A stretch of 64,000 nt of DNA from contig OMZA01000003.1 in assembly GCA_900315425.1 (NCBI GenBank), forward strand, positions 1 through 64,000, in the 5' to 3' direction. The first letter of the stretch is position 1, and the number at the start of each line of letters is the position of its first letter. The DNA is from an uncultured Eubacteriales bacterium (GTDB lineage Bacteria; Bacillota; Clostridia; Lachnospirales; Lachnospiraceae). Both the position numbers and the translations under genes were made by a program. Below are positions 1 through 64,000 of this stretch, one piece after another. The notes beneath the pieces are model-generated. The model saw only the letters and a list, made by a program, of their open reading frames with translations. It had not been told where the DNA came from and searched no databases.

Positions 1-48
1 CATACCAAGATATTTTCCGTTAAGGCCTTTTTTCTTATTATCTTCCAT
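1..48 (-). CDS. 5' end of next pilus-operon gene (partial)
   Basis: An ATG at position 48 opens a reading frame that stays open to the window edge; it begins MEDNKKKGLNGKYLGM. The start lies 2 bases downstream of the stop codon of the PilM-PilN fusion gene, so the two are almost certainly co-translated. The lysine-rich N-terminus is what one expects just before a membrane segment, and by position it could be a PilO-like protein or a minor pilin protein, but 16 codons are too few to name it. Confidence 0.55.
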   Translation of the reverse strand, partial: MEDNKKKGLNGKYLGM

Positions 49-50
49 AC

Positions 51-1895
51 TTAATTAGCCTCCTCTTCTGTAGTCTCTGAAGCAGAAGGCTGATATCCAG
101 TGATAACACCTTCATCTATATAATCTTTCAAATACTTATCTGATGCTATATTAAATGCAATATCTGCAGTTAACTTTTCAACAGTCTTTGAATTATCTGC
201 TGTTTCAAGCCCTAATGCAACTTTAGGGTCCAAATCAGATGAATAACCTCCAACTGTTAAATTATAAATATGAGTATACGTATTCATATCTTTTTCTTCA
301 TCAGAATCTTTCTTAGTATCCTTATCATCCGATTTTTCATCAGAATTTTTCTTAGCATCCTTATTATCTGATTCTTTATCAGAATCTTTCTCAATAATTC
401 CATCTTCAACAAGTTTATCCTCTAACTCATCATATGTAATGGAATCCCCTTCTTCAAGACCTTCTACAAATCCAATAAGCTGAAGTCTGTCTGTATATTC
501 TACAGTAACAGATACCTGATTATTAGTAACATTAAAAGACGTAACCTGCATATCCTTTGGAACTATCTTTTCAAAATACTTTAATAAATCATATGTATAT
601 TCTGCATTAGAATGTGTTGCCGAATCAAAAAGTTCTGCATCTAAAAGATCAGTTTTTGACTTCTCATTTTCCTCATATACTTTATGAATACCTTCTTTAT
701 TGCTAATCTCTGCTTTAATATCATCTAATTTATTATTGAGTTCCTTATTTTTAAGATTAGGATATACAAAAAGTCCTATAGCAGCTATTGCAAATATTCC
801 TGCCAATAAAAAGTATGGAACACCACTATCATTAGAAGAATCGGTACTCTTAACCATCTTTGCAGACTTTGGTTCAAGATGTATAGGATCAAGAGAAGCT
901 CCAAAGTTAGCCATGTAATTACGTAGAACAGAATTACTAATTTTCATACGGTTATATGGCTCAACGTTCTTAAGCATTGTTAATCTTTCAGCAGGAAGAC
1001 CTGTTTCATTACTAAACAGGATATCCATACCCATAACATCTGCACCTTCACCTATGATTACAATTTTTTCAATTGGTGTATCTGTATTTCTACTTGAATA
1101 ATACTCAATTACACGGTTTACGTTATTAATCAGATACTTTAGTGAACCTGTTGTTTCATCAGCATCTAAAGATTCTTTGACAATCTGAGCCTGACTTAAT
1201 AACTCAAGAGCCACCTTTGTAGAAACCTTTCTACTTTCCACAACTGACTGTAAAAGTAAAGATTCACCATATGGGATGGTTCTTTGAAGTCTAAGAACAT
1301 CATCAACCATTACTGAAGCGATTGTTGTATCCATTCCCAGCTGAACTACCAATGTTGGTTTTTTATCAATCTGAATCTTAATTAACTGTAATGTAGAGTT
1401 ACCGGAATAATCTACTGCTTTTACTTTCATTCCAAGTGTAGCAGCTAACTCATAATAACTCTGTACCATCATATCAGGAGCTGCATAAACAAGAACACGA
1501 GTCTTTTGTTCCTCTTTTGTCTTAATCGCCTCAAGAACTGTGTAAGAGAATACATATTCTTCTACATTAATTGGAAAATACTCCGAAGCATTTGTATCAA
1601 TGAGTTCCTGAATCTTAACTTTCTTACCACCTGGAAGTATTACCTCTTTTGAAGCTATCCTAGATGAAGAAAGTACGAAAACAACTTCTTTTGCTGTAAT
1701 CTGTTCCTGAGTCATCGCCTGTCTGATGGCCGTAGATACAAGCATGTTGTTTCTTATAAAACCATCTTCAACTGACTCTTCCGGTGTCTGTACTGAGACT
1801 GCGGTATGAACTATAATCTGATCTCTTCTTCTTTCTGATTCACAGATCTTGATAAATTCATTACCAATCTCAATGGTTAATGTTTTAGATGCCAT
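51..1895 (-). CDS. pilM: Type IV pilus assembly protein PilM fused to a PilN-like region
   Basis: The 614-residue protein has two parts. Residues 1-345 look like PilM, the actin-fold (ASKHA) cytoplasmic ATPase that forms a ring under the pilus machine; motifs such as VVQLGMDTTIAS and IVIIGEGADVMGMD fit the nucleotide-binding fold. A single membrane segment follows at about 360-381 (YFLLAGIFAIAAIGLFVYP). The rest, outside the membrane, resembles PilN, with a coiled-coil stretch and a ferredoxin-like region, interrupted by a lysine/aspartate repeat at about 503-537. In many bacteria pilM and pilN are separate genes, so this is a fusion. The start has a GGGAGG site 7 bases upstream. It belongs to the pilus operon running leftward. 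PilM assignment is firm; the PilN part is inferred from topology and position. Confidence 0.85.
   Translation of the reverse strand: MASKTLTIEIGNEFIKICESERRRDQIIVHTAVSVQTPEESVEDGFIRNNMLVSTAIRQAMTQEQITAKEVVFVLSSSRIASKEVILPGGKKVKIQELIDTNASEYFPINVEEYVFSYTVLEAIKTKEEQKTRVLVYAAPDMMVQSYYELAATLGMKVKAVDYSGNSTLQLIKIQIDKKPTLVVQLGMDTTIASVMVDDVLRLQRTIPYGESLLLQSVVESRKVSTKVALELLSQAQIVKESLDADETTGSLKYLINNVNRVIEYYSSRNTDTPIEKIVIIGEGADVMGMDILFSNETGLPAERLTMLKNVEPYNRMKISNSVLRNYMANFGASLDPIHLEPKSAKMVKSTDSSNDSGVPYFLLAGIFAIAAIGLFVYPNLKNKELNNKLDDIKAEISNKEGIHKVYEENEKSKTDLLDAELFDSATHSNAEYTYDLLKYFEKIVPKDMQVTSFNVTNNQVSVTVEYTDRLQLIGFVEGLEEGDSITYDELEDKLVEDGIIEKDSDKESDNKDAKKNSDEKSDDKDTKKDSDEEKDMNTYTHIYNLTVGGYSSDLDPKVALGLETADNSKTVEKLTADIAFNIASDKYLKDYIDEGVITGYQPSASETTEEEAN
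298..391 (-). repeat. 39-bp coding tandem repeats in the PilM-PilN linker
   Basis: Two adjacent 39-bp units (298-336 and 337-375) and a partial third (376-391) differ at a few bases. They encode a 13-residue acidic/lysine repeat of the type DEKSDDKDTKKDS. The unit is a multiple of three, so copy number can change without shifting frame. The repeat forms a flexible charged linker outside the membrane. Confidence 0.75.
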
Positions 1896-1919
1896 TTCTT
1901 AGCCTCCCTCAATAGTTTA

Positions 1920-2628
1920 TTAATGAATGAATGAATTAATATACCAATCAATAATCTGATTACCACATAACATGGAAATAAATATTCCGATTGATAAATA
2001 AGGTCCAAATGCAAGCACTCTATCCTTATCCTGCACTTTCATAAGTATTATATGAATTATAGAACCTATCACACATCCTAAGCCCAAAGAAAGGATAATT
2101 AGTTTCCAACCTATTAACAGGCCAGCAGCAGCCATGAGTTTAATATCTCCGCCACCTATACCTCTTCCTTTAGTAATTAAATATAATAAATACAAAAAAC
2201 CACTTACACATATAGCACCTATCACATATTCATACCAATGTGATAAATCAGTAAGTAATTTTATAATGCCTAAAACGCCGATGAAGACGTTAAAGGCAAG
2301 AAGAAAAACATAAACAATATAAGATACTTACTAAATCGAATCCTCTAATAAGAATAATAATCGCATACCCGATTCCGTTTAAGAATTCAATAAGTGGATA
2401 TTGAGCAGATAATTTAGTTTTACAATATCTGCATTTGCCACCAAGTATAAGAAAACTAAATATTGGTACTAAATCATACCATTTAATATTCTTACCACAA
2501 TTCATACAATGTGATCTTATTACTACTACACTTTCTTTTTTAGGTATTCTATATATACATACATTTAAAAAACTACCTATAAATATTCCATATATAAAAG
2601 TGATAATAGCATATATTATATTTTCCAT
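1920..2628 (-). pseudogene. pilD: Prepilin peptidase, broken by an out-of-frame deletion
   Basis: Prepilin peptidase is a membrane aspartyl protease that cuts and N-methylates type IV pilins. The N-terminal half (2290-2628) has the family's opening GSFLNVCIYRIP and the zinc motif CMNCGK...CRYCK, then runs into a stop after YCLCFSSCL. The C-terminal half continues in another frame: FNVFIGVLGIIKLLTDLSHW, then GRGIGGGDIKLMAAAG with the second catalytic aspartate (GGGDIK), ending at 1920. Between YCLCFSS and FNVF the family normally has about 20 residues including the first catalytic aspartate (IDxxxxxIP); these are absent. So a deletion of roughly 55-65 bp, not a multiple of three, removed an essential residue. 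The start has a good AAGGA site. A sequencing or assembly error is possible but must have removed more than one base. Confidence 0.8.
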
Positions 2629-2649
2629 ATTATTAGTCCTTAAGTGTGA

Positions 2650-3081
2650 TTATTTTTTAACACTCATACTGCCTATCGTTACTACAATATTATAACCTTG
2701 TTCAATATCAGGTCCTCTTCTTGTAATAATCGCATACGCATATGAATTATCTTCTTTTGATGCAGTATGTGCTGTAACAACTTCGTTGATATATCTATCA
2801 AAAACCGTATTCCTAGGCGAAGTGTAATATGACAAAGACGGATCCCAGTCCACTCTAAGAGTAACATCAGGATCATCTATCAATGTACCTACTTCTGTTT
2901 CATAATCAGTTATACAATTATGAAGCTGATAAGCTGTCTCTTCTGCATTCTTTTCATCAGTTCTTTTTTTAGACTTACCAAGATACTTTGTTAAATTTGG
3001 TGCTATAATGGCTATTAAAATAGCCATTATAGCAATTACAATGATTATCTCAATAAGTGAAAAACCATTGTTTCTTTTCAT
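2650..3081 (-). CDS. Type IV pilin-like protein (second pilin)
   Basis: A 143-residue prepilin. The N-terminus MKRNNGFSLIEIIIVIAI has the class III signal: a short basic leader, cleavage after Gly6, Phe at mature +1 and Glu at +5, followed by a hydrophobic helix. The first 45 residues are nearly identical to the neighbouring pilin (3091-3540), including TKYLGKSKK, so the two arose by duplication; the globular parts have diverged but still share the ITDYETE helix and a final VVTIGS strand. It follows the first pilin by 9 bases and lacks a clear ribosome site, so translation is probably coupled. It could be a minor pilin or a second major subunit. Confidence 0.85.
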   Translation of the reverse strand: MKRNNGFSLIEIIIVIAIMAILIAIIAPNLTKYLGKSKKRTDEKNAEETAYQLHNCITDYETEVGTLIDDPDVTLRVDWDPSLSYYTSPRNTVFDRYINEVVTAHTASKEDNSYAYAIITRRGPDIEQGYNIVVTIGSMSVKK

Positions 3082-3090
3082 ACCATAAAA

Positions 3091-3540
3091 TTATCTAGAT
3101 GTTGATTCATTACCAACTGTAACTGTTATAGTATATTTACCTGAAGCTTTAGCAATTGTTGCAGTTGCATCAGCACCTGTTTCTTTACTCTTTGTGCTGT
3201 TTGTGACGTTATCATTAACAATAGTTAAAAAGGCAGTTGGAGCGGTTACAGTGCCACTATTATCAGCAGCGGTTGAACCATTCCATTTTAATTTAACATC
3301 TTCGTCATCTGCACAAAGTGCACCATTATCTGTTTCATAATCTGTTATAGCTGTCTGAAGCTGCTGAGCAATTTCATCTGCGTTCTTTGCATCTGTTTTC
3401 TTCTTAGATTTTCCAAGATACTTTGTTAAGTTTGGTGCAATGATTGCTACTAAGATAGCCATAATAGCAATAACGATAATAAGTTCGATTAATGAGAAAC
3501 CTTTGTTGTTCGAGAAACCTTTGTTGTTCATTTTTTTCAT
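3091..3540 (-). CDS. pilA: Type IV pilin (probable major subunit)
   Basis: A 149-residue prepilin with a leader that contains the block NNKGFS twice (MKKMNNKGFSNNKGFSLIEL). Only the second GFS is followed by a glutamate at +5, so cleavage should occur after Gly14. The hydrophobic helix (about 18-42) leads into TKYLGKSKKKTDAKNADEIAQQLQTAITDY and a small globular domain ending KYTITVTVGN. The AAGGAGA ribosome site lies 8 bases before the ATG, stronger than for the second pilin. An AT-rich 111-bp gap separates it from pilC and may hold its own promoter. Major-subunit status is inferred from position and ribosome site only. Confidence 0.88.
   Translation of the reverse strand: MKKMNNKGFSNNKGFSLIELIIVIAIMAILVAIIAPNLTKYLGKSKKKTDAKNADEIAQQLQTAITDYETDNGALCADDEDVKLKWNGSTAADNSGTVTAPTAFLTIVNDNVTNSTKSKETGADATATIAKASGKYTITVTVGNESTSR
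3494..3529. repeat. Perfect 18-bp tandem duplication in the pilin leader
   Basis: The 18-bp unit gagaaacctttgttgttc occurs twice without mismatch at 3494-3511 and 3512-3529 (plus-strand reading). On the minus strand it duplicates six codons (NNKGFS) across the prepilin peptidase site. The absence of any difference between copies points to a recent slippage event. Confidence 0.95.
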
Positions 3541-3651
3541 AATACATGTCTCCTTTTCTTTTTGGTATTATTTTGTTATTTTGTTTCTATATAATTGTTA
3601 CCTTGGTATGAGATAACATTTATATCTAATTATATTTGTTAGCACTATTCA

Positions 3652-4821
3652 TTATTCTTCACCATCTGCCAAGCTATACATACCAAACATCGGTATAAGA
3701 ATAGCCATAATGATTGTACCAACAATTCCTGCCATGACAACTACTATCAATGGCTCAATCAAGGCTGTTACTGATTGCGTTGTAACTTCAACTTCTTCTT
3801 CATAATAAGAAGCTGCTGTATTAAGCATATCCTCCATATTACCTGTCTCTTCACCAATACTTATCATATGAACAATCATCTTTGGAAAAACACCTGAGGC
3901 TTCAAGTGGTTCAGAAAGTGGTCGTCCTTGGGCAACCTTTTCTTTAGCTTCTAACACAGCATCTTTAAAGTAAGGATTTTTCATCGTCTTAGCCGTTATT
4001 TCTAAAGCGTCTATCATAGCGATACCAGATGCCGTAAGGGTTGAAAGCGTTCTGGCAAAATTACCAAAGAAATATGTTCCTATCTCGGTTGATTTAAATA
4101 ATTTAATCCCGACAACAATTGCAACAACCGCTATTATAACAATATACCATTTAGCCACCAAAAAATCACTTATATCAACAAGTAACTGTGTAATTAATGG
4201 TAATTTTTGTCCCATATCAGCATACATATCCGAGAATGTCGGAATAACCAATATCATCATTGCAGCAACAACCGCTATAATAATAACGATAAGTGCTATT
4301 GGATACATAAGAGATTTTTTAACAAGTCCATTTAACCTTTGTTGTTTTTCAAACTGTACACCAACCCTGTCAAATGCTGTCTCAAGATTACCGGAAGCCT
4401 CACCGGCTTCAACCATGTTAATCATAACAGCAGGAAATATATCTGTTCCCTGTCGTTTTAATCCGTTAGCTAAAGTTTCACCCTTCTTTACTGAAGTACT
4501 CGTATCCATAATTGCAGCCTGAAGCGTGGGATTCTCAGTCTGCATAGCTAACATTTCAAGAGCATCTACAATCGTTACACCAGCTGTGGTTATACTAACA
4601 AACTGTCTGCAGAATACACTTAAATCTCTGGGCGTTACCTTCTTTTTACCAAAATTAAAATTGAGATCTTTATCAAAAAGCGATTCCTCTTTGATATTCT
4701 CAATCATTGTATATCCCTGAGTTCGAAGCATTTCCTGGGCAAGAACCGCATCATCTGCTTCTATCTTACTGCTTATCTTTTCCCCTGCCTGATTAACAGC
4801 GGTAAATTTATAATTTGGCAT
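3652..4821 (-). CDS. pilC: Type IV pilus inner-membrane platform protein PilC
   Basis: A 389-residue protein of the GspF/PilC family, which sits in the membrane and couples the motor ATPases to pilin addition and removal. It has the usual layout: an N-terminal domain (NYKFTAVNQAGEKISSKIEADD), then two related cytoplasmic helical domains with the family pattern (VNMVEAGEASGNLE near 137 and VHMISIGEETGNMEDML near 315), separated by two membrane segments (about 171-195 and 222-240) with a third near the C-terminus (359-385). Length is normal. An AGGAG site precedes the ATG. It lies between pilT and the pilins. Confidence 0.95.
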   Translation of the reverse strand: MPNYKFTAVNQAGEKISSKIEADDAVLAQEMLRTQGYTMIENIKEESLFDKDLNFNFGKKKVTPRDLSVFCRQFVSITTAGVTIVDALEMLAMQTENPTLQAAIMDTSTSVKKGETLANGLKRQGTDIFPAVMINMVEAGEASGNLETAFDRVGVQFEKQQRLNGLVKKSLMYPIALIVIIIAVVAAMMILVIPTFSDMYADMGQKLPLITQLLVDISDFLVAKWYIVIIAVVAIVVGIKLFKSTEIGTYFFGNFARTLSTLTASGIAMIDALEITAKTMKNPYFKDAVLEAKEKVAQGRPLSEPLEASGVFPKMIVHMISIGEETGNMEDMLNTAASYYEEEVEVTTQSVTALIEPLIVVVMAGIVGTIIMAILIPMFGMYSLADGEE

Positions 4822-4915
4822 TTTGCACTCCTCTCCCGAGTTTTACGAAGTAATTTCGTTCATTTTTACTAAAATTATAATATCATATATAACAAAAATT
4901 TACAACTCGTCTTTT

Positions 4916-4940
4916 AAATATTAACATTTTGTTAATATTT
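4916..4940. other. Perfect 10-bp-stem palindrome between pilT and pilC
   Basis: AAATATTAAC and GTTAATATTT flank a 5-base loop. It lies in the 176-bp gap downstream of pilT and upstream of pilC on the minus strand. There is no run of T after it in the direction of transcription, so it is at best a weak terminator or an mRNA-stability or processing element between the motor genes and the pilC-pilin part. Confidence 0.4.
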
Positions 4941-4997
4941 ACCTGTTTTATTTATTTTTAAACCTATATTTGTTTATAATTTACAATTTTATAACCA

Positions 4998-6062
4998 TTA
5001 AATTAAACCACGTATTCTCTTTTCCATATTAAGAATATCCTGAGAATAGTTAAGACAGTTTGCAGATGATATAATACCTCTTCTATATAAATCATACAGA
5101 TTATCATCCATAGTCATCATACCTATCTTTCTGTTAGTCTGAATCATTGATTGAATCTGATATGTTTTACCTTCTCGAATAAGATTCTTAATAGCAGGAT
5201 TAGTTATCATAACTTCGAATGCAGCAACTCGTTTCTTATGATCTGCAGTTGGAAGCAACTGCTGAGATATAACTGCCTCAAGAACCATAGACAGCTGAAC
5301 TCTAATCTGCTGTTGCTGATGAACAGGGAATACATCAATAATTCTGTCTACTGTAGCTGCAGAACCAATTGTATGCAATGTAGAGAACACCAAATGTCCT
5401 GTTTCTGCCGCAGTTACCGCAATTGAGATAGTTTCAAAATCTCGCATCTCACCTACAAGAATAACATCAGGATCTTCTCGAAGAGCTGCTCTAAGGGCAT
5501 TATTGTAAGATAATGAATCCAAACCAATTTCTCTTTGGTTAACCATTGCTTTTTTATGTTTGTGCATATATTCAATAGGATCTTCCAAAGTAATAATATG
5601 GCAAGATCTATTCTCATTTACGAGATTCAAGATAGATGCCAAAGTTGTTGATTTACCGGAACCTGTAGGTCCTGTAACAAGAACGAGACCTCTTTTTCTT
5701 TTATAAAGTTCCTGAACCGCTGCCGGAACACCCAAATCATTAGGATTAGGTATCTCTGTACCAACCACACGAAGCGAAGCCGCCATCGAACCCCTTTGTT
5801 TAAATACATTAACTCTGTATCTTCCAACTTCCGGAACAGATATAGAAAAATCCACTTCTCCTCTTTCCTTGAATATCTCTTTTCTTCTTTTGTCTAATAC
5901 ACCACTGATGATTTGTTCAGAATCTTCCGGTAATAATCTGTCATAGTCCATATTAATAAGTTCGCCGTTAACTCTCATCTTTGGCGGTACACCTACCGTA
6001 ATATGAACATCGGATGCATTATACTCTGCTGCTTTAAAAAGTATTTCTTCAATTGTTACCAT
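4998..6062 (-). CDS. pilT: Type IV pilus retraction ATPase PilT
   Basis: A 354-residue hexameric secretion-type ATPase that depolymerises pili and powers twitching. Visible motifs: SDVHITVGVPPKMRVNGEL in the N-terminal PAS-like domain, Walker A GPTGSGKST (about 131-139), Asp box ITLEDPIEY, Walker B-type DPDVILVGEMRD, His box TGHLVFSTLHT, and the C-terminal AIKNLIREGK, which corresponds to the AIRNLIRE motif needed for retraction in PilT proteins. That motif separates it from PilB. It has a GGAGGA site before its ATG and follows pilB by 38 bases. Confidence 0.95.
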   Translation of the reverse strand: MVTIEEILFKAAEYNASDVHITVGVPPKMRVNGELINMDYDRLLPEDSEQIISGVLDKRRKEIFKERGEVDFSISVPEVGRYRVNVFKQRGSMAASLRVVGTEIPNPNDLGVPAAVQELYKRKRGLVLVTGPTGSGKSTTLASILNLVNENRSCHIITLEDPIEYMHKHKKAMVNQREIGLDSLSYNNALRAALREDPDVILVGEMRDFETISIAVTAAETGHLVFSTLHTIGSAATVDRIIDVFPVHQQQQIRVQLSMVLEAVISQQLLPTADHKKRVAAFEVMITNPAIKNLIREGKTYQIQSMIQTNRKIGMMTMDDNLYDLYRRGIISSANCLNYSQDILNMEKRIRGLI

Positions 6063-6100
6063 TTGCTGTCCTCCTGATGCTTTTAATTATATATTATTTA

Positions 6101-7816
6101 TTATTCTGATTCATAAGCTATCTTAAGTGCTTCTTTATATGATGTAATTCCTTCCTTACATAATCTGGCTGCTGACATTGCTAAGGTTTCCATACCATGT
6201 TCCAATGCAACTTTTTTTATCTGATCAGCTCTTGCTCCTGCCGCTATCTCAGCTCTCAAAGCTGCATTAACCTGCATTATCTCATATACACCTATTCGAC
6301 CTCTATATCCTGTATTATTGCAGCCCTCACATCCAACCGGTTCATAAATCGGCATATCCCCTTCAACGTTCAGTCCCAGAATCTTTTTCTGATCTTCATC
6401 TGCATATACAAGCCTTTTACAATCAGGGCATAATCTTCTAACCAGACGCTGAGCTATAACACCTACTAAAGAATCACCTACAAGGTATGGCTCAATACCC
6501 ATATCTACCAAACGGGAAATTGTACTTGCTGTACCATTAGTATGCAATGTACTAACAACCAAGTGTCCTGTGATAGCAGCTTTAACCGCAATATCCGCTG
6601 TCTCACCGTCTCGAATCTCTCCAATCATTATGATATCCGGATCCTGACGAAGTATTGATCTAAGTGCAGCTGCAAAGGTAAGTCCTGCTTTTTCATTAAC
6701 ATGAACCTGATTAATACCTTCCATGTTAGCCTCTACAGGGTCCTCAACAGTGATTATATTAACATCTTCTGTATTTAATTCTGAAAGCGCTGTATAAAGA
6801 GTTGTAGATTTACCGGAACCTGTAGGTCCTGTAACCAATATAATTCCATGTGGATTCTTAAGGATTCTATCAAACTTAACCAGCTCTTCTGCAGAAAAGC
6901 CAAGATTCTTCTTATCTCTAGTAAGATTTTCTTTTGAGGTAAGACGCATAACCGTCTTTTCTCCATTAATTGTTGGCAAGATAGATACACGGACGTCATA
7001 ATCTCTACGATCAACTGTCATAGCAATACGACCATCCTGTGGTTTTCTCTTCTCAGAAATGTCCATACCACCGATAATCTTAATACGAGCTGAAATAGCC
7101 GGAAGCATATCTATCTCATACATCATAGCAACTACTAGGGCACCATCAATTCGATACCTAACCCTAACTTGAAATTCCAATGCCTCAATATGAATATCGG
7201 AAGCCCTTCTTCTAACTCCCTGTTCGAGAATACTTCTAACCAGCTGAACAATAGGTGAGTTCTCAACCTCATCATCACCTTGAGTTGTATCATCCTCAGT
7301 AGTGGCTCCTATTCTTTCCTTATCTTTTTGTCTTTCTTTTCGATACATTTCAGCAGCCTGCATAGCCTGACTGGCTCCGAACAATCTGTCCAAAGCAACA
7401 TTAATCTGTCCTTTAGTAGAAAGTACAGGATCAACCTGAAAATTAGTCATAATACTGATATCATCAACAACCATGATATCCATTGGATCTGCCATAGCTA
7501 CTTTTACAACATTAGGAAGAAGTGGGTCGAAGGCATAAGGAAGAACCGAATTCTTTCTCATGTAATCCTCTCTAACAAGCTTCGTACATTCTTCATCAAT
7601 CTTAATTCTTCGAACATCCACATATTCAACGCCTAACTGTTCTGTTAAAGCATCAATAAGATCTCCTTCAGTGACAAGTCCCATTTCAAGAACCGTCTCT
7701 CCGAACTTTTCTCCTGTTTCTTTTTGTTTTTCTACAACCAATGGTATCTGTTCTTCTTCCAAAAGTCCCTTCGATACCAAAAGGTCTCCTAATCTCATTT
7801 TATTAGATCTTGCCAT
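6101..7816 (-). CDS. pilB: Type IV pilus extension ATPase PilB
   Basis: A 571-residue GspE/PilB-family ATPase that drives pilus assembly. The first 150 residues form a GspE N-terminal (MshEN-type) domain, RLGDLLVSKGLLEEEQI, often a nucleotide or c-di-GMP sensor. The motor domain has SDIHIEALEFQVRVRYRIDG, Walker A GPTGSGKST (about 330-338), ITVEDPVE, DPDIIMIGEIRD and GHLVVSTLHTNGT. A four-cysteine zinc site (CPDC near 464 and CEGC near 500) is characteristic of PilB/GspE and is missing from PilT. The start has a GAGGG site 7 bases upstream. It is the first gene of the leftward pilus operon. Confidence 0.95.
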   Translation of the reverse strand: MARSNKMRLGDLLVSKGLLEEEQIPLVVEKQKETGEKFGETVLEMGLVTEGDLIDALTEQLGVEYVDVRRIKIDEECTKLVREDYMRKNSVLPYAFDPLLPNVVKVAMADPMDIMVVDDISIMTNFQVDPVLSTKGQINVALDRLFGASQAMQAAEMYRKERQKDKERIGATTEDDTTQGDDEVENSPIVQLVRSILEQGVRRRASDIHIEALEFQVRVRYRIDGALVVAMMYEIDMLPAISARIKIIGGMDISEKRKPQDGRIAMTVDRRDYDVRVSILPTINGEKTVMRLTSKENLTRDKKNLGFSAEELVKFDRILKNPHGIILVTGPTGSGKSTTLYTALSELNTEDVNIITVEDPVEANMEGINQVHVNEKAGLTFAAALRSILRQDPDIIMIGEIRDGETADIAVKAAITGHLVVSTLHTNGTASTISRLVDMGIEPYLVGDSLVGVIAQRLVRRLCPDCKRLVYADEDQKKILGLNVEGDMPIYEPVGCEGCNNTGYRGRIGVYEIMQVNAALRAEIAAGARADQIKKVALEHGMETLAMSAARLCKEGITSYKEALKIAYESE

Positions 7817-7864
7817 TAGATTACCCTCATTCTTATGTAAATATAATAACTCGCTTCAATCATT

Positions 7865-10390
7865 TTACCACAATTTCATTTTATTCCTTCTTAGATATAC
7901 CGTTATAATAAATCCTACAATACCAATACTTGATATTATTATCCCCGCCCCTCTTCCTGGTGAAGTATATTTCATTTCCACTTCATGGCTTCCAGCATCA
8001 ACCTCAAATTTTATTAATGCATTAAAATTCTTATCAATTTTTACCTTTTTACCATCCACATATACCATCCATCCTTTATCATATGGTATTGAGGTAAATA
8101 GTTCTGTTTTTTTATCCGTATCTATTTTTCCTCTAATATAACCACTTTTAACTTCTGATATTTTAAATGAATCATCATATAATGCTTGATTAAACTTTGC
8201 TAGTTTGTCAGAATTATATGTATAAGCATAAATCAAATTATCGTTGTATTTATCACCTTCATCCGTTACCTCTATTTCTACAATATCTCCCTTTTTCAAA
8301 AAGTCAACATAAGTTATAAAAGTATACAAATCATAATAATATTCTTCGTCCCTTATTATTTCATCATTTCTAATAACACGTACCCTAATGTTATACGGAT
8401 CCATTTCACTTTTAAAAAACACATTACCATCTTTTAAAACTTTATACACCCATAGCTTACTTGGTGAATTGCCTTCAACACACCCCAAAGAATCATATAT
8501 ATTCTCATCATCCAATGTAATATTTTTATACAATGAGTTTAAATTAATAAATGGATTTTTTTCATTACAAGAAATATTCTTATCCACATCATATTCATAC
8601 GGAAATATTAATGGTGCTGAATCTTTATTTTCAAAAACTTTATATTCTTCGTTTTCACTAACCATTTTTAAATTGTTAATTTCTTCACTTATGCTATTAT
8701 CTTTAGCAGTTATAAAATAATCCATTGAAAGTATATTATTAATAATTGGCGTATATCCATCATAAATATACACATTATTAAAAATTTTCATACCAAACAT
8801 ATCGTACATCTTTATCATGTTATAATTAGATGTAGACGAAAAAATGCTTCCGCTATTATATCCTTGCATTTCACCATCATCATAACCAACTCTATTTGTT
8901 TTTTCGATTCTAATTAATTTTTCATCTGATTTTTCATTTATCACTTTTAAAGCATCATTGGTATTTTTATCGTCCACATATATTATTTCTCTGGAAGTTG
9001 TTGAACCTATAGCTTCTCCTGCATTCATATATAATTCATATGACATAACGATAAGAAGCATTACTTTCACAATATAAGCTACATTTTTTTTACCTCTTAG
9101 CATTATGAAAATCCCAATATATGCAACAATGAAGAAAATGGAGAGTATAAATATTTTTTCTCTGTATTCATTTCCTGTGATTTTCCATAACAACACAATA
9201 TATATAGCCGAAATCAAAGCACTAGCACTATATACCTTATCGTTAATTTTTTGAATATTTATCAGAACTTCATAACTAATGGATAACACAAAAAATATGT
9301 ATATAAATGAGTTTCTCGCAAATAATCCATTAGAAAAATGAAGTCCTCCCCAAATATAGTCGAATACATTAACCTCAAAACTTAACAACATTGTAGTTAT
9401 TATTAACAAAAACCCTATTTTTTTCTTTAATTTAAACCTTTTATCCAATAAATATATAGGAATGATTATTAAAACAATAACTGAACAAAATATATTGGGG
9501 TTTTTATCCATAATATCCTTAGATGTGCATACTAAAGTTCTTATTGCTAAATCTGTAAAAGACGAATATATTTTTAAAGTCTTAGGAAATGACATATCAC
9601 TTGATTGTGTTGCTGAAAGCCCCAAAATCGCTGGCAATATAACCACAGCCGAAGTAGCTCCTGCCAACAAGGAATACAGTATAAAATCCTTTATTCTTAA
9701 CAAATTGCTTTTTATCACCGATATACCTTCATCTTGTATATCTTCAGATATCATTAATACAAAAAAATATATCACTAGAAACATACATATCATCATAGAT
9801 ATGTAATAATTAGCAATAATAGAAATAGAAAGCACAATGTAATACATATTGCACTTTCTATCTTTATACAATCTCTCAATAGCAAGAATTATAAGTGGAA
9901 ACATTATCAAACAATCCATCCACATTATATTCGCACAATACCATACCATATAAGATGATAAAGCATAACATACAGATATACATATGGTAAATACAGAAAG
10001 CTTTTCATATTTGTGTATAAGATAGTATGCAAATATCACTCCGCATAAAGCCACCTTAAAACATACATAGAAATAATAATAATCCGTAATATATTTAAAA
10101 GGCAAAAGCATAAATATCCAATTCAATGGACTTGATAAATAATATGCGTACATAGGTGCATAATTTGTTCCAAGTCCTAAATTCCACGTATAATCTAATC
10201 CTTCACCATTTAATAATTTTCTTTTAAGGCCCTTTAACATAGGAACATATTGATATAAAGAATCATAATTTAAGAAATCAAAATCTCCAAATGGATATAT
10301 TTTACTTTCATACGCAATTAATATAAAAACAATAACCGGAATAATAAATGACAAAAAATATATTATCGTCTTTTTTAAACTATCGCTCAC
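7865..10390 (-). CDS. YfhO-family multi-spanning membrane protein
   Basis: About 841 residues with a dozen or more membrane helices in the first 450 residues, followed by an extracytoplasmic region ending with one more helix and a basic tail. FGDFDFLNYDSLYQYVPML, GLGTNYAPMYAYYLSSPLN and the C-terminal SIPYDKGWMVYVDGKKV are hallmarks of the YfhO family, GT-C-like proteins; B. subtilis YfhO is implicated in glycosylating lipoteichoic acid. I chose the GTG at 10390 because a GAGGAGG site sits 6 bases before it; the upstream ATG at 10411 would place that site inside the coding sequence. It lies 48 bases from pilB on the same strand, but nothing shows a role in pili. Substrate unknown. Confidence 0.8.
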   Translation of the reverse strand: MSDSLKKTIIYFLSFIIPVIVFILIAYESKIYPFGDFDFLNYDSLYQYVPMLKGLKRKLLNGEGLDYTWNLGLGTNYAPMYAYYLSSPLNWIFMLLPFKYITDYYYFYVCFKVALCGVIFAYYLIHKYEKLSVFTICISVCYALSSYMVWYCANIMWMDCLIMFPLIILAIERLYKDRKCNMYYIVLSISIIANYYISMMICMFLVIYFFVLMISEDIQDEGISVIKSNLLRIKDFILYSLLAGATSAVVILPAILGLSATQSSDMSFPKTLKIYSSFTDLAIRTLVCTSKDIMDKNPNIFCSVIVLIIIPIYLLDKRFKLKKKIGFLLIITTMLLSFEVNVFDYIWGGLHFSNGLFARNSFIYIFFVLSISYEVLINIQKINDKVYSASALISAIYIVLLWKITGNEYREKIFILSIFFIVAYIGIFIMLRGKKNVAYIVKVMLLIVMSYELYMNAGEAIGSTTSREIIYVDDKNTNDALKVINEKSDEKLIRIEKTNRVGYDDGEMQGYNSGSIFSSTSNYNMIKMYDMFGMKIFNNVYIYDGYTPIINNILSMDYFITAKDNSISEEINNLKMVSENEEYKVFENKDSAPLIFPYEYDVDKNISCNEKNPFINLNSLYKNITLDDENIYDSLGCVEGNSPSKLWVYKVLKDGNVFFKSEMDPYNIRVRVIRNDEIIRDEEYYYDLYTFITYVDFLKKGDIVEIEVTDEGDKYNDNLIYAYTYNSDKLAKFNQALYDDSFKISEVKSGYIRGKIDTDKKTELFTSIPYDKGWMVYVDGKKVKIDKNFNALIKFEVDAGSHEVEMKYTSPGRGAGIIISSIGIVGFIITVYLRRNKMKLW

Positions 10391-10411
10391 CTTTTTCCTC
10401 CTCAAACACAT

Positions 10412-10440
10412 AAAAAGAGAAGTCTTCTTGACTTCTCTTT
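10412..10440 (-). terminator. Rho-independent terminator after the U32 peptidase gene
   Basis: An 11-bp perfect stem (10414-10424 with 10430-10440) and a 5-base loop are followed on the minus strand by a T run. It ends the housekeeping transcript ahead of the yfhO-like gene, whose ribosome site begins directly downstream. Confidence 0.85.
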
Positions 10441-10459
10441 AATTTTTACCTAGTATTCT

Positions 10460-11767
10460 TTACTCATCCTTCTTTACCCTCAAAATATCATACACTTCAG
10501 CTTCCTTATCCAAAGCTATGTATAACTTCTCCTTTGGATGTGGTGCAGATTCTCTAGATTCACCTTTTTCTGTATATATCCCAACGACTTTACTATTTAT
10601 ATTTTCTCCATTAGGCTTCATTATCTCAATCACATCACCTACGCCAAACTTGTTTCGCTGTTCTATGCGAATAAGCTTGTCCACTGAATCTTCCGGTAAC
10701 TGAATCTCTCTTGGAAGTGTATCTAAAGAAACCTTTTCTTCAACATATCCAAGATATGTATATTCCCTCAGATATGTGTTGGAATCATATATTTGAGTTT
10801 CTTCATTTGGTTTACCAAAAAAGAACCCAGTGGTGAACTGTCTATAGGTACATTTTCTGATTTCCTCTTGATACCAAGGAAGTCTTTCTTTGTATAGTTC
10901 CGGATCTTTTTTATAATCATCTATTGCACATCTATAGGTTCTTGCAACTGTTGCCACGTATAATGCGGTTTTCATTCTGCCCTCAATTTTAAGACTATCA
11001 ATGCCGGAATCCATAAGTTCCGGTATGTGTTCTATCATGCAAAGATCCTTAGAGTTGAATATATATGTACCTCTATCATTTTCATATACCGGCATGTACT
11101 GACCCGGACGGGATTCCTCCACCACTGCATATTTCCATCTGCAAGGATGGGTGCAGGCTCCCTGATTAGCATCTCTACCAGCGAGGAAAGAGCTTAAAAG
11201 GCAACGGCCTGAATATGATATACACATTGCACCATGAATAAATGTCTCTATCTCGAGGTCATCCGGAATATTTGCTCTAATTTCTTTAATCTCTTCCAAA
11301 GACAATTCTCTTGCAGTCACTACTCTTGTAGCACCAAGGCTGTGCCAGAAGTTATAAGTTCCGTAGTTACAGTTGTTAGCCTGGGTGGAAATATGAATAT
11401 CCATATCTGGCAACACCTGTTTTGCTATGGTAAATATAGCAGGATCAGAGATAATTAAAGCATCCGGTTTAACAGTATCTCTAAGCTCTTCAAAATAAGT
11501 TTTGGCACCTTCTAAATCTTTGTTATGAGCAATTATATTGGCAGTAACATAAACTTTAACATTGTGAGCATGGGCAAATTCCACCCCTTCTTTCATCTCT
11601 TCAATGGTAAAATTCTTAGCTTTTGCTCTAAGGCCAAAGGCTTCGCCTCCAATATACACTGCATCCGCACCAAACATTACAGCTATTCTTAAAACCTCCA
11701 AACTACTTGCAGGTATTAAAAGTTCTGGGTGTCTTCTTAATTTAAAATCACTAATAAACTCCGACAT
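10460..11767 (-). CDS. U32-family peptidase-like protein (YrrN/YrrO, RlhA-like)
   Basis: A 435-residue U32 protein. The signature is clear: ETFIHGAMCISYSGRCLLSS followed by GRDANQGACTHPCRWKY, with the cysteines that bind an iron-sulfur cluster in this family. The N-terminal half is a TIM-barrel (ELLIPASSLEVLRIAVMFGADAVYIGG). Relatives include RlhA, which hydroxylates 23S rRNA, and TrhP, which hydroxylates tRNA using prephenate-derived chemistry, so an RNA hydroxylation role is more likely than proteolysis. In B. subtilis the same neighbours (mltG-like, methyltransferase yrrM) precede yrrN-yrrO. It follows the O-methyltransferase by 42 bases; this pairing with a tRNA-modifying methyltransferase (TrmR) fits hydroxylation and methylation of the same wobble uridine, which is inference from known families. 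Confidence 0.88.
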   Translation of the reverse strand: MSEFISDFKLRRHPELLIPASSLEVLRIAVMFGADAVYIGGEAFGLRAKAKNFTIEEMKEGVEFAHAHNVKVYVTANIIAHNKDLEGAKTYFEELRDTVKPDALIISDPAIFTIAKQVLPDMDIHISTQANNCNYGTYNFWHSLGATRVVTARELSLEEIKEIRANIPDDLEIETFIHGAMCISYSGRCLLSSFLAGRDANQGACTHPCRWKYAVVEESRPGQYMPVYENDRGTYIFNSKDLCMIEHIPELMDSGIDSLKIEGRMKTALYVATVARTYRCAIDDYKKDPELYKERLPWYQEEIRKCTYRQFTTGFFFGKPNEETQIYDSNTYLREYTYLGYVEEKVSLDTLPREIQLPEDSVDKLIRIEQRNKFGVGDVIEIMKPNGENINSKVVGIYTEKGESRESAPHPKEKLYIALDKEAEVYDILRVKKDE

Positions 11768-11809
11768 ATAATCAAATCCTAACTTTCTTTTATACGTAAT
11801 GTATAATAA

Positions 11810-12472
11810 CTATTTTTTGCAACTAAGCATCATTCCATCACCTATTGGAATAATGCTGGACTCATAATCTTTTCTATTCTTTATCTCATAAAGAAATTCC
11901 CGCATCCTACTGTGAATTGTACGATTTCTTCTTTCAACAGCAAATCTGCTTTCTACTATATCACCTTCCTGCAGTACATTATCAGAAAGGATAATACCAT
12001 TGGAAGTCACCATTCTATCTGCCTGTTGAAAATACTGCATATACTGACCTTTTGCAGCATCTATAAAAATAAAATCAAATTCATTATTATCATCTGCCAG
12101 TTTTTTAAGAACTTCATTTGCATCACCTTCAATAAGTTCTATATTTTTAAACCCTGACAATTTTATGTTCTTAGAAGCTTCTTCTATTCTTGGTGGATAA
12201 TTCTCTATAGTGACTATTTTCCAATCCTTCATATAATCATCCATGGCATTTGCCATAATGATTGTAGAATACGCAATTGCTGTACCAACCTCAAGAATTC
12301 TCTTAGGCTTCCTAATAGTTATGAGAGTTCTTAAAAAGCTTTCAACTTCTTTTCTTATAATGGGAACATCTGTATCATGGGCATATTTTTCCATATCATC
12401 CAATAAGTTTCCATTACTTTTTTCAAGAGAATGAATATATGATACTATTCTCTCATCTGTAATTCCAGACAT
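11810..12472 (-). CDS. SAM-dependent O-methyltransferase (TrmR/YrrM-like)
   Basis: A 220-residue class I methyltransferase of family 3 (catechol O-methyltransferase-like). Motif I is ILEVGTAIAYSTI, the acidic end of strand 2 is IVTIENY, and the metal-binding FIFIDAAKGQY is present. B. subtilis YrrM (TrmR) methylates 5-hydroxyuridine at the tRNA wobble position, and the neighbouring U32 gene matches that pathway. I set the start at 12472 (MSGITDERI), which has TAGGAG 6 bases upstream and removes a 44-bp overlap with the previous gene; an in-frame upstream start at 12529 is less likely. Confidence 0.87.
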   Translation of the reverse strand: MSGITDERIVSYIHSLEKSNGNLLDDMEKYAHDTDVPIIRKEVESFLRTLITIRKPKRILEVGTAIAYSTIIMANAMDDYMKDWKIVTIENYPPRIEEASKNIKLSGFKNIELIEGDANEVLKKLADDNNEFDFIFIDAAKGQYMQYFQQADRMVTSNGIILSDNVLQEGDIVESRFAVERRNRTIHSRMREFLYEIKNRKDYESSIIPIGDGMMLSCKK

Positions 12473-12485
12473 ATATACTCCTAAC

Positions 12486-12908
12486 TTATGATTCCTCTGT
12501 TTCTTCAACTTCCCCTGATAATATCGCAATTACATCCTCTGGAGAAGAGGAAGTATTAACAGTGTAACTTCCTGCTTTAAATTTACCTTCGTAAAGTATA
12601 GTCTGAATTTTGAATACAAATTTATCACTAATTACATTTTTTTCCAAAAGTTTATCGGCTACATCTGCGGTTGAATCTCCTGAAGTTACTTCTATAACTA
12701 CATCAGCCCCTGGAGAAGGTTGACCGCCTTCTTCAGAAAAGATTTTTAAACCAATTTTGTATCCTCTTATACATAAAATAATAACAAGAACAACTAATAA
12801 AGAATAAATTGCTACACTAACAATGCTTCCTGCAATCTTTTTACCAATTTTTCCTTTTTTTGATTTTCTTTTTTTAACATTTTTCTTTGAATCTACTTTA
12901 ACAGCCAT
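12486..12908 (-). CDS. Short MltG-like membrane protein without the catalytic domain
   Basis: A 140-residue protein: a very basic N-terminus (SKKNVKKRKSKKGKIGKK), one membrane helix (about 27-49) and an outer domain, VVIEVTSGDSTADVADKLLEKNVISDKFVFKIQ, ending FKAGSYTVNTSSSPEDVIAILSGE. This outer part matches the LysM-like N-terminal domain of MltG, the endolytic transglycosylase that ends glycan-strand synthesis. MltG proteins are usually 330-370 residues; the large catalytic domain with its glutamate is absent and there is no leftover of it downstream, where the methyltransferase starts after 13 bases. It occupies the mltG position of the B. subtilis gene order. Regulation or glycan binding is possible; catalysis is not supported. 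Confidence 0.75.
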   Translation of the reverse strand: MAVKVDSKKNVKKRKSKKGKIGKKIAGSIVSVAIYSLLVVLVIILCIRGYKIGLKIFSEEGGQPSPGADVVIEVTSGDSTADVADKLLEKNVISDKFVFKIQTILYEGKFKAGSYTVNTSSSPEDVIAILSGEVEETEES

Positions 12909-12932
12909 AAAAACTCATTTCCGCATAAAAGA

Positions 12933-13304
12933 TTATAAAAAATCTGTTTCCATTTCAATCTTCTCTGCTATTTTAGCACTTATTTTTTGGATAAATCTAC
13001 ATAATACAAGTTCTCTTCTTAAGTAATCCTTAACAAGTTTATTGGATAATATATCATGAAACTCGTTTTGCATATTATCAATATTACCTTGTTTTACGTC
13101 ATCATCACAGTTTTGTAAAAAGAAATTCCTCTTTCTATATTCCATAACTCTTGCCCAAAGCTCAGGATTCTCCTTAACCTTGGCTTTGGAATCAAGATAT
13201 TTATGATAAACTGTTGTATTTAAAATATTTTCAGAAATCTGTTCAGCCTGTTCTATAACCACCGACCTGCTAATGTAATTATTCTCTTGGAACTCACTCA
13301 TCAT
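12933..13304 (-). CDS. YlbF/YmcA-family protein
   Basis: About 123 residues, mostly helical, with the YlbF-type pattern: QAEQISENILNTTVYHKYLDSKAKVKENPELWARVMEYRKRNFFLQ. In B. subtilis YlbF, YmcA and YaaT form a complex that alters RNase Y cleavage and Spo0A activation. Here the gene sits directly after RNase J, which fits an RNA-processing role by context. GTG (13310), ATG (13304) and ATG (13301) are all possible starts around the RNase J stop codon; the ATG at 13304 is given. Translation is probably coupled. Confidence 0.75.
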   Translation of the reverse strand: MMSEFQENNYISRSVVIEQAEQISENILNTTVYHKYLDSKAKVKENPELWARVMEYRKRNFFLQNCDDDVKQGNIDNMQNEFHDILSNKLVKDYLRRELVLCRFIQKISAKIAEKIEMETDFL

Positions 13305-13306
13305 TA

Positions 13307-15103
13307 TCACTCAACTTCCATAATAATTGGTAAAATCATAGGACGTCTCTTCATCTTCTTCCAAAGGAAATCACTTAAACTATCCTTAACTACCATTTTT
13401 ATTTTACCCCAGTCAGAGACTTTCTTTTCAAGGCACTCTCTAACTGTATCAAATACAACTTCTCTTGCTTCCTCTATAAGATTTTCAGATTCTCGGACAT
13501 ACACAAAACCTCTTGTCACAATGTCCGGGCCTGAAAGTAGCTGGCTTGTATATTTTTCCAAAGTCATTACCACAATAATAATACCATTTTCAGCCAAATT
13601 CTGTCTGTCTCTTAATACTATATTACCAACATCACCAACTCCAAGACCATCCACTAATACTTCTCCAGCCTGAACTTTATCAACAACCTTCGCTCCAGTC
13701 TCTCCAATCTCTAGCACATCACCTGAATACATAATACATACATTTTCAGGTTTAACTCCCACCTCGGTAGCTAACTGTCCATGAGCCTTTAAATGTCTAT
13801 ATTCTCCATGAACCGGAATAGCAAACTGAGGTTTTACTAAAGTATATATAAGTTTTATCTCTTCTTGACATGCATGTCCTGATACATGTGTATCCTGGAA
13901 AATAACTTCTGCTCCCTTTCTTGTTAATTCATTAATAACATTAGAAACAGCCTTTTCATTTCCCGGAATCGGAGTAGAACTAAATACAATTGTGTCATTA
14001 TCAGATATAGAGACTTTCTTATGAACATCTGCAGCCATCCTTGAAAGCGCTGCCATAGACTCACCCTGACTACCTGTAGTAATAAGAACAATCTGATTGT
14101 CCGGATAATTCTTCAACTGATCAATATCTATTAAAGTACCATCAGGAATGTTTATATAACCCAATTCCTGAGCTTTATTAATAACATTTATCATGCTTCG
14201 ACCTTCAATAACAGCCTTTCTGTTATATTTACAAGCCGAATTAATAATCTGTTGAACCCTGTCTACGTTAGAGGCAAATGTTGCCACAATAATTCTCTTT
14301 TCAATATTTTCAGCAAATATATGATCAAATCTAACACCAACAGTTTTTTCAGACATGGTAAAACCAGGTCTTAAAACATTAGTACTATCGCACATTAATG
14401 CCAGAACGCCTTTTTTACCAAGCTCTCCGAATCTGGCAAGGTCAATAGCATCTCCAAATACCGGTGTATAATCAATTTTGAAATCACCTGTATGAACAAT
14501 AACACCTGCCGGCGAATATATGGCCAATGCTGCTGCATCTACAATACTGTGATTTGTCCTTATAAACTCTACCTTGAAATCTCCCAAGGTAACTGTTTGT
14601 CCATATTTAACAACTTTTCTTTTTACCGATTTTGTTATATTATGCTCTTCAAGTTTTCCTTCGATAATGCCCATTGTTAACTTTGTGGCATATACAGGAA
14701 CGTTTATTTTCTGAAGAACATATGGAAGTGCTCCAATGTGATCTTCATGTCCATGAGTAATAACAAAACCTTTTACTCTATCTAAATTCTCCTCAAGATA
14801 TGTAACATCCGGAATTACCATATCTATTCCTAACATATCATCTTCAGGAAATGCCATACCACAATCCACTACCATTATGCTATCACCATATTCAAATGCA
14901 GTAATATTCATACCGATTTGTTCAAGACCGCCAAGAGGTATTATTTTGATTTTTTCCTGATTAACCTCATTCGTTTTTTTACTTTTTCTCTTATATACAG
15001 AATTAGGTCTTTGATTAACTCTTATTCCTCGATGCTTTGTTCTCTCCTTGTTTATAGCATCACCATTCACTGCATTATTCTTATTCATATTTTCATTATT
15101 CAC
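13307..15103 (-). CDS. rnj: Ribonuclease J
   Basis: A metallo-beta-lactamase/beta-CASP nuclease with 5' exonuclease and endonuclease activity in mRNA decay and rRNA maturation. The zinc motif HGHEDHIGALPYVL is near residue 119, followed by HSIVDAAALAIYSPAGVIVHTGDFK, the beta-CASP elements GSQGESMAALSRMA and HVSGHA, and PVHGEYRHLKAHG. The C-terminal domain ends WKKMKRRPMILPIIMEVE. The first 50 residues are a basic, asparagine-rich extension (NQRPNSVYKRKSKK), longer than in B. subtilis RNase J1. TTG (15109), GTG (15103) and ATG (15088) compete as starts; GTG gives the better distance to AAAGGA. It is the only RNase J copy in the window. Confidence 0.92.
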   Translation of the reverse strand: MNNENMNKNNAVNGDAINKERTKHRGIRVNQRPNSVYKRKSKKTNEVNQEKIKIIPLGGLEQIGMNITAFEYGDSIMVVDCGMAFPEDDMLGIDMVIPDVTYLEENLDRVKGFVITHGHEDHIGALPYVLQKINVPVYATKLTMGIIEGKLEEHNITKSVKRKVVKYGQTVTLGDFKVEFIRTNHSIVDAAALAIYSPAGVIVHTGDFKIDYTPVFGDAIDLARFGELGKKGVLALMCDSTNVLRPGFTMSEKTVGVRFDHIFAENIEKRIIVATFASNVDRVQQIINSACKYNRKAVIEGRSMINVINKAQELGYINIPDGTLIDIDQLKNYPDNQIVLITTGSQGESMAALSRMAADVHKKVSISDNDTIVFSSTPIPGNEKAVSNVINELTRKGAEVIFQDTHVSGHACQEEIKLIYTLVKPQFAIPVHGEYRHLKAHGQLATEVGVKPENVCIMYSGDVLEIGETGAKVVDKVQAGEVLVDGLGVGDVGNIVLRDRQNLAENGIIIVVMTLEKYTSQLLSGPDIVTRGFVYVRESENLIEEAREVVFDTVRECLEKKVSDWGKIKMVVKDSLSDFLWKKMKRRPMILPIIMEVE

Positions 15104-15127
15104 GTTCAAATATTCCTTTCATTTCTG

Positions 15128-15400
15128 TCATTCAATTTCTGTATCGTCCCCTAATAATTCATCAAAGATTTTTGCTATACTTTGAAGTTCTATATCATCA
15201 CTAACGATTTCATAAGAAGCTTCTGCATCTTCCGGATTCGACATATCTTTTAAAATAAGGGCATCGCCTGTTTCTTCTTCATCAATAACTTCAGCCACCA
15301 ATAGATAACTAATGTTATTAACTTTTGTTTCTTCGATTACTTCAAATGCAACTTCTTCCTGGGTTTCATTATCAGTAAACATAATTACCTTATCTGACAT
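15128..15400 (-). CDS. DUF1292 protein (YrzB-like)
   Basis: A 90-residue acidic protein, MSDKVIMFTDNETQEEVAFEVIEETKVNNISYLLVAE, followed by LILKD and a final EIE. This is the DUF1292 pattern. In Firmicutes it is regularly found with ireB (yrzL) and ruvX (yrrK), as here, but its function is not known. The start at 15400 has GGAAAGAG upstream; an in-frame GTG at 15415 is weaker. A terminator separates it from ruvX, so it probably begins its own transcript with RNase J. Confidence 0.85.
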   Translation of the reverse strand: MSDKVIMFTDNETQEEVAFEVIEETKVNNISYLLVAEVIDEEETGDALILKDMSNPEDAEASYEIVSDDIELQSIAKIFDELLGDDTEIE

Positions 15401-15464
15401 AATCACTCTTTCCACAAATCTTGTATATTAGTCCAAGACCGTTATTTATATATTTTTGCACATT

Positions 15465-15489
15465 AAAAAATTCCATGAGTTCATCATGG
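15465..15489 (-). terminator. Terminator after ruvX
   Basis: On the minus strand CCATGA and TCATGG pair across a 5-base loop (15473-15489) and are followed by a run of T (15465-15470). It ends the mtaB-ireB-ruvX transcript. Confidence 0.7.
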
Positions 15490-15507
15490 TTTATTATCGT
15501 AAAAATA

Positions 15508-15954
15508 TTATTGTATCTCTGTCACATCATCTTTAATAGATAGACTATCAAGATATCCCTGTAAAATAAAAGTAGCTGCTATAGAATCCACGTACTGCTT
15601 CCTATCTTCTCTACGAACTCCCACTTCCATCATGGTCTTGTCAGCAGAAACTGTTGTAAGGCGTTCATCCCACATAATAACAGGTATATTTAATCTCTTC
15701 TCTAGCATCTCTTTAAATTCTAATGTTTTATTACCACGTTCGCCAATTGTATTATTCATATTCTTAGGGAATCCAAGAACTATTCGATCAACTTCATTAG
15801 TCTCCACTATCTCTTGTATTCTTGCTAATGTCTTTCTAATCTTATTCTCTTTATCCCTTCGAATAATCTCTAATCCCTGGGCTGTTACCAGCAAAGGATC
15901 TGACAATGCTACTCCAACTGTCTTAGAGCCAAAATCCAGTCCTAATACCCTCAT
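15508..15954 (-). CDS. ruvX: RuvX/YqgF RNase H-fold nuclease
   Basis: A 148-residue protein of normal length for the family. Catalytic acidic residues are visible in VLGLDFGSKTVGVALSD, in WDERLTT and in the final DSIAATFILQGYL, and the conserved VLGFPKNMNNTIGERG loop is present. The family is described as a putative Holliday-junction resolvase and, in E. coli, an enzyme that trims pre-16S rRNA. The ATG overlaps the ireB stop codon by one base (TAATG), so the two are translationally coupled. Confidence 0.93.
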   Translation of the reverse strand: MRVLGLDFGSKTVGVALSDPLLVTAQGLEIIRRDKENKIRKTLARIQEIVETNEVDRIVLGFPKNMNNTIGERGNKTLEFKEMLEKRLNIPVIMWDERLTTVSADKTMMEVGVRREDRKQYVDSIAATFILQGYLDSLSIKDDVTEIQ

Positions 15955-16229
15955 TACTGTCTATATGGCCTTTTAAATTTAACATCAATATAAAAACGAA
16001 GAGCTTCTTCAATGAGTTCATCTCTTTCGACTTTCATAATAATGCTTCTAGCGTTATGATAGCTAGTAATATATGTTGGATCACCAGACATGATGTAACC
16101 AACAATCTGATTAACAGGATTATATCCTTTCTCTGCTAATGCTCTATAAACTTTCTCTATAACCTGAGCAACATCCGGTGTCCCTTCCATTCCAGTTTTA
16201 AAATATCTTGTGTTGTTTAAATCACTCAT
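15954..16229 (-). CDS. ireB: IreB-family regulatory protein (UPF0297)
   Basis: A 91-residue protein that matches IreB/YrzL throughout: NNTRYFKTGM, VYRALAEKGYNPVNQIVGYIMSGDPTYITSYHNAR and a basic C-terminus. In Enterococcus, IreB is a small dimer phosphorylated by the PASTA-domain kinase IreK and lowers cephalosporin resistance. Threonines are present near the N-terminus. It is the middle gene of mtaB-ireB-ruvX, the typical Firmicutes arrangement. An AGGCTTG stretch is the only ribosome-site candidate. Confidence 0.93.
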   Translation of the reverse strand: MSDLNNTRYFKTGMEGTPDVAQVIEKVYRALAEKGYNPVNQIVGYIMSGDPTYITSYHNARSIIMKVERDELIEEALRFYIDVKFKRPYRQ

Positions 16230-16292
16230 AACAAGCCTCCAATATCCTTTAATTCACGGGCAAAAACATCTTCACTAATAATAATATAATTT

Positions 16293-17624
16293 TTAAAACA
16301 TAGCAAGCATTATTTCGTCCGTAACGTAATCAGTAATCTTAACATTTATAATCTCATTAGTGAGATCATCATCAGTCTCCACTGCTACTTTCACGTACTC
16401 TCTGGTGTGCCCAACAAAGTATCTTTTATTATTAATAGACATTTCCTCTTCGAAAAGTACTTCTTTGCACTTACCAATCTGCCCATCCAAAAACTCCTTG
16501 TGCATAATGGCATCTAGAGAAAGCAAATCCTCACTTCTTATATTCTTAACTTGTGGATCCACCTGATTATCCATATGAGCAGCTCTAGTTCCCTTACGCA
16601 TAGAGTATTTAAAAATATGCATTTGAGAAAAATGTACCTTTTCTAGAAAATCATGGGTGATTTTGTGTTCTTCTTCTGTTTCTCCCACGAATCCAACTAT
16701 TACATCAGTGGTTATAGCAGCTTCCGGATAATATTTTCTAATTAACTCTACACCATTGTAGAATTCCTCTGTATTATATCTACGATTCATTCTTTTAAGA
16801 ACCGTGTCACATCCACTTTGTAAAGACAAATGAAAATGCGGACACATACTTTCAATTCCTGCAATAGTTTCCATGAAATCTTCTGTAATAATTCTTGGTT
16901 CTAACGACCCCAAACGAATTCTTTTAATTCTAGGCTCCATGGAAATAAGCTTAACTATATCCTTAAGCGTATAATTAATTCCATTTTCTTCATAGGTGTA
17001 AGATGAAATATGTATTCCAGTTAATACAAGTTCTTTATAGCCTCTATCTGCAAGACGCTTCACTTCTTTACGGATATTTTCCGGTTTCCTGCATCTCACC
17101 CTACCTCTGGCAAATGGAATAATACAATACGAACAAAATTGATTGCAGCCATCTTGTATCTTAATATATGCCCTGGCACGTTCTTCCATACTTTCTTCAA
17201 TATTAAGCTCTTCAAATTCACGTTTAACCTTGGCATCGTTAATATCAACGAGAGTCTCCATCTTTCCATCACTTTCTATGATTTCAACAATGTTTCTCTT
17301 CATATCATTTCCAACAACAATATCAATGGCAGAATCCTTCTCTATATCTTTTGCAGTAGCCTGAGCATAACAACCGGCAGCTATAACCTTTCCTTTTGGA
17401 TTCATTTTTTTTGCCTTGTGAAGCATCTGTCTGGATTTTCTATCAGCAATATTTGTGACTGTACAAGTATTTATAATATAGATATCAGCACCTTCTTCAA
17501 AAGGTACTATATCATATCCTGCTTTCTTTAATAGCTCTGTCATAGCCTCTGTTTCATATGCATTCACCTTGCATCCTAAGTTATGAAGAGCAACTTTCTT
17601 TTTAGAATTAGAATTATTATCCAT
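16293..17624 (-). CDS. mtaB: tRNA t6A37 methylthiotransferase MtaB
   Basis: A 443-residue radical-SAM enzyme that converts t6A to ms2t6A at position 37 of tRNAs. The N-terminal MTTase domain has LGCKVNAYETEAM, INTCTVTN and AAGCYAQ with the three cysteines for one cluster. The radical-SAM motif is CNQFCSYCIIPFARG (CxxxCxxC), followed by VLTGIHISSY and LRLGSLEP. A C-terminal TRAM-like domain completes it. The NLGCKVN start and TGI motif favour MtaB over MiaB or RimO. The first gene of its operon, with a clear promoter upstream (17654-17682). Confidence 0.94.
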   Translation of the reverse strand: MDNNSNSKKKVALHNLGCKVNAYETEAMTELLKKAGYDIVPFEEGADIYIINTCTVTNIADRKSRQMLHKAKKMNPKGKVIAAGCYAQATAKDIEKDSAIDIVVGNDMKRNIVEIIESDGKMETLVDINDAKVKREFEELNIEESMEERARAYIKIQDGCNQFCSYCIIPFARGRVRCRKPENIRKEVKRLADRGYKELVLTGIHISSYTYEENGINYTLKDIVKLISMEPRIKRIRLGSLEPRIITEDFMETIAGIESMCPHFHLSLQSGCDTVLKRMNRRYNTEEFYNGVELIRKYYPEAAITTDVIVGFVGETEEEHKITHDFLEKVHFSQMHIFKYSMRKGTRAAHMDNQVDPQVKNIRSEDLLSLDAIMHKEFLDGQIGKCKEVLFEEEMSINNKRYFVGHTREYVKVAVETDDDLTNEIINVKITDYVTDEIMLAMF

Positions 17625-17653
17625 TACAATATTCCTTTACATAATTTCACTGT

Positions 17654-17682
17654 ATTGTAACACTTTACACCATAAACTTCAA
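17654..17682 (-). promoter_or_regulatory. Sigma-A promoter of mtaB-ireB-ruvX
   Basis: Minus-strand TTGAAG (-35, 17677-17682) and TACAAT (-10, 17654-17659) are 17 bases apart, 30 bases before the mtaB ATG. Confidence 0.7.
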
Positions 17683-17757
17683 AGCCTACACACAAAATAT
17701 TGTGTTTTTATACAGTTATTACCCGATAATCTCGTTTTTTTATTGCAACAATTACGG

Positions 17758-17786
17758 TTGACTTTTAACCGGTCAAAATGTAGTAT
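17758..17786 (+). promoter_or_regulatory. Sigma-A promoter of the HPr-like gene
   Basis: TTGACT (17758-17763) and TAGTAT (17781-17786) are 17 bases apart. The -35 box is part of an inverted repeat, TTGAC ... GTCAA, that extends into the spacer and could be an operator. The first 48 bases of transcript would include the AGGAGGT-like ribosome site. Confidence 0.65.
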
Positions 17787-17833
17787 ATACATTGAAGAGA
17801 AGCTATTTAGTAGAACGAATGGAGGTAATAGTT

Positions 17834-18067
17834 ATGAAGACAGTTAAAATTAGTCTTAATTCAATCGATAAGGTAAAGGCTTTCGTTAACGATATTACAA
17901 AGTTTGATTCAGACTTTGATCTCGTTTCTGGAAGATATGTAATCGATGCTAAATCTATCATGGGAATCTTCAGTCTTGATCTTTCAAAAGATATTGATTT
18001 AAATATTCATTCAGAAGATAACATTGATGAAATCCTTACAGTATTAAAACCTTATATCGTTGAATAA
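17834..18067 (+). CDS. HPr-like protein lacking the phosphorylated histidine
   Basis: A 77-residue protein of HPr length and fold pattern. The second half, VSGRYVIDAKSIMGIFSLDL, is the HPr segment around the regulatory serine (Ser46 in B. subtilis HPr). The N-terminal active-site motif with His15 (GIHARPA in typical HPr) is replaced by ISLNSIDKVKAF, with no histidine, so it cannot carry phosphate from enzyme I. It may act like Crh, a regulatory HPr paralogue also lacking His15, but this is inference. The ATG at 17834 has TGGAGGT 7 bases upstream; an upstream in-frame ATG at 17792 is unlikely. It has its own promoter and ends 31 bases before the end of an insertion sequence. Confidence 0.8.
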   Translation: MKTVKISLNSIDKVKAFVNDITKFDSDFDLVSGRYVIDAKSIMGIFSLDLSKDIDLNIHSEDNIDEILTVLKPYIVE

Positions 18068-18098
18068 TTGTTCAGAAGGCAATAATATAAGATAAAAT

Positions 18099-18146
18099 GG
18101 GGCTGTCGCTTTAGATGATTAAATCATCTGGGCGAAGCCCCTTTTT
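18099..18146 (+). terminator. Left-end hairpin of the IS, likely terminator
   Basis: GGGGCT...AGCCCC at the base and AGATGATT...AATCATCT at the top form an imperfect hairpin (18099-18141) followed by five T. It lies 31 bases after the HPr-like stop codon. Confidence 0.65.
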
Positions 18147-18210
18147 CATGCCAATTTTTGCGGATTCGAGCCACAAATTCTTTGCTAGTTTGCTAAAATA
18201 GAGTACTTTA

Positions 18211-18236
18211 ACAGACCGATATTATTATCGGTCTGT
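18211..18236. other. Perfect 11-bp-stem hairpin inside the IS
   Basis: ACAGACCGATA pairs with TATCGGTCTGT across a 4-base loop. It lies just after the transposase stop codon region on the minus strand, without a T run on either side; it may end transposase mRNA or be a structural end feature of the element. Confidence 0.5.
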
Positions 18237-18268
18237 AACGAGTGTTTTTAATTTTGAGATGTTAAAAA

Positions 18269-19329
18269 TTATGACGCCTTTTTTAGTTTAAACAGATGCT
18301 TACCTGTTCGCTTAGCCACGATTTTGTGATGTAACTTATTTATGTCATAGCCAATTGCCAATAGTATACTCTGTGCAAGTACATTTTCTTTTCCACGATA
18401 TAGGTATCTTCTAAAATTCATGTTCTCTTTCACATTGGCAAAAGAACCCTCTGCCTGTATGCTTCGATTCATTCTCAGTTGTGTTCCATAATCGCTGGTT
18501 ATTCGTTCAAGACATTCTGCTCTCTTTTCTTCCATCTTTCTTGATACAGAAAGCTTCTTATTTCTGTCTTCAAAAGCTGTCATACAGTTGTTTCCTTTAA
18601 TACAATCTTTCTTGTAAGGACAACTATCGCAGCTGTCACATTCATAAATCGTTATCTCACGCCGATAGCCTGTAGCTGTTTTTCTTGTGTTTTGGGATAC
18701 TGCGGTAAGCTGCTTACCATTTCTGCATGTGTAACTGTCTGATTCAGGATTGTAATCCATGTTTTCTCTTCGGCTTATATCATTCCTGAATTTCTTTGTT
18801 TTTGAAAGTTCATAATTCTGAGGTTTGATATATGCGATCTGTTCATTGGTTTCAATAAAGATATAGTTTTCTTCACTTTCATAGCCGGCATCAGCCACGA
18901 TGTTTTTATACTTGAATGTAAGGTGATTCTCCATATCTTTTAGAAATGGAATCAGCGTAGTGGTATCTGTTGGAGCTGGGAAAATATTGAGCCATGTAAC
19001 ATACTCCGAATCAACACCACGTTGTAAATTATACGCCGGTTTAAGCTGACCATTGAGCATGGCATCTTCTTTCATTCTCATGAATGTTGCATCCGGATCT
19101 GTCTTTGAATAGCTGTTTCTGGTGCCACATACATAAAGCTTATGAGTGTATTCTTTGAGCTTTTCAATAAATTCTTCAAGAGTTTCTTTCTCAGTCGTTT
19201 CAAAGTATGCAATGATATCTGATCATTGTAGACAACCTTTGAGCCATAGAGTTCTTTACATTCAGCGCAGAATACACATATCTTTTCAGTCAGCTTTTCC
19301 ATGTTTTTTGATATAGCTTTCTTCCACAC
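18269..19329 (-). pseudogene. IS1182-family transposase, truncated and frameshifted
   Basis: The catalytic DDE region is recognisable: ANKYTFVWKKA, then MRMKEDAMLNGQLKPAYNLQ, VADAGYESEENYIF, a cysteine cluster CDSCDSCPYKKDC and the C-terminal QAEGSFANVKENMNFRRYLYRG. A frameshift near 19218 splits it into two frames: translating the alternative frame restores ETTEKETLEEF and TDPDATFMRMKED. The N-terminal DUF772-type domain of about 150-170 residues is absent. No functional transposase can be made. Confidence 0.85.
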
Positions 19330-19394
19330 AAAGGTGTATTTGTTGGCAACGGATTCGATTTTTGTGTTAAATACAGTATCTCAGCACGAAAAAA

Positions 19395-19433
19395 GGACCT
19401 CGCACTAATTACTTAGTGCGACAGCCCCTTTTT
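19395..19433. terminator. Right-end hairpin of the IS
   Basis: CGCACTAA pairs with TTAGTGCG (19401-19420, 4-base loop ttac), with a degenerate outer stem (ggacct against agcccc) and a T run at 19429-19433. The inner part is identical to the hairpin at 19871-19910. Confidence 0.65.
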
Positions 19434-19462
19434 GGGTTGTGTGAAGTTGATATTGTGATGTG

Positions 19463-19870
19463 TACAGCATATTGGCTGAAACCTTTAATTATGCTGTATT
19501 GCTCTAGTTTGAGAAAAAGCAAACTTCTTTATATGCTGTATATTGAGATAATTTGATTTTCTTCATTACAGCATATTCTTGAGAAAATCATGCTATGCTG
19601 TAATATCTCAATACATTGAGATAATTTGAATTCAACTCATGCAGTAGATTTAGCAAAAACACTTGATATACTGTACAATCTTGAATTCAATAAAATCACA
19701 GACAGCAGATTCGCGAAAACCTTGAGTTATACTGTAACCCCCTGGCATGCCACCTGGAAGCTTTGGGCATAGTCAGCAGATTCGCGAAAACCTTGAGTTA
19801 TACTGTATTGCTCCATGTTGAGAAAAAGCAAGAGTACAGTATATTAGCCAGAACTTCTTTATATGCTGTA
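19463..19870. repeat. Array of seven diverged 36-bp imperfect palindromes
   Basis: Six units are exactly 36 bp: 19463-19498, 19567-19602, 19640-19675, 19701-19736, 19772-19807 and 19835-19870. A seventh is truncated (about 19523-19540). Intact units start close to TACAGCAT and end ATGCTGTA or ATACTGTA, giving an 8-bp inverted repeat around a 20-base core that begins ATT. Units 5 and 6 differ at only the first two bases; others share roughly two thirds. Intervals are 26, 37, 25, 35 and 27 bp; they also resemble one another (attgagataatttga in two, ttgctc...gagaaaaagcaa in two) and contain small palindromes. No open frame or cas gene is present. The last unit ends one base before a perfect hairpin. 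Function unknown; not a normal CRISPR. Confidence 0.85.
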
Positions 19871-19916
19871 ATGGGGCTGTCGCACTAATTACTTAGTGCG
19901 ACAGCCCCATTTTTTT
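19871..19916 (+). terminator. Perfect 18-bp-stem hairpin with T run
   Basis: ATGGGGCTGTCGCACTAA pairs fully with its complement across loop ttac (19871-19910), followed by T. It has the sequence of an intact IS1182-type end, but no transposase adjoins it. It would end any rightward transcript of the repeat array. It may be a solo IS end or part of a small non-autonomous element. Confidence 0.8.
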
Positions 19917-19946
19917 GTTTTTTATATGAATATTTAAAAAATGAAT

Positions 19947-19974
19947 TTGAATTTTTAAAAATTTAGAGTATAAT
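19947..19974 (+). promoter_or_regulatory. Sigma-A promoter upstream of 20101 gene
   Basis: TTGAAT (19947-19952) and TATAAT (19969-19974) are 16 bases apart. The predicted transcript start is near 19981, giving a leader of about 120 bases. Confidence 0.7.
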
Positions 19975-19980
19975 ACACCA

Positions 19981-20094
19981 ATGAAAATTAAAGAAAACAC
20001 ATATCGACGTTTTATGAGGGATTAAAACGTTATAGGAGTAAATAATACGGGTTATAGGTAATCGAGAAAACCGATAGTATTAGAAAAAGGATGT
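19981..20094 (+). other. Structured 5' leader of the 20101 gene
   Basis: The leader contains a hairpin with stem ACGTTTTA/TAAAACGT (20007-20014 with 20023-20030). A 14-codon frame, MKIKENTYRRFMRD, starts at 19981, right at the predicted transcript start, and has no ribosome site. I could not match the leader to the purine, ZTP, PRPP or THF riboswitch cores. It may be plain leader sequence. Confidence 0.35.
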
Positions 20095-20100
20095 GTTATT

Positions 20101-20337
20101 ATGAATTGTATCGTTGATGAAATTATAGACATGGAATTTGGATGTGAGGGCAGACCAGATGATATGAAAGGTAAAGTTTTTGTTAGACTTCGTATGCCAG
20201 AGGGAAACAAAAAACTTATTAGGTACGATGATGAGGAGTTATTTGAAAAAAATATACATGAGGGGAATCTTGTAGAGTTTGATGGAAACACCTTAATTAA
20301 AAAGCCATATAAAAAGGCTGTAGGTGATACATTTTAA
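20101..20337 (+). CDS. Small conserved-looking protein of unknown function
   Basis: A 78-residue soluble protein with no signal or membrane segment: MNCIVDEIIDMEFGCEGRPD, then GKVFVRLRMPEGNKKLIRYDDEELF, ending KKPYKKAVGDTF. The alternation of charged and hydrophobic residues suggests a small beta-barrel (OB- or SH3-like), which is only a guess. A GGATG stretch lies 7 bases before the ATG and a promoter is upstream. It precedes the two purine genes by 87 bp with no terminator between, so it may be co-transcribed with them. I do not recognise the family. Confidence 0.65.
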   Translation: MNCIVDEIIDMEFGCEGRPDDMKGKVFVRLRMPEGNKKLIRYDDEELFEKNIHEGNLVEFDGNTLIKKPYKKAVGDTF

Positions 20338-20424
20338 TTGTGCTTTAAATTTTACAATTACGCTTATAAATGTTAAAATTAAGAAGCATGTGACAATGCA
20401 CACAAATTTTAGGAGGATGTTTTA

Positions 20425-21138
20425 ATGAAATTAGTCTCTATTGAAAATGAATTAAAAGGCAATGCATATCCTGGAAGAGGTATTGTTCTTGGAAAGACTC
20501 CAGATGGAAGTAAAGCTGTAGCTGCTTATTTTATCATGGGTAGAAGCGAGAATAGCCGAAACAGAGTATTCGTTGAAGAAGGTGAGGGAATCAGAACTCA
20601 AGCTTTTGATCCATCAAAGATGGAAGACCCAAGTCTTATTATCTATGCACCAGTAAGAGTATTAGGAAAAGATACAATTGTTACAAATGGTGATCAAACT
20701 GATACTGTATATGATCTTATGAGTGAAGGTAAGACTTTTGAAGAATCTTTAAGAACAAGGGAATTTGAGCCGGATGCACCTAATTATACACCTAGAATAT
20801 CAGGTATTATGCATGTTGAAGGTGGAAGTTATGATTATGCAATGTCTATTTTAAAAAGTAACAATGGTAATCCAGAAGCTTGTAACCGTTATACATTTTC
20901 ATACAGTAACCCTGTAAATGGTGAGGGACATTTCATTCACACATATATGGGAGATGGCAATCCACTTCCAAGTTATGAAGGTGAACCAACGCTTGTTGAT
21001 GTATTAGATGATATCAACGAGTATACAGAACTTCTTTGGAACTCGCTTAATGCAGACAATAAAGTATCTTTATTTGTTAGATACATTGATATTGCTACAG
21101 GCAAATACGAGACAAGGATTGTTAATAAAAATAAATAA
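20425..21138 (+). CDS. purO: IMP cyclohydrolase, stand-alone PurO type
   Basis: A 237-residue protein with the PurO pattern: GNAYPGRGIVLGKTPDGSKAVAAYFIMGRSENSRNRVF, then DPSLIIYAPVR, NGDQTDTVYD and PNYTPRISGIMH. It closes FAICAR to IMP, the last step of purine synthesis. This enzyme was first defined in archaea; most bacteria use the N-terminal domain of bifunctional PurH. Here the next gene supplies only the transformylase, so the two together replace PurH. The AGGAGG ribosome site is strong. A 24-base gap separates the genes, so they form one operon. Confidence 0.9.
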   Translation: MKLVSIENELKGNAYPGRGIVLGKTPDGSKAVAAYFIMGRSENSRNRVFVEEGEGIRTQAFDPSKMEDPSLIIYAPVRVLGKDTIVTNGDQTDTVYDLMSEGKTFEESLRTREFEPDAPNYTPRISGIMHVEGGSYDYAMSILKSNNGNPEACNRYTFSYSNPVNGEGHFIHTYMGDGNPLPSYEGEPTLVDVLDDINEYTELLWNSLNADNKVSLFVRYIDIATGKYETRIVNKNK

Positions 21139-21162
21139 TTTAAATTAGAAAGGATCACCAAA

Positions 21163-22344
21163 ATGAAAGAACTTGAATTAAAATATGGATGTAACCCTAA
21201 TCAGAAGCCATCAAAGATTTTTATGGAAGATGGTAGTGAACTTCCAATAACAGTACTTAATGGTAAACCAGGATATATTAATTTTTTAGATGCTTTTAAT
21301 GGATGGCAGTTAGTCAAAGAATTAAAGAAAGCAACAGGATTAGCAGCTGCAACTTCATTTAAGCATGTTTCACCGGCAGGTGCTGCAGTAGGTCTTCCTC
21401 TTAGTGATGTAGAAAAAAAGATTTACTGGGTAGAGGACATGGATATAGAATTCACACCTATCGCAAATGCTTATGCCAGAGCAAGAGGCGCTGATAGAAT
21501 GTCTTCTTTTGGAGATTTTATCTCATTATCAGATGTATGTGATGAAGCAACTGCTTTACTTATAAAGAGAGAAGTATCAGATGGTGTAATCGCACCTGGT
21601 TATACAGATAAAGCTTTAGAGATTCTTAAAGCTAAAAAGAATGGTAATTATAATGTTATTCAGATTGATGAAGAATATGTTCCTGCTGAAATAGAACGTA
21701 AACAGGTTTATGGAATTACATTTGAACAGGGAAGAAATGAATTAAAAATCGATAATGACTTCCTTGGTAATATTGTAACAGAGAATAAAGAAATACCGGA
21801 TTCAGCAAAGATTGACCTTATTATTTCTCTTATTACTCTTAAGTATACACAGTCTAATTCAGTATGTTATGCATATAAAGGACAGGCTATAGGTATTGGT
21901 GCAGGTCAGCAGTCAAGAATTCATTGTACAAGACTTGCAGGTTCAAAAGCTGATAATTGGTTCCTTCGTCAGTCACCACAGGTACTTGGTCTTGAATTTG
22001 TAGATAACATTAGAAGAGCAGATAGAGATAATGCCATTGATCTTTATATTGGAGAAGATTATATGGATGTACTTGCAGATGGAGCTTGGGAAAAGATTTT
22101 CAAAGTTAAACCTGCTGTATTTACAAAAGAAGAGAAGAGAGCCTGGTTAGATCAGATGACAGATGTTGCTCTTGGATCAGATGCGTTCTTCCCATTTGGT
22201 GATAACATTGAAAGAGCTCATAAGAGTGGTGTTAAATATGTTGCACAGCCAGGTGGTTCAATTAGAGATGATAATGTAATCGATACATGTAATAAATATG
22301 GAATGGCTATGTGCTTTACAGGAATCAGACTATTCCATCATTAA
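21163..22344 (+). CDS. purH: AICAR transformylase, stand-alone
   Basis: A 393-residue protein equal to the C-terminal domain of PurH. It transfers the formyl group of 10-formyl-THF to AICAR. The catalytic lysine-histidine pair is in TSFKHVSPAGAAVGLPL; the C-terminal half has IGIGAGQQSRIHCTRLAGSKAD, SDAFFPFGDNIERAH and VAQPGGSIRDDNVI, all typical. The cyclohydrolase (MGS-like) domain is missing at the N-terminus and is replaced by the upstream PurO. An AGAAAGGA site precedes the ATG and a terminator follows. Confidence 0.93.
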   Translation: MKELELKYGCNPNQKPSKIFMEDGSELPITVLNGKPGYINFLDAFNGWQLVKELKKATGLAAATSFKHVSPAGAAVGLPLSDVEKKIYWVEDMDIEFTPIANAYARARGADRMSSFGDFISLSDVCDEATALLIKREVSDGVIAPGYTDKALEILKAKKNGNYNVIQIDEEYVPAEIERKQVYGITFEQGRNELKIDNDFLGNIVTENKEIPDSAKIDLIISLITLKYTQSNSVCYAYKGQAIGIGAGQQSRIHCTRLAGSKADNWFLRQSPQVLGLEFVDNIRRADRDNAIDLYIGEDYMDVLADGAWEKIFKVKPAVFTKEEKRAWLDQMTDVALGSDAFFPFGDNIERAHKSGVKYVAQPGGSIRDDNVIDTCNKYGMAMCFTGIRLFHH

Positions 22345-22368
22345 TTAGAACTTTTATTAAAATATAAG

Positions 22369-22418
22369 TCCGTCATGATATTTTTCTAAAATCAGATAAA
22401 TATCTGGCGGATTTTTTC
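22369..22418 (+). terminator. Terminator after the purine genes
   Basis: TCCGTCATGATATTT and AAATATCTGGCGGA form a stem with one bulge, followed by six T. It ends the PurO-transformylase transcript. Confidence 0.8.
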
Positions 22419-22449
22419 ATTTGTTCAAAAATTTTTCATAAATTTCATA

Positions 22450-22477
22450 TTGCAATTTACAAATACGGTGTTATATT
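22450..22477 (+). promoter_or_regulatory. Sigma-A promoter of clpB
   Basis: TTGCAA (22450-22455) and TATATT (22472-22477) are 16 bases apart. I see no CIRCE palindrome and no paired CtsR heptads in the region, so heat-shock control of this copy is not evident from the DNA. Confidence 0.55.
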
Positions 22478-22516
22478 TTATATAGAACACTAAATAGTCA
22501 GAAGGGAGCTGATATT

Positions 22517-25096
22517 ATGAATATAAACAAATTTACAAGGAAGTCTCAGGAGGCAATTGAAGAATGCCAGAAGCTGGCATACAAATATGGTAACCAGGAA
22601 ATAGATGAAGAACATTTATTATATGCTTTATTAACTATTGATGAAAGTCTTATTTTGCAGTTAATAGAAAAAATGGGAATTGATAAGAACTATTTTCTTA
22701 ATAGTGCTGAACAGACTTTGAATAAGAAAGTTAAAGTTCAGGGTGGAGAACTTAGAATTAGTCAAAGTCTCAATCAAGTACTTATAAATGCAGAAGATGA
22801 AATAAAGGTTATGGGAGATGAGTATGTTTCTGTAGAACATCTTTTTCTGGCATTGATTAAATATCCTAATAACGCGATTAAAGAACTATTTAGACAATTT
22901 GGGATTACAAGAGAAAGGTTTTTAGAGGCTTTAAAATCAATAAGAGGAAGTCAATCAGTTACTACTGATAATCCGGAGGATACTTATGATACTCTGAATA
23001 AATTTGCCAGGGATCTTGTTGAAGAGGCAAGAAATCAAAAGTTAGATCCGGTTATTGGAAGAGATTCGGAAATACGTAATGTTATTAGAATCTTGTCCCG
23101 AAAGACCAAGAACAATCCTGTTCTAATTGGAGAACCAGGTGTCGGAAAAACAGCTGCTGTGGAAGGGCTTGCCCAGAGAATTGTTAGAGGTGATGTACCG
23201 GAGGCACTTCAGAATAAAAAGGTATATGCACTGGATATGGGTGCTTTGGTTGCTGGTGCAAAATATAGAGGAGAGTTTGAAGAACGTCTCAAATCTGTTT
23301 TAAATGAAGTTAAAAATAGTGGTGGAGAGATTATTTTATTTATTGATGAGTTACATACCATAGTTGGAGCCGGTAAAACAGAAGGTTCCATGGATGCTGG
23401 AAATATGCTTAAACCAATGTTGGCAAGAGGGGAACTTCATTGTATTGGAGCAACAACCCTTGATGAGTATAGAAAATATATTGAAAAAGATGCTGCTTTG
23501 GAAAGACGTTTTCAGCCTGTTATGGTTAATGAGCCAACAGTTGAAGATACTATTTCTATTTTAAGAGGTATTAAAGAAAGGTATGAGGTATTTCATGGTG
23601 TGAAGATTACAGACTCTGCCTTGGTTAGCGCCGCAGTTTTATCAAATAGATATATATCTGATAGATTTCTTCCGGATAAGGCAATCGACCTTATTGATGA
23701 AGCTTGTGCCTCAATTAAGACAGATATGGACTCAATGCCAGCTGAACTGGATGAATTGAGAAGAAAAGTGATGCAGCTTCAGATTGAAGAAACAGCGCTT
23801 AAAAAAGAAGATGACAGATTAAGTAAAGAAAGACTTAATGAGCTTCAAATGGAATTATCGGAATTACAGACCGAGTTAGATACAAAAATGGCTCAGTGGA
23901 AAAATGAGAAAGCCAGTGTTGACAATGTATCTAAAATCAGAGAGCAGATTGAAGAATTAAATAACCAGATTCAAATAGCTGAAAGAGCCTATGATTTAGA
24001 AAAAGTTGCAAAACTAAGATATGGAGAACTTACAAAACTTAATCAACAGTTACAGATTGAAGAGGCAAAGATAAAAGAAAAGAATCTATCCTTAGTTCAT
24101 GAAGCAGTTACTGAAGATGAAATCACAGCAATTATTTCTAGATGGACTGGAATACCTGTTATGAAACTTAATGAATCTGAGAGAAATAAGACATTACATT
24201 TGGATCAGGAAATTCATAAGAGAGTTATAGGCCAAGATGAAGCTGTAAAGAAAGTTACAGAAGCAATTATTAGGTCTAGAGCCGGTATTAAAGATCCATC
24301 AAAACCAATTGGTTCGTTCTTATTCTTAGGACCTACTGGTGTAGGAAAAACAGAATTGGCTAAATCATTGGCAGAGAATCTATTTGATGATGAGAATAAT
24401 ATTGTACGTATTGATATGAGCGAATATATGGAGAAATTCTCAGTGTCTAGACTTGTAGGAGCTCCTCCGGGATATGTTGGCTATGACGAAGGTGGTCAGT
24501 TGACGGAGGCAGTTAGAAGAAAACCATATAGTGTTGTTCTTTTTGATGAAATAGAAAAAGCTCATCCAGATGTATTTAATATTTTATTACAAGTACTTGA
24601 TGATGGTAGAATTACAGATTCACAAGGAAGGACTGTAGATTTTAAAAACACTATTTTAATAATGACTTCAAATATTGGCTCGACATATTTGTTAGATGGA
24701 ATAAATGCAGATGGAGATATTTCTACAGCGGCAAGAGAAATGGTAGAAGGTGAATTAAAGAATCATTTTAGACCGGAGTTTATAAACAGGCTTGATGAGA
24801 TAATAATGTTCAAACCTCTTACAAAGGATAATATTACCCATATCATTGATTTACTTATAACTAATCTTAATAAAAGAATTGAAGACAAAGGTATTAGCAT
24901 AGAAATATCAAAAGAAGCTAAAGAATTCATAGTAAAACAGGGATATGATCCAGTATATGGTGCACGTCCATTAAAGAGATATTTGCAAAAAACAGTGGAA
25001 ACTTTAGCTGCAAAGCTTATATTGTCGGATTCTCTAAAAGAAGGGGATACTATAAAAATAGTTGTTGAAAATAATGAACTTATTGCAAAAAATTGA
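22517..25096 (+). CDS. clpB: ATP-dependent disaggregase ClpB
   Basis: An 859-residue AAA+ chaperone that pulls proteins out of aggregates with DnaK. Domains in order: Clp N-terminal repeats (1-145), first AAA domain with Walker [10 protein letters not shown] (205-213) and [13 protein letters not shown], the long middle coiled coil (about 400-525) that defines ClpB and distinguishes it from ClpC, second AAA domain with [29 protein letters not shown] and the C-terminal [16 protein letters not shown]. Length is usual. There is no ClpP-binding tripeptide loop that I can identify. The ribosome site GAAGGGAG is 9 bases from the ATG. Confidence 0.95.
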
Positions 25097-25121
25097 TATA
25101 AACCCTTTAATTTGATATAAT
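25093..25121 (+). promoter_or_regulatory. Sigma-A promoter overlapping the clpB stop
   Basis: TTGATA (25093-25098) and TATAAT (25116-25121) are 17 bases apart; the -35 box overlaps the clpB TGA codon. It should drive the two membrane-anchored genes that follow. Confidence 0.7.
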
Positions 25122-25195
25122 GTAACGGTTAGAAATCTTAAATTTGTATAAGATTAAATTAACTATTATATATGTATTAAGGGAAGGCACAGAAT

Positions 25196-25726
25196 ATGGA
25201 GAATTTCAAAAAAATAATGTCAATAATACTAGTTCCAATGGTATTTGCTATAACAGTTATTCTTGTGGTGACAGCAATCGTTGTAAATGTACCAACGGTT
25301 GATAAAACTGCAAATGATTTTATGGCAAAATACACTAGAGGACAATATGGGGATGCTTATTTAATGGTTGCGCATAATGTGGCTTATAATTTGAATTTTG
25401 TGAAGGATACAGAAAGCTATGCTACAAATCTAGCAGAGGATAACAATATAGATTACGAAGGTTATAAATTCAAACTAAAAAGTAGTAAAGCCTTATCTGA
25501 TAAGGAAATGGATGAACTTTGGGGAGAAGATAATAGTATGTATGGTACTAATCTATACGTAAGAAAAGATCAGGCAGAAGATGTAGTTGTGAGAACCTAC
25601 GAGCTATCAAAGAAAAATAAAGATACTAAAAAAACAATTATTTACATGGGAAAAATAGACGGTGAATGGAAAGTTCTAAAAGCAATATTTCAGAATAATA
25701 CAGGTAGTGAAGTAGTATTTAATTAA
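25196..25726 (+). CDS. Membrane-anchored protein of unknown function
   Basis: A 176-residue protein with one N-terminal membrane helix (about 8-32, IILVPMVFAITVILVVTAIV) and an outer domain of about 140 residues. The domain begins TANDFMAKYTRGQYGDAYLM and ends IIYMGKIDGEWKVLKAIF, a pattern like NTF2-like DUF4878-type domains. The next gene has the same layout and the same GEWKV ending, so the two are probably paralogues. GGGAAGG precedes the ATG. Function unknown. Confidence 0.7.
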   Translation: MENFKKIMSIILVPMVFAITVILVVTAIVVNVPTVDKTANDFMAKYTRGQYGDAYLMVAHNVAYNLNFVKDTESYATNLAEDNNIDYEGYKFKLKSSKALSDKEMDELWGEDNSMYGTNLYVRKDQAEDVVVRTYELSKKNKDTKKTIIYMGKIDGEWKVLKAIFQNNTGSEVVFN

Positions 25727-25753
25727 TTTTGTTTGATCACAGAAAGGGCTAGT

Positions 25754-26293
25754 ATGAGCAACTTATTTAAAAAAGAAAAAGAAGTAGAGATTATTACAGA
25801 TAAACATGAAGAAATGAGAAAGAGATCTAAAAAACGTAAGAAGAAACGTAAAATAATTCTTTCAATTGCTGCTGTAGCACTTATAATAATAGTAGTTGCA
25901 GTTATGGTGTCTTTAATAATCCAGGGAAATGGTTCACAAAAAAAATGTGCTAAAAAGTTTTTAGAGGCTGAAATTAAAGAAGATAAGAGTCTTGTGGAAA
26001 AATGTTATGCACATAAAAATGAGCTTACAGACTATGACTATAGTAGTATTATGTATGATATGGATGGATATGAATTTGATATATATAATACAGAAAACAT
26101 TTCTAAGTCCCATATAGAAGAGATATTTAATACATATTCTTACAAGACATTTGTTAAAAAAGAAGATGTACAGAAAATGACAGCGGTATATGTAAAATGT
26201 TCAAAGAAATTAGAAGAATATACAGATGAAAGCTATATGGTTGTATATGTTGGTAAGTATAAAGGTGAATGGAAAGTTATATGCATAGTATAA
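25754..26293 (+). CDS. Membrane-anchored protein, paralogue of the previous gene
   Basis: A 179-residue protein: a cytoplasmic N-terminus with a very basic block (KRSKKRKKKRK), one membrane helix (about 40-62) and an outer domain with KKCAKKFLEAEIKEDKSLVEKCY and a final VVYVGKYKGEWKVICIV. The layout and ending match the gene before it. I used the ATG at 25754, with GAAAGGG upstream, rather than a TTG at 25733. It follows its partner closely and precedes secG, but has no visible link to secretion. Confidence 0.7.
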   Translation: MSNLFKKEKEVEIITDKHEEMRKRSKKRKKKRKIILSIAAVALIIIVVAVMVSLIIQGNGSQKKCAKKFLEAEIKEDKSLVEKCYAHKNELTDYDYSSIMYDMDGYEFDIYNTENISKSHIEEIFNTYSYKTFVKKEDVQKMTAVYVKCSKKLEEYTDESYMVVYVGKYKGEWKVICIV

Positions 26294-26310
26294 ATTCTTT
26301 ATAATTTTTC

Positions 26311-26339
26311 TTGAAATATATAACCTACTATGTTAAAAT
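26311..26339 (+). promoter_or_regulatory. Sigma-A promoter of secG
   Basis: TTGAAA (26311-26316) and TAAAAT (26334-26339), 17 bases apart, end 39 bases before the secG start. Confidence 0.65.
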
Positions 26340-26378
26340 ATCACAGGTTAATGCAATCGATGTTTAGGAGGTAACACT

Positions 26379-26627
26379 TTGAGCACTAAGGAAATAGTTG
26401 AAATAGTATTTGTAATTGTTTGTATAGTATTGACAATCGTTGTTATGATGCAGGAGAGTAAGAATCAGGGACTTGGTGGAGCTCTTGGAGGCGGAATGAG
26501 TAACAATGATACATATTGGAGCAAGAATAAAAAACATTCGTTAGAAGGTAGACTTGCAATGATTACAAGAATTACAGCTGTTATTATGATAATTCTTGCA
26601 ATACTTATCAATTCAAAATTTTTATAA
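26379..26627 (+). CDS. secG: Preprotein translocase subunit SecG
   Basis: An 82-residue protein with two membrane helices (about 5-24 and 61-80) around the conserved SecG loop MQESKNQGLGGALGGG. It supports SecA-driven export through SecYEG. The start is TTG, fixed by TAGGAGGT 7 bases upstream; no ATG or GTG fits. It is followed by a terminator and then rnr and smpB, a common Firmicutes order. Confidence 0.93.
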   Translation: MSTKEIVEIVFVIVCIVLTIVVMMQESKNQGLGGALGGGMSNNDTYWSKNKKHSLEGRLAMITRITAVIMIILAILINSKFL

Positions 26628-26639
26628 AAGAATTAAATG

Positions 26640-26684
26640 GGCTTTGTTTTAGGTGTTTAACGTCTAAGCAAAGCCTTTTTTTTT
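26640..26684 (+). terminator. Terminator after secG
   Basis: GGCTTTG and CAAAGCC enclose a second pairing (TTTAGG...CTAA), followed by nine T at 26675-26684. Confidence 0.85.
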
Positions 26685-26765
26685 GTTGAAATTCCTTTAA
26701 TTAAGGGGTTATTTGGTGTATTATTAACTGGGGTGTTATGTGTATAAAGAAATGGAGGTATTCTT

Positions 26766-28910
26766 ATGGATTCTGAATTATTTGAAGAAAGAAAAAAAAT
26801 TGTTTTAGATATAATTAGTTCTCCTCATTACGTGCCTATGAAAGCTAAGGAATTGGCAATGGTTCTTAATGTTAAAAAGGAGGATAGAGAAGAACTTAAT
26901 GAGGTATTAGATGCTTTGTTAAGTGACGGTAAAATAATGGTTACAAAAAGAGGAAAATATAAAAAACCTGATAGTGATCATGTTATTGGAACTTTTGAAA
27001 GACATGAAAAAGGTTTTGGTTTTGTAACTTCTGAATGTATGGAAGAAGACATATATATTGCTGAAAGCGAAACAAATGGTGCAATGAATGAAGACACTGT
27101 AGAAGTAGCTATACATAAAGGATCTTCCGGAGTTAAGAGGGCAGAAGGAACAATTATTAGAATAATTACTCATGGTGTAGACGAAGTGGTGGGTCTATAT
27201 CAGGATTGTAAAAACTATGGCTTTGTTGTATGTGATAGAAAAAAAGTAAGTCCGGATATATTTATTCCTAAAGGAAAAAGTATGGGAGCTGTTAATGGAC
27301 ATAAGGTAGTGGTCAAACTTACAGATTATGGTGGAAATAATAAAAAACCAGAAGGTGAGGTAATTGAGATAATTGGTCATGTAAATGATCCGGGTACAGA
27401 CATACTTTCTATTGTTAAAGACTTAAAGATTCCAATGGAATATCCTAATTCAGTTATGGAATATGTTGAAAAGAATATTCCTGATGAAGTACCAGAAGAA
27501 GAAAAAGTTAACCGAGAAGATTTTAGAAATATTATGATGGTTACTATTGATGGGGAAGATGCTAAAGACTTAGATGATGCAGTATCCCTTGAAATTCAAG
27601 GAAATGAATATGTATTAGGTGTGCATATTGCAGATGTTTCTAATTATGTAACAGAAAACAGTGTACTTGATAAAGAAGCGTTAAAGAGAAGTACCAGTGT
27701 TTATCTTGTGGATAGAGTTATACCAATGATTCCTCATAAATTATCAAATGGGATATGTTCTCTTAATGAGGGAGAGGATAGACTTGCTCTTAGTGTAATT
27801 ATGAGAATTGATAAAAAGGGAAATGTTATATCTCACAAAATATGTGAATCAGTGGTTAATATAGATAAGAGAATGGATTATACAACTGTAAATAAAATTA
27901 TTGAGTTTGGAGATCCGGTTGCTATTAATGAGAATAAAGAATTAGTACCAATGCTACAAAAAATGAATGAACTTGCTTTAATCCTAAGAAGTAAAAGGCA
28001 TCAGCAGGGATCTATTGATTTCGAATTTCCTGAAAGTAAAATAATTCTTGACGAAAAAGGACATCCGGTGGATATTCTTCCTCATGAAAGAAATTTAGCG
28101 ACAAAACTTATTGAGGATTTCATGTTAATTGCAAATGAGACTGTTGCAGAAGAATACTATTGGTTGGAATTACCTTTTGTATATAGAATACATGAAAGTC
28201 CGGATCCTGAAAAAATCCAGAAGTTGGCTACATTTATTGCTAATTTTGGATATGGAATTAAAACTGACAAAGAAGAGGTTCATCCAAAGGAAATTCAAAA
28301 ACTATTAACTAAACTTGAAGGAACCAGTGAAGAAGCACTTATATCAAGACTTACATTAAGGTCAATGAAACAAGCCAAGTATTCAACTATTTGCAGCGGA
28401 CACTTTGGCTTGGCATTTAAATACTATTGTCATTATACTTCACCTATCAGACGTTATCCGGATTTACAGATTCATAGAATTATTAAAGAGAATCTCAGGG
28501 GAAATCTGACAGAGAAAAGAATCAGACATTATGAATCAATTCTCCCAGGTGTAGCAGAACAGACAAGTAAATGCGAAAGAAGAGCTGATGAGGCTGAAAG
28601 AGATACAGATAAATTAAAAATGGTAGAATACATGTCGGATCATATTGGAGAAGATTTTACAGGAGTTATATCATCAATTACCAATTGGGGAATGTATGTA
28701 GAACTTCCTAATACGGTTGAGGGATTAATCCATGTAAATAATATGACAGACGATTATTACTACTATGATGAAGAAAAATATAAGATGATTGGACAGGAAA
28801 GTAAAAAAGAATTTAAACTAGGTCAAAAAATAGATGTCACCGTTCTTGGTACAGATAAAGAAAGGATGACAATTGACTTTGTTATTAAAGGAATGGAAGG
28901 GACATCATGA
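26766..28910 (+). CDS. rnr: Ribonuclease R
   Basis: A 714-residue 3'-5' exoribonuclease of the RNB family that degrades structured RNA and non-stop mRNA. It has an N-terminal winged-helix region, two cold-shock domains ([13 protein letters not shown] and [12 protein letters not shown]), the RNB active site [17 protein letters not shown] with its aspartates, the [13 protein letters not shown] motif and a C-terminal S1 domain ([19 protein letters not shown]). It lacks a long basic tail. It overlaps smpB by 4 bases (ATGA), and works with SmpB-tmRNA in other bacteria. GGAGGT precedes the ATG. Confidence 0.95.
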
Positions 28911-29374
28911 GCAAAGAGTCAATAAAACTGATTGCCAACAATAAAAAAGCATATCATGATTACTTCATAGAAGAAAAATATGAAGCAGGTATCGTGCTGC
29001 ATGGAACAGAAGTAAAATCATTAAGAATGGGAAAATGTAGCATTAAAGAGGCATTTGTTAGAATAGAAGACGGCGAGTTGTTTATATATGGTATGCATAT
29101 AAGTCCATATGAAAAAGGAAATATTTTTAATAAAGACCCTTTAAGAATAAAAAAACTAATGATGCATGGATATGAAATAAATAAGATATCAGGAAAAATT
29201 GCTGAAAAGGGATACACATTAGTTCCTTTGCAGGTTTATTTTAAAGGAAGTCTCGTTAAAGTTGAAATTGGACTGGCAAAAGGTAAAAAACTGTATGATA
29301 AACGTGCAGATATTGCAAAGAAAGATCAAAGAAGAGAAGCTGAAAGGGATTTTAAGATTAGAAATTTAAAATAG
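28907..29374 (+). CDS. smpB: tmRNA-binding protein SmpB
   Basis: A 155-residue protein that binds tmRNA and carries it into stalled ribosomes. Typical sequence: [45 protein letters not shown] and the basic tail [24 protein letters not shown], which reaches into the mRNA channel. Length is normal. The start codon overlaps the rnr stop. Its RNA partner lies 9.6 kb downstream on the other strand (38976-39321). Confidence 0.96.
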
Positions 29375-29383
29375 GTAGTTTTG

Positions 29384-32254
29384 ATGGTGGGTAAGATAAA
29401 TAAACGAAAAATAAAAAAAATGTTTATTAGATTTTCTCCAATAATAGCCATAGTTGTAGTTATGGCTATTGTTGCCGGAAATATATTAGGACATTTATAT
29501 AACAAAGAATCATATGCCGGAATTATAAAGTATTCTGTTGCAGTACCAACAGAGTTAAGAGTAAATGGCATAAAAAATAATTATAACGCAAGAATAGATG
29601 GAATTACATTTTCATGGAAATATAATAGCGATGATTACCGTAACAATAATCAAAAAAAATATCAGGTAGTTATATATAAAAGCGGCGACGAAACTATGGA
29701 AGTATATAACTCAGGAGTTGTTACTTCGTCTAAAAATAATAGTGTATCATTAGAAAACATTGAAAATACACTAAAACCTGATACTTTATATACCTGGAAA
29801 GTTAAAACAGTAGGAAGTAATGGTACAGAGAGTGACTTTTCAGAACCAGGAGTGTTTGTAACAGAGTCAAAGACAGACTATTACAGTTGGTCTAGTATAT
29901 GGGCAAATCCAGTTAATACAGAAACTTCTCAAAGTGATTATGTATTCATAAAGTCAAATAATTTTTCTATACCAAATGCTGGAAATGTTGCTAAAGTTAT
30001 AGCAAGAGTGGCATGTAAAGGTACTTTGACAGATAAAATGGCAATTGGTAATTTTTATTTTAACGGAAAATTATATGGAATGGCTGGGGCAACTTCTCTT
30101 TTAAAGAATGGAGTATATGAATGCTACTACATGGCATATGATATTACGGATTTAATAACAAGTGAATATAATAGTGTATCCTTAACCGGATATAGTAGAG
30201 ATAATGGTCGTGGATTCATGGTTGATGTGACCGCATACTATAATGATGGTACAAAAGAACAGCTTATAAATACTAATGATGTAAGTAATTGGAAGGCTAT
30301 GGATGCAGACAATGATGTATTTGGCTATGAAAGTGGAAATACTGCTCAAAGAAATACATATTTAAGCAGCACCGGATATTATAAGGTTCCTATGGAGAAT
30401 ATTAATACTAATTATTATCCATATGGATTCAAAGAAGCAACATATGATGCCTCTGCCTGGAACACGGCTGTGGAGAATTATTATGATTCTACAATTACAG
30501 ACGGTTATTATATTGAATTAAAACCATATCAATCAGAAAATGTTATGGCAAATGTGGTAGCTTCACAAAATGTTTTCCAAAACAGTGAGGGAGATATAAT
30601 ATTTGATATAGGAGAGCAGACTTTTGGTCTATTAAGAATAAATTTTAATTCCAACATTGCTACAGATATTAACGTATATCAGGGATATATGATGGATGGA
30701 GATAATGTGGATTACACTCTCAATAGTGGAATTAAATATAATGAAACATGGACGATAAAAGAAGGAAGCAACTCCTTTGATACGGTCATTAATAAGAATT
30801 TCAGATATTTACAAATTGAAACTGATAATTTAGATGAAGCAACAATTATAAGTATAATGTCCTCATTGAATAATGTTAAAGCCATTGAGATGAGAAAAGA
30901 GTTTGATGATTTTGCATCTTCTTTTTCATCTAGTGATGGAATGTTAAATATACTTTACGAAATGAGTAAAAAAACATATAAACAAACGTCATTGGATATA
31001 ATGACAGATTCAGTAGAGCGTGAACGTATAGCTTATGAGGGAGACGTTCTTATTAATTCTCAGTTGGATTATATGTTTACTAATGATTATTCTTATTCAA
31101 GAGAATCAATAGAACATTTAATTGAGAATCCTCAATGGCCGGGGGATTATAAATGTTTTTCTGTTTGGAATACATATAATTACTATATGAACACAGGTGA
31201 TGTTGAATTTGTAAAAAAACATTTAGATAGGTTAATAAAAAATTTAAGTAATGATGTGGAATATCAGGATTTAAAAACAGGTTTTGTGCGTTCAAAGTCC
31301 CACAGAAATAATATTAATGGTTCAATTGTAGATTGGCCAAGAAATGTAGCTAACATGCCAATGGGATTTTCTGATGCCGGATACTATAATGTTCCATATC
31401 TTTGTGAACTTACATATACCTATAAGTTGATGGCTGAACTTGGCAATATTACAGGGAAAAGTAATATATATACTACATATATTGGTAAATATAATACTTT
31501 AAAAGCTAATCTTATAAAATATGGGTATAATACTACAAATGGTAGATTTTACGATTCTCTTAATAAAAATGGAACACCTTACAATACCCATGAATCCATG
31601 CATTCTACGGCTTATGCTTTAGCGTGTGAAATATATAATAGTGACCAGATGGCTAAAGCAATGGCCGCTAATGTATATAATGATAACAAAGATGGATTTG
31701 TTTGTTCGATATACATGTCATATTTTGTATTACGTGGATTATTTAATGCAGGTGATAGTACAGATGCAACTACACTAATGACTATGAAGAATTCTGGCAC
31801 CAGTGGTGATGCATCGTATTGGGCTGTTGTTAACAAAAATGTAAATGAATTAGCACCGGAAGCCTGGAGCGAGGCTTTTAAAGCAAATATGTCTCATTCT
31901 CATCCTTGGGGAGCGGCGGCAGGAACCGTAATAAGTTCTGGAATATTTGGTATTAAACCATTAAATGCAGGACAGGAATTCATGGAAGTTAAAATTCAGC
32001 CGGGAATAATAAATGAGGCTAGTATTGATGTACCAACCTTGCAGGGTGATTTAAATATTAGCTATATAAACCAAGAAGATAGAATCACAGGAACGATTGT
32101 TGTACCTAAGAATATGAAAGTAAGACTTTTACTTCCTCATAAAAATTCTACGGATGAAATAAGTATTAATGGTAAAGTGGTTTCATCAATTGACGCAGCA
32201 TTTGGTTTTTCATATGTACAGTTATCTGCTGGTACATATGAATTCTCGAAATAA
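29384..32254 (+). CDS. Secreted GH78-type alpha-L-rhamnosidase-like enzyme
   Basis: A 956-residue protein with an N-terminal anchor or signal helix (about 16-38, IIAIVVVMAIVAGNIL). A fibronectin-III-like domain (PTELRVNGIK ... YTWKVKTVGSNG), a beta-sandwich region and an (alpha/alpha)6 barrel follow. The barrel carries TDSVERERIAYEGDVLINSQ, corresponding to the acidic DxxxRDER-like motif of rhamnosidases, then AGYYNVPYLCELTYTYKLMAELG and EAWSEAFKANMSHSHPWGAAAGTVI, as in the GH78 C-terminus. It likely removes rhamnose from outside glycans. Specificity cannot be read. A TTG at 29381 is adjacent to the ATG at 29384. Cysteine-poor. Confidence 0.75.
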   Translation: MVGKINKRKIKKMFIRFSPIIAIVVVMAIVAGNILGHLYNKESYAGIIKYSVAVPTELRVNGIKNNYNARIDGITFSWKYNSDDYRNNNQKKYQVVIYKSGDETMEVYNSGVVTSSKNNSVSLENIENTLKPDTLYTWKVKTVGSNGTESDFSEPGVFVTESKTDYYSWSSIWANPVNTETSQSDYVFIKSNNFSIPNAGNVAKVIARVACKGTLTDKMAIGNFYFNGKLYGMAGATSLLKNGVYECYYMAYDITDLITSEYNSVSLTGYSRDNGRGFMVDVTAYYNDGTKEQLINTNDVSNWKAMDADNDVFGYESGNTAQRNTYLSSTGYYKVPMENINTNYYPYGFKEATYDASAWNTAVENYYDSTITDGYYIELKPYQSENVMANVVASQNVFQNSEGDIIFDIGEQTFGLLRINFNSNIATDINVYQGYMMDGDNVDYTLNSGIKYNETWTIKEGSNSFDTVINKNFRYLQIETDNLDEATIISIMSSLNNVKAIEMRKEFDDFASSFSSSDGMLNILYEMSKKTYKQTSLDIMTDSVERERIAYEGDVLINSQLDYMFTNDYSYSRESIEHLIENPQWPGDYKCFSVWNTYNYYMNTGDVEFVKKHLDRLIKNLSNDVEYQDLKTGFVRSKSHRNNINGSIVDWPRNVANMPMGFSDAGYYNVPYLCELTYTYKLMAELGNITGKSNIYTTYIGKYNTLKANLIKYGYNTTNGRFYDSLNKNGTPYNTHESMHSTAYALACEIYNSDQMAKAMAANVYNDNKDGFVCSIYMSYFVLRGLFNAGDSTDATTLMTMKNSGTSGDASYWAVVNKNVNELAPEAWSEAFKANMSHSHPWGAAAGTVISSGIFGIKPLNAGQEFMEVKIQPGIINEASIDVPTLQGDLNISYINQEDRITGTIVVPKNMKVRLLLPHKNSTDEISINGKVVSSIDAAFGFSYVQLSAGTYEFSK

Positions 32255-32269
32255 GGAAGGATAACAAAC

Positions 32270-32797
32270 ATGAATATTAAAAAGAGTTTATTTATTAGTT
32301 TAATACTATCTGCAGTTATGATTATTACTTCCTTGAATTCCTGGGAATTTGATGCAGCTATGTGTACCATACCTCCCAATGTTGTATATGATACTCATTG
32401 TGAAAAGATTGGTTGGCAGGTATGGCAGCAGTGTGGTAATACATCAGGAACTATAGCAAGATCTAAAAGAATTGAATGTATAAAAATAAAACTAGATGAT
32501 TTAACGGGAGATTATCTGGATTCTCATGTAGAATACAGAGTTCATTGTCAAAGTTATGGATGGATGTCTTGGGTTAAGGACGGTGCTTTAGCAGGAACAA
32601 CGGGACAGGCTAAGAGAGTTGAAGCCATAAATATAAGGTTACAGGGAAGTATATCCAATGATTATGACATATATTATAGAGTACATGTACAAAAACACGG
32701 ATGGATGCCTTGGGTAAAAAATGGAGAGTTAGCAGGAACAACGGGACAGAAAAAAAGAATCGAAGCGATACAAATAATGTTAGTTGAAAAGAATTGA
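32270..32797 (+). CDS. Secreted protein of three ChW repeats
   Basis: A 175-residue protein: a signal peptide (about 1-28, IKKSLFISLILSAVMIITSL) and then three clostridial hydrophobic-W (ChW) repeats of about 45 residues. Each has the pattern YRVHCQSYGWMSW, a G.LAGTTGQ.KR core and EAI.I.L. ChW repeats are outer-surface modules of Clostridia thought to bind sugars or proteins. It has no other domain. AAGGA precedes the ATG, 15 bases after the GH78 stop, so the two are in one operon. Confidence 0.85.
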   Translation: MNIKKSLFISLILSAVMIITSLNSWEFDAAMCTIPPNVVYDTHCEKIGWQVWQQCGNTSGTIARSKRIECIKIKLDDLTGDYLDSHVEYRVHCQSYGWMSWVKDGALAGTTGQAKRVEAINIRLQGSISNDYDIYYRVHVQKHGWMPWVKNGELAGTTGQKKRIEAIQIMLVEKN

Positions 32798-32806
32798 TAG
32801 AAAAAT

Positions 32807-34786
32807 ATGAAAACTTCTATTTTGAATTTAATTAAATTTTTAATAATTATAGTATTAGTTAATGTTGTTATGATATTTAATCCAAAAGAAATATATGCAA
32901 CAGATAATACTTATGTATCAGGTTTACAAACCTACCAATATACAATTAATACAGATAATACTGTAAATATAACCGGATATGAAGGTAGTGAATATGTAGT
33001 TAATATCCCTCAAAAAATAAATAATATGAATGTGGTGAGTATTGATAACTACGCATTTCAAAATGCCACTAGAATGCAACAGATATCCATACCTTCAACT
33101 GTTACAAGCATAGGGGATTATGCATTTTTAGGATGCTATAGTTTGGAATGTATAAATATTCCGGAATCAGTATCAAAAATAAATAGTCATACATTTTCAG
33201 GATGTTTATCATTAGAAGAGATAAATATGCCGGAAAGCATTACAGACATTGGCTCGTATGCCTTTGAAAAATGTGTTTCTCTGATAAATATAAATATCCC
33301 CCAAAGTATAACATATATTGGAGAAGGCGCATTTAAAGATTGTTATAACTTGGAATCCATTGAATTACCAGATGGAATAAGCAGTATAAGTAGATATACT
33401 TTTTTGAACTGTGAAAATATAAGGACGTTAAATATACCTGAGAATATAAATGAAATTGGGGATTATGCATTTCGTAACTGTTATAAATTGAATGATATTG
33501 TTTTACCTGATTGTATAGATACAATTTCTCAGGGGATGTTTTATAATTGTGAATCTCTGGAAAATATAGTATTTCCAAAGGAAACTACTTGTGTAGAGGC
33601 TTATGCTTTCTTCTCATGTAAAAGCCTTAGTTCTATAAAAATAAATGAAAAATGTACTTATATTGGGGATGTTGCCTTTGGAAAATGTATCAATCTTCAA
33701 TCGGTGGAGATTCCTAATACTATATATGATTTAGGGGATTTGGTTTTTAGCAATATAAATAATTTGGTTATATACGGATATTGTAACACAGTAGTTGAAA
33801 GATATAGCAACACTTACGGCTTAAAATTTGTAGCTTTAGATGAAGTAGATACAAAGGATGTTACTTTATCATACGCATCTCATGTTCAGACTTATGGTTG
33901 GCAGAAAAGTGTAAGTGACAAAAAAATATCAGGTACATTAAATGAAGCCAAGAGATTAGAAGGAATCGTCATTAGTGTGCAGGGTAATGAGAAGCTTGGT
34001 ATTCAATATACAACTCACTGTCAAAGTTATGGATGGCTTCCTTGGTCATGTAATGGAGAAGTGAATGGAACCTCAGGAGAATCCAAGAGATTAGAGGCTA
34101 TAAAGATACAGTTAACAGGGGAGGAAGCAGATTTATATGACATATATTACAGAGTTCATGTTCAATCCTTTGGTTGGCTTAACTGGGCAAAAAACGGTGA
34201 AGCAGCAGGTACTGCCGGATATTCAAAACGTTTAGAAGCTATTCAGATAATCATAATTAAAAAGGGACATGCAGCACCTGAAAAGACCTATTACAAATTA
34301 AGCTCTACAAATGATAGTGCTTATATTTATACCACGGGAGGTAGTAATCCTAAGGTGGAAGGCGCTGACAAGATAAATGTTTGGTATAGAGCTTATGTAC
34401 AAGGTGCTGGCTGGCAGGAATGGAAATGGAACGGAAAAACATCAGGAACTTCAGGAAAAGGTTTAAGAATAGAATCTATTCAATTAAAGCTTACCAATAA
34501 CATTTATGGAGGAACTATAATATACAGAGTCCATATGCAAAATTATGGATGGTTGGATTATGTAGAAGATGGAACTGAATGTGGATATAAAGGAAAAGGT
34601 AAAAGAATCGAGGCCATTAACATTGCTTTGAATGGAGAAATTGCAAAGCATTATAATATAGTTTACAGAACTCATGTTCAAAATTATGGATGGATGGAAT
34701 GGGTATCTAATGGAAAATTATCAGGTACAACGGGAAAAGCAAAAAGAATTGAAGCATATAAAGTGAAATTGGAGGATAAAGTTTGA
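32807..34786 (+). CDS. Secreted BspA-type LRR and ChW-repeat protein
   Basis: A 659-residue surface protein. A signal peptide (about 1-31, ending in the region KEIYATDN) leads into 11 or so LRR_5/BspA-type leucine-rich repeats (about 50-345) with the pattern I.IP.SVT.IGDYAFLGCYSL. Six ChW repeats follow (about 350-655), e.g. RVHVQSFGWLNW and THVQNYGWMEW; a short threonine/serine-rich break separates the third and fourth. There is no LPXTG motif or SLH domain, so its anchoring is unclear. The ChW units closely match those of the gene upstream. Function is likely binding or adhesion. The ribosome site is weak. Confidence 0.85.
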   Translation: MKTSILNLIKFLIIIVLVNVVMIFNPKEIYATDNTYVSGLQTYQYTINTDNTVNITGYEGSEYVVNIPQKINNMNVVSIDNYAFQNATRMQQISIPSTVTSIGDYAFLGCYSLECINIPESVSKINSHTFSGCLSLEEINMPESITDIGSYAFEKCVSLININIPQSITYIGEGAFKDCYNLESIELPDGISSISRYTFLNCENIRTLNIPENINEIGDYAFRNCYKLNDIVLPDCIDTISQGMFYNCESLENIVFPKETTCVEAYAFFSCKSLSSIKINEKCTYIGDVAFGKCINLQSVEIPNTIYDLGDLVFSNINNLVIYGYCNTVVERYSNTYGLKFVALDEVDTKDVTLSYASHVQTYGWQKSVSDKKISGTLNEAKRLEGIVISVQGNEKLGIQYTTHCQSYGWLPWSCNGEVNGTSGESKRLEAIKIQLTGEEADLYDIYYRVHVQSFGWLNWAKNGEAAGTAGYSKRLEAIQIIIIKKGHAAPEKTYYKLSSTNDSAYIYTTGGSNPKVEGADKINVWYRAYVQGAGWQEWKWNGKTSGTSGKGLRIESIQLKLTNNIYGGTIIYRVHMQNYGWLDYVEDGTECGYKGKGKRIEAINIALNGEIAKHYNIVYRTHVQNYGWMEWVSNGKLSGTTGKAKRIEAYKVKLEDKV

Positions 34787-35304
34787 GTGGATTTTTATAT
34801 TTAATAATAACATTAGCTGTTGTCTTCACATTTATAATAGTAAATGGGAAGGCAAAAGATAATGCAAAAAGAGGTTGGGATTACAATTTATATATAATAA
34901 TTCAGGGAGTTGTCAGCTTTGCAGGAATACTAATTATTTTAATTAGTTGCGTTATAGGTCATAAAAGTCTTTATATAATTATTCCTTTTGGAGTTATCTA
35001 CATGATGTTGCCGGTGTTTGTTTATCGTATAAGCAAGGAAGCAGATAGAGAACGAATAAGGGAAAATGCAATGCTTAACAGATTACAAACTATACGCAAT
35101 CAAAAAAATAAGGAAAACGATGATGAAGATAAATTGTTTGAAGCAGATGAAAAGATGTTTGATAACACAGAGATAAATGAGAATAAATCTGATGATTTGG
35201 ATAAACAGATTGCAGATGTTAAAAAGATTAAAGAGTTATTCGATGCCGGAATTCTTTCAGAAGAAGAATTTAATAAAAAGAAAAAAGAAATTATGAAATT
35301 ATAA
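34783..35304 (+). CDS. Membrane protein with C-terminal SHOCT domain
   Basis: A 173-residue protein with three membrane helices (about 3-20, 34-56, 64-84), an acidic middle and a C-terminal SHOCT domain, QIADVKKIKELFDAGILSEEEFNKKKKEIM. SHOCT is a short helical module at the ends of many bacterial proteins, probably for oligomerisation. The start is TTG, overlapping the previous stop codon (TTGA), with GGAGG 8 bases upstream. It is the last gene of the rhamnosidase-ChW cluster. The same SHOCT sequence ends the SPFH protein at 47128-48240. Confidence 0.75.
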   Translation: MSGFLYLIITLAVVFTFIIVNGKAKDNAKRGWDYNLYIIIQGVVSFAGILIILISCVIGHKSLYIIIPFGVIYMMLPVFVYRISKEADRERIRENAMLNRLQTIRNQKNKENDDEDKLFEADEKMFDNTEINENKSDDLDKQIADVKKIKELFDAGILSEEEFNKKKKEIMKL

Positions 35305-35364
35305 TAATTGGAAATGAAGTGAAAAGAGAAGAAACATTTAATGCCCTAGATTATATAAAATAGT

Positions 35365-35392
35365 TTGATTAAATTATAAAAATATGTATAAT
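35365..35392 (+). promoter_or_regulatory. Sigma-A promoter of first lipoprotein gene
   Basis: TTGATT (35365-35370) and TATAAT (35387-35392) are 16 bases apart, 54 bases before the ATG. Confidence 0.7.
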
Positions 35393-35446
35393 ATTTACTT
35401 GTGTGGTTAAACACAAAAAAAATATAAATGCTTAGGAGGATTAATA

Positions 35447-36340
35447 ATGAGAAGAAAAATCGCATTAATTTTATCAACCACAATGATTTTAACATCTGTT
35501 CTTACAGGATGTACAAAGGATTCGGGAGATGGAAAATCATCTTCTTCAAAAGGAGGAAAATATAAGACTGCAAAAGAACTTGTTGAAGCTTATGTTGAAT
35601 CAGATCAAGATAATATGAAAATGAATATGGATCTTGATTTAAATGTAGTTATGAGTTCTGAAGGAACAGAGTTTGAAATTCCTGTTACTCTTGACGGAGA
35701 TATTGATGTTGCAGGTGATGCATACCACGGAAATATGAATATGACAATGGAGATGATGGGTCAGTCTCAGGAAATGTCATACGAAATGTATTCAGCTAAA
35801 GACGGAGATGAGACAATTGTTTATACATATGATGAAAATAGTGATAAATGGTCAAAAACTTCAAATGAAGCTGTTGCAGTTGATGCATCTGCAATTGATA
35901 AAATGTTAGAAAGTGATGCATTAAACAAGGCAGATTTATCTTTCAAAAATAACGAATATACAGTAAAAGTTTCTATAGGTGATATTATGGAAAGTGCAAA
36001 TGTTGAAGATAAGATTTCTGAATATTCTGATTCATTATCATCAATGGGACTTGATGAGGACATGGTAAAAGAAATAATTGATGCATTATCAGACAGTAAT
36101 ATGGTTTATGTATTTGATGAAGATCTTAATCTTACAAAAATAAGCATTAAAGATATGAAGTATGAAACAACTATTGATCAGGACGGATATACAATGGATT
36201 TATCAATGGAACTTAAATTGACAATTAAATGTTCTGATTTCGGAAAAGTATCTGAGGATGATGTTACAGTTCCAGATGAAGTTGTTAAAGAAGCAGTTGA
36301 AGCTGATATGAATGATCTTCTTGAAGAGAACATGTATTAA
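35447..36340 (+). CDS. Lipoprotein, shorter copy of a duplicated pair
   Basis: A 297-residue lipoprotein. The signal peptide MRRKIALILSTTMILTSVLTGC ends in a lipobox with Cys22 as the lipidated residue. A serine/lysine linker leads to an acidic, beta-rich domain (KTAKELVEAYVESDQDNMKMNMDLDLNVVM) reminiscent of lipoproteins with LolA/LppX-like half-barrels; that fold is inferred. Residues 1-265 align with the next gene end to end, so this is a tandem duplication. It has its own promoter, AGGAGG site and terminator. Function unknown. Confidence 0.75.
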   Translation: MRRKIALILSTTMILTSVLTGCTKDSGDGKSSSSKGGKYKTAKELVEAYVESDQDNMKMNMDLDLNVVMSSEGTEFEIPVTLDGDIDVAGDAYHGNMNMTMEMMGQSQEMSYEMYSAKDGDETIVYTYDENSDKWSKTSNEAVAVDASAIDKMLESDALNKADLSFKNNEYTVKVSIGDIMESANVEDKISEYSDSLSSMGLDEDMVKEIIDALSDSNMVYVFDEDLNLTKISIKDMKYETTIDQDGYTMDLSMELKLTIKCSDFGKVSEDDVTVPDEVVKEAVEADMNDLLEENMY

Positions 36341-36350
36341 TAAGTATTTT

Positions 36351-36380
36351 ACAGGCTGTATTATTACAGCCTGTTTTTTT
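36351..36380 (+). terminator. Terminator after first lipoprotein gene
   Basis: ACAGGCTGTA and TACAGCCTGT pair perfectly and are followed by seven T. Confidence 0.9.
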
Positions 36381-36394
36381 ATGGTGTGAAATAG

Positions 36395-36423
36395 TTGGAT
36401 TATAGCTTTTAATAATGTATAAT
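36395..36423 (+). promoter_or_regulatory. Sigma-A promoter of second lipoprotein gene
   Basis: TTGGAT (36395-36400) and TATAAT (36418-36423) with 17 bases between. The pair therefore forms two separate units, not one operon. Confidence 0.72.
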
Positions 36424-36473
36424 GTAAGTGTATGTTTTTAACTATAAATAATTAAAATTAGGAGGAGAAAATT

Positions 36474-37928
36474 ATGAAACGAAAACTTGCAATAATTTTA
36501 TCAACCACAATGATTTTAACATCAGCTTTAACAGGATGTACTAAGGATTCAGGAGACGAAGGCTCGTCTTCATCATCTTCAAAGGGTGGAAAGTATAAGA
36601 AAGCTGAAGATCTTATTGAAGCCTATACTAAAGAAGATCATGACAACATGAAGATGAATATGGATCTTGGAGTTAATGCTGTTATATCATCAGATGGCAC
36701 AGAGTTTGAAATTCCAGCCACTCTCAAAGGTGATATGGAGGTTGCTAAAGAAGCTAGCCATGGTAACATGGAAATGAGTGTGGAATTCATGGGTGAGTCT
36801 CAGAAAATGTCATATGAAATGTATACAGTGAAGGATGGAAAAGATACAGTAGTTTACACATGCGATAAGGAAACTGACGAGTGGACAAAATCCTCTAGTG
36901 ATGGTGTATCTATAGATGTTTCGGCACTTAATGAGATTTTAGAAAATGACGCTTTTAAAGATGCAGATCTTTCTTACAAGAAAGGTGAATATACAATGAC
37001 TGTATCAATTGAAGAACTTTTAGAAAGCAAAGATATTAAAGATAAGATATCTGATTTATCAGATTCAGTGTCATCATTAGGAATTGATGAAGATACGGTG
37101 AATGATATGATAAAGTCAGCAGCTGATAGCGAAATGGTTTATGTATTTGATGATGATCTTAATATGACAAAGTTTACTATCAAAGATATGAAGCTTAAAA
37201 CAAGTATGGAACAAGACGGGTATTCAATGGATATAGAAGTGGAATTAAATGCTACAGTTGAGTGTTCTGATTTTGGAAAAGTTGACGAGGACGATGTTAA
37301 AGTTCCTGATGAAGTAGTTGATGAAGCATCTGAAAGTAGTTCAGAAAGCTTTGATGACATCCTTGACGCAGGAGATGCAGATGATGCAGATGATGAATCA
37401 GATGATGACGATGACTACATAGTAAATGATGATGTTGATAGATCAGATTTTAAAGCTAAAGAAGACGTACTTGGCTCAATAGACGGAAAAACTCTTAGTG
37501 TTGATTCTAAGTGGGATGATACATTTGGTAAAGCTGGATTTGAATTTGATTCAGATGAAGAGGAGTATACAATTTCTGCTTCTAGCGATGATTATGAAAG
37601 TGTTTATTTACACATTTATGGTCTAGATTGGGACGAAGAGATTGTTAAAGTAGAAGACATTAAGAAAGATGGCATGGGTGGATACAGTATTGATGTTTCA
37701 TGGGCTGAGGATAAACCAGAAATGACTTGGAACGGCTTGACATGGGGCGCATCTGCAGAAGATATTGTAAAAGCATATGGAGAACCTGATTACAAATATG
37801 AAGGTTCAATGTATGATACATATGAATATAGTACGTTACCTGATATAGATTCAACCATTGAATTTTACGTATATCATGATGATGAATATGATTCGGGACT
37901 TCAGCAGGTAGATGTTGATTTTGAATAA
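36474..37928 (+). CDS. Lipoprotein, longer copy with an added C-terminal domain
   Basis: A 484-residue lipoprotein with a signal peptide almost identical to its neighbour's (lipobox LTGC, Cys22). Residues 1-285 repeat the domain of the preceding gene. A very acidic linker (about 295-320, DAGDADDADDESDDDDD) joins a second domain that includes KVEDIKKDGMGGYSIDVSW and LTWGASAEDIVKAYGEPDYKYEG. The GASAEDIVKAYGEP motif resembles small domains that begin ...G.s.eeV...yG.P in surface lipoproteins. Function unknown. AGGAGG site and own promoter and terminator. Confidence 0.75.
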   Translation: MKRKLAIILSTTMILTSALTGCTKDSGDEGSSSSSSKGGKYKKAEDLIEAYTKEDHDNMKMNMDLGVNAVISSDGTEFEIPATLKGDMEVAKEASHGNMEMSVEFMGESQKMSYEMYTVKDGKDTVVYTCDKETDEWTKSSSDGVSIDVSALNEILENDAFKDADLSYKKGEYTMTVSIEELLESKDIKDKISDLSDSVSSLGIDEDTVNDMIKSAADSEMVYVFDDDLNMTKFTIKDMKLKTSMEQDGYSMDIEVELNATVECSDFGKVDEDDVKVPDEVVDEASESSSESFDDILDAGDADDADDESDDDDDYIVNDDVDRSDFKAKEDVLGSIDGKTLSVDSKWDDTFGKAGFEFDSDEEEYTISASSDDYESVYLHIYGLDWDEEIVKVEDIKKDGMGGYSIDVSWAEDKPEMTWNGLTWGASAEDIVKAYGEPDYKYEGSMYDTYEYSTLPDIDSTIEFYVYHDDEYDSGLQQVDVDFE

Positions 37929-37950
37929 AAATAATAAATGTAATTTTACT

Positions 37951-37988
37951 CCAGGCTGCCATTGCGTAGCCTGGTTTTATTATTTTTT
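37951..37988 (+). terminator. Terminator after second lipoprotein gene
   Basis: CCAGGCT pairs with AGCCTGG across a 10-base loop (37951-37974), followed by TTTTATTATTTTTT. Confidence 0.85.
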
Positions 37989-38002
37989 AATGAGGTGATC
38001 CG

Positions 38003-38923
38003 TTGGATAGAAGAAAAATATTTATTTATATAATTATTGTTATTATTCTTATATGGTTAGGAAAAATTTATTTTAAAGATACTCCGGCTAAAAAAGAAAC
38101 AAATGAAAACGAGACTACAGTTGTTAGTTACAATACAAAAGACAGTTATGCAGAATCAGATAATAACAATAATGATGATTATCTAAATGCAACAACTATA
38201 CAAAGTCAGGTTATAGATGCTATTGAAAGATATGAAAAATTAAATGATTCGCTATTACGTAAAGGGGAATCACTATCATTTACATTTGATGAAGATGGGA
38301 ATAATACTATTTCGGATGAAGAATTCAGTAAAATTGTAAATAGATATGTTTCAGCTCAAGTTGAAAGTACTGAAACACCTGGAACATTTGCTAATATAAG
38401 TATTTCTTATTATGATGATTATGTTGTACAGGTTAAGTTAGGTTCAGCTTTTGTAGGTGGTGAAGAAGTATCCGAAGAAACGACAGAAGAACAGGAAGCC
38501 CAAGAAGAAACGAAGAAAGATTTTTTTGCTGAAAAGAATGCGAAGCTGGATATGGAAAATGCAACTACATTACAAGCACAGATTTATAATTGTATAGATT
38601 TGTATGAATCAGAGGAAAAGCAAGAACTTATGAAAAATGGTACAAGGCTTTCGTTTGGGTTTAATGAAAAAGGAAAAGCTGATGTAAGTATAAAAGAGTT
38701 TAAAAATATAATAGAAAAAAATGTTACTGTAGAAACAGAAAGCAAAGAGTTAGAAGAAAATTATGCAGTTGTAAACATTTTGAAAAACAACGATAAATAT
38801 AGTGTGTCAGTAACTATTGGTAATGCTATAGCATATTCGGAGACGGAGAGTTCAGGAGATACAGCATCAGAAGAAGAGACAACGATTAAAAGAAATATTA
38901 AACCAAGCTCAGGTGTGAGTTGA
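38003..38923 (+). CDS. Membrane-anchored protein with two pilin-like domains
   Basis: A 306-residue protein: one N-terminal membrane helix (about 6-24) and two repeats of about 95 residues (61-151 and 185-279) joined by an acidic linker. Each repeat begins ATTIQSQVIDAIERYE or ATTLQAQIYNCIDLYE and ends VVQVKLGSA or KYSVSVTIGNA. By eye this matches the globular part of the pilin at 3091-3540 (QLQTAITDYE ... IVNDNVTN ... KYTITVTVGN), but the prepilin leader GFSLIE is missing. So it seems to display two headless pilin-like domains on a plain anchor. The start is TTG with GAGGTGAT upstream. The relation to pilins is inference from motif order. Confidence 0.65.
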   Translation: MDRRKIFIYIIIVIILIWLGKIYFKDTPAKKETNENETTVVSYNTKDSYAESDNNNNDDYLNATTIQSQVIDAIERYEKLNDSLLRKGESLSFTFDEDGNNTISDEEFSKIVNRYVSAQVESTETPGTFANISISYYDDYVVQVKLGSAFVGGEEVSEETTEEQEAQEETKKDFFAEKNAKLDMENATTLQAQIYNCIDLYESEEKQELMKNGTRLSFGFNEKGKADVSIKEFKNIIEKNVTVETESKELEENYAVVNILKNNDKYSVSVTIGNAIAYSETESSGDTASEEETTIKRNIKPSSGVS

Positions 38924-38930
38924 TAAGTAT

Positions 38931-38962
38931 AAAAAATCACCACTCATAGGTGGTGATTTTTA
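38931..38962. terminator. Bidirectional terminator between 38003 gene and ssrA
   Basis: AAAAATCACCAC... and ...GGTGGTGATTTTT form a stem with A run before and T run after, so it can stop both the rightward gene and the leftward tmRNA. Confidence 0.85.
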
Positions 38963-38975
38963 TTTGAAAAATAAG

Positions 38976-39321
38976 TGGAGCTGAGGGGAATCGAACCCCT
39001 GTCCGAAATCCTATTCATAAGAACTTCTTCCATCACAGTCAATATTTTAAGTTTCCCTCATATCTACTCGTATTGACACGATTAAATATTTAGTAGCTTC
39101 ATATATCTTCTTTCTACTCAAAGCTTTGTAAAAAGAGTGCCCCGCTGGTTTGATGCTGGGTCCGTCAATCACGGGAGAATCGGCGGTCAGCAAGCTGCAA
39201 TTAGGCAGCTACTGCTAAATTATTGTTAGCGTTTAATTTTAAATTTCTAAGTTTTTACGTGGGCCTAGTCCACGGATGGCTATTCAAACTTCAAGAACCC
39301 CGTCGAAACCAGTACAACCCC
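38976..39321 (-). ncRNA. ssrA: tmRNA (transfer-messenger RNA)
   Basis: The minus strand starts GGGGTTGTACTGGTTTCGAC, the typical tmRNA 5' end, and ends with the T arm GGGGTTCGATTCCCC and acceptor CAGCTCC plus A. The 5' and 3' ends pair as a seven-base acceptor stem with G-U pairs. The CCA tail is not encoded. The 346-nt length is usual. It frees stalled ribosomes with SmpB (28907-29374) and marks the product for degradation. Its promoter is at 39345-39373. Confidence 0.95.
39201..39230 (-). other. tmRNA tag-peptide reading frame
   Basis: The resume codon GCT at 39230 opens ANNNLAVAA followed by TAA. With the alanine carried by tmRNA the tag is AANNNLAVAA. The LAVAA end matches the degron read by ClpXP-type proteases. 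Confidence 0.9.
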
Positions 39322-39344
39322 AGGTTTATACCGGATGTGTATAT

Positions 39345-39373
39345 ATGATAACCTTTTTAATTATTAAAGTCAA
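39345..39373 (-). promoter_or_regulatory. Sigma-A promoter of ssrA
   Basis: Minus-strand TTGACT (39368-39373) and TATCAT (39345-39350) are exactly 17 bases apart; the mature 5' end lies 23 bases beyond, so a short 5' precursor must be trimmed. Confidence 0.8.
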
Positions 39374-39448
39374 ATAATAAAAATAAAGTTCGTTTTGATT
39401 GTTTTATGCTATAATGTATAAGGATAATATACAAATGAGGCTATGGAT

Positions 39449-41284
39449 ATGAAGAGAATAAAAAATGTTTTTTTAATGTTATCTTATAATCTGGATATAC
39501 TTGTAAGATTTATTATAATTTATAATTTTTTATATCTTTTATTTTCGAGAATTGTTTTTAGTTTTGTTTTAAGATTTATAATTAATGTTAGTGGATTTAA
39601 ATATATTACAAAATCTAATTACAAAGAGTTCTTCGTACATCCAATGACTATAACTTTTGCAGTTGTTGTTATGTTGTTTTTGTCAATTTTCTTTTTTATA
39701 GAGATTGTGGCCATCATGTATATTTTGGATCAATCTTTTCAAAGAAGTAGGACATCATTAAGAAGAGTTATAGTTTATTGCTTGAAGAATTTATTAAGGG
39801 TTTTAGCACCTTTTAATATAATTGCATTGTTTGTTATTCTATTTACAATATTATATCCCGGATTTGGAGTCGCTACAGACTTTTTTGGATCCTTTAATCT
39901 TCCGGGAATATTGGCAAAGTATTTAGATGCTATTATAAATTTAAGATTATTTCTAGTTGTTTTATGGGTATTAATGATCGCTCTTTTCTTTAGATGGATG
40001 TATTCAATGAATTATTATCTAACAGAAAAGAAGAATTTTATAAAATCCATGCACATGAGTGCCAAATTAAGAAAAGGCAATAGAATAAAAGATATTTTAT
40101 TTATATTGATTTCGATTGTATTGATAACTGTTGTGTTCGTGGCATTTATAGCATTATTTGTTTTAATTATAGTGGTTATACAAAATTTTATAAAAGATTA
40201 CTATATGGCAAAGTCCATAATATCATCTATATTGGTTGCATTATCAATTTTAGTATCAATTATATATATGTCACTAAGCTTTCCAATTATATGCGCGATT
40301 ATCACATCTTTGTATTACGATAAAGTTACTAATGAAGACAACGAATATCATCATTTACCTGCAGACAATATGGTTATGTCTAAAAAATTAAAAAAGTTTA
40401 GAATTCTAATTTTGGGATTTGCAGGTGTGATTGCAATTGCAGGTTTGACATTCTATTTCAATGGAATGCAAAAAGGTGAGTATTCACTAAAAATAAGTCA
40501 TGTTAGAAATATTGAGATATCAGCACATAGAGGTGGAATGGCTACAAGGCCTGAGAATACCATGGTTGCTTTTAAAAATGCATATAAACAAGGAGCCGAC
40601 TGGATTGAAATAGATGTTCAACAGAGTAAAGACGGCGTTTTATATATAATGCATGATTATAATTTTAAGAGAACAACCGGGGTAAATAAAAAAGCATGGG
40701 AACTCACTTGGGAAGAGATTCGAGAATTAGATGCAGGGTCTTATTTCAGTGATAAATATGAAGGTGAGAAAATTCCTTCTTTGGAAGCAGTTATAATATA
40801 TGCAAAGAAAAAAGGAATTGGATTAAACATTGAGTTAAAAGCGAATAAACATAATGTGAATTATGAAGAGTCTGTAGTTGAGTTGATAAATAAATATGAT
40901 TTTGCAGATCAGTGTGTTGTAACATCCCAGAAATATAGTCTTGTAAAAAATGTGAAAAAGCTTGACCCTAATATTGATACAGTATATGTTATGAGTATTG
41001 CATTGGGAAATATTGAAAAATTTAAATATGCAGACGCATTTAGTATTAACCAGTTTTTTGCAACGAAAGATATAGTTGACAGAATGCATAGTTACGGAAA
41101 AGAAGTCTACGTTTGGACAGTGGATGATACTGAAGACATCGATAAAATGATTGGACTTGGAGTTGATAATATAGTTACAAATGATGTAGATTTAGTTAAA
41201 AGTAGAATAAATAAAAGCAAGACTAGTAATATTATTGTAGATATATATTATAAACTTGCCGAATTCTTTTATAGAGTAAATTAA
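39449..41284 (+). CDS. Membrane-bound glycerophosphodiester phosphodiesterase
   Basis: A 611-residue protein in two parts. Residues 1-340 contain about eight membrane helices and match the membrane domain found before some GDPD enzymes. Residues 350-605 are a GDPD TIM barrel: ISAHRGGMATRPENTMVAF with the catalytic histidine and arginine, WIEIDVQQSKDG with the metal-binding acidic pair, MHDYNFKRTTG with the second histidine, and a final EVYVWTVDD and GVDNIVTND. It hydrolyses glycerophosphodiesters or related polymers such as teichoic acid parts, outside or at the membrane. The ATG at 39449 has better spacing from GAGG than the one at 39443. Confidence 0.9.
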   Translation: MKRIKNVFLMLSYNLDILVRFIIIYNFLYLLFSRIVFSFVLRFIINVSGFKYITKSNYKEFFVHPMTITFAVVVMLFLSIFFFIEIVAIMYILDQSFQRSRTSLRRVIVYCLKNLLRVLAPFNIIALFVILFTILYPGFGVATDFFGSFNLPGILAKYLDAIINLRLFLVVLWVLMIALFFRWMYSMNYYLTEKKNFIKSMHMSAKLRKGNRIKDILFILISIVLITVVFVAFIALFVLIIVVIQNFIKDYYMAKSIISSILVALSILVSIIYMSLSFPIICAIITSLYYDKVTNEDNEYHHLPADNMVMSKKLKKFRILILGFAGVIAIAGLTFYFNGMQKGEYSLKISHVRNIEISAHRGGMATRPENTMVAFKNAYKQGADWIEIDVQQSKDGVLYIMHDYNFKRTTGVNKKAWELTWEEIRELDAGSYFSDKYEGEKIPSLEAVIIYAKKKGIGLNIELKANKHNVNYEESVVELINKYDFADQCVVTSQKYSLVKNVKKLDPNIDTVYVMSIALGNIEKFKYADAFSINQFFATKDIVDRMHSYGKEVYVWTVDDTEDIDKMIGLGVDNIVTNDVDLVKSRINKSKTSNIIVDIYYKLAEFFYRVN

Positions 41285-41312
41285 TTATGTTTTTATTTTG
41301 GAGGATAGTATT

Positions 41313-42287
41313 ATGAGAAATATATTAAAAAAATCAACAGCGGTATTATTGGTAGGTGCATTATCAGTCAGTTTGGTAGCATGTGACAGTAAGAAAGTTG
41401 GCAAAAAAGAAGAAAAGAAAATTACTAAAGATGAGTTAAAGGAAAATTTTGAAAATTCGTTGAACAATGTTGATAAGGAAATTAAGAGTGGTACCATAAA
41501 AGTAGGTGCTGAGCTGGATGCAGAACTTTTAGGTAATGAAATAAAAGCAAAGGTTGAAAATCTTGATGCATTTAACATTGAGGATCAAATGTATCGTGTG
41601 GATTTTGAATATAATCTGAAAGCTATGGATGAAAAGGAAAGCGGATTATATGATTCTTATTATGTACTTAATGATAATCTTTTAAAAGTATATTACCAAA
41701 CAGATGATAATGATTGGACATTTGATGAAATTACTATGGCTGAGGTAATTGAGAAAACTGGATTAGAAGATGTAACAAAAAGATGTGTAGAATCATTTAA
41801 AGATAAAAGTTATGTAAAAGAAATATCTTCTATTTTAGACTACATTGGTGAAAAAGTAGAAAAAGATGGCGATAATTATGTAGTTAAAGGAAAGTATAAT
41901 TTGTCATCAATTAAAGAGCTTTTAAACGAATTTTCTAAAGAAGATATTACCAAAGAAGGAATTGTAGACCTTATTGAAGCCAATGATTATGAAAAATATT
42001 TAAAAGAATTAGATTTATCAACAGAAGATGTAGCAGACTTTTTAATTGGTATCCAAAAGAATATACCTGAAATATGTGAATATATTCCAGATGCAGACTA
42101 TGAGGTTTCTTTTGGTTTTGATAATAAAAGTTTTAATCTTGTGGATATAACAGTAAAAATATTAGATGATAAGGTTGACATTGCAGGAGCACAGATTAAG
42201 TTAAACACATGTAAGCTTTATTTTAACTTTACAGATGTTAACAACACAAGTGTCATTCTTTCGGACGAGGCTCTTAGCGCAGAATAA
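41313..42287 (+). CDS. Lipoprotein upstream of a two-component system
   Basis: A 324-residue lipoprotein with signal MRNILKKSTAVLLVGALSVSLVAC, lipidated at Cys24. The outer part is acidic and lysine-rich (KDELKENFENSLNNVDKEIKSGTIKVGAELDAEL) and structurally like the lipoproteins at 35447 and 36474, with no clear sequence identity. TTGGAGGA 8 bases upstream fixes the ATG at 41313. The response regulator follows after 18 bases with its own AGGAGG, so the protein may sense for, or be controlled by, that system. Function unknown. Confidence 0.75.
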   Translation: MRNILKKSTAVLLVGALSVSLVACDSKKVGKKEEKKITKDELKENFENSLNNVDKEIKSGTIKVGAELDAELLGNEIKAKVENLDAFNIEDQMYRVDFEYNLKAMDEKESGLYDSYYVLNDNLLKVYYQTDDNDWTFDEITMAEVIEKTGLEDVTKRCVESFKDKSYVKEISSILDYIGEKVEKDGDNYVVKGKYNLSSIKELLNEFSKEDITKEGIVDLIEANDYEKYLKELDLSTEDVADFLIGIQKNIPEICEYIPDADYEVSFGFDNKSFNLVDITVKILDDKVDIAGAQIKLNTCKLYFNFTDVNNTSVILSDEALSAE

Positions 42288-42305
42288 CTTTCAGGAGGTT
42301 TTACT

Positions 42306-42986
42306 ATGAAAAGACTAAAAATACTAGTTGTTGATGATGAAAGCCGCATGAGAAAATTGGTAAATGATTTTCTTTCTAAACAGGGATATGAAGTTATAGA
42401 GGCAGCCGATGGTGAAGAAGCATTGGATGTTTATTATAAACATGATGACATTGCATTAATTATTTTGGATGTTATGATGCCTAAAATGGATGGCTGGATG
42501 GTTTGTAGAGAAATTAGAAAAGACTCTAAAGTACCAATTGTTATGCTAACAGCCAAGGCTGAGGAACACGATGAACTTTTAGGATTCGACTTAGGTGTAG
42601 ATGAATATATTTCAAAGCCATTTAGTCCAAAGATTCTAGTGGCTAGAGTTGATTCTATTTTAAGAAGAACAAACAAAATTGGAACAGCGGATTCTATTAA
42701 AGCTGGAAATATTGTTGTAGATAAGTCGGCTCATACTGTTAAAGTTGGAGAAAAAATGGTGGAACTTAGCTTTAAAGAGTTTGAATTATTGACTTATTTT
42801 ATTGAGAATAAAGGAATTGCATTATCAAGAGAAAATATTTTAAATAATGTATGGAATTATGATTACTTTGGTGATGCACGTACAATAGATACTCATGTAA
42901 AAAAACTTAGGAATAAATTAGGTGAATCCGGTAATTACATTAAAACAATCTGGGGTATGGGATACAAATTTGAAGTAGAAGAATAA
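42306..42986 (+). CDS. OmpR/PhoB-family response regulator
   Basis: A 226-residue regulator. The receiver domain has the acidic pair VVDDE (10-12), the phosphorylated Asp55 in ALIILDVMMPK, Thr in VMLTAK and Lys in EYISKPFSP. The C-terminal winged helix has ELSFKEFELLTYFIENKG and RTIDTHVKKLRNKLGE ending TIWGMGYKFE. The kinase gene follows 12 bases later. Targets cannot be read; the adjacent lipoprotein gene is a candidate. Confidence 0.93.
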   Translation: MKRLKILVVDDESRMRKLVNDFLSKQGYEVIEAADGEEALDVYYKHDDIALIILDVMMPKMDGWMVCREIRKDSKVPIVMLTAKAEEHDELLGFDLGVDEYISKPFSPKILVARVDSILRRTNKIGTADSIKAGNIVVDKSAHTVKVGEKMVELSFKEFELLTYFIENKGIALSRENILNNVWNYDYFGDARTIDTHVKKLRNKLGESGNYIKTIWGMGYKFEVEE

Positions 42987-42998
42987 TGGAGCATCAAG

Positions 42999-44498
42999 AT
43001 GGAGATTAAACATTCAGTTAAAACTAAAATAGCTTTTTTTATATTTTTGACAACGTTTATTTCCTTTGTTGTTCTTATACTGGCAAATAACTTTTTATTG
43101 CCAACTTATTATATAAATCGAAAACAAAATGTTTTATTAAAGGCATATAAGCAAGTTAAGAATATTGTTGGAGATAAAACTACATTAACAGCTGCTGAAA
43201 CACAAGAGATAATTACCCTTTGTGATAATAGTGCTATTGATATAATTCTTATTGATAATAATACGAATCAATCCATGGTTATTAATGGAAATACAGATAT
43301 ATTATCCAGCAGATTAGATTCTATTGAATTCAGGTTAAATAGTTCAGAAGCTGTTACTGTTATTGAAAAAACACAGAATTATACTTTAAGTAAAATAAAC
43401 TTTTCAGGAAATAAAAAAAATGCTGAAGGTTTCTTAGAAATTTATGGTATATATGAAAATAATCAGTCTTGTCTGATGAGAATTGCTTATAAAAATATTA
43501 ATGAAAGTATTTTAATTTCAAATAGATTCTTTATTATGATTGGTATTTTTATAACTATTTTTGAGTTTTGCTTATCATATCTATATATTAGACATTATGC
43601 CAATCCTATTCTTAAGATGTCAAAGATTTCACAGGAAATGTCAGAATTAAATTTTAATGTTAAATCAGATGTTAATTCTAAAGATGAGTTAGGGGTTCTT
43701 AGTCATAATCTTAATGATATGTCGTACAAACTTCAGCAGACAATTGAAGAACTAAAAGAAGCAAACAAGAAGCTGAAAAAGGACATTGAACATAAAGAAG
43801 AGGTTGATAAAATGAGAAAAGAGTTTATCTCAAATGTTTCTCATGAGCTTAAGACACCGATTGCTTTAATTCAGGGTTATGCAGAAGGTCTTGAAGAATG
43901 TGTTAATGATGATGCCGAATCAAGAGAGTTTTACTGTAGTGTTATAGCAGATGAAGCTTCTAAAATGAATAAGATGGTTAAGGAATTGCTATCCCTTAAC
44001 CAATTAGAATATGGAGACAATATTCTTGAAATAGACGAATTTAGTCTGAATATGGTAGTTAAGGGAGTTATCTCTAGAATTAACTATATGAGTCAGCAAA
44101 AGAATGTTAATATAAGATTTATTGCAGATAAAGACTATACAATTTTTGCAGATGAGTTTAAGATTGAAGAAGTTATTACTAATTATGTCACAAATGCTCT
44201 TAATCATGTTGATGACAATAGAGTTGTGGAAGTCACCATTAAAGAAACTTCTGATAATAAAATTAGACTTAGCGTATATAATTCCGGAGAAAACATTCCA
44301 AATGAGGATTTGGAAAATATTTGGATTAAGTTTTATAAAGTTGACAAGGCGAGAACGAGAGCTTATGGTGGAAGCGGAATAGGACTTTCCATTGTAAAAG
44401 CTATTACAGATGCCCATGGAGGGAAATGCGGAGTTATTAATAAGGAACATGGGGTAGAGTTTTGGTTTGAAATTTCAAAGGAAGCTCATAATAACTAG
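42999..44498 (+). CDS. Sensor histidine kinase
   Basis: A 499-residue kinase with two membrane helices (about 10-35 and 176-198) around a 140-residue outer sensor domain, a HAMP linker (205-255), HisKA with His282 in NVSHELKTPIALIQGYAEGL and the HATPase domain with N box VITNYVTNALNH, and G boxes SVYNSGENIP and GGSGIGLSIVKAI. It pairs with the response regulator before it. The sensor domain has no motif I know, so its signal is unknown; the upstream lipoprotein suggests an envelope signal. Confidence 0.93.
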   Translation: MEIKHSVKTKIAFFIFLTTFISFVVLILANNFLLPTYYINRKQNVLLKAYKQVKNIVGDKTTLTAAETQEIITLCDNSAIDIILIDNNTNQSMVINGNTDILSSRLDSIEFRLNSSEAVTVIEKTQNYTLSKINFSGNKKNAEGFLEIYGIYENNQSCLMRIAYKNINESILISNRFFIMIGIFITIFEFCLSYLYIRHYANPILKMSKISQEMSELNFNVKSDVNSKDELGVLSHNLNDMSYKLQQTIEELKEANKKLKKDIEHKEEVDKMRKEFISNVSHELKTPIALIQGYAEGLEECVNDDAESREFYCSVIADEASKMNKMVKELLSLNQLEYGDNILEIDEFSLNMVVKGVISRINYMSQQKNVNIRFIADKDYTIFADEFKIEEVITNYVTNALNHVDDNRVVEVTIKETSDNKIRLSVYNSGENIPNEDLENIWIKFYKVDKARTRAYGGSGIGLSIVKAITDAHGGKCGVINKEHGVEFWFEISKEAHNN

Positions 44499-44518
44499 TA
44501 TTATTTAGGAGACAAAAG

Positions 44519-45124
44519 ATGATTGCAATAATTGATTACGATGCAGGTAATTTAAAGAGTGTTGAAAAGGCAATACAATTTTTAGGGGAAGATGTTATTG
44601 CTTCAAGGGATAAAGAGGTTATTAAAAATGCAGACAAAGTTATTCTGCCTGGAGTAGGTAATTTTGGGGATTGCATGGATAAACTTAAAAGGTATGATTT
44701 GATTGATACAATAAATGAAGTTGTAGATAAAAAAACACCTTTCTTAGGTATATGTCTTGGACTTCAGCTTTTATTTAAAGATAGCGAAGAAGCCCCTGGA
44801 GTAGCAGGACTTGGAATTCTTCCCGGAAAAATAGTTAGAATTCCTGAAGGAGAAGGACTTAAGATTCCTCACATAGGTTGGAATTCCTTAGCGCTAAAGA
44901 ATAATGGTCGTTTATTCAATGGATTGGATAATGAATCATTTGTTTATTTCGTCCATTCATATTATTTAAAAGCGGATGATGAAAGTATTGTAAAAGCAAC
45001 TACTAACTACGGTGTAAATATAGACGCTTCAGTGGAAAAAGATAATGTATTTGCATGTCAGTTTCATCCGGAAAAAAGTGGAGATGTAGGATTAAAGATT
45101 TTATCAAACTTCGCTTCAATTTAA
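44519..45124 (+). CDS. hisH: Imidazole glycerol phosphate synthase, glutaminase subunit HisH
   Basis: A 201-residue class I glutamine amidotransferase. The nucleophile cysteine is in FLGICLGLQLLF, with His-Glu in CQFHPEKSGDVGL. The family start IAIIDYDAGNLKSVEKA and the VILPGVGNFGDCM oxyanion strand are present. It feeds ammonia to HisF, the next gene, in histidine synthesis, which also yields AICAR for the purine path. A TTAGGAG site lies 9 bases before the ATG. No other his genes are in the window. Confidence 0.95.
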   Translation: MIAIIDYDAGNLKSVEKAIQFLGEDVIASRDKEVIKNADKVILPGVGNFGDCMDKLKRYDLIDTINEVVDKKTPFLGICLGLQLLFKDSEEAPGVAGLGILPGKIVRIPEGEGLKIPHIGWNSLALKNNGRLFNGLDNESFVYFVHSYYLKADDESIVKATTNYGVNIDASVEKDNVFACQFHPEKSGDVGLKILSNFASI

Positions 45125-45165
45125 ATTTTGACTAAATATGACTTTGCAATGAAAGAGGAAATATT

Positions 45166-45936
45166 ATGCATACAAAAAGAATTATTCCATGTCTTGATGT
45201 TAATAACAATAGAGTAGTTAAAGGCATTAATTTTGTTAATTTAAAAGATGCCGGTGACCCGGTTGAGGTTGCTAAAGCTTATGATAAAGCAGGTGCAGAT
45301 GAACTTGTATTCCTGGATATTACAGCGTCTTCTGATCATAGAGAAACTGTAGTTGATATGGTTAGACGTGTTGCTGAACAGGTTTTTATTCCATTTACTG
45401 TTGGTGGCGGTATAAGAACAGTGGACAATTTCAAAGAACTTCTTCGTGAAGGTGCTGATAAAATCTCAATTAATTCATCTGCAATTGATAATCCCAGATT
45501 AATTAGCGATGCCGCAGATAAATTTGGCAGTCAATGTGTAGTAGTTGCCATTGATGCTAAAAGAAGAGAAGATGGAAGTGGTTGGAATATATATAAGCAT
45601 GGAGGAAGAATTGATACAGGAATTGATGCTGTAGAATGGGCTATGAAAGCTGATAAATTAGGGGCAGGTGAAATTCTGTTAACCAGCATGGATTGTGATG
45701 GCACTAAGGCTGGTTATGATATTGAACTAACTAAGATTATCAGTGAAAGTGTATCAATCCCGGTTATTGCCTCTGGTGGTGCAGGTACAAAGGAGCATTT
45801 TTATGATGCCTTTGAAGCAGGAGCTGAAGCAGCGTTAGCAGCATCTTTATTTCATTATAAGGAATTGGAAATAAATGATTTGAAACAATTTTTAAATGAA
45901 AGAGGAGTTCCGGTTAGATATGTCCCAAATAAATAA
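45166..45936 (+). CDS. hisF: Imidazole glycerol phosphate synthase, cyclase subunit HisF
   Basis: A 256-residue TIM barrel with the two catalytic aspartates in [19 protein letters not shown] and in [16 protein letters not shown], and phosphate-binding loops FTVGGGIRT and [12 protein letters not shown]. It converts PRFAR and ammonia from HisH into imidazole glycerol phosphate and AICAR. Full length. The end overlaps the ung start by 17 bases. Confidence 0.95.
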
Positions 45937-46594
45937 TGATTGGTTAGAACCTTTAAAACCTGAATTTTCAAAGGAATATTATAAAAATTTATTCTACACA
46001 TTAAAAAATGAATATTCAAACAACATCATTTATCCAGATTCTAACGATATTTTCAATGCATTTCATTTAACCCCACTTAGTAAGGTTAAGGTTGTAATAA
46101 TAGGTCAGGATCCATACCATGAATCGGGACAGGCACATGGTCTTAGTTTTTCAGTTAAGCCGGGGATAGATATACCACCAAGTCTTGCAAATATATATAA
46201 GGAATTACACGATGAAATGGGAACTTATATACCAAACAACGGTTACCTTGAAAAATGGGCAAAAGAGGGAGTTCTTTTATTAAATACAATTTTAACTGTC
46301 AGAGCACATTCGGCTATGTCTCATTGTAAAATCGGATGGCAGGAATTTACTGATGCAGCCATTAGAGCGGTAAATGAACAAGACAGACCTATTGTATATC
46401 TTTTATGGGGTAAACCGGCCAGAGAAAAAGCTAAAATGCTTAATAATCCTAAGCATTTAGTTTTGGAAACAGTTCATCCAAGTCCACTGTCAGCTTATAG
46501 GGGATTTTTTGGTTGTGGACATTTTAAGAAAGCAAATGAATTCTTAATAGAAAATGGTGAAACGCCAATTGATTGGCAAATTGAAAATATATGA
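45920..46594 (+). CDS. ung: Uracil-DNA glycosylase, family 1
   Basis: A 224-residue enzyme that removes uracil from DNA. Motif [18 protein letters not shown] holds the catalytic aspartate; [17 protein letters not shown] is the His motif and DNA-intercalation loop; [16 protein letters not shown] is the uracil pocket. The ATG at 45920 ([14 protein letters not shown]) is the usual start for the family and has GAGGAG 13 bases upstream; a start at 45896 would only lengthen the overlap with hisF. Confidence 0.95.
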
Positions 46595-46600
46595 TTAGTA

Positions 46601-46629
46601 AAAGAAGCATTTATATGCTTCTTTTTTTT
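46601..46629 (+). terminator. Terminator after hisH-hisF-ung
   Basis: AAAGAAGCAT and ATGCTTCTTT pair across a 4-base loop and run into T. Confidence 0.9.
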
Positions 46630-46743
46630 ACATATGAGTCCTGACAGCACACATTAATAAAGGTATTTTTTTATATAATTGTAAATAGGAAATATTATGT
46701 GCTATAAGCAAGCTAGAATAAAAAAGGGGATAGGTGAAGTGAG

Positions 46744-47115
46744 ATGTTAATGACAATAGCAGCTTTATATGCAGGAAAAAAAATATTAGATCATGCCACA
46801 AAGAATACCGCAGCGGCTGCAGGAGCAGCAGCTAGTGCGGCAGTTCTAGGGGCGGCGATTACAGCCGGTAATAAGAAAAAAATAAAAGACTATAATTATT
46901 CAGATGATTATTCAGATGATTATCAAGATAACTATACAAATAACATGAATCATGTAGAAACTAAAATCATTGAAAAGGTTCAAGTTCCGGTTTTAGTTAC
47001 TCAAAAATGTATTTCATGTAGAGCCTATGTTACAGGTTATACAGATGAAATAATAAAATGTGAATACTGTGATACAGAGCAAAATGTTTCAAAAGATAAC
47101 GAAGAAAAGAATTAA
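46744..47115 (+). CDS. Small protein with alanine-rich helix and zinc ribbon
   Basis: A 123-residue protein. The first 45 residues form an alanine-rich, weakly hydrophobic helix (NTAAAAGAAASAAVLGAAITAG) that may lie on or in the membrane. A repeated acidic Tyr/Asp stretch (YSDDYSDDYQDNY) follows, then a C-terminal zinc ribbon with CISC and CEYC. It opens the four-gene cluster to 49198. Zinc ribbons of this kind accompany SPFH proteins in B. subtilis ydjG-ydjI, so it may be an adaptor. GTGAAGTGAG before the ATG is a moderate ribosome site. Confidence 0.7.
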   Translation: MLMTIAALYAGKKILDHATKNTAAAAGAAASAAVLGAAITAGNKKKIKDYNYSDDYSDDYQDNYTNNMNHVETKIIEKVQVPVLVTQKCISCRAYVTGYTDEIIKCEYCDTEQNVSKDNEEKN

Positions 47116-47127
47116 GGGGGAATTACC

Positions 47128-48240
47128 ATGGGAATAATAAAGGCATTTTCAGGTGCTTTAGAAGGCACATTTGCAGATCAATGGAAAGAGATTATAACAG
47201 TTGAAAATTTTGACGAGCATGTGATAGTCGCTCCAGGAGTTCAGATTTCAACTAATAAAGGTAGAGGCTCAAATACTAAAGGATCAGATGGTGTTATTTC
47301 AAATGGTTCAAGGATATATGTGCCAGAAAATACAGCAGCATTTATCTTTGATCAGTCCGGTATTGAAACCATAATCACAGATCCCGGTGGATATGTATAT
47401 GACAACGGACAGGAAACTGTATTTAATGGAGATGGAATTGGTAAATCAATAATCAATCAAATATCAGATAGAATTGGGTATGGTGGAATAACAAAGGATA
47501 ATAAAAAAATTTCTTTTGTTAATAAAAGAGAAATAAGAAATATAAAATTTGGTACTCATGGACCTCTTGTATATAACGATATTTATTATGGTGTGGATTT
47601 AGAAATATTTTCACATGGTACATTTTCAATAATTGTAACGGATCCGGTGTTATTAATTAGAAACTTTGTACCACCTAATATCAATTTTTATACAGTTGAT
47701 TTCCCAAAAGTAAGAGAACAATTAACAGCTGATTTTTTACAATCCTTTAACGTGGCAGTTAATTCGTTATCATCTCAATTCAGGGTATCTCAATTACCAT
47801 CAAAGTTAAATGAGATATCTGCCGAGATTATGAAAGATGAATTAAACGCAGGTACCTGGGAAGAAAGATTCGGATTAAAAATTGTAAAAGTATCTGTAGA
47901 AAGTGTTGAATTATCTGATGAGTCTAGAGAGTTAATTAATAAGTTTGCATCAAATAAGATGAATGTTAAAGCATACGAAGATGTATCAAATAAAGCTTCA
48001 GATATTGCTGCACAACAAAAAATTGCCAGTGGTATTGAACAACATGGTATGGGAGATGGTGCAGGAATGTTGTTTGGAATGAACCTGGCTCAAAACATGA
48101 ATGCAGTTGCTAGTACAAGAAAAACACTTTCATTTGATGAACAGATAGATGCACTTAAAAAGCTTAAAGAATTATTAGATGCTGGAATACTGAGTCAGGA
48201 AGAATTTGATATAAAGAAGAAAGAGATAATGGGTCTATGA
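47128..48240 (+). CDS. SPFH-domain protein with SHOCT C-terminus (YdjI/virion-core type)
   Basis: A 370-residue protein. Residues 20-270 form an SPFH (prohibitin/flotillin-like) domain of the class annotated as virion core protein: QWKEIITVENFDEHVIVAPG, YVPENTAAFIFDQSGI and NFVPPNINFYTVDFPKVREQL. The C-terminus is a SHOCT domain, ALKKLKELLDAGILSQEEFDIKKKEIM. B. subtilis YdjI is recruited to the membrane with the PspA-like YdjF. No pspA lies nearby here. GGGGG upstream gives a strong site. The function is probably in membrane organisation under stress, by analogy. Confidence 0.82.
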   Translation: MGIIKAFSGALEGTFADQWKEIITVENFDEHVIVAPGVQISTNKGRGSNTKGSDGVISNGSRIYVPENTAAFIFDQSGIETIITDPGGYVYDNGQETVFNGDGIGKSIINQISDRIGYGGITKDNKKISFVNKREIRNIKFGTHGPLVYNDIYYGVDLEIFSHGTFSIIVTDPVLLIRNFVPPNINFYTVDFPKVREQLTADFLQSFNVAVNSLSSQFRVSQLPSKLNEISAEIMKDELNAGTWEERFGLKIVKVSVESVELSDESRELINKFASNKMNVKAYEDVSNKASDIAAQQKIASGIEQHGMGDGAGMLFGMNLAQNMNAVASTRKTLSFDEQIDALKKLKELLDAGILSQEEFDIKKKEIMGL

Positions 48241-48253
48241 TTAGGAGGATAAA

Positions 48254-48658
48254 ATGTATTTAAAATTATTAAATGAAGAGCAAAAAGAATTATTCTTGGA
48301 TTTAGCATTAATAATTGCACAAGCTGATGGAGTTTATGCTGAATCAGAAGTCAATACAATACAGGAGTATTGTTATGAGATGAATATTCCGTTAGATAGA
48401 ACGACACCTAAATTTACATTGAACCAATTGGTAGAAGTTATGGCTAATTCTACAAATGAAACTGAAAAACGAATTATCGTATTCGAGGCATTAGGACTTG
48501 CAATGGTAGACGAAATATTTGATGAGGCAGAAGCTAAAATAATTGAACTAGTATCTCTGTATTTTTGTATGGAAAATGATTACATATCTCAATGTAAAGA
48601 AATAATTAATGAATACATAAAGTTACAAAACAAGATAAATACAACAGTACTTGGTTAA
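48254..48658 (+). CDS. TerB-like protein
   Basis: A 134-residue all-helical protein. LFLDLALIIAQADGVYAESEVNTIQEYCYEM is the TerB pattern, in which acidic residues after ALADG bind metal; a second half-site is YFCMENDYIS. TerB domains accompany tellurite- and phage-resistance and membrane-stress clusters. It sits between the SPFH gene and a zinc-ribbon membrane protein with 13- and 15-base gaps, so it belongs to that operon. TTAGGAGG before its ATG. Confidence 0.75.
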   Translation: MYLKLLNEEQKELFLDLALIIAQADGVYAESEVNTIQEYCYEMNIPLDRTTPKFTLNQLVEVMANSTNETEKRIIVFEALGLAMVDEIFDEAEAKIIELVSLYFCMENDYISQCKEIINEYIKLQNKINTTVLG

Positions 48659-48673
48659 TGGAGGGGAATGGCA

Positions 48674-49198
48674 ATGGATAATAAAATCAAATGTAATAAA
48701 TGTGGTTCCATGGTCTCTGATGACTACAAAATTGATAATAGTACCTATATATGTCCATACTGCGGAAATAAAATTCCTATTAATACCGGCGTAGACAATG
48801 GTAATAATCAAAATGATGAGCAAAAAAGTAAAGCAGATTATATTCGGGAAAAGTCAAAGGCAGAAAATAAGAAAACAATAATTATAGTAATTGCAGCTCT
48901 AATATGCATTGGTATACTTGGAAATATGTACAATTGTGCAAAAGGTTGTATCATGGGAGGACAAGAAAAATATAAAGTTGGTTCATCTCGTGATTATATA
49001 AATAAGAATTACAAGGAAGTAGTTGCTAAGTTTGAATCAATGGGATTTACAAATATTGAATTAGTTGATCTTGATGATGCGGGTGTCCTTACCGGAGAGG
49101 TGGATACAGTTAAGTCAGTTAGTATTGGAGGGGATGATAGTTTCACAGATTTTGATTATTTTTCTAAAGATGAAAAGGTAACGATAATATATCATTGA
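48674..49198 (+). CDS. Zinc-ribbon and membrane-helix protein
   Basis: A 174-residue protein: an N-terminal zinc ribbon (KCNKCGSMV and YICPYCGNK), a charged linker, one membrane helix (about 74-92, TIIIVIAALICIGILGN) and an outer domain of 75 residues with YINKNYKEVVAKFESMGFTNIELVDL. The outer part resembles a PASTA-like or DUF-type fold of small extracellular domains, which I cannot settle. The ATG at 48674 has GGAGGGG 7 bases upstream, better than 48668. It closes the four-gene cluster. Confidence 0.75.
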   Translation: MDNKIKCNKCGSMVSDDYKIDNSTYICPYCGNKIPINTGVDNGNNQNDEQKSKADYIREKSKAENKKTIIIVIAALICIGILGNMYNCAKGCIMGGQEKYKVGSSRDYINKNYKEVVAKFESMGFTNIELVDLDDAGVLTGEVDTVKSVSIGGDDSFTDFDYFSKDEKVTIIYH

Positions 49199-49220
49199 TA
49201 TAAATAATCATAGGTAGTTA

Positions 49221-49260
49221 CGAATAAAAAATGGTGCCCGTAGGCACCATTTTTTATTCG
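49221..49260. terminator. Bidirectional terminator, 18-bp perfect stem
   Basis: CGAATAAAAAATGGTGCC pairs fully with its complement across loop cgta. It serves both converging transcripts and overlaps the last codons and stop of the giant activator gene on the minus strand. Confidence 0.92.
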
Positions 49261-52200
49261 TTAACGGCCTTGTCTTCAAGGTCCTTTTTCAGATTCTTCA
49301 TTGCAGTTGACATCATAAGTTTGATTCTGTTAAGCTGGTTTACTTCGCTGGCACCTGGATCGTAGTCTACTGCAACGATATTTGAACCAGGATGTGTACG
49401 ACGTATTTCCTTTATTACGCCTTTTCCTACGATGTGGTTTGGTAAGCAGCCAAATGGCTGAGTACATACGATGTTATTTACACCACTTTCTATAAGTTCT
49501 AACATTTCTCCGGTAAGGAACCATCCTTCACCAGTTTGGTTACCGATGTTTGCAATCGGATTTGCTAATTCTGCAAGATGCTTAATCTTAGCAGGAGGAG
49601 TAAAACGATTACTCTTTGCAAAGCATACTGCGGCTGGTTTTCTTACGTATTCGATAAATTTAATACCTAGATTTGATATGTTAGCAGTTGACTTCTTAAA
49701 TCCCAGATTTTCAGCTTTGTAATTGGTGTTATAAAAGCTGTAAAGTAAGAAGTCTAATAGATCCGGAACAACAGCCTCAGCACCTTCCTGTTCAAGGAGC
49801 TCAACTAAGTGATTGTTAGCAGCTGGAAGGAATTTAACAAGGATTTCCCCAACTACACCAACTTTAGGTTTTATTTCGTCTGTAAGTGGAAGATTATCAA
49901 AATCCTTTATTATTCCACGTACATTTTTCTTATATTCATTAAGTCCAAGACCAGGCTTTTTAAGAGATTCCTGGCATATTTTAAGCCATTTTTTATGTAA
50001 TTCGTTAGCAGAACCTGGAACTTTTTCGTAAGGTCTTGTTCTGTAAAGAACTTTCATGAATATATCTCCATATTCTGCAGCCTGAATTCCTTTAAATAAA
50101 AGAGTAGGAGTAATTTTAAATCCTTCATTCTTCTCTAATCCTTGAGCACTGAGAGATATAACAGGAATTTGCTCCATACCTGCCTTTTTGAAAGCTCTTC
50201 TAAGGAAGCCCACATAGTTACTTGCACGGCATCCTCCACCTGTTTGCGACATAATAACAGCAACTTTATCAAGGTCGTATTCCCCGGATTGTAGGCAATC
50301 CATAATCTGACCAATTGTAATTAAAGAAGGGTAGCAAGCATCATTATTTACGTATTTAAGACCTACATCAACAGCTCGTCTTTCATCTCTGTTCATAACA
50401 ACTACATTGTAGCCACCGGCTCTAAAAGCAGTTTCAAGTAAATCAAAGTGAATAGGAGACATCTGAGGACAAAGGATTGTATAGTTTTTCTTCATTTCCT
50501 TTGTGAACTCAACTCTTTCAATGTTAGAAGGTTTTATTGTTCTTTCAAAATGCTTCATTTCTCTAACCTTAAGGGCTGATATAAGAGAACGTATTCTGAT
50601 TCTGGCAGCACCAAGGTTATTAACCTCATCAATTTTAAGAACTGTATATATTTTGCCGGAATTAGTAAGAATATCACTAACCTGATCCGTAGTAACTGCA
50701 TCTAATCCACAACCAAAGGAATTAAGCTGAATAAGGTCAAGATTTTCCTGGGTTTTAACAAAGTTAGCAGCCTTATATAATCTTGAATGATACATCCACT
50801 GATCCAACACAATAAGAGGTCTTTCTACCTGACCTAAATGAGATATTGAGTCTTCAGTTAAAACGGCAATGCCATAAGAAGTTATAAGTTCAGGTATACC
50901 ATGGTTAATCTCTGGATCCACATGATATGGACGTCCAGCAAGGACAATACCGTGTTTTCCTGTATCTTTGAGATATTGAAGAACTTCTTCGCCTTTCTTT
51001 TCAATATCTGTTCTAACATTATCCATTTCCTGCCAAGCAGCGTCAACGACTTCATTAATCTCTTTGGAAGCAATACCGAATTCCTTATCAAATACTTTAA
51101 CAAGCTGTTTAGCTAATGTTTCTTTGTTGGTCATGGCCATAAATGGATTTAAGAAACGTACGTCACCATTAACGATTTCCTCAACGTTATTCTTTATGTT
51201 TTCAGCATAAGAAGTAACAATAGGGCAGTTGTAGTGGTTATTAGCATCAGGAGTTTCATTTCTTTCATATGGTATACATGGATAGAAAATGAAATCCACA
51301 TCATTTTTAATAAGCCACTGAATATGTCCATGAGCTAATTTCGCAGGATAACACTCTGATTCGCTAGGGATAGATTCAATACCTAATTCATATATTTTTC
51401 TATTTGATCTAGGTGAAAGAACTACCTTGAATCCTAATTTTGTGAAAAATGTAGCCCAGAATGGATAATTCTCATACATATTAAGGACTCTTGGAATACC
51501 GACAGTACCTCTGATTGCTTCATCAGAAGTAAGAGCCTTGTAATTAAAGAGTCTGTTAAGTTTATATTCAAATAAGTTAGGAATATTTTCTTTATTCTTA
51601 ACCTTTCCTAAACCACGTTCACATCTATTTCCTGTAATAAATTGTCTGCCACCGGTAAATTTGTTGATAGTTAATAAGCAGTGGTTTGTACAACCTTTAC
51701 ATCTTGACATAGAAGTAGAGTACTGAAGATTATTAATCTGATCAATGGTGAGCATAGATGATTCTTTTGGATCCATCTCGTATCTTTCTCTAGCAACTAA
51801 GGCAGCACCAAAAGCACCCATTATACCGGCAATATCCGGTCTAACAGCTTCGCATCCTGATATCTTTTCAAAGCTTCTTAGTACAGCATCATTATAGAAA
51901 GTTCCACCCTGAACAACAACCTTATTACCAAGGTCCTTAGGGTCAGTAAGTTTAATAACTTTGTATAATGCGTTTTTAATAACAGAATAAGCAAGTCCGG
52001 CAGAAATATCAGCAACGGAAGATCCTTCTTTCTGAGCCTGCTTTACATTTGAATTCATAAATACAGTACAACGAGTACCAAGATCTACCGGATTCTTGGC
52101 AAATAGAGCCTCTTTTGCAAAGTCAATAACTGAAAAATTGAGAGATTTTGCAAAGGTTTCTATAAATGAACCACAACCTGAAGAACATGCTTCATTTAAC

Positions 52201-53516
52201 TGAACACTGTCTACGGTCTGGTCTTTTATCTTGATACATTTCATATCCTGACCACCAATGTCAAGAATACAATCTACATCTGGTTCGAAGAAAGAAGCAG
52301 CATAGTAGTGAGCAACTGTTTCAACTTCACCTTCATCAAGCATAAGTGCTGCTTTTAGAAGAGCTTCTCCATAACCTGTAGAACATGAGTAAACAATTCT
52401 TGCACTGTCTGGAAGGATTGAATATATTTCTTTAATTGATTTAATAGCAGTAGCAAGGGGGCTACCATTATTGTTGCTGTAAAAAGAATATAGAAGAGTA
52501 CCATCTTCGCCAACTACAGCAACTTTTGTTGTAGTAGAACCGGCATCAATTCCAAGGAAACAATCACCTTCGTAGTCTTCAAGCTTAGCTGAAGCAACTT
52601 TATGCTGATCGTGACGGGTTGTAAAATCGTCATATTCTTTCTGGCTTGCAAATAGCGGTTCCATACGTTTTATTTCAAAATTCATTTTGATTCCATGAGA
52701 AAGCTTCTCAATCATATCTGTTAGTGAATTAGAAATTTCTTCTTTATAATTAAGGGCAGATCCTCTAGCGGCAAATAAATGAGAATCATCTGGAGCAATT
52801 ATATGTTCTTCAGTAAGATTTAATGTTCTTATGAATGCATTTCTAAGTTCAGGTAAGAAATGAAGTGGACCACCAAGAAATGCAACATTTCCTCTAATTG
52901 GTTTACCACAGGCAAGACCACTTATGGTCTGATTAACAACAGCCTGGAAGATAGAAGCTGCTAAGTCTTCCTTTGTAGCACCTTCATTAATAAGTGGCTG
53001 TATATCAGTTTTAGCAAATACACCACATCTGGCAGCAATTGGATAAATAGCCTTGTAATCTTTTGCATACACGTTAAGACCAGCTGCATCAGTTTGAAGA
53101 AGAGATGCCATCTGATCAATGAAAGAACCGGTACCTCCTGCACAGATACCGTTCATTCTCATTTCTATACTATCACCAAAATAAATGATTTTAGCGTCTT
53201 CACCACCTAATTCAATACACACATCTGTCTGAGGAGCATAATCATGTAAAGCAGAAGAAACTGCTACAACCTCCTGAACAAAAGGTATATTTAAATGTTT
53301 AGCCAATGTTAATCCGCCAGAACCGGTTATAACCGGATGAATATCTATTTCACCAGTGATTTCTTTTCCCTTTGCTAAAAGGCCTGCAAGGGTTTCCTGT
53401 ATATTTGCATAGTGTCTTTCGTAATCTGAAAAAAGCATATTGTGTTTAGAATCAAGGATTGCTACTTTAACAGTAGTTGAACCTATGTCGATTCCTAATG
53501 AATATGTTTCACTCAT
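49254..53516 (-). CDS. Giant 2-hydroxyacyl-CoA dehydratase activator-like protein
   Basis: A 1420-residue fusion. Two tandem ASKHA (BadF/HgdC-type) ATPase domains come first: [15 protein letters not shown] with [13 protein letters not shown], and [15 protein letters not shown] with [13 protein letters not shown], where the cysteines of such domains hold a shared 4Fe-4S cluster. Then a DUF2229 domain ([32 protein letters not shown]) and a region like the dehydratase subunit HgdB ([38 protein letters not shown]). Activators use ATP to inject one electron into a dehydratase; here activator and dehydratase-like parts are in one chain. The substrate is unknown and no separate dehydratase or CoA-transferase lies nearby. 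The ATG at 53516 has CGGAG upstream; an upstream in-frame start at 53552 is weaker. Confidence 0.85.
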
Positions 53517-53572
53517 ATATTTCTCCGTCCTTATCTTATTAACTAAATTCAAAACTCTATTGAAACCAATAT

Positions 53573-53601
53573 ATTATAAGATAAATAATCTAAAGAATCA
53601 A
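53573..53601 (-). promoter_or_regulatory. Sigma-A promoter of the giant activator gene
   Basis: Minus-strand TTGATT (53596-53601) and TATAAT (53573-53578) are 17 bases apart. Its -35 is only 11 bases from the -35 of the divergent promoter. Confidence 0.75.
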
Positions 53602-53612
53602 CCTTGTTTGAA

Positions 53613-53641
53613 TTGACAAAGAATATGTAGAAATTTATAAT
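53613..53641 (+). promoter_or_regulatory. Consensus sigma-A promoter of the rhomboid-like gene
   Basis: TTGACA (53613-53618) and TATAAT (53636-53641) are both perfect and 17 bases apart. Confidence 0.85.
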
Positions 53642-53701
53642 CTAGGGTATGTTGTAAATTTTTAAGATTGAAACAAGCAAATAAACATAAGTAGGTGACA
53701 A

Positions 53702-54565
53702 ATGAAATTCATGAACAAACTTGAAAGAAAATTTGGAAAATACGCAATTAAGAATCTGATGCTATATATAATTGGACTGTATGCACTAGGTTTTTTTATT
53801 GAATTATTAACACCTAATGTATATACACAGTATTTGTCGTTGAATATGGAAATGATTTTTAAAGGTCAAATATGGCGATTAGTTACTTTTACAATTGCAC
53901 CACCCCAGACCTCAAGTCCTATATTTATAATATTCTCTTTATATCTTTATTATATAATAGGTATTAATTTGGAAAGAGTTTGGGGAGCGTTTAGATTTAA
54001 TTTTTATTTCTTTATGGGAGTTATATTTCAGATTCTTGCAGCTTTAATAATATATCTTAGTACAGGGTATTCCTTAGGACTTACTACATATTATTTAAAT
54101 ATGTCACTATTTCTTGCCTTTGCTGCAGTATTTCCGGATATGCAGCTATTATTGTTCTTTATAATTCCAATAAAGATGAAGTGGTTGGGAATATTAGATG
54201 GGGCGTTATTGTTGTTTAACGTAATTAGGTATACATATTTTGCGATAACTGTTCCTATACATGCCTATTCTGTTATATATTGGGCTATGGCAGTATCAAT
54301 AATTGTTTCCTTATTGAATTTCATAATATTCTTTGCATTAACAAGGGATTATAATAGGATTAATCCAAAGGAAATACAAAGAAAGAAAAAATTTAAGGCA
54401 GAAACAAAAAGAGAAAATGGAAGATTAGTACACAAATGTGCTGTATGTGGAAGAACAAGTGAGGATTATCCGGAGCTTACCTTTAGATACTGTAGTAAAT
54501 GTGATGGCAATTACGAGTACTGTAATGAACACATATTTACACATGAACATGTTAAAAACAAGTAA
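53702..54565 (+). CDS. Rhomboid-like membrane protein with zinc-ribbon tail, no catalytic serine
   Basis: A 287-residue protein with about six membrane helices in the first 215 residues. The loop QIWRLVTFTIAPPQTSSP resembles the WR loop of rhomboid proteases and derlins, and NLERVWGAFRFNFYFFMG resembles the segment after it. The GxSG serine motif and partner histidine are missing, so it is probably a rhomboid-fold pseudoprotease, an inference from topology. A basic linker ends in a zinc ribbon: CAVCGR, CSKCDG and CNEH. AGGTGA lies 5 bases before the ATG. It has a consensus promoter of its own. Function unknown. Confidence 0.7.
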   Translation: MKFMNKLERKFGKYAIKNLMLYIIGLYALGFFIELLTPNVYTQYLSLNMEMIFKGQIWRLVTFTIAPPQTSSPIFIIFSLYLYYIIGINLERVWGAFRFNFYFFMGVIFQILAALIIYLSTGYSLGLTTYYLNMSLFLAFAAVFPDMQLLLFFIIPIKMKWLGILDGALLLFNVIRYTYFAITVPIHAYSVIYWAMAVSIIVSLLNFIIFFALTRDYNRINPKEIQRKKKFKAETKRENGRLVHKCAVCGRTSEDYPELTFRYCSKCDGNYEYCNEHIFTHEHVKNK

Positions 54566-54591
54566 TGATTTTTCAATAAAAATACAAGTAA

Positions 54592-54621
54592 AAAAACCAT
54601 AGGCGTAAACCTATGGTTTTT
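54592..54621. terminator. Bidirectional terminator between rhomboid-like gene and rpmB
   Basis: AAAAACCATAGG pairs with CCTATGGTTTTT across loop cgtaaa; A and T runs on both sides fit use in both directions. Confidence 0.92.
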
Positions 54622-54638
54622 ATTATCTACTCTTTATC

Positions 54639-54824
54639 TTAAGCTCTCTCTACTAAACCAGATCTTAAGCAAGATGTGCAAACATACATTTTTTTAACTG
54701 AACCATTGTCATTAACTCTTACAGACTTAACGTTTGACTTCCACATTCTGCTTGATCTTCTATGTGAATGACTCACATTAGCTCCGAAATGAGCACCTTT
54801 ACTACAAATTGCGCACTTTGCCAT
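54639..54824 (-). CDS. rpmB: 50S ribosomal protein L28
   Basis: A 61-residue L28: MAKCAICSKGAHFGANVSHSHRRSSRMWKSN and YVCTSCLRSGLVERA. Two CxxC pairs mark the zinc-binding (C+) form. The ATG at 54824 has AGGAGGTG 7 bases upstream; 24 more bases upstream are also open but are not part of the protein. As in B. subtilis, it is opposite and beside the asp23-like/fakA pair. Confidence 0.95.
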   Translation of the reverse strand: MAKCAICSKGAHFGANVSHSHRRSSRMWKSNVKSVRVNDNGSVKKMYVCTSCLRSGLVERA

Positions 54825-54879
54825 TACTAGCACCTCCTCAGGCATCATATTAGCTATATTTTAGCCTAACACGCTGAAT

Positions 54880-54908
54880 ATTTTATCAAAGATTATTTTA
54901 TATTGCAA
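54880..54908 (-). promoter_or_regulatory. Sigma-A promoter of rpmB
   Basis: Minus-strand TTGCAA (54903-54908) and TAAAAT (54880-54885), 17 bases apart, leave a 56-base leader to the ATG. Confidence 0.72.
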
Positions 54909-55016
54909 GCAGTTTTTATTTTGTTCTTTATTTTTTTTTGAAAAATGTTATAATATCTACATTAATGCGTATCTATTATATATTTGCAAAGTAATGCGAG
55001 GAAATGGAGGACACCT

Positions 55017-55376
55017 ATGAAAGGGAAAATTAATTCCGAACTTGGAGACATCGTAATAGATAATTCCGTAATTGCTAAGTGTGCAGGTAACATTGCCGTT
55101 GAGTGTTTCGGTATTGTTGGTATGGCAGCAGTTAGTGTGAAAGACGGACTTGTTAAACTAGTCAAGAGAGAACATTTAACAAAGGGTATAAATGTTGAAG
55201 TTGACGAAGATAACAATATCACATTGGATTTTCATGTGATAGTAGCTTACGGAGTAAGCATTTCAGCTGTTGCAGATAATCTTATATCAACTGTTGAGTA
55301 TCAAGTCGAAGAAATGACAGGCCTTACAGTGAAAAAAATTAATATATTTGTTGAAGGCGTTCGCGTCATAGACTAA
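55017..55376 (+). CDS. Asp23/Gls24-family protein (YloU-like)
   Basis: A 119-residue alkaline-shock family protein: GDIVIDNSVIAKCAGNIAVECFGIVGM, then VDEDNNITLDFHVIVAYGVSI and VEYQVEEMTGLTVKKINIFVEGV. In B. subtilis yloU precedes yloV (fakA) as here. Family members lie at the inner membrane face in staphylococci. GGAGG 9 bases upstream fixes the ATG at 55017. A TATAAT at 54949 may be its -10 but the -35 is poor. It lies 17 bases from the kinase gene. Confidence 0.92.
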   Translation: MKGKINSELGDIVIDNSVIAKCAGNIAVECFGIVGMAAVSVKDGLVKLVKREHLTKGINVEVDEDNNITLDFHVIVAYGVSISAVADNLISTVEYQVEEMTGLTVKKINIFVEGVRVID

Positions 55377-55393
55377 TTTAGGAGGATTTAATC

Positions 55394-57016
55394 GTGATAA
55401 CAAGTTTAGATTTAGCAACACTTCGTAATATGTTTTTAGCAGGTGCGAAGAATCTTGAAGCTAATAAAGCATGGATTAATGAGTTGAATGTATTTCCGGT
55501 TCCAGATGGTGATACGGGTACTAATATGACACTTACCATTATGTCTGCTGCAAAGGAAGTAGCAGCTATTGAGGAACTTGAGATGAAGCCACTTTGTAAA
55601 GCTATTTCATCAGGTTCTTTAAGAGGTGCCAGAGGTAACTCAGGTGTAATTCTCTCACAGCTTTTTAGAGGATTTACAAAGGAAATCAAAGGTTGCGATG
55701 AAATTGATGCACTTACTATAAGTAAAGCTTGCGAAAGAGCTGTTGAGTCAGCATATAAAGCAGTCATGAAACCTAAGGAGGGAACAATTCTTACAGTTGC
55801 TAAGGCTATTTCTGATAGGGCAAGTGAAGTTGTTCTTGAAACGGACGATATAGATCTTCTTATTCAAGAGGCAATTAAGGCTGGTGATTATGCTCTTAGT
55901 CAGACACCAGAAATGTTGCCTGTATTAAAACAGGCAGGCGTTGTAGATTCAGGTGGACAAGGTCTTATGGCAGTTATTAAAGGTGCTTATGATGGACTTA
56001 ATGGTAAGACATACGATCTTTCGTCATTCTCTGATGAAGTTAAATCAGAAGAGGAAGAGACAGCTGAGAAGTTTAAGTATGATACTAATTTGACTGTAAG
56101 TATTAACAAATTATTTGACAACAATAAGGAAAAAGATTTAAAGAAATTCTTAGATGCAGTTGGAACAAGTGTAAATATATCTGTAAATAAGAATATTATG
56201 AATATTCATATCTCAACTAATGAACCGGGACAGGTTCTTACAAAAGCTCTTGGATTTGGTGATTTAACAAAGATTGATATTAAGAATACAGTAGATGCAC
56301 CTGCAGCTTCAGCACCTACAAGTACACCTGCACCAATAGAAAAAGAGGCACCGGCTAAAGAAGTTGGATTTATAGCAGTATCTATTGGAGATGGAATGAA
56401 TGATATCTTAAAGGGATTAGGAGTTGACGAAATCATTGAAGGTGGTCAGACAATGAACCCAAGTACCGATGATGTGTTACAGGCCATTTCTAAGGTAAAT
56501 GCCAAGACTATTTATGTACTTCCTAATAATAAGAATATTGTTCTTGCAGCTAATCAGGCAGCATCAATTACAAAAGATAAAGAAATAGTAGTTATCCCAT
56601 CTAAGAATGTACCTCAGGGTATATCAGCTATTATTGGTTATGTTCAAGGTCAGGATGTTGAAACCAACAAAGAAAGCATGTTAGAAGCTATGGCTAATGT
56701 TAAGACAGGATCAGTTACATATGCTGTTAGAGATACAGTAATAGATGATAAAGAGATTAAAGAAAATGATATTATGGGAATCGGTGATGATGGTATCGTA
56801 TCTGTAGGAACTGATGTAAAAGATACAACAGTTGATATGATTTGTTCATTTATCGATGAGAACTCAGAGATTATTAGTATTTATTTTGGCCAGGATGTTA
56901 CTGAAGATGATGCGAAAGAAGTATCAGAAGCTATTTCAGAGAAGTATCCTGATGTAGAGGTAGATATTAACTATGGCGGACAGCCAATTTATTATTATGT
57001 GGTGTCTGTTGAATAA
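55394..57016 (+). CDS. fakA: DhaL-domain fatty acid kinase FakA-like (YloV)
   Basis: A 540-residue protein. The N-terminal DhaL (dihydroxyacetone kinase ATP-binding) domain has NELNVFPVPDGDTGTNMTLT, where the aspartates hold magnesium, and SLRGARGNSGVILSQLFRGF. The C-terminal part (FIAVSIGDGMNDILKGLGVD ... YVLPNNKNIVLAANQA) is usual for YloV/FakA. FakA works with a FakB fatty-acid carrier to make acyl-phosphate; no fakB (DegV) is in the window. The start is GTG with TAGGAGG 7 bases upstream. A proline/alanine linker (near 300-320) joins the halves. Confidence 0.92.
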   Translation: MITSLDLATLRNMFLAGAKNLEANKAWINELNVFPVPDGDTGTNMTLTIMSAAKEVAAIEELEMKPLCKAISSGSLRGARGNSGVILSQLFRGFTKEIKGCDEIDALTISKACERAVESAYKAVMKPKEGTILTVAKAISDRASEVVLETDDIDLLIQEAIKAGDYALSQTPEMLPVLKQAGVVDSGGQGLMAVIKGAYDGLNGKTYDLSSFSDEVKSEEEETAEKFKYDTNLTVSINKLFDNNKEKDLKKFLDAVGTSVNISVNKNIMNIHISTNEPGQVLTKALGFGDLTKIDIKNTVDAPAASAPTSTPAPIEKEAPAKEVGFIAVSIGDGMNDILKGLGVDEIIEGGQTMNPSTDDVLQAISKVNAKTIYVLPNNKNIVLAANQAASITKDKEIVVIPSKNVPQGISAIIGYVQGQDVETNKESMLEAMANVKTGSVTYAVRDTVIDDKEIKENDIMGIGDDGIVSVGTDVKDTTVDMICSFIDENSEIISIYFGQDVTEDDAKEVSEAISEKYPDVEVDINYGGQPIYYYVVSVE

Positions 57017-57042
57017 TATTTTTATTAATCTGTGGTGATTAT

Positions 57043-59049
57043 ATGAGACTTACGGATATTAAAGGCGTTGGTGATAAAACCAGCGCCTTATTTAACAAAT
57101 TAAACATTTATACTCCTGAAGATTTATTAGCTTACTATCCTAGAAATTATGATATTTATGAAGAACCTATTTGTGTAAAAGATATTGATAATAAGCTTGT
57201 AGTATCCATAGAAGGTGTGGTTATGAGGACTTTGGATGTTAAACATTTTAAAAACATATCCATTGCCTCCACAGTAATAAAAGATAAATCAGGGGATACA
57301 ATTAAAGTTACCTGGTTTAACATGCCTTATCTTAGGAATACTGTTAAATATGGTGAAAAATATGTATTTAGGGGCAGGATTAAATATAGTGGCATAACAC
57401 CAACACTTGAACAGCCTCAAATATTTCCATTGGGCAAATATGCAGAAAAGCTGAATTATATGCAACCTATTTATTCTTTGACAAAAGGGATTAATAATAA
57501 CACATTTGTTAAAGCAATCTCTAATGCGTTGATTATATGTAGCTGTGATGATTATTTACCTGAAGATATAAGAGAACAGTATAATTTGGTAGATTATAAA
57601 AAAGCTATTAAAAATATTCACTTTCCGGAAGATATGGAATCTCTTAAGAATGCCAGAAGAAGGCTTATCTTTGATGAATTTTTTTCTTTTATTATGAATA
57701 TGGAAAAGTTAAAGGAAAAAGAAAGCGTTGTAATTAACCAATATGTTGTTGATAATTTTGAAACGTCTGAAAGTGTTATTAAGAATTTGCCATATGAATT
57801 AACAAATGCCCAGATGAGGTGTCTTAAAGATATCAGACAGGATATTAGCGGAAGTTTTGTAATGCAAAGATTACTACAAGGAGATGTAGGTTCAGGTAAG
57901 ACTATAATAGCCTTTCTTACTGCGCTTGATTTTGCAAGGTCTGGTTTACAATCGGTAATTATGGCCCCAACAGAGGTATTATGCGAGCAACATTATAAAA
58001 AACTTGTAGACTTAATAAATGATAATTCGTTGCAGTATAAAGTATGTCTTCTTACAGGTTCTCTAAGTATTAAGAAAAAAAGGGAAGCCTATGAAAAAAT
58101 CGAAAATGGAGAATATCAGATTATTATTGGTACCCATGCTGTTTTTCAGGAAGGAGTGGTCTATAATAATCTATCATTAGTGGTGATTGATGAACAACAC
58201 CGCTTTGGAGTGTTGCAAAGAGGAAAGCTTATGAATAAAGGTATGAAGCCACATACCTTAGTGATGTCAGCAACTCCGATACCTAGAACTTTAGCTATTA
58301 TTCTCTATGGAGACATGGATATTTCGGTTATAGATGAACTTCCACAAAACAGAAAGAGTATTAAGAATTGTGTAGTTACAAAAGACTATAGACCTAAGGT
58401 ATATAAATTTATTACAAACCAGGTTAATGATGGCAGACAAGTATATGTTATCTGTCCTATGATCGAAGAAAATGATACTCTTCAGGCGGAAAATGTTGTG
58501 GATTATACGGATATATTAAAGGAAAATCTACCGGCCAATATAAAAATACAGTATCTTCATGGAAAAATGTCTTCAGAAGAGAAAAATGAGATATTAAGAA
58601 AATTTGAAACAAATGAAATTAATGTATTAGTTTCAACTACTGTTATTGAGGTTGGAATAGATGTTCCAAATGCAACAGTAATGGTGGTAGAGAATTCAGA
58701 AAGATTCGGACTTTCCAGTCTTCATCAACTAAGAGGCCGTGTTGGTAGAGGAAATCATCAATCATATGCTGTATTTGTAAGTGCTACAAAAGATAAGGAT
58801 AAACTGGAAAAATTAGGCATTCTTAATAAATCCAACGATGGCTTTTACATAGCTAGTGAAGATTTAAGGCTTAGAGGACCGGGAGATTTCTTTGGTATCA
58901 GACAAAGTGGAGAAATGGGATTTAATTTAGCAGATGTTTACACTGACGGAGACATTCTCAAAGATGCTAAAAGTGCTGTTGAGGAATATAACTCCAGGGG
59001 CCTTGAGTTTATTGACAAAAAAATTAATGATGATATAGTAATTTACTAG
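57043..59049 (+). CDS. recG: ATP-dependent DNA helicase RecG
   Basis: A 668-residue helicase that rewinds forks and branched DNA. The N-terminal wedge domain (OB fold, LVVSIEGVVMRTLDVKHFKN) is followed by helicase motifs GDVGSGKTIIAF (Walker A), VIDEQHRFGVLQRG (DEQH), SATPIPRTLA, TTVIEVGIDVPNATVMVVE and QLRGRVGRG, and the C-terminal TRG-like hairpin. Length is usual. It follows fakA by 26 bases, as in many Firmicutes. Confidence 0.96.
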   Translation: MRLTDIKGVGDKTSALFNKLNIYTPEDLLAYYPRNYDIYEEPICVKDIDNKLVVSIEGVVMRTLDVKHFKNISIASTVIKDKSGDTIKVTWFNMPYLRNTVKYGEKYVFRGRIKYSGITPTLEQPQIFPLGKYAEKLNYMQPIYSLTKGINNNTFVKAISNALIICSCDDYLPEDIREQYNLVDYKKAIKNIHFPEDMESLKNARRRLIFDEFFSFIMNMEKLKEKESVVINQYVVDNFETSESVIKNLPYELTNAQMRCLKDIRQDISGSFVMQRLLQGDVGSGKTIIAFLTALDFARSGLQSVIMAPTEVLCEQHYKKLVDLINDNSLQYKVCLLTGSLSIKKKREAYEKIENGEYQIIIGTHAVFQEGVVYNNLSLVVIDEQHRFGVLQRGKLMNKGMKPHTLVMSATPIPRTLAIILYGDMDISVIDELPQNRKSIKNCVVTKDYRPKVYKFITNQVNDGRQVYVICPMIEENDTLQAENVVDYTDILKENLPANIKIQYLHGKMSSEEKNEILRKFETNEINVLVSTTVIEVGIDVPNATVMVVENSERFGLSSLHQLRGRVGRGNHQSYAVFVSATKDKDKLEKLGILNKSNDGFYIASEDLRLRGPGDFFGIRQSGEMGFNLADVYTDGDILKDAKSAVEEYNSRGLEFIDKKINDDIVIY

Positions 59050-59082
59050 AAATAATTTAATAAATATGAATGGAGACAAATC

Positions 59083-60120
59083 ATGAATATTGTAGTTCTT
59101 TGTGGTGGTACAAGTTCAGAACGAGAAGTATCTATTGTATCAGGTACCAATGTTGCAAAGGCCCTTATTTCAAAAGGACACAATGCCAGACTTTTAGATG
59201 TATTTTTTGGAACATATAAAACAAATAAAACTGTAAATAGTTTTTTCGAAGATGAATATGATAATGATAAAGAGAGCATGCATATTTCTTCATTAAATGA
59301 TGAGGTTTTATCCACTTCTCAAAATAGAAAAGGTTTTTTTGGAGAAAATGTTATTGAAATTTGTAACAAAGCAGATGTTGTTTTTATGGCTCTTCACGGT
59401 GCAAATGGTGAGGATGGTAAGGTTCAGGCAACATTTGAATTATTTGGTATAAAATATACCGGAACAGATTATTTAGGAAGTGCCCTTGCAATGGATAAGG
59501 GATTGGCAAAGCAGTTATTTATATATAATAATGTGCCTACTCCAAAGGGATTCGAAATTGAGAAAAATGACGGACTTGATTATTTGAAGATGTTAAAGGA
59601 CAATAATATTGATTATCCGGTTGTTGTTAAACCTTGTTGTGGTGGCTCCAGCGTTGGAGTTTCACTGCCAAATAATGACGAAGAATATAAAAAAGCACTT
59701 GAAGAGGCCTTTAAGTATGAAGATAAGATAGTTGTTGAAAAATACATAAAGGGAAGAGAGTATTCTATTGGTGTTATTAATGGAAAAGCTTTGCCGGTTA
59801 TCGAGATAATTCCTGATGGTTGGTATGATTACGAGAATAAATACAATGGTAATACAAAAGAAGTATGTCCGGCCGAAATAAATGATACTCTAAAGGAAAA
59901 ACTTCAAAAAGAGGCTGAGCATGTTGCGAAAGTGCTTAAGTTAGGTGTGTATTCAAGAATTGATTTCTTAAGTGATGAAAATGAAGATATATATTGCTTA
60001 GAAGCAAATACTCTTCCGGGCATGACGCCTACAAGTCTTTTACCACAGGAAGCAGCAGTTATGGGAATAGAGTATCCGGAACTTTGCGAAATGCTTATAA
60101 ATGAATCTTTAAAAAATTAA
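59083..60120 (+). CDS. ddl: D-alanine-D-alanine ligase
   Basis: A 345-residue ATP-grasp enzyme that makes the dipeptide for cell-wall precursor. MNIVVLCGGTSSEREVSIVSG, VVVKPCCGGSSVGVSLP, YIKGREYSIGVI and YCLEANTLPGMTPTSLLPQ are the usual blocks. It lies directly before murF, which uses the product. TGGAGA precedes the ATG. Specificity for D-Ala over D-lactate or D-Ser was not judged from single residues. Confidence 0.93.
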   Translation: MNIVVLCGGTSSEREVSIVSGTNVAKALISKGHNARLLDVFFGTYKTNKTVNSFFEDEYDNDKESMHISSLNDEVLSTSQNRKGFFGENVIEICNKADVVFMALHGANGEDGKVQATFELFGIKYTGTDYLGSALAMDKGLAKQLFIYNNVPTPKGFEIEKNDGLDYLKMLKDNNIDYPVVVKPCCGGSSVGVSLPNNDEEYKKALEEAFKYEDKIVVEKYIKGREYSIGVINGKALPVIEIIPDGWYDYENKYNGNTKEVCPAEINDTLKEKLQKEAEHVAKVLKLGVYSRIDFLSDENEDIYCLEANTLPGMTPTSLLPQEAAVMGIEYPELCEMLINESLKN

Positions 60121-60135
60121 GTAGATTGGAGATCA

Positions 60136-61527
60136 ATGATGAAGAATCTTACTTTAATTAATATAGCAAATTCATGTGATGGAAAGCTTTATTGCCAGGA
60201 CGATAATATTGCAAATACAGAGGTATCAGCCATTGTAACAGATAACAGACAGGTGACAAAAGACTCCATGTTTATAGCAATTCCGGGAGCAAAGGTTGAT
60301 GGTCATGATTTTATAGAGGATGCCTATAATAAAGGTGCTATGGCGGTAATTGCTGAACATGAATTAGATATAGATAAACCATACATTGTTGTGGAGAATT
60401 CTTTGATAGCAATTAAAGCCATTGCTACGTTTTACAGACAACAGTTAGATATCAAAGTTGTGGGAATAACTGGAAGTGTTGGAAAAACCAGTACAAAAGA
60501 AACGATATATTCTGTACTTTCTCAGAAATACAACACTTTAAAAACAAATGGCAATTTTAATAACGAGTTAGGTCTTCCTCTTACCATTTTTAGATTGAGA
60601 GATGAGCATGAAATAGCTGTTCTCGAAATGGGAATTAATAGTTTTGGAGAAATGACAAGATTATCTGCAATTGCAAAACCTGACATTGCAGTAATTACCA
60701 ATATTGGACTGTGTCATTTGGAAAATCTAAAATCCAGAGATGGAATTCTTAAGGCTAAGACAGAAATGTTTACCAGTCTTAATCCAAATGGAAAAATTAT
60801 TCTTAATGGTGATGATGATAAACTATCAACAATCCAGGATTACAACGGTATTAAGCCGGTATTTTACTACGTTGATGATGTGAAAAATAAAAAAATATAT
60901 GCAGATAATATAAGCTATGAAGGAATAAAAGAGACTAACTGTGATATTCATTATGGTGATGAAACGATAAAGGCTTGCATACATGTTCCCGGTAAACACA
61001 TGATTTCTAATGCATTGGCAGCAGTATGTGTTGCCAAGGAATTAGGGCTTTCCAAGGAAGAGATAGAGGTAGGTCTTGATAGTTTAAATACGATTCAAGG
61101 AAGAAATAATTTTGTAAACACAGGATATTTAACTGTTATAGATGACTGTTATAATGCCAATCCGGTATCTATGAAAGCCAGTATAGATGTGCTTAATCAG
61201 GGAAATACAAGAAAAGTTGCCATACTTGGTGATATGTTTGAACTTGGTAAGAACGAGGAAAAATATCATGAAGAAATAGGACAATATCTTATAGATACAG
61301 ATATTGAAGTTGTAGTATTTATCGGAAGTCTTATGAAAAATGCCTTTGATTACTTAAAAGATAATCTGGAAAATACTCAAATGAAGATTTATTATTTTGA
61401 CGAACTAAAGGGATTTATGGATATTTATAAGAATATCCTTGAAAAGAACGATCTTGTGTTAGTTAAAGCCAGTCATGGTATGGAATTTACTAAAATAGTA
61501 GATGAGTTAAAAGAATATAATATATAA
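60136..61527 (+). CDS. murF: UDP-MurNAc-pentapeptide synthetase MurF
   Basis: A 463-residue Mur ligase that adds D-Ala-D-Ala to the UDP-MurNAc-tripeptide. Motifs: VTDNRQVTKDSMFIAIPG in the N-terminal domain, VGITGSVGKTSTKET (P loop), LEMGINSFGEM, GRNNFVNTGYLTVIDDCYNANPVSM and ILGDMFELG. It is 15 bases after ddl and ends at a strong terminator. ATG at 60136 or 60139; both lie behind TTGGAG. Confidence 0.95.
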   Translation: MMKNLTLINIANSCDGKLYCQDDNIANTEVSAIVTDNRQVTKDSMFIAIPGAKVDGHDFIEDAYNKGAMAVIAEHELDIDKPYIVVENSLIAIKAIATFYRQQLDIKVVGITGSVGKTSTKETIYSVLSQKYNTLKTNGNFNNELGLPLTIFRLRDEHEIAVLEMGINSFGEMTRLSAIAKPDIAVITNIGLCHLENLKSRDGILKAKTEMFTSLNPNGKIILNGDDDKLSTIQDYNGIKPVFYYVDDVKNKKIYADNISYEGIKETNCDIHYGDETIKACIHVPGKHMISNALAAVCVAKELGLSKEEIEVGLDSLNTIQGRNNFVNTGYLTVIDDCYNANPVSMKASIDVLNQGNTRKVAILGDMFELGKNEEKYHEEIGQYLIDTDIEVVVFIGSLMKNAFDYLKDNLENTQMKIYYFDELKGFMDIYKNILEKNDLVLVKASHGMEFTKIVDELKEYNI

Positions 61528-61542
61528 TAATTAAGAGATATG

Positions 61543-61581
61543 TACCCCTTTTACTGGACATCCAGTGAAAGGGGTATTTTT
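61543..61581 (+). terminator. Terminator after ddl-murF
   Basis: TACCCCTTT...ACTGG pairs with CCAGT...AAAGGGGTA (61543-61576) and runs into T. The last bases overlap the end of the convergent exonuclease gene. Confidence 0.9.
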
Positions 61582-62650
61582 ATGACAATATATTACATAT
61601 AACGTCGGATACGTATTCGTTTATATTAGGTAGATCTGATAAGGTATCCCCATCAATATATTTTATTTTTGAATTGCATTCAGTTTTAAAAGTATTTAAA
61701 TCACAGTCTGAAAACACAGGTAAAAAGTATCCGGATTTTTTTGTATAGCAATTATTTTTAGTTGCTTTTACTCGATGATTTTTGTCTACAAATTGGGCAA
61801 TAGATTTATGAATAGCCTCGTCTTCATCAGGAAGGTAGAAGTAATCTTTGTAATTTTCAAAGAAATATTTCAATTCCCCATTTAAAGTTTTTATATATAC
61901 AGACATATCTTCATTATAGGCTTGTATGGAAGCATCTTTTGCTGATAACCATAGTTTATGGTTTAGTGGATTATTTAAATGGCATTTGAAAACAAATATA
62001 TCTTCATCTCTTTTATAATCATTTACTATAAAATTTCCTTTAAATATATCTATGTATGAAAAAATATCACAGACTTTAATTAAACCCAAAACATCGTCAT
62101 GATTATGAAGTAATAGGCTTTCAAGTAAGTCAGGACTTTTAGTAGCCAGATATGAAAGGTAAACCTGGATTAGTTCACCACCAGATGCAAAATCCTCTCT
62201 GTTAATACCTAGAAATTGCTCTATGCTTTTTTGCTTTAAAGAAGAAAATTTCAAAGGTTTTTTTAAACATTTTACGCTTCTGTATATATCAATAGTTGCT
62301 ATATTACTTATAAAATCAGGGATTTTATTAATTTTACATCTTTCTTTAACGAAGGGAATATCAAAGCTGTCTCCGTTAAATTCAATTAAAATATCTAAGT
62401 TATAAGTTTTGATATATTTTAAAAACTCAATTAATAGCTGACTTTCTGATATACCATCATCGTTAAAAAGCAGAGTGATTTCATAGGTATCTGTACTTAA
62501 GGGTACAGATAAACCGATGAGATAAATAGAATCTCTATGCCTGCTTAATCCTGTTGTTTCTATGTCAAAGTACCCATAATTCTTATCTTTTGTTAAATTT
62601 TCTATCTTATATTTTGTTGAAACCTTTTCGGTATATTTAATAATCTTCAT
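61580..62650 (-). CDS. YprB-type RNase H-fold exonuclease-like protein
   Basis: A 356-residue protein whose first 190 residues form a DnaQ-like exonuclease domain of the YprB (RNase_H_2) type: GYFDIETTGLSRHRDSIYLIGL (acidic Exo I), LIEFNGDSFDIPFVKERCK (Exo II) and LLHNHDDVLGLIKVCD (Exo III). The C-terminal 160 residues have no motif I recognise. YprB in B. subtilis lies beside a DEAD helicase; none is here. Starts at 62650 and, in frame, 62686 both lack a clear ribosome site, so the N-terminus is uncertain. Confidence 0.8.
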   Translation of the reverse strand: MKIIKYTEKVSTKYKIENLTKDKNYGYFDIETTGLSRHRDSIYLIGLSVPLSTDTYEITLLFNDDGISESQLLIEFLKYIKTYNLDILIEFNGDSFDIPFVKERCKINKIPDFISNIATIDIYRSVKCLKKPLKFSSLKQKSIEQFLGINREDFASGGELIQVYLSYLATKSPDLLESLLLHNHDDVLGLIKVCDIFSYIDIFKGNFIVNDYKRDEDIFVFKCHLNNPLNHKLWLSAKDASIQAYNEDMSVYIKTLNGELKYFFENYKDYFYLPDEDEAIHKSIAQFVDKNHRVKATKNNCYTKKSGYFLPVFSDCDLNTFKTECNSKIKYIDGDTLSDLPNINEYVSDVICNILS

Positions 62651-62740
62651 AAACACAATGTTAGCACAAATAAATATTCTTAACAATATTCATGGCTAAA
62701 GGGGTTATTGTACAAAATACACGACAAACACTATAAATTA

Positions 62741-62769
62741 TTGTTTTTAAATGGTAAATCCTTTATAAT
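62741..62769 (+). promoter_or_regulatory. Sigma-A promoter of rnfC
   Basis: TTGTTT (62741-62746) and TATAAT (62764-62769), 17 bases apart, lie 58 bases before the rnfC ATG. Confidence 0.72.
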
Positions 62770-62827
62770 TTATAAGGACTATTGGTTAAATTTTTTCAAT
62801 AAAACAGAAGAAAGTAGAGATATATTT

Positions 62828-64000
62828 ATGGCAAAGATTACGTTCAAGGGTGGAGTGCACCCTTATGAAGGTAAAGAACTTTCAAAAGACAAACCCATTT
62901 CTGAATATCTTCCTAAAGAAGAAGTAGCAATCCCTATTTCCCAACATATTGGAGCACCGGCAAAACCTATTGTAAAAAAAGGCGATGAAGTACTTATAGG
63001 TCAATTAATTGCAGAGGCTAGTGGATTTATTTCTGCTAATGTACATGCATCGGTGTCCGGTACTGTAAAAAAAATAGAACCACGACTTTTGGCGAATGGC
63101 AGCAAGTGTGACTGTATTATTATTGAAAATGACTGTGTTTTCAAGGAAATCAATTACGAAAAACCAAAGCCATTAGATGAATTAAGTAGAGAAGAGATTG
63201 TTGATCTTGTAAAAAAGGCAGGAATTGTTGGTATGGGTGGAGCTGGTTTTCCGACTAATGTAAAGCTTTCACCGAAAGAGCCGGACAAGATAGATTATGT
63301 AATAGTAAATGGAAGTGAGTGTGAACCATATCTTACTTCGGATTACAGAAGGCTTATTGAAGATCCGGAAGATCTTATTTTAGGTCTTAAATGTATGCTT
63401 AAGATTTTTCCTAATGCGCAAGGAATTATAGGCATTGAAGATAATAAAATGGATGCCATAAAAAAGATTAGTCAAATTGTAGAAGACGAGGAAAGAATCA
63501 CTGTTAAAAAGCTTCAAACAAAGTATCCTCAAGGTGCAGAAAGAATGCTTATTTACGCATTAACCGGTAGAAAAGTTAATTCGGCAATGCTTCCAGCGGA
63601 TGCAGGATGTGTAGTTGATAATGTTGATACGGTATTTGCTATCCAAAATGCAGTTATTAATGGGATTCCATTAACAAGGAGAATTGTTACTGTAACAGGT
63701 GACGCTATAGCAAATCCACAGAACTTCTGGGTTCCTATAGGAACTAATCAAAGAGATCTTGTGGAGGCTGCTGGTGGATTTATAGAAGAACCGGAGAAAA
63801 TAATTTCCGGTGGACCTATGATGGGTATGGCATTATCTTCTATCGATATTCCGATTACAAAGGGAAGTTCTGCTATTTTAGCATTTATTAAAGATCCATT
63901 AAATGACGTTACTCAGACAGCATGTATAAACTGCGGTCGTTGTGTGGAAATATGTCCGGGAAGAGTTGTTCCTACTAAACTTGCTAAACTGGCGGCAAAG
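62828..64000 (+). CDS. rnfC: Rnf electron transport complex subunit RnfC (5' part)
   Basis: The frame from ATG 62828 stays open to the window end, 391 codons. MAKITFKGGVHPYEGKELSK, a biotinyl-like SANVHASVSGTVKKIEP hammerhead, GMGGAGFPTNVKL for NADH/FMN binding, VIVNGSECEPYLTSDYRRL and the first ferredoxin motif CINCGRCVEICPGRVVP identify RnfC. It carries electrons from NADH or to NAD from ferredoxin in the Na+/H+-pumping Rnf complex. The second 4Fe-4S motif and other rnf genes must lie to the right. It has its own promoter, so rnfC is probably the first gene of the operon. Confidence 0.93.
   Translation, partial: MAKITFKGGVHPYEGKELSKDKPISEYLPKEEVAIPISQHIGAPAKPIVKKGDEVLIGQLIAEASGFISANVHASVSGTVKKIEPRLLANGSKCDCIIIENDCVFKEINYEKPKPLDELSREEIVDLVKKAGIVGMGGAGFPTNVKLSPKEPDKIDYVIVNGSECEPYLTSDYRRLIEDPEDLILGLKCMLKIFPNAQGIIGIEDNKMDAIKKISQIVEDEERITVKKLQTKYPQGAERMLIYALTGRKVNSAMLPADAGCVVDNVDTVFAIQNAVINGIPLTRRIVTVTGDAIANPQNFWVPIGTNQRDLVEAAGGFIEEPEKIISGGPMMGMALSSIDIPITKGSSAILAFIKDPLNDVTQTACINCGRCVEICPGRVVPTKLAKLAAK

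Follow-up and report, generated by a model that had tools for sequence, protein, structure and literature searches.

Plasmid iterons and partition-site repeats are short direct repeats that lie at one site of a replicon, with whole-turn spacing for cooperative binding. In Neisseria, the dRS3 elements of the NIME/dRS3 arrays are 20-bp palindromes; we know of no helical spacing rule for them. The Lachnospiraceae are major bacteria of gut and rumen. To our knowledge, no account exists of intergenic arrays in this family like the one analysed here, and no description was found in the literature searched, which covered few subscription papers. According to an excerpt of PMC3733652, REP/BIME elements are GTAG- and CGTC-tagged and are grouped with spacers of characteristic sizes. 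Insertion of IS1272, a member of the IS1182 family, into hairpins (often terminators) and without target duplication is reported in an excerpt of PMC4923244.

The window analysed here is a 64,000-nucleotide stretch from an uncultured Eubacteriales bacterium of the Lachnospiraceae (assembly GCA_900315425.1, contig OMZA01000003.1, positions 1 to 64,000, forward strand). The array that it contains is one of a family of non-coding arrays that are dispersed over the chromosome and built of inverted-repeat units of 36–41 bp.

The array in the window and its family in the genome

A sequence-only reading of the window had reported six intact units of exactly 36 bp. This is confirmed; the units, all on the forward strand, start at 19463, 19567, 19640, 19701, 19772 and 19835. 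That reading had also given all six the same 8-bp ends, TACAGYAT and ATRCTGTA. These ends are exact in three units: type a at 19463–19498 (unit model score 47.7 bits), type c at 19567–19602 and type b at 19835–19870. The other three differ from them, with two end mismatches each in the type d unit (19640–19675) and the type e unit (19701–19736), and three in the second type e unit (19772–19807). The core starts with ATT in all six and the intervals come in two sizes (25–27 and 35–37 bp), both in agreement with the earlier description. What had been taken for a seventh unit produced by deletion is indeed a remnant of a type b unit on the same strand (19503–19540). In it, a deletion appears to have fused the interval to the right half of b, and it forms the direct repeat D5 with 19852–19870. 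The left flank of the array (19429–19462) consists of poly-T and then a degenerate interval. Start-to-start spacings are 104 (across the remnant), 73, 61, 71 and 63 bp. With up to two mismatches allowed, the end pattern occurred five times in the window against a shuffle mean of 0.13, and none of 100 shuffles reached five.

The window array is a member of a genome-wide family, and no single-locus oddity. The genome is 96% complete, with 2.05 Mb in 52 contigs. When it was searched at the DNA level, 47 matching pieces were obtained on 14 contigs, although some of these are short and match the hairpins beside the array. With a model built from 45 distinct units, the family extended to further contigs. 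The model gave 87 matches at E ≤ 0.5, in which a palindrome is at times counted on both strands, and two diverged arrays, on contigs C28 and C20, were new. Arrays with three or more units, tallied by hand from the model matches, number at least 11 (C18, C19, C4, C20 twice, C25 twice, C47, C10, C40 and C28), and shorter pieces were also found at contig ends. The exact end pattern has 33 matches here, whereas a scan of 96 relatives found it in two genomes with one match each. As for the relatives of the array, the eight other genomes of the genus gave unit-model matches at chance level only (best E 0.04), and similar arrays with other arms were met in other genera. Isolated single units were noted at L140:4239–4273, L141:1578–1613 and L142:1613–1646, and these may be array remnants or chance matches.

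The forward order of the units is e – a (repeated) – b – (c) – d – e/f, and each junction has its own interval sequence. As this order is common to the arrays, the arrays are homologous copies. Intervals in the genome range from 17 to 44 bp. The step from a to b is 63 bp (a 27-bp interval) in all seven arrays in which both units are intact and adjacent. Eight a–b modules could be aligned without gaps; the identity of the L139 module to the others drops to 52–75%, with lengths retained. Among distinct 36-bp units, 45 of 47 were also aligned gap-free. The 47 derive from 60 of the 69 detected units, and the nine left out were remnants, calls of 35 or 38 bp, or units out of register, so the gap-free alignment is partly due to this omission. 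A gap-tolerant search with the unit model returned 36 bp for nearly all array units. In the eight a–b modules, 24 of 32 arm columns were invariant, compared with 27 of 67 columns in cores and interval (Fisher p 0.0014). Array copy number and unit order vary, and deletions and duplications of modules are plain to see, both as 73-bp steps in L014 and L020 and as the fused remnant in the window. This fits the earlier suggestion of a duplicated 61–73-bp module.

The older arrays occupy convergent, tandem and divergent gene gaps, a diversity that speaks against a role in regulating a single type of gene. Pfam scans of 20 proteins neighbouring the arrays gave ordinary chromosomal genes or no match, with no family in common. 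One array of the genome (L020:4965–5430) lies about 400 bp upstream of an S10-Clostridia ribosomal protein leader (RF03136, L020:5853–5933).

An IS1182-type element adjoining the array

A decayed IS1182-type element, with hairpin ends beginning GGGGCTGTCGC, occupies positions 18099–19428. Its left-hand end hairpin (GGGGCTGTCGCTTTAG...) is at 18099–18141. It is followed on the reverse strand by a transposase remnant (DDE_Tnp_1_6, 18269–19081) that lacks the N-terminal part, and the right end of the element (19400–19428) adjoins the array. A perfect hairpin (GGGGCTGTCGCACTAA ... TTAGTGCGACAGCCCC) at 19873–19908, directly after the last unit, is a further right-hand end of the IS1182 type. The genome has one other transposase match, 38% identical over part of its length. 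In the two closest relatives of the transposase, the frame is open over 542 and 545 aa. One of these, at L048 in another genus, has the 542-aa frame, is 64% identical over the remnant and has the same kind of ends; no array lies between the ends of this insertion sequence.

Ends of three contigs (C16, C17 and C34) carry the left-end hairpin, followed by the same left flank as that of the window array and by array sequence. Array units directly before the right-end hairpin were found in the window, on C19, C4 and C24, at both ends of C29 and at the start of C34. Array sequence is thus joined to three left and seven right ends. The ends match those of L048, and no contig spans a whole short copy. 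From these junctions, it appears that an IS1182-type element probably carried some array copies recently. The contig breaks would fit near-identical copies borne by the element, which would carry units a-b-c. In all seven contig-end pieces to which a simple ORF script was applied (L009, L012 and L015–L019, one side each), the nearest ORF ends towards the array, which fits the hairpin preference of IS1272.

An origin in the IS1182-type element does not account for all arrays, since at least five older ones are without its ends. No IS-end motif was detected within 7.6–10 kb around each of the arrays L013, L014, L020, L021 and L022, nor in the stretches examined of L139 and L140; L010 has no more than a similar hairpin at a distance of about 70 bp. 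The older arrays suggest that the element captured a pre-existing array. The case also suggests how an element of this type can acquire and spread array DNA.

Two other genomes of the genus, G006 and G008, gave IS-end matches, and no array was seen beside them. In G006, a lone GGGGCTGTCGCACTAA...TTAATGCGGCAACCC element surrounds a hairpin beginning CTACAGCATAG (L120:1450–1560), which may be a one-unit carrier or due to chance. Solo left-end hairpins without an array occur in the array-bearing genome at L045:1299–1343 and L146:1560–1603; they are perhaps terminators.

Arrays with other arms and the spacing of units

When the unit model was run over 397 genomes of the family, 20 had a match at E ≤ 0.01, the array-bearing genome included. 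Six of the other 19 were examined. In G153, arrays of CTACTGYA...TRCAGTAG-like units repeat every 52 bp, apart from a single step of 51 bp, and G200 has 37-bp TACAGTA...TACTGTA-like units; G291, G353, G173 and G313 gave isolated matches. The pattern TACTGYA-N20..24-TRCAGTA matched in 136 of the 397 genomes, mostly 1–3 times as in the control, with peaks in G273 (63), G219 (45), G153 (26) and G366 (9), and five each in G036 and G401. In the 258 kb of G273 and the 341 kb of G219 that were sampled, these pattern matches did not turn up, and arrays of other arm types were found. G366 has four loci with units of the TACTGYA type at steps of 52 bp (6, 2, 6 and 3 units). The same intergenic regions of this genome as hold the TACTGTA type also hold GGTGYA...TRCACC arrays with an exact 52-bp period (L291:3281–3523 and L293:3289–3792).

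We applied detectors with no sequence or phase condition to 80 named loci of Lachnospiraceae (0.77 Mb). Arrays were called in L162 (a Mediterraneibacter MAG, period 53), L193 (75) and L148 (81, 52, 92), though not each of them at every detector setting. In G219, the array L303 consists of six 36-bp units and one 37-bp unit, spaced by 61, 62, 62, 64, 72 and 62 bp. Long-arm arrays unlike the TAC types are present at L325:6359–6667 in G219 (TGCGGTCAC, period 54) and at L315:9820–10009 in G273 (TTCTGCTCAAAT, period 74). More than one arm type per genome occurs in G366 and G219. The background of the detectors was low but not nil: no array was called in shuffles, neither detector called one in 50 kb of E. 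coli, and two short matches came from 116 viral loci (1.04 Mb). Pieces of twenty other genomes (280 kb) contained no array.

Some details of single loci may be recorded here. The four TTGGACAAT...ATTGTCCAA palindromes of L148:5842–6105 lie between an IMP cyclohydrolase-like gene and the next gene, and a homologue of that gene lies about 550 bp to the right of the window array. At L252:3220–3620 in G153, two arm types (CTACTGCA and CTACGGTA) alternate at about 52 bp.

Direct sequence comparison gave little across lineages. A blastn search of 200 family genomes with an older array returned one 32-bp match outside its own genome, and an exact scan of genome contigs for one unit type returned nothing. 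Over 73 of the 80 named loci, the unit model gave 11 matches at E ≤ 5 (best 0.021), and a TACNGYA-type regular expression gave two against five for the control. The G366 arrays were not scored in register by the unit model. We also considered a core common to all families. The core AAAN1-2CTT is enriched in the units of the array-bearing genome (27 of 47) and in the TACTG units of G366 (9 of 17). It is weak in G153 (4 of 23, the shuffle maximum also being 4), and the six other families tested lack it or have it at about chance level, so that we do not claim it as common to all. An origin from phage or plasmid was rejected as well: blastn of the older array L014 against 50,697 phage records and of the window array against 72,556 plasmid records gave no match, and pattern scans of viral contigs gave single units per contig only, among the matches listed.

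A spacing of 73 bp accounts for 30 of the 57 spacings in the array-bearing genome. The rest are mostly 61–63 and 71–72 bp; 43, 52, 80 and 104 bp occur once or twice each. Across lineages, spacings cluster at 43, 52, 62, 72, 83, 94 and 104 bp. The exceptions are 80 and 81 bp, and a three-unit cluster on the viral contig L366 is off the rule with spacings of 56 and 47. When 27 distinct spacings from eight lineages were scanned for periods of 6–18 bp, the best period was 10.2 bp (R 0.78), and none of 5000 random sets matched this R at periods of 10.2–10.6. At 10.4 bp, the mean phase of the 27 spacings was −0.03 turn. Leaving out the array-bearing genome gave a best period of 10.25 (17 values). 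After near-equal spacings within a lineage were merged into 18 classes, none of 3000 random sets was as strong at any period from 5 to 20, and in leave-one-lineage-out runs the best period ranged from 10.05 to 10.30. Some arrays in the set have three units only, the lineages and classes were our own choice, and 52 bp recurs in lineages that are possibly related. As the lineages are not fully independent and the classes were chosen, the p-values serve as guides only.

A whole-turn prediction was fixed before new DNA was taken up; of the G273 and G219 contigs that it named, half were then analysed. None of the five detector values (52, 54, 73, 74 and 103 bp) was more than 0.2 turn away from a multiple of 10.4 bp, the phases being partly worked out by hand. 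Of these, 74, 103, 52 and 54 bp came from loose detector settings (L315, L322 and L325); the earlier settings gave 74, 52 and 54, together with a further array, L326, at 73. Directed reading added 62, 51, 52 and 52 for L322, and L326 read by eye gave 52, 73, 73 and 52. In G219, 36-bp units of one arm type are 51–52, 61–64 or 72–73 bp apart. With 62, 52, 54 and 74 added, the peak of the 21 classes was at 10.15 bp.

A proposed binding platform, its rivals and known systems

Near-constant unit length, constraint on the arms, absence of pairing co-variation and the spacing rule together support a binding platform. The reading that we prefer, and to which we would give an even chance, is that the arrays are same-face binding arrays for a putative double-strand DNA-binding protein. 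The earlier suggestion of sites for such a protein fits these results. A dimer of the protein, or two of its subunits, would bind each unit in duplex form, one subunit per end half-site (TACAGYAT here, other arms elsewhere). Successive units lie near whole turns apart, mostly 5, 6 or 7 and sometimes 4, 8, 9 or 10, a spacing that would align the bound proteins on one face. Proteins so aligned may touch, within one array or from array to array, and might in this way fold or mark the chromosome, for instance. The arrays may grow and shrink through duplication and deletion of whole modules. What we infer in this proposal is the protein itself, its contacts on one face, the transport of complete short copies by the insertion sequence, and an advantage for the cell, if any.

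Selection on RNA or cruciform structure, which the sequence-only reading had also put forward, was not supported. The array folds better than shuffles on both strands (z −4.0 and −4.5), and so do seven of ten single-unit strands (z −2.4 or lower). The arms, moreover, remain palindromic through changes between lineages. Better-than-shuffle folding is, however, expected of any palindrome, and the proposed hairpin pairs better than slid versions of itself, as any palindrome must. For within-unit co-variation of the arms, 60 to 367 of 500 shuffles reached the observed value in five pairing measures, so that pair counts exceeded shuffles in none of the five. The two positions of arm pair 6/31 are independent (45 units; C-G 15, U-G 11, U-A 10, C-A 9; Fisher p 0.56). 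With C-A in 9 of 45 and U-G in 11 of 45 at this freely variable pair, no strand is favoured, which again argues against RNA. A nominal p of 0.047 was obtained for the outer pair 8/29, the only one among the eight variable pairs tested. RNAalifold proposed five weak pairs only (−2.1 kcal/mol). The Rfam gathering scan of the window returned only the tmRNA gene (38973–39321, tag ANNNLAVAA) and nothing at the array, and for nine array-bearing loci it returned the S10 leader and a tRNA only, both away from the arrays. An RNA hairpin family was rejected on the absence of Rfam matches at the arrays, the lack of support from pair counts and the weak RNAalifold result. Helical phasing, too, is not expected of RNA, and arrays of hairpins selected for their stem, as processed small RNAs or mRNA-end structures, appear very improbable. 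The lack of co-variation argues against selected hairpins; together with arms more constrained than cores and intervals, it agrees with half-sites that are recognised in duplex form. Another candidate was a curvature intrinsic to the DNA, due to phased A-tracts; it was rejected because AA/TT power at 10–11 bp was not above shuffles in any of nine arrays (lowest fraction 0.09).

The main rival to the binding-array reading is a selfish REP/BIME-like repeat, that is, extragenic palindromes spread by a transposase, with no cellular role and with a spacing inherited from a founder module. Dispersal in intergenic DNA, lineage-specific sequences, blockwise copying of homologous arrays and the joining of array pieces to IS1182-type ends all speak for it. 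The only transposase domain sought, PF01797 (Y1/RAYT-type), is nevertheless missing from the genome, while 5 of 14 control genomes were positive, and the loci listed above (L013, L014, L020, L021, L022, L139 and L140, with L010 near a similar hairpin only) have no IS ends. Inheritance from a founder also leaves it unexplained that unrelated arm families keep to multiples of about 10.3 bp. A known REP or MITE family had been named beforehand as the finding that would overturn the idea of an unfamiliar array. The IS1182-type element does seem to be the carrier of some copies, but older arrays and the spacing rule are not explained by it. On balance, we consider the selfish repeat unlikely, though well ahead of the other alternatives. 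A neutral tandem satellite, generated by slippage and unequal recombination and later hitch-hiking in the IS1182-type element, accounts for the module deletions and duplications and for the variable copy number and order. It does not account for arms that are more conserved than cores and intervals, for a unit length that stays near 36 bp despite strong sequence divergence, or for helical-turn spacing that recurs in other genera with other arms, and we judge it improbable, if less so than RNA hairpins.

If the spacing rule reflects protein binding, as in the binding-array reading, the arrays would mark a new DNA-binding protein with lineage-variable sites and would offer a direct route to finding it. 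If the arrays are selfish, they would form a REP-like family without the usual transposase, and the spacing rule still needs an explanation. We raise more tentatively the possibility of an undescribed class of chromosome-organising element in Lachnospiraceae, with dispersed inverted sites of 36–41 bp, lineage-specific arms, whole-turn spacing and a fast-evolving predicted protein family, perhaps centromere-like or nucleoid-folding.

Among known systems, CRISPR differs in that the units here diverge strongly within an array and the intervals are common to several arrays instead of being unique spacers; no cas gene was found among the 15 window and own-genome proteins scanned. The first judgement that this was not a normal CRISPR thus agrees with the results. 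Integron attC arrays have gene cassettes between their sites and an integrase; the intervals of 17–44 bp in the array-bearing genome are too short for such cassettes. Some copies look like non-autonomous derivatives of the IS1182 family (compare IS1272/TnSha1 in the excerpt of PMC4923244), in that the window array and several contig-end pieces adjoin such ends; older arrays are without them, however, and the array is cargo, absent from the insertion sequence in L048. NIME/dRS3 elements resemble the present case as arrays of small inverted repeats alternating with variable intergenic sequence. The likeness to REP/BIME lies in the units, which are imperfect palindromes in the 20–40-bp range, extragenic and dispersed in many copies. 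The differences are that the units read TACAG...CTGTA with a base after CTGTA that is mostly not G, so that no GTAG or CGTC tag is present as a rule, that a RAYT-type domain (PF01797) is lacking from the genome, and that the units keep one orientation along an array, a near-constant 36 bp and helical-turn spacing. The units of G153 do end in GTAG, and the test for a REP tag fails for the family of the array-bearing genome only. With iterons, the arrays share sites a whole number of helical turns apart (apart from 80 and 81 bp), but here the units are long and inverted and occupy many chromosomal sites. We therefore group the arrays, as a new variant, with the dispersed palindromic repeats, and see a fair chance that they are a new class.
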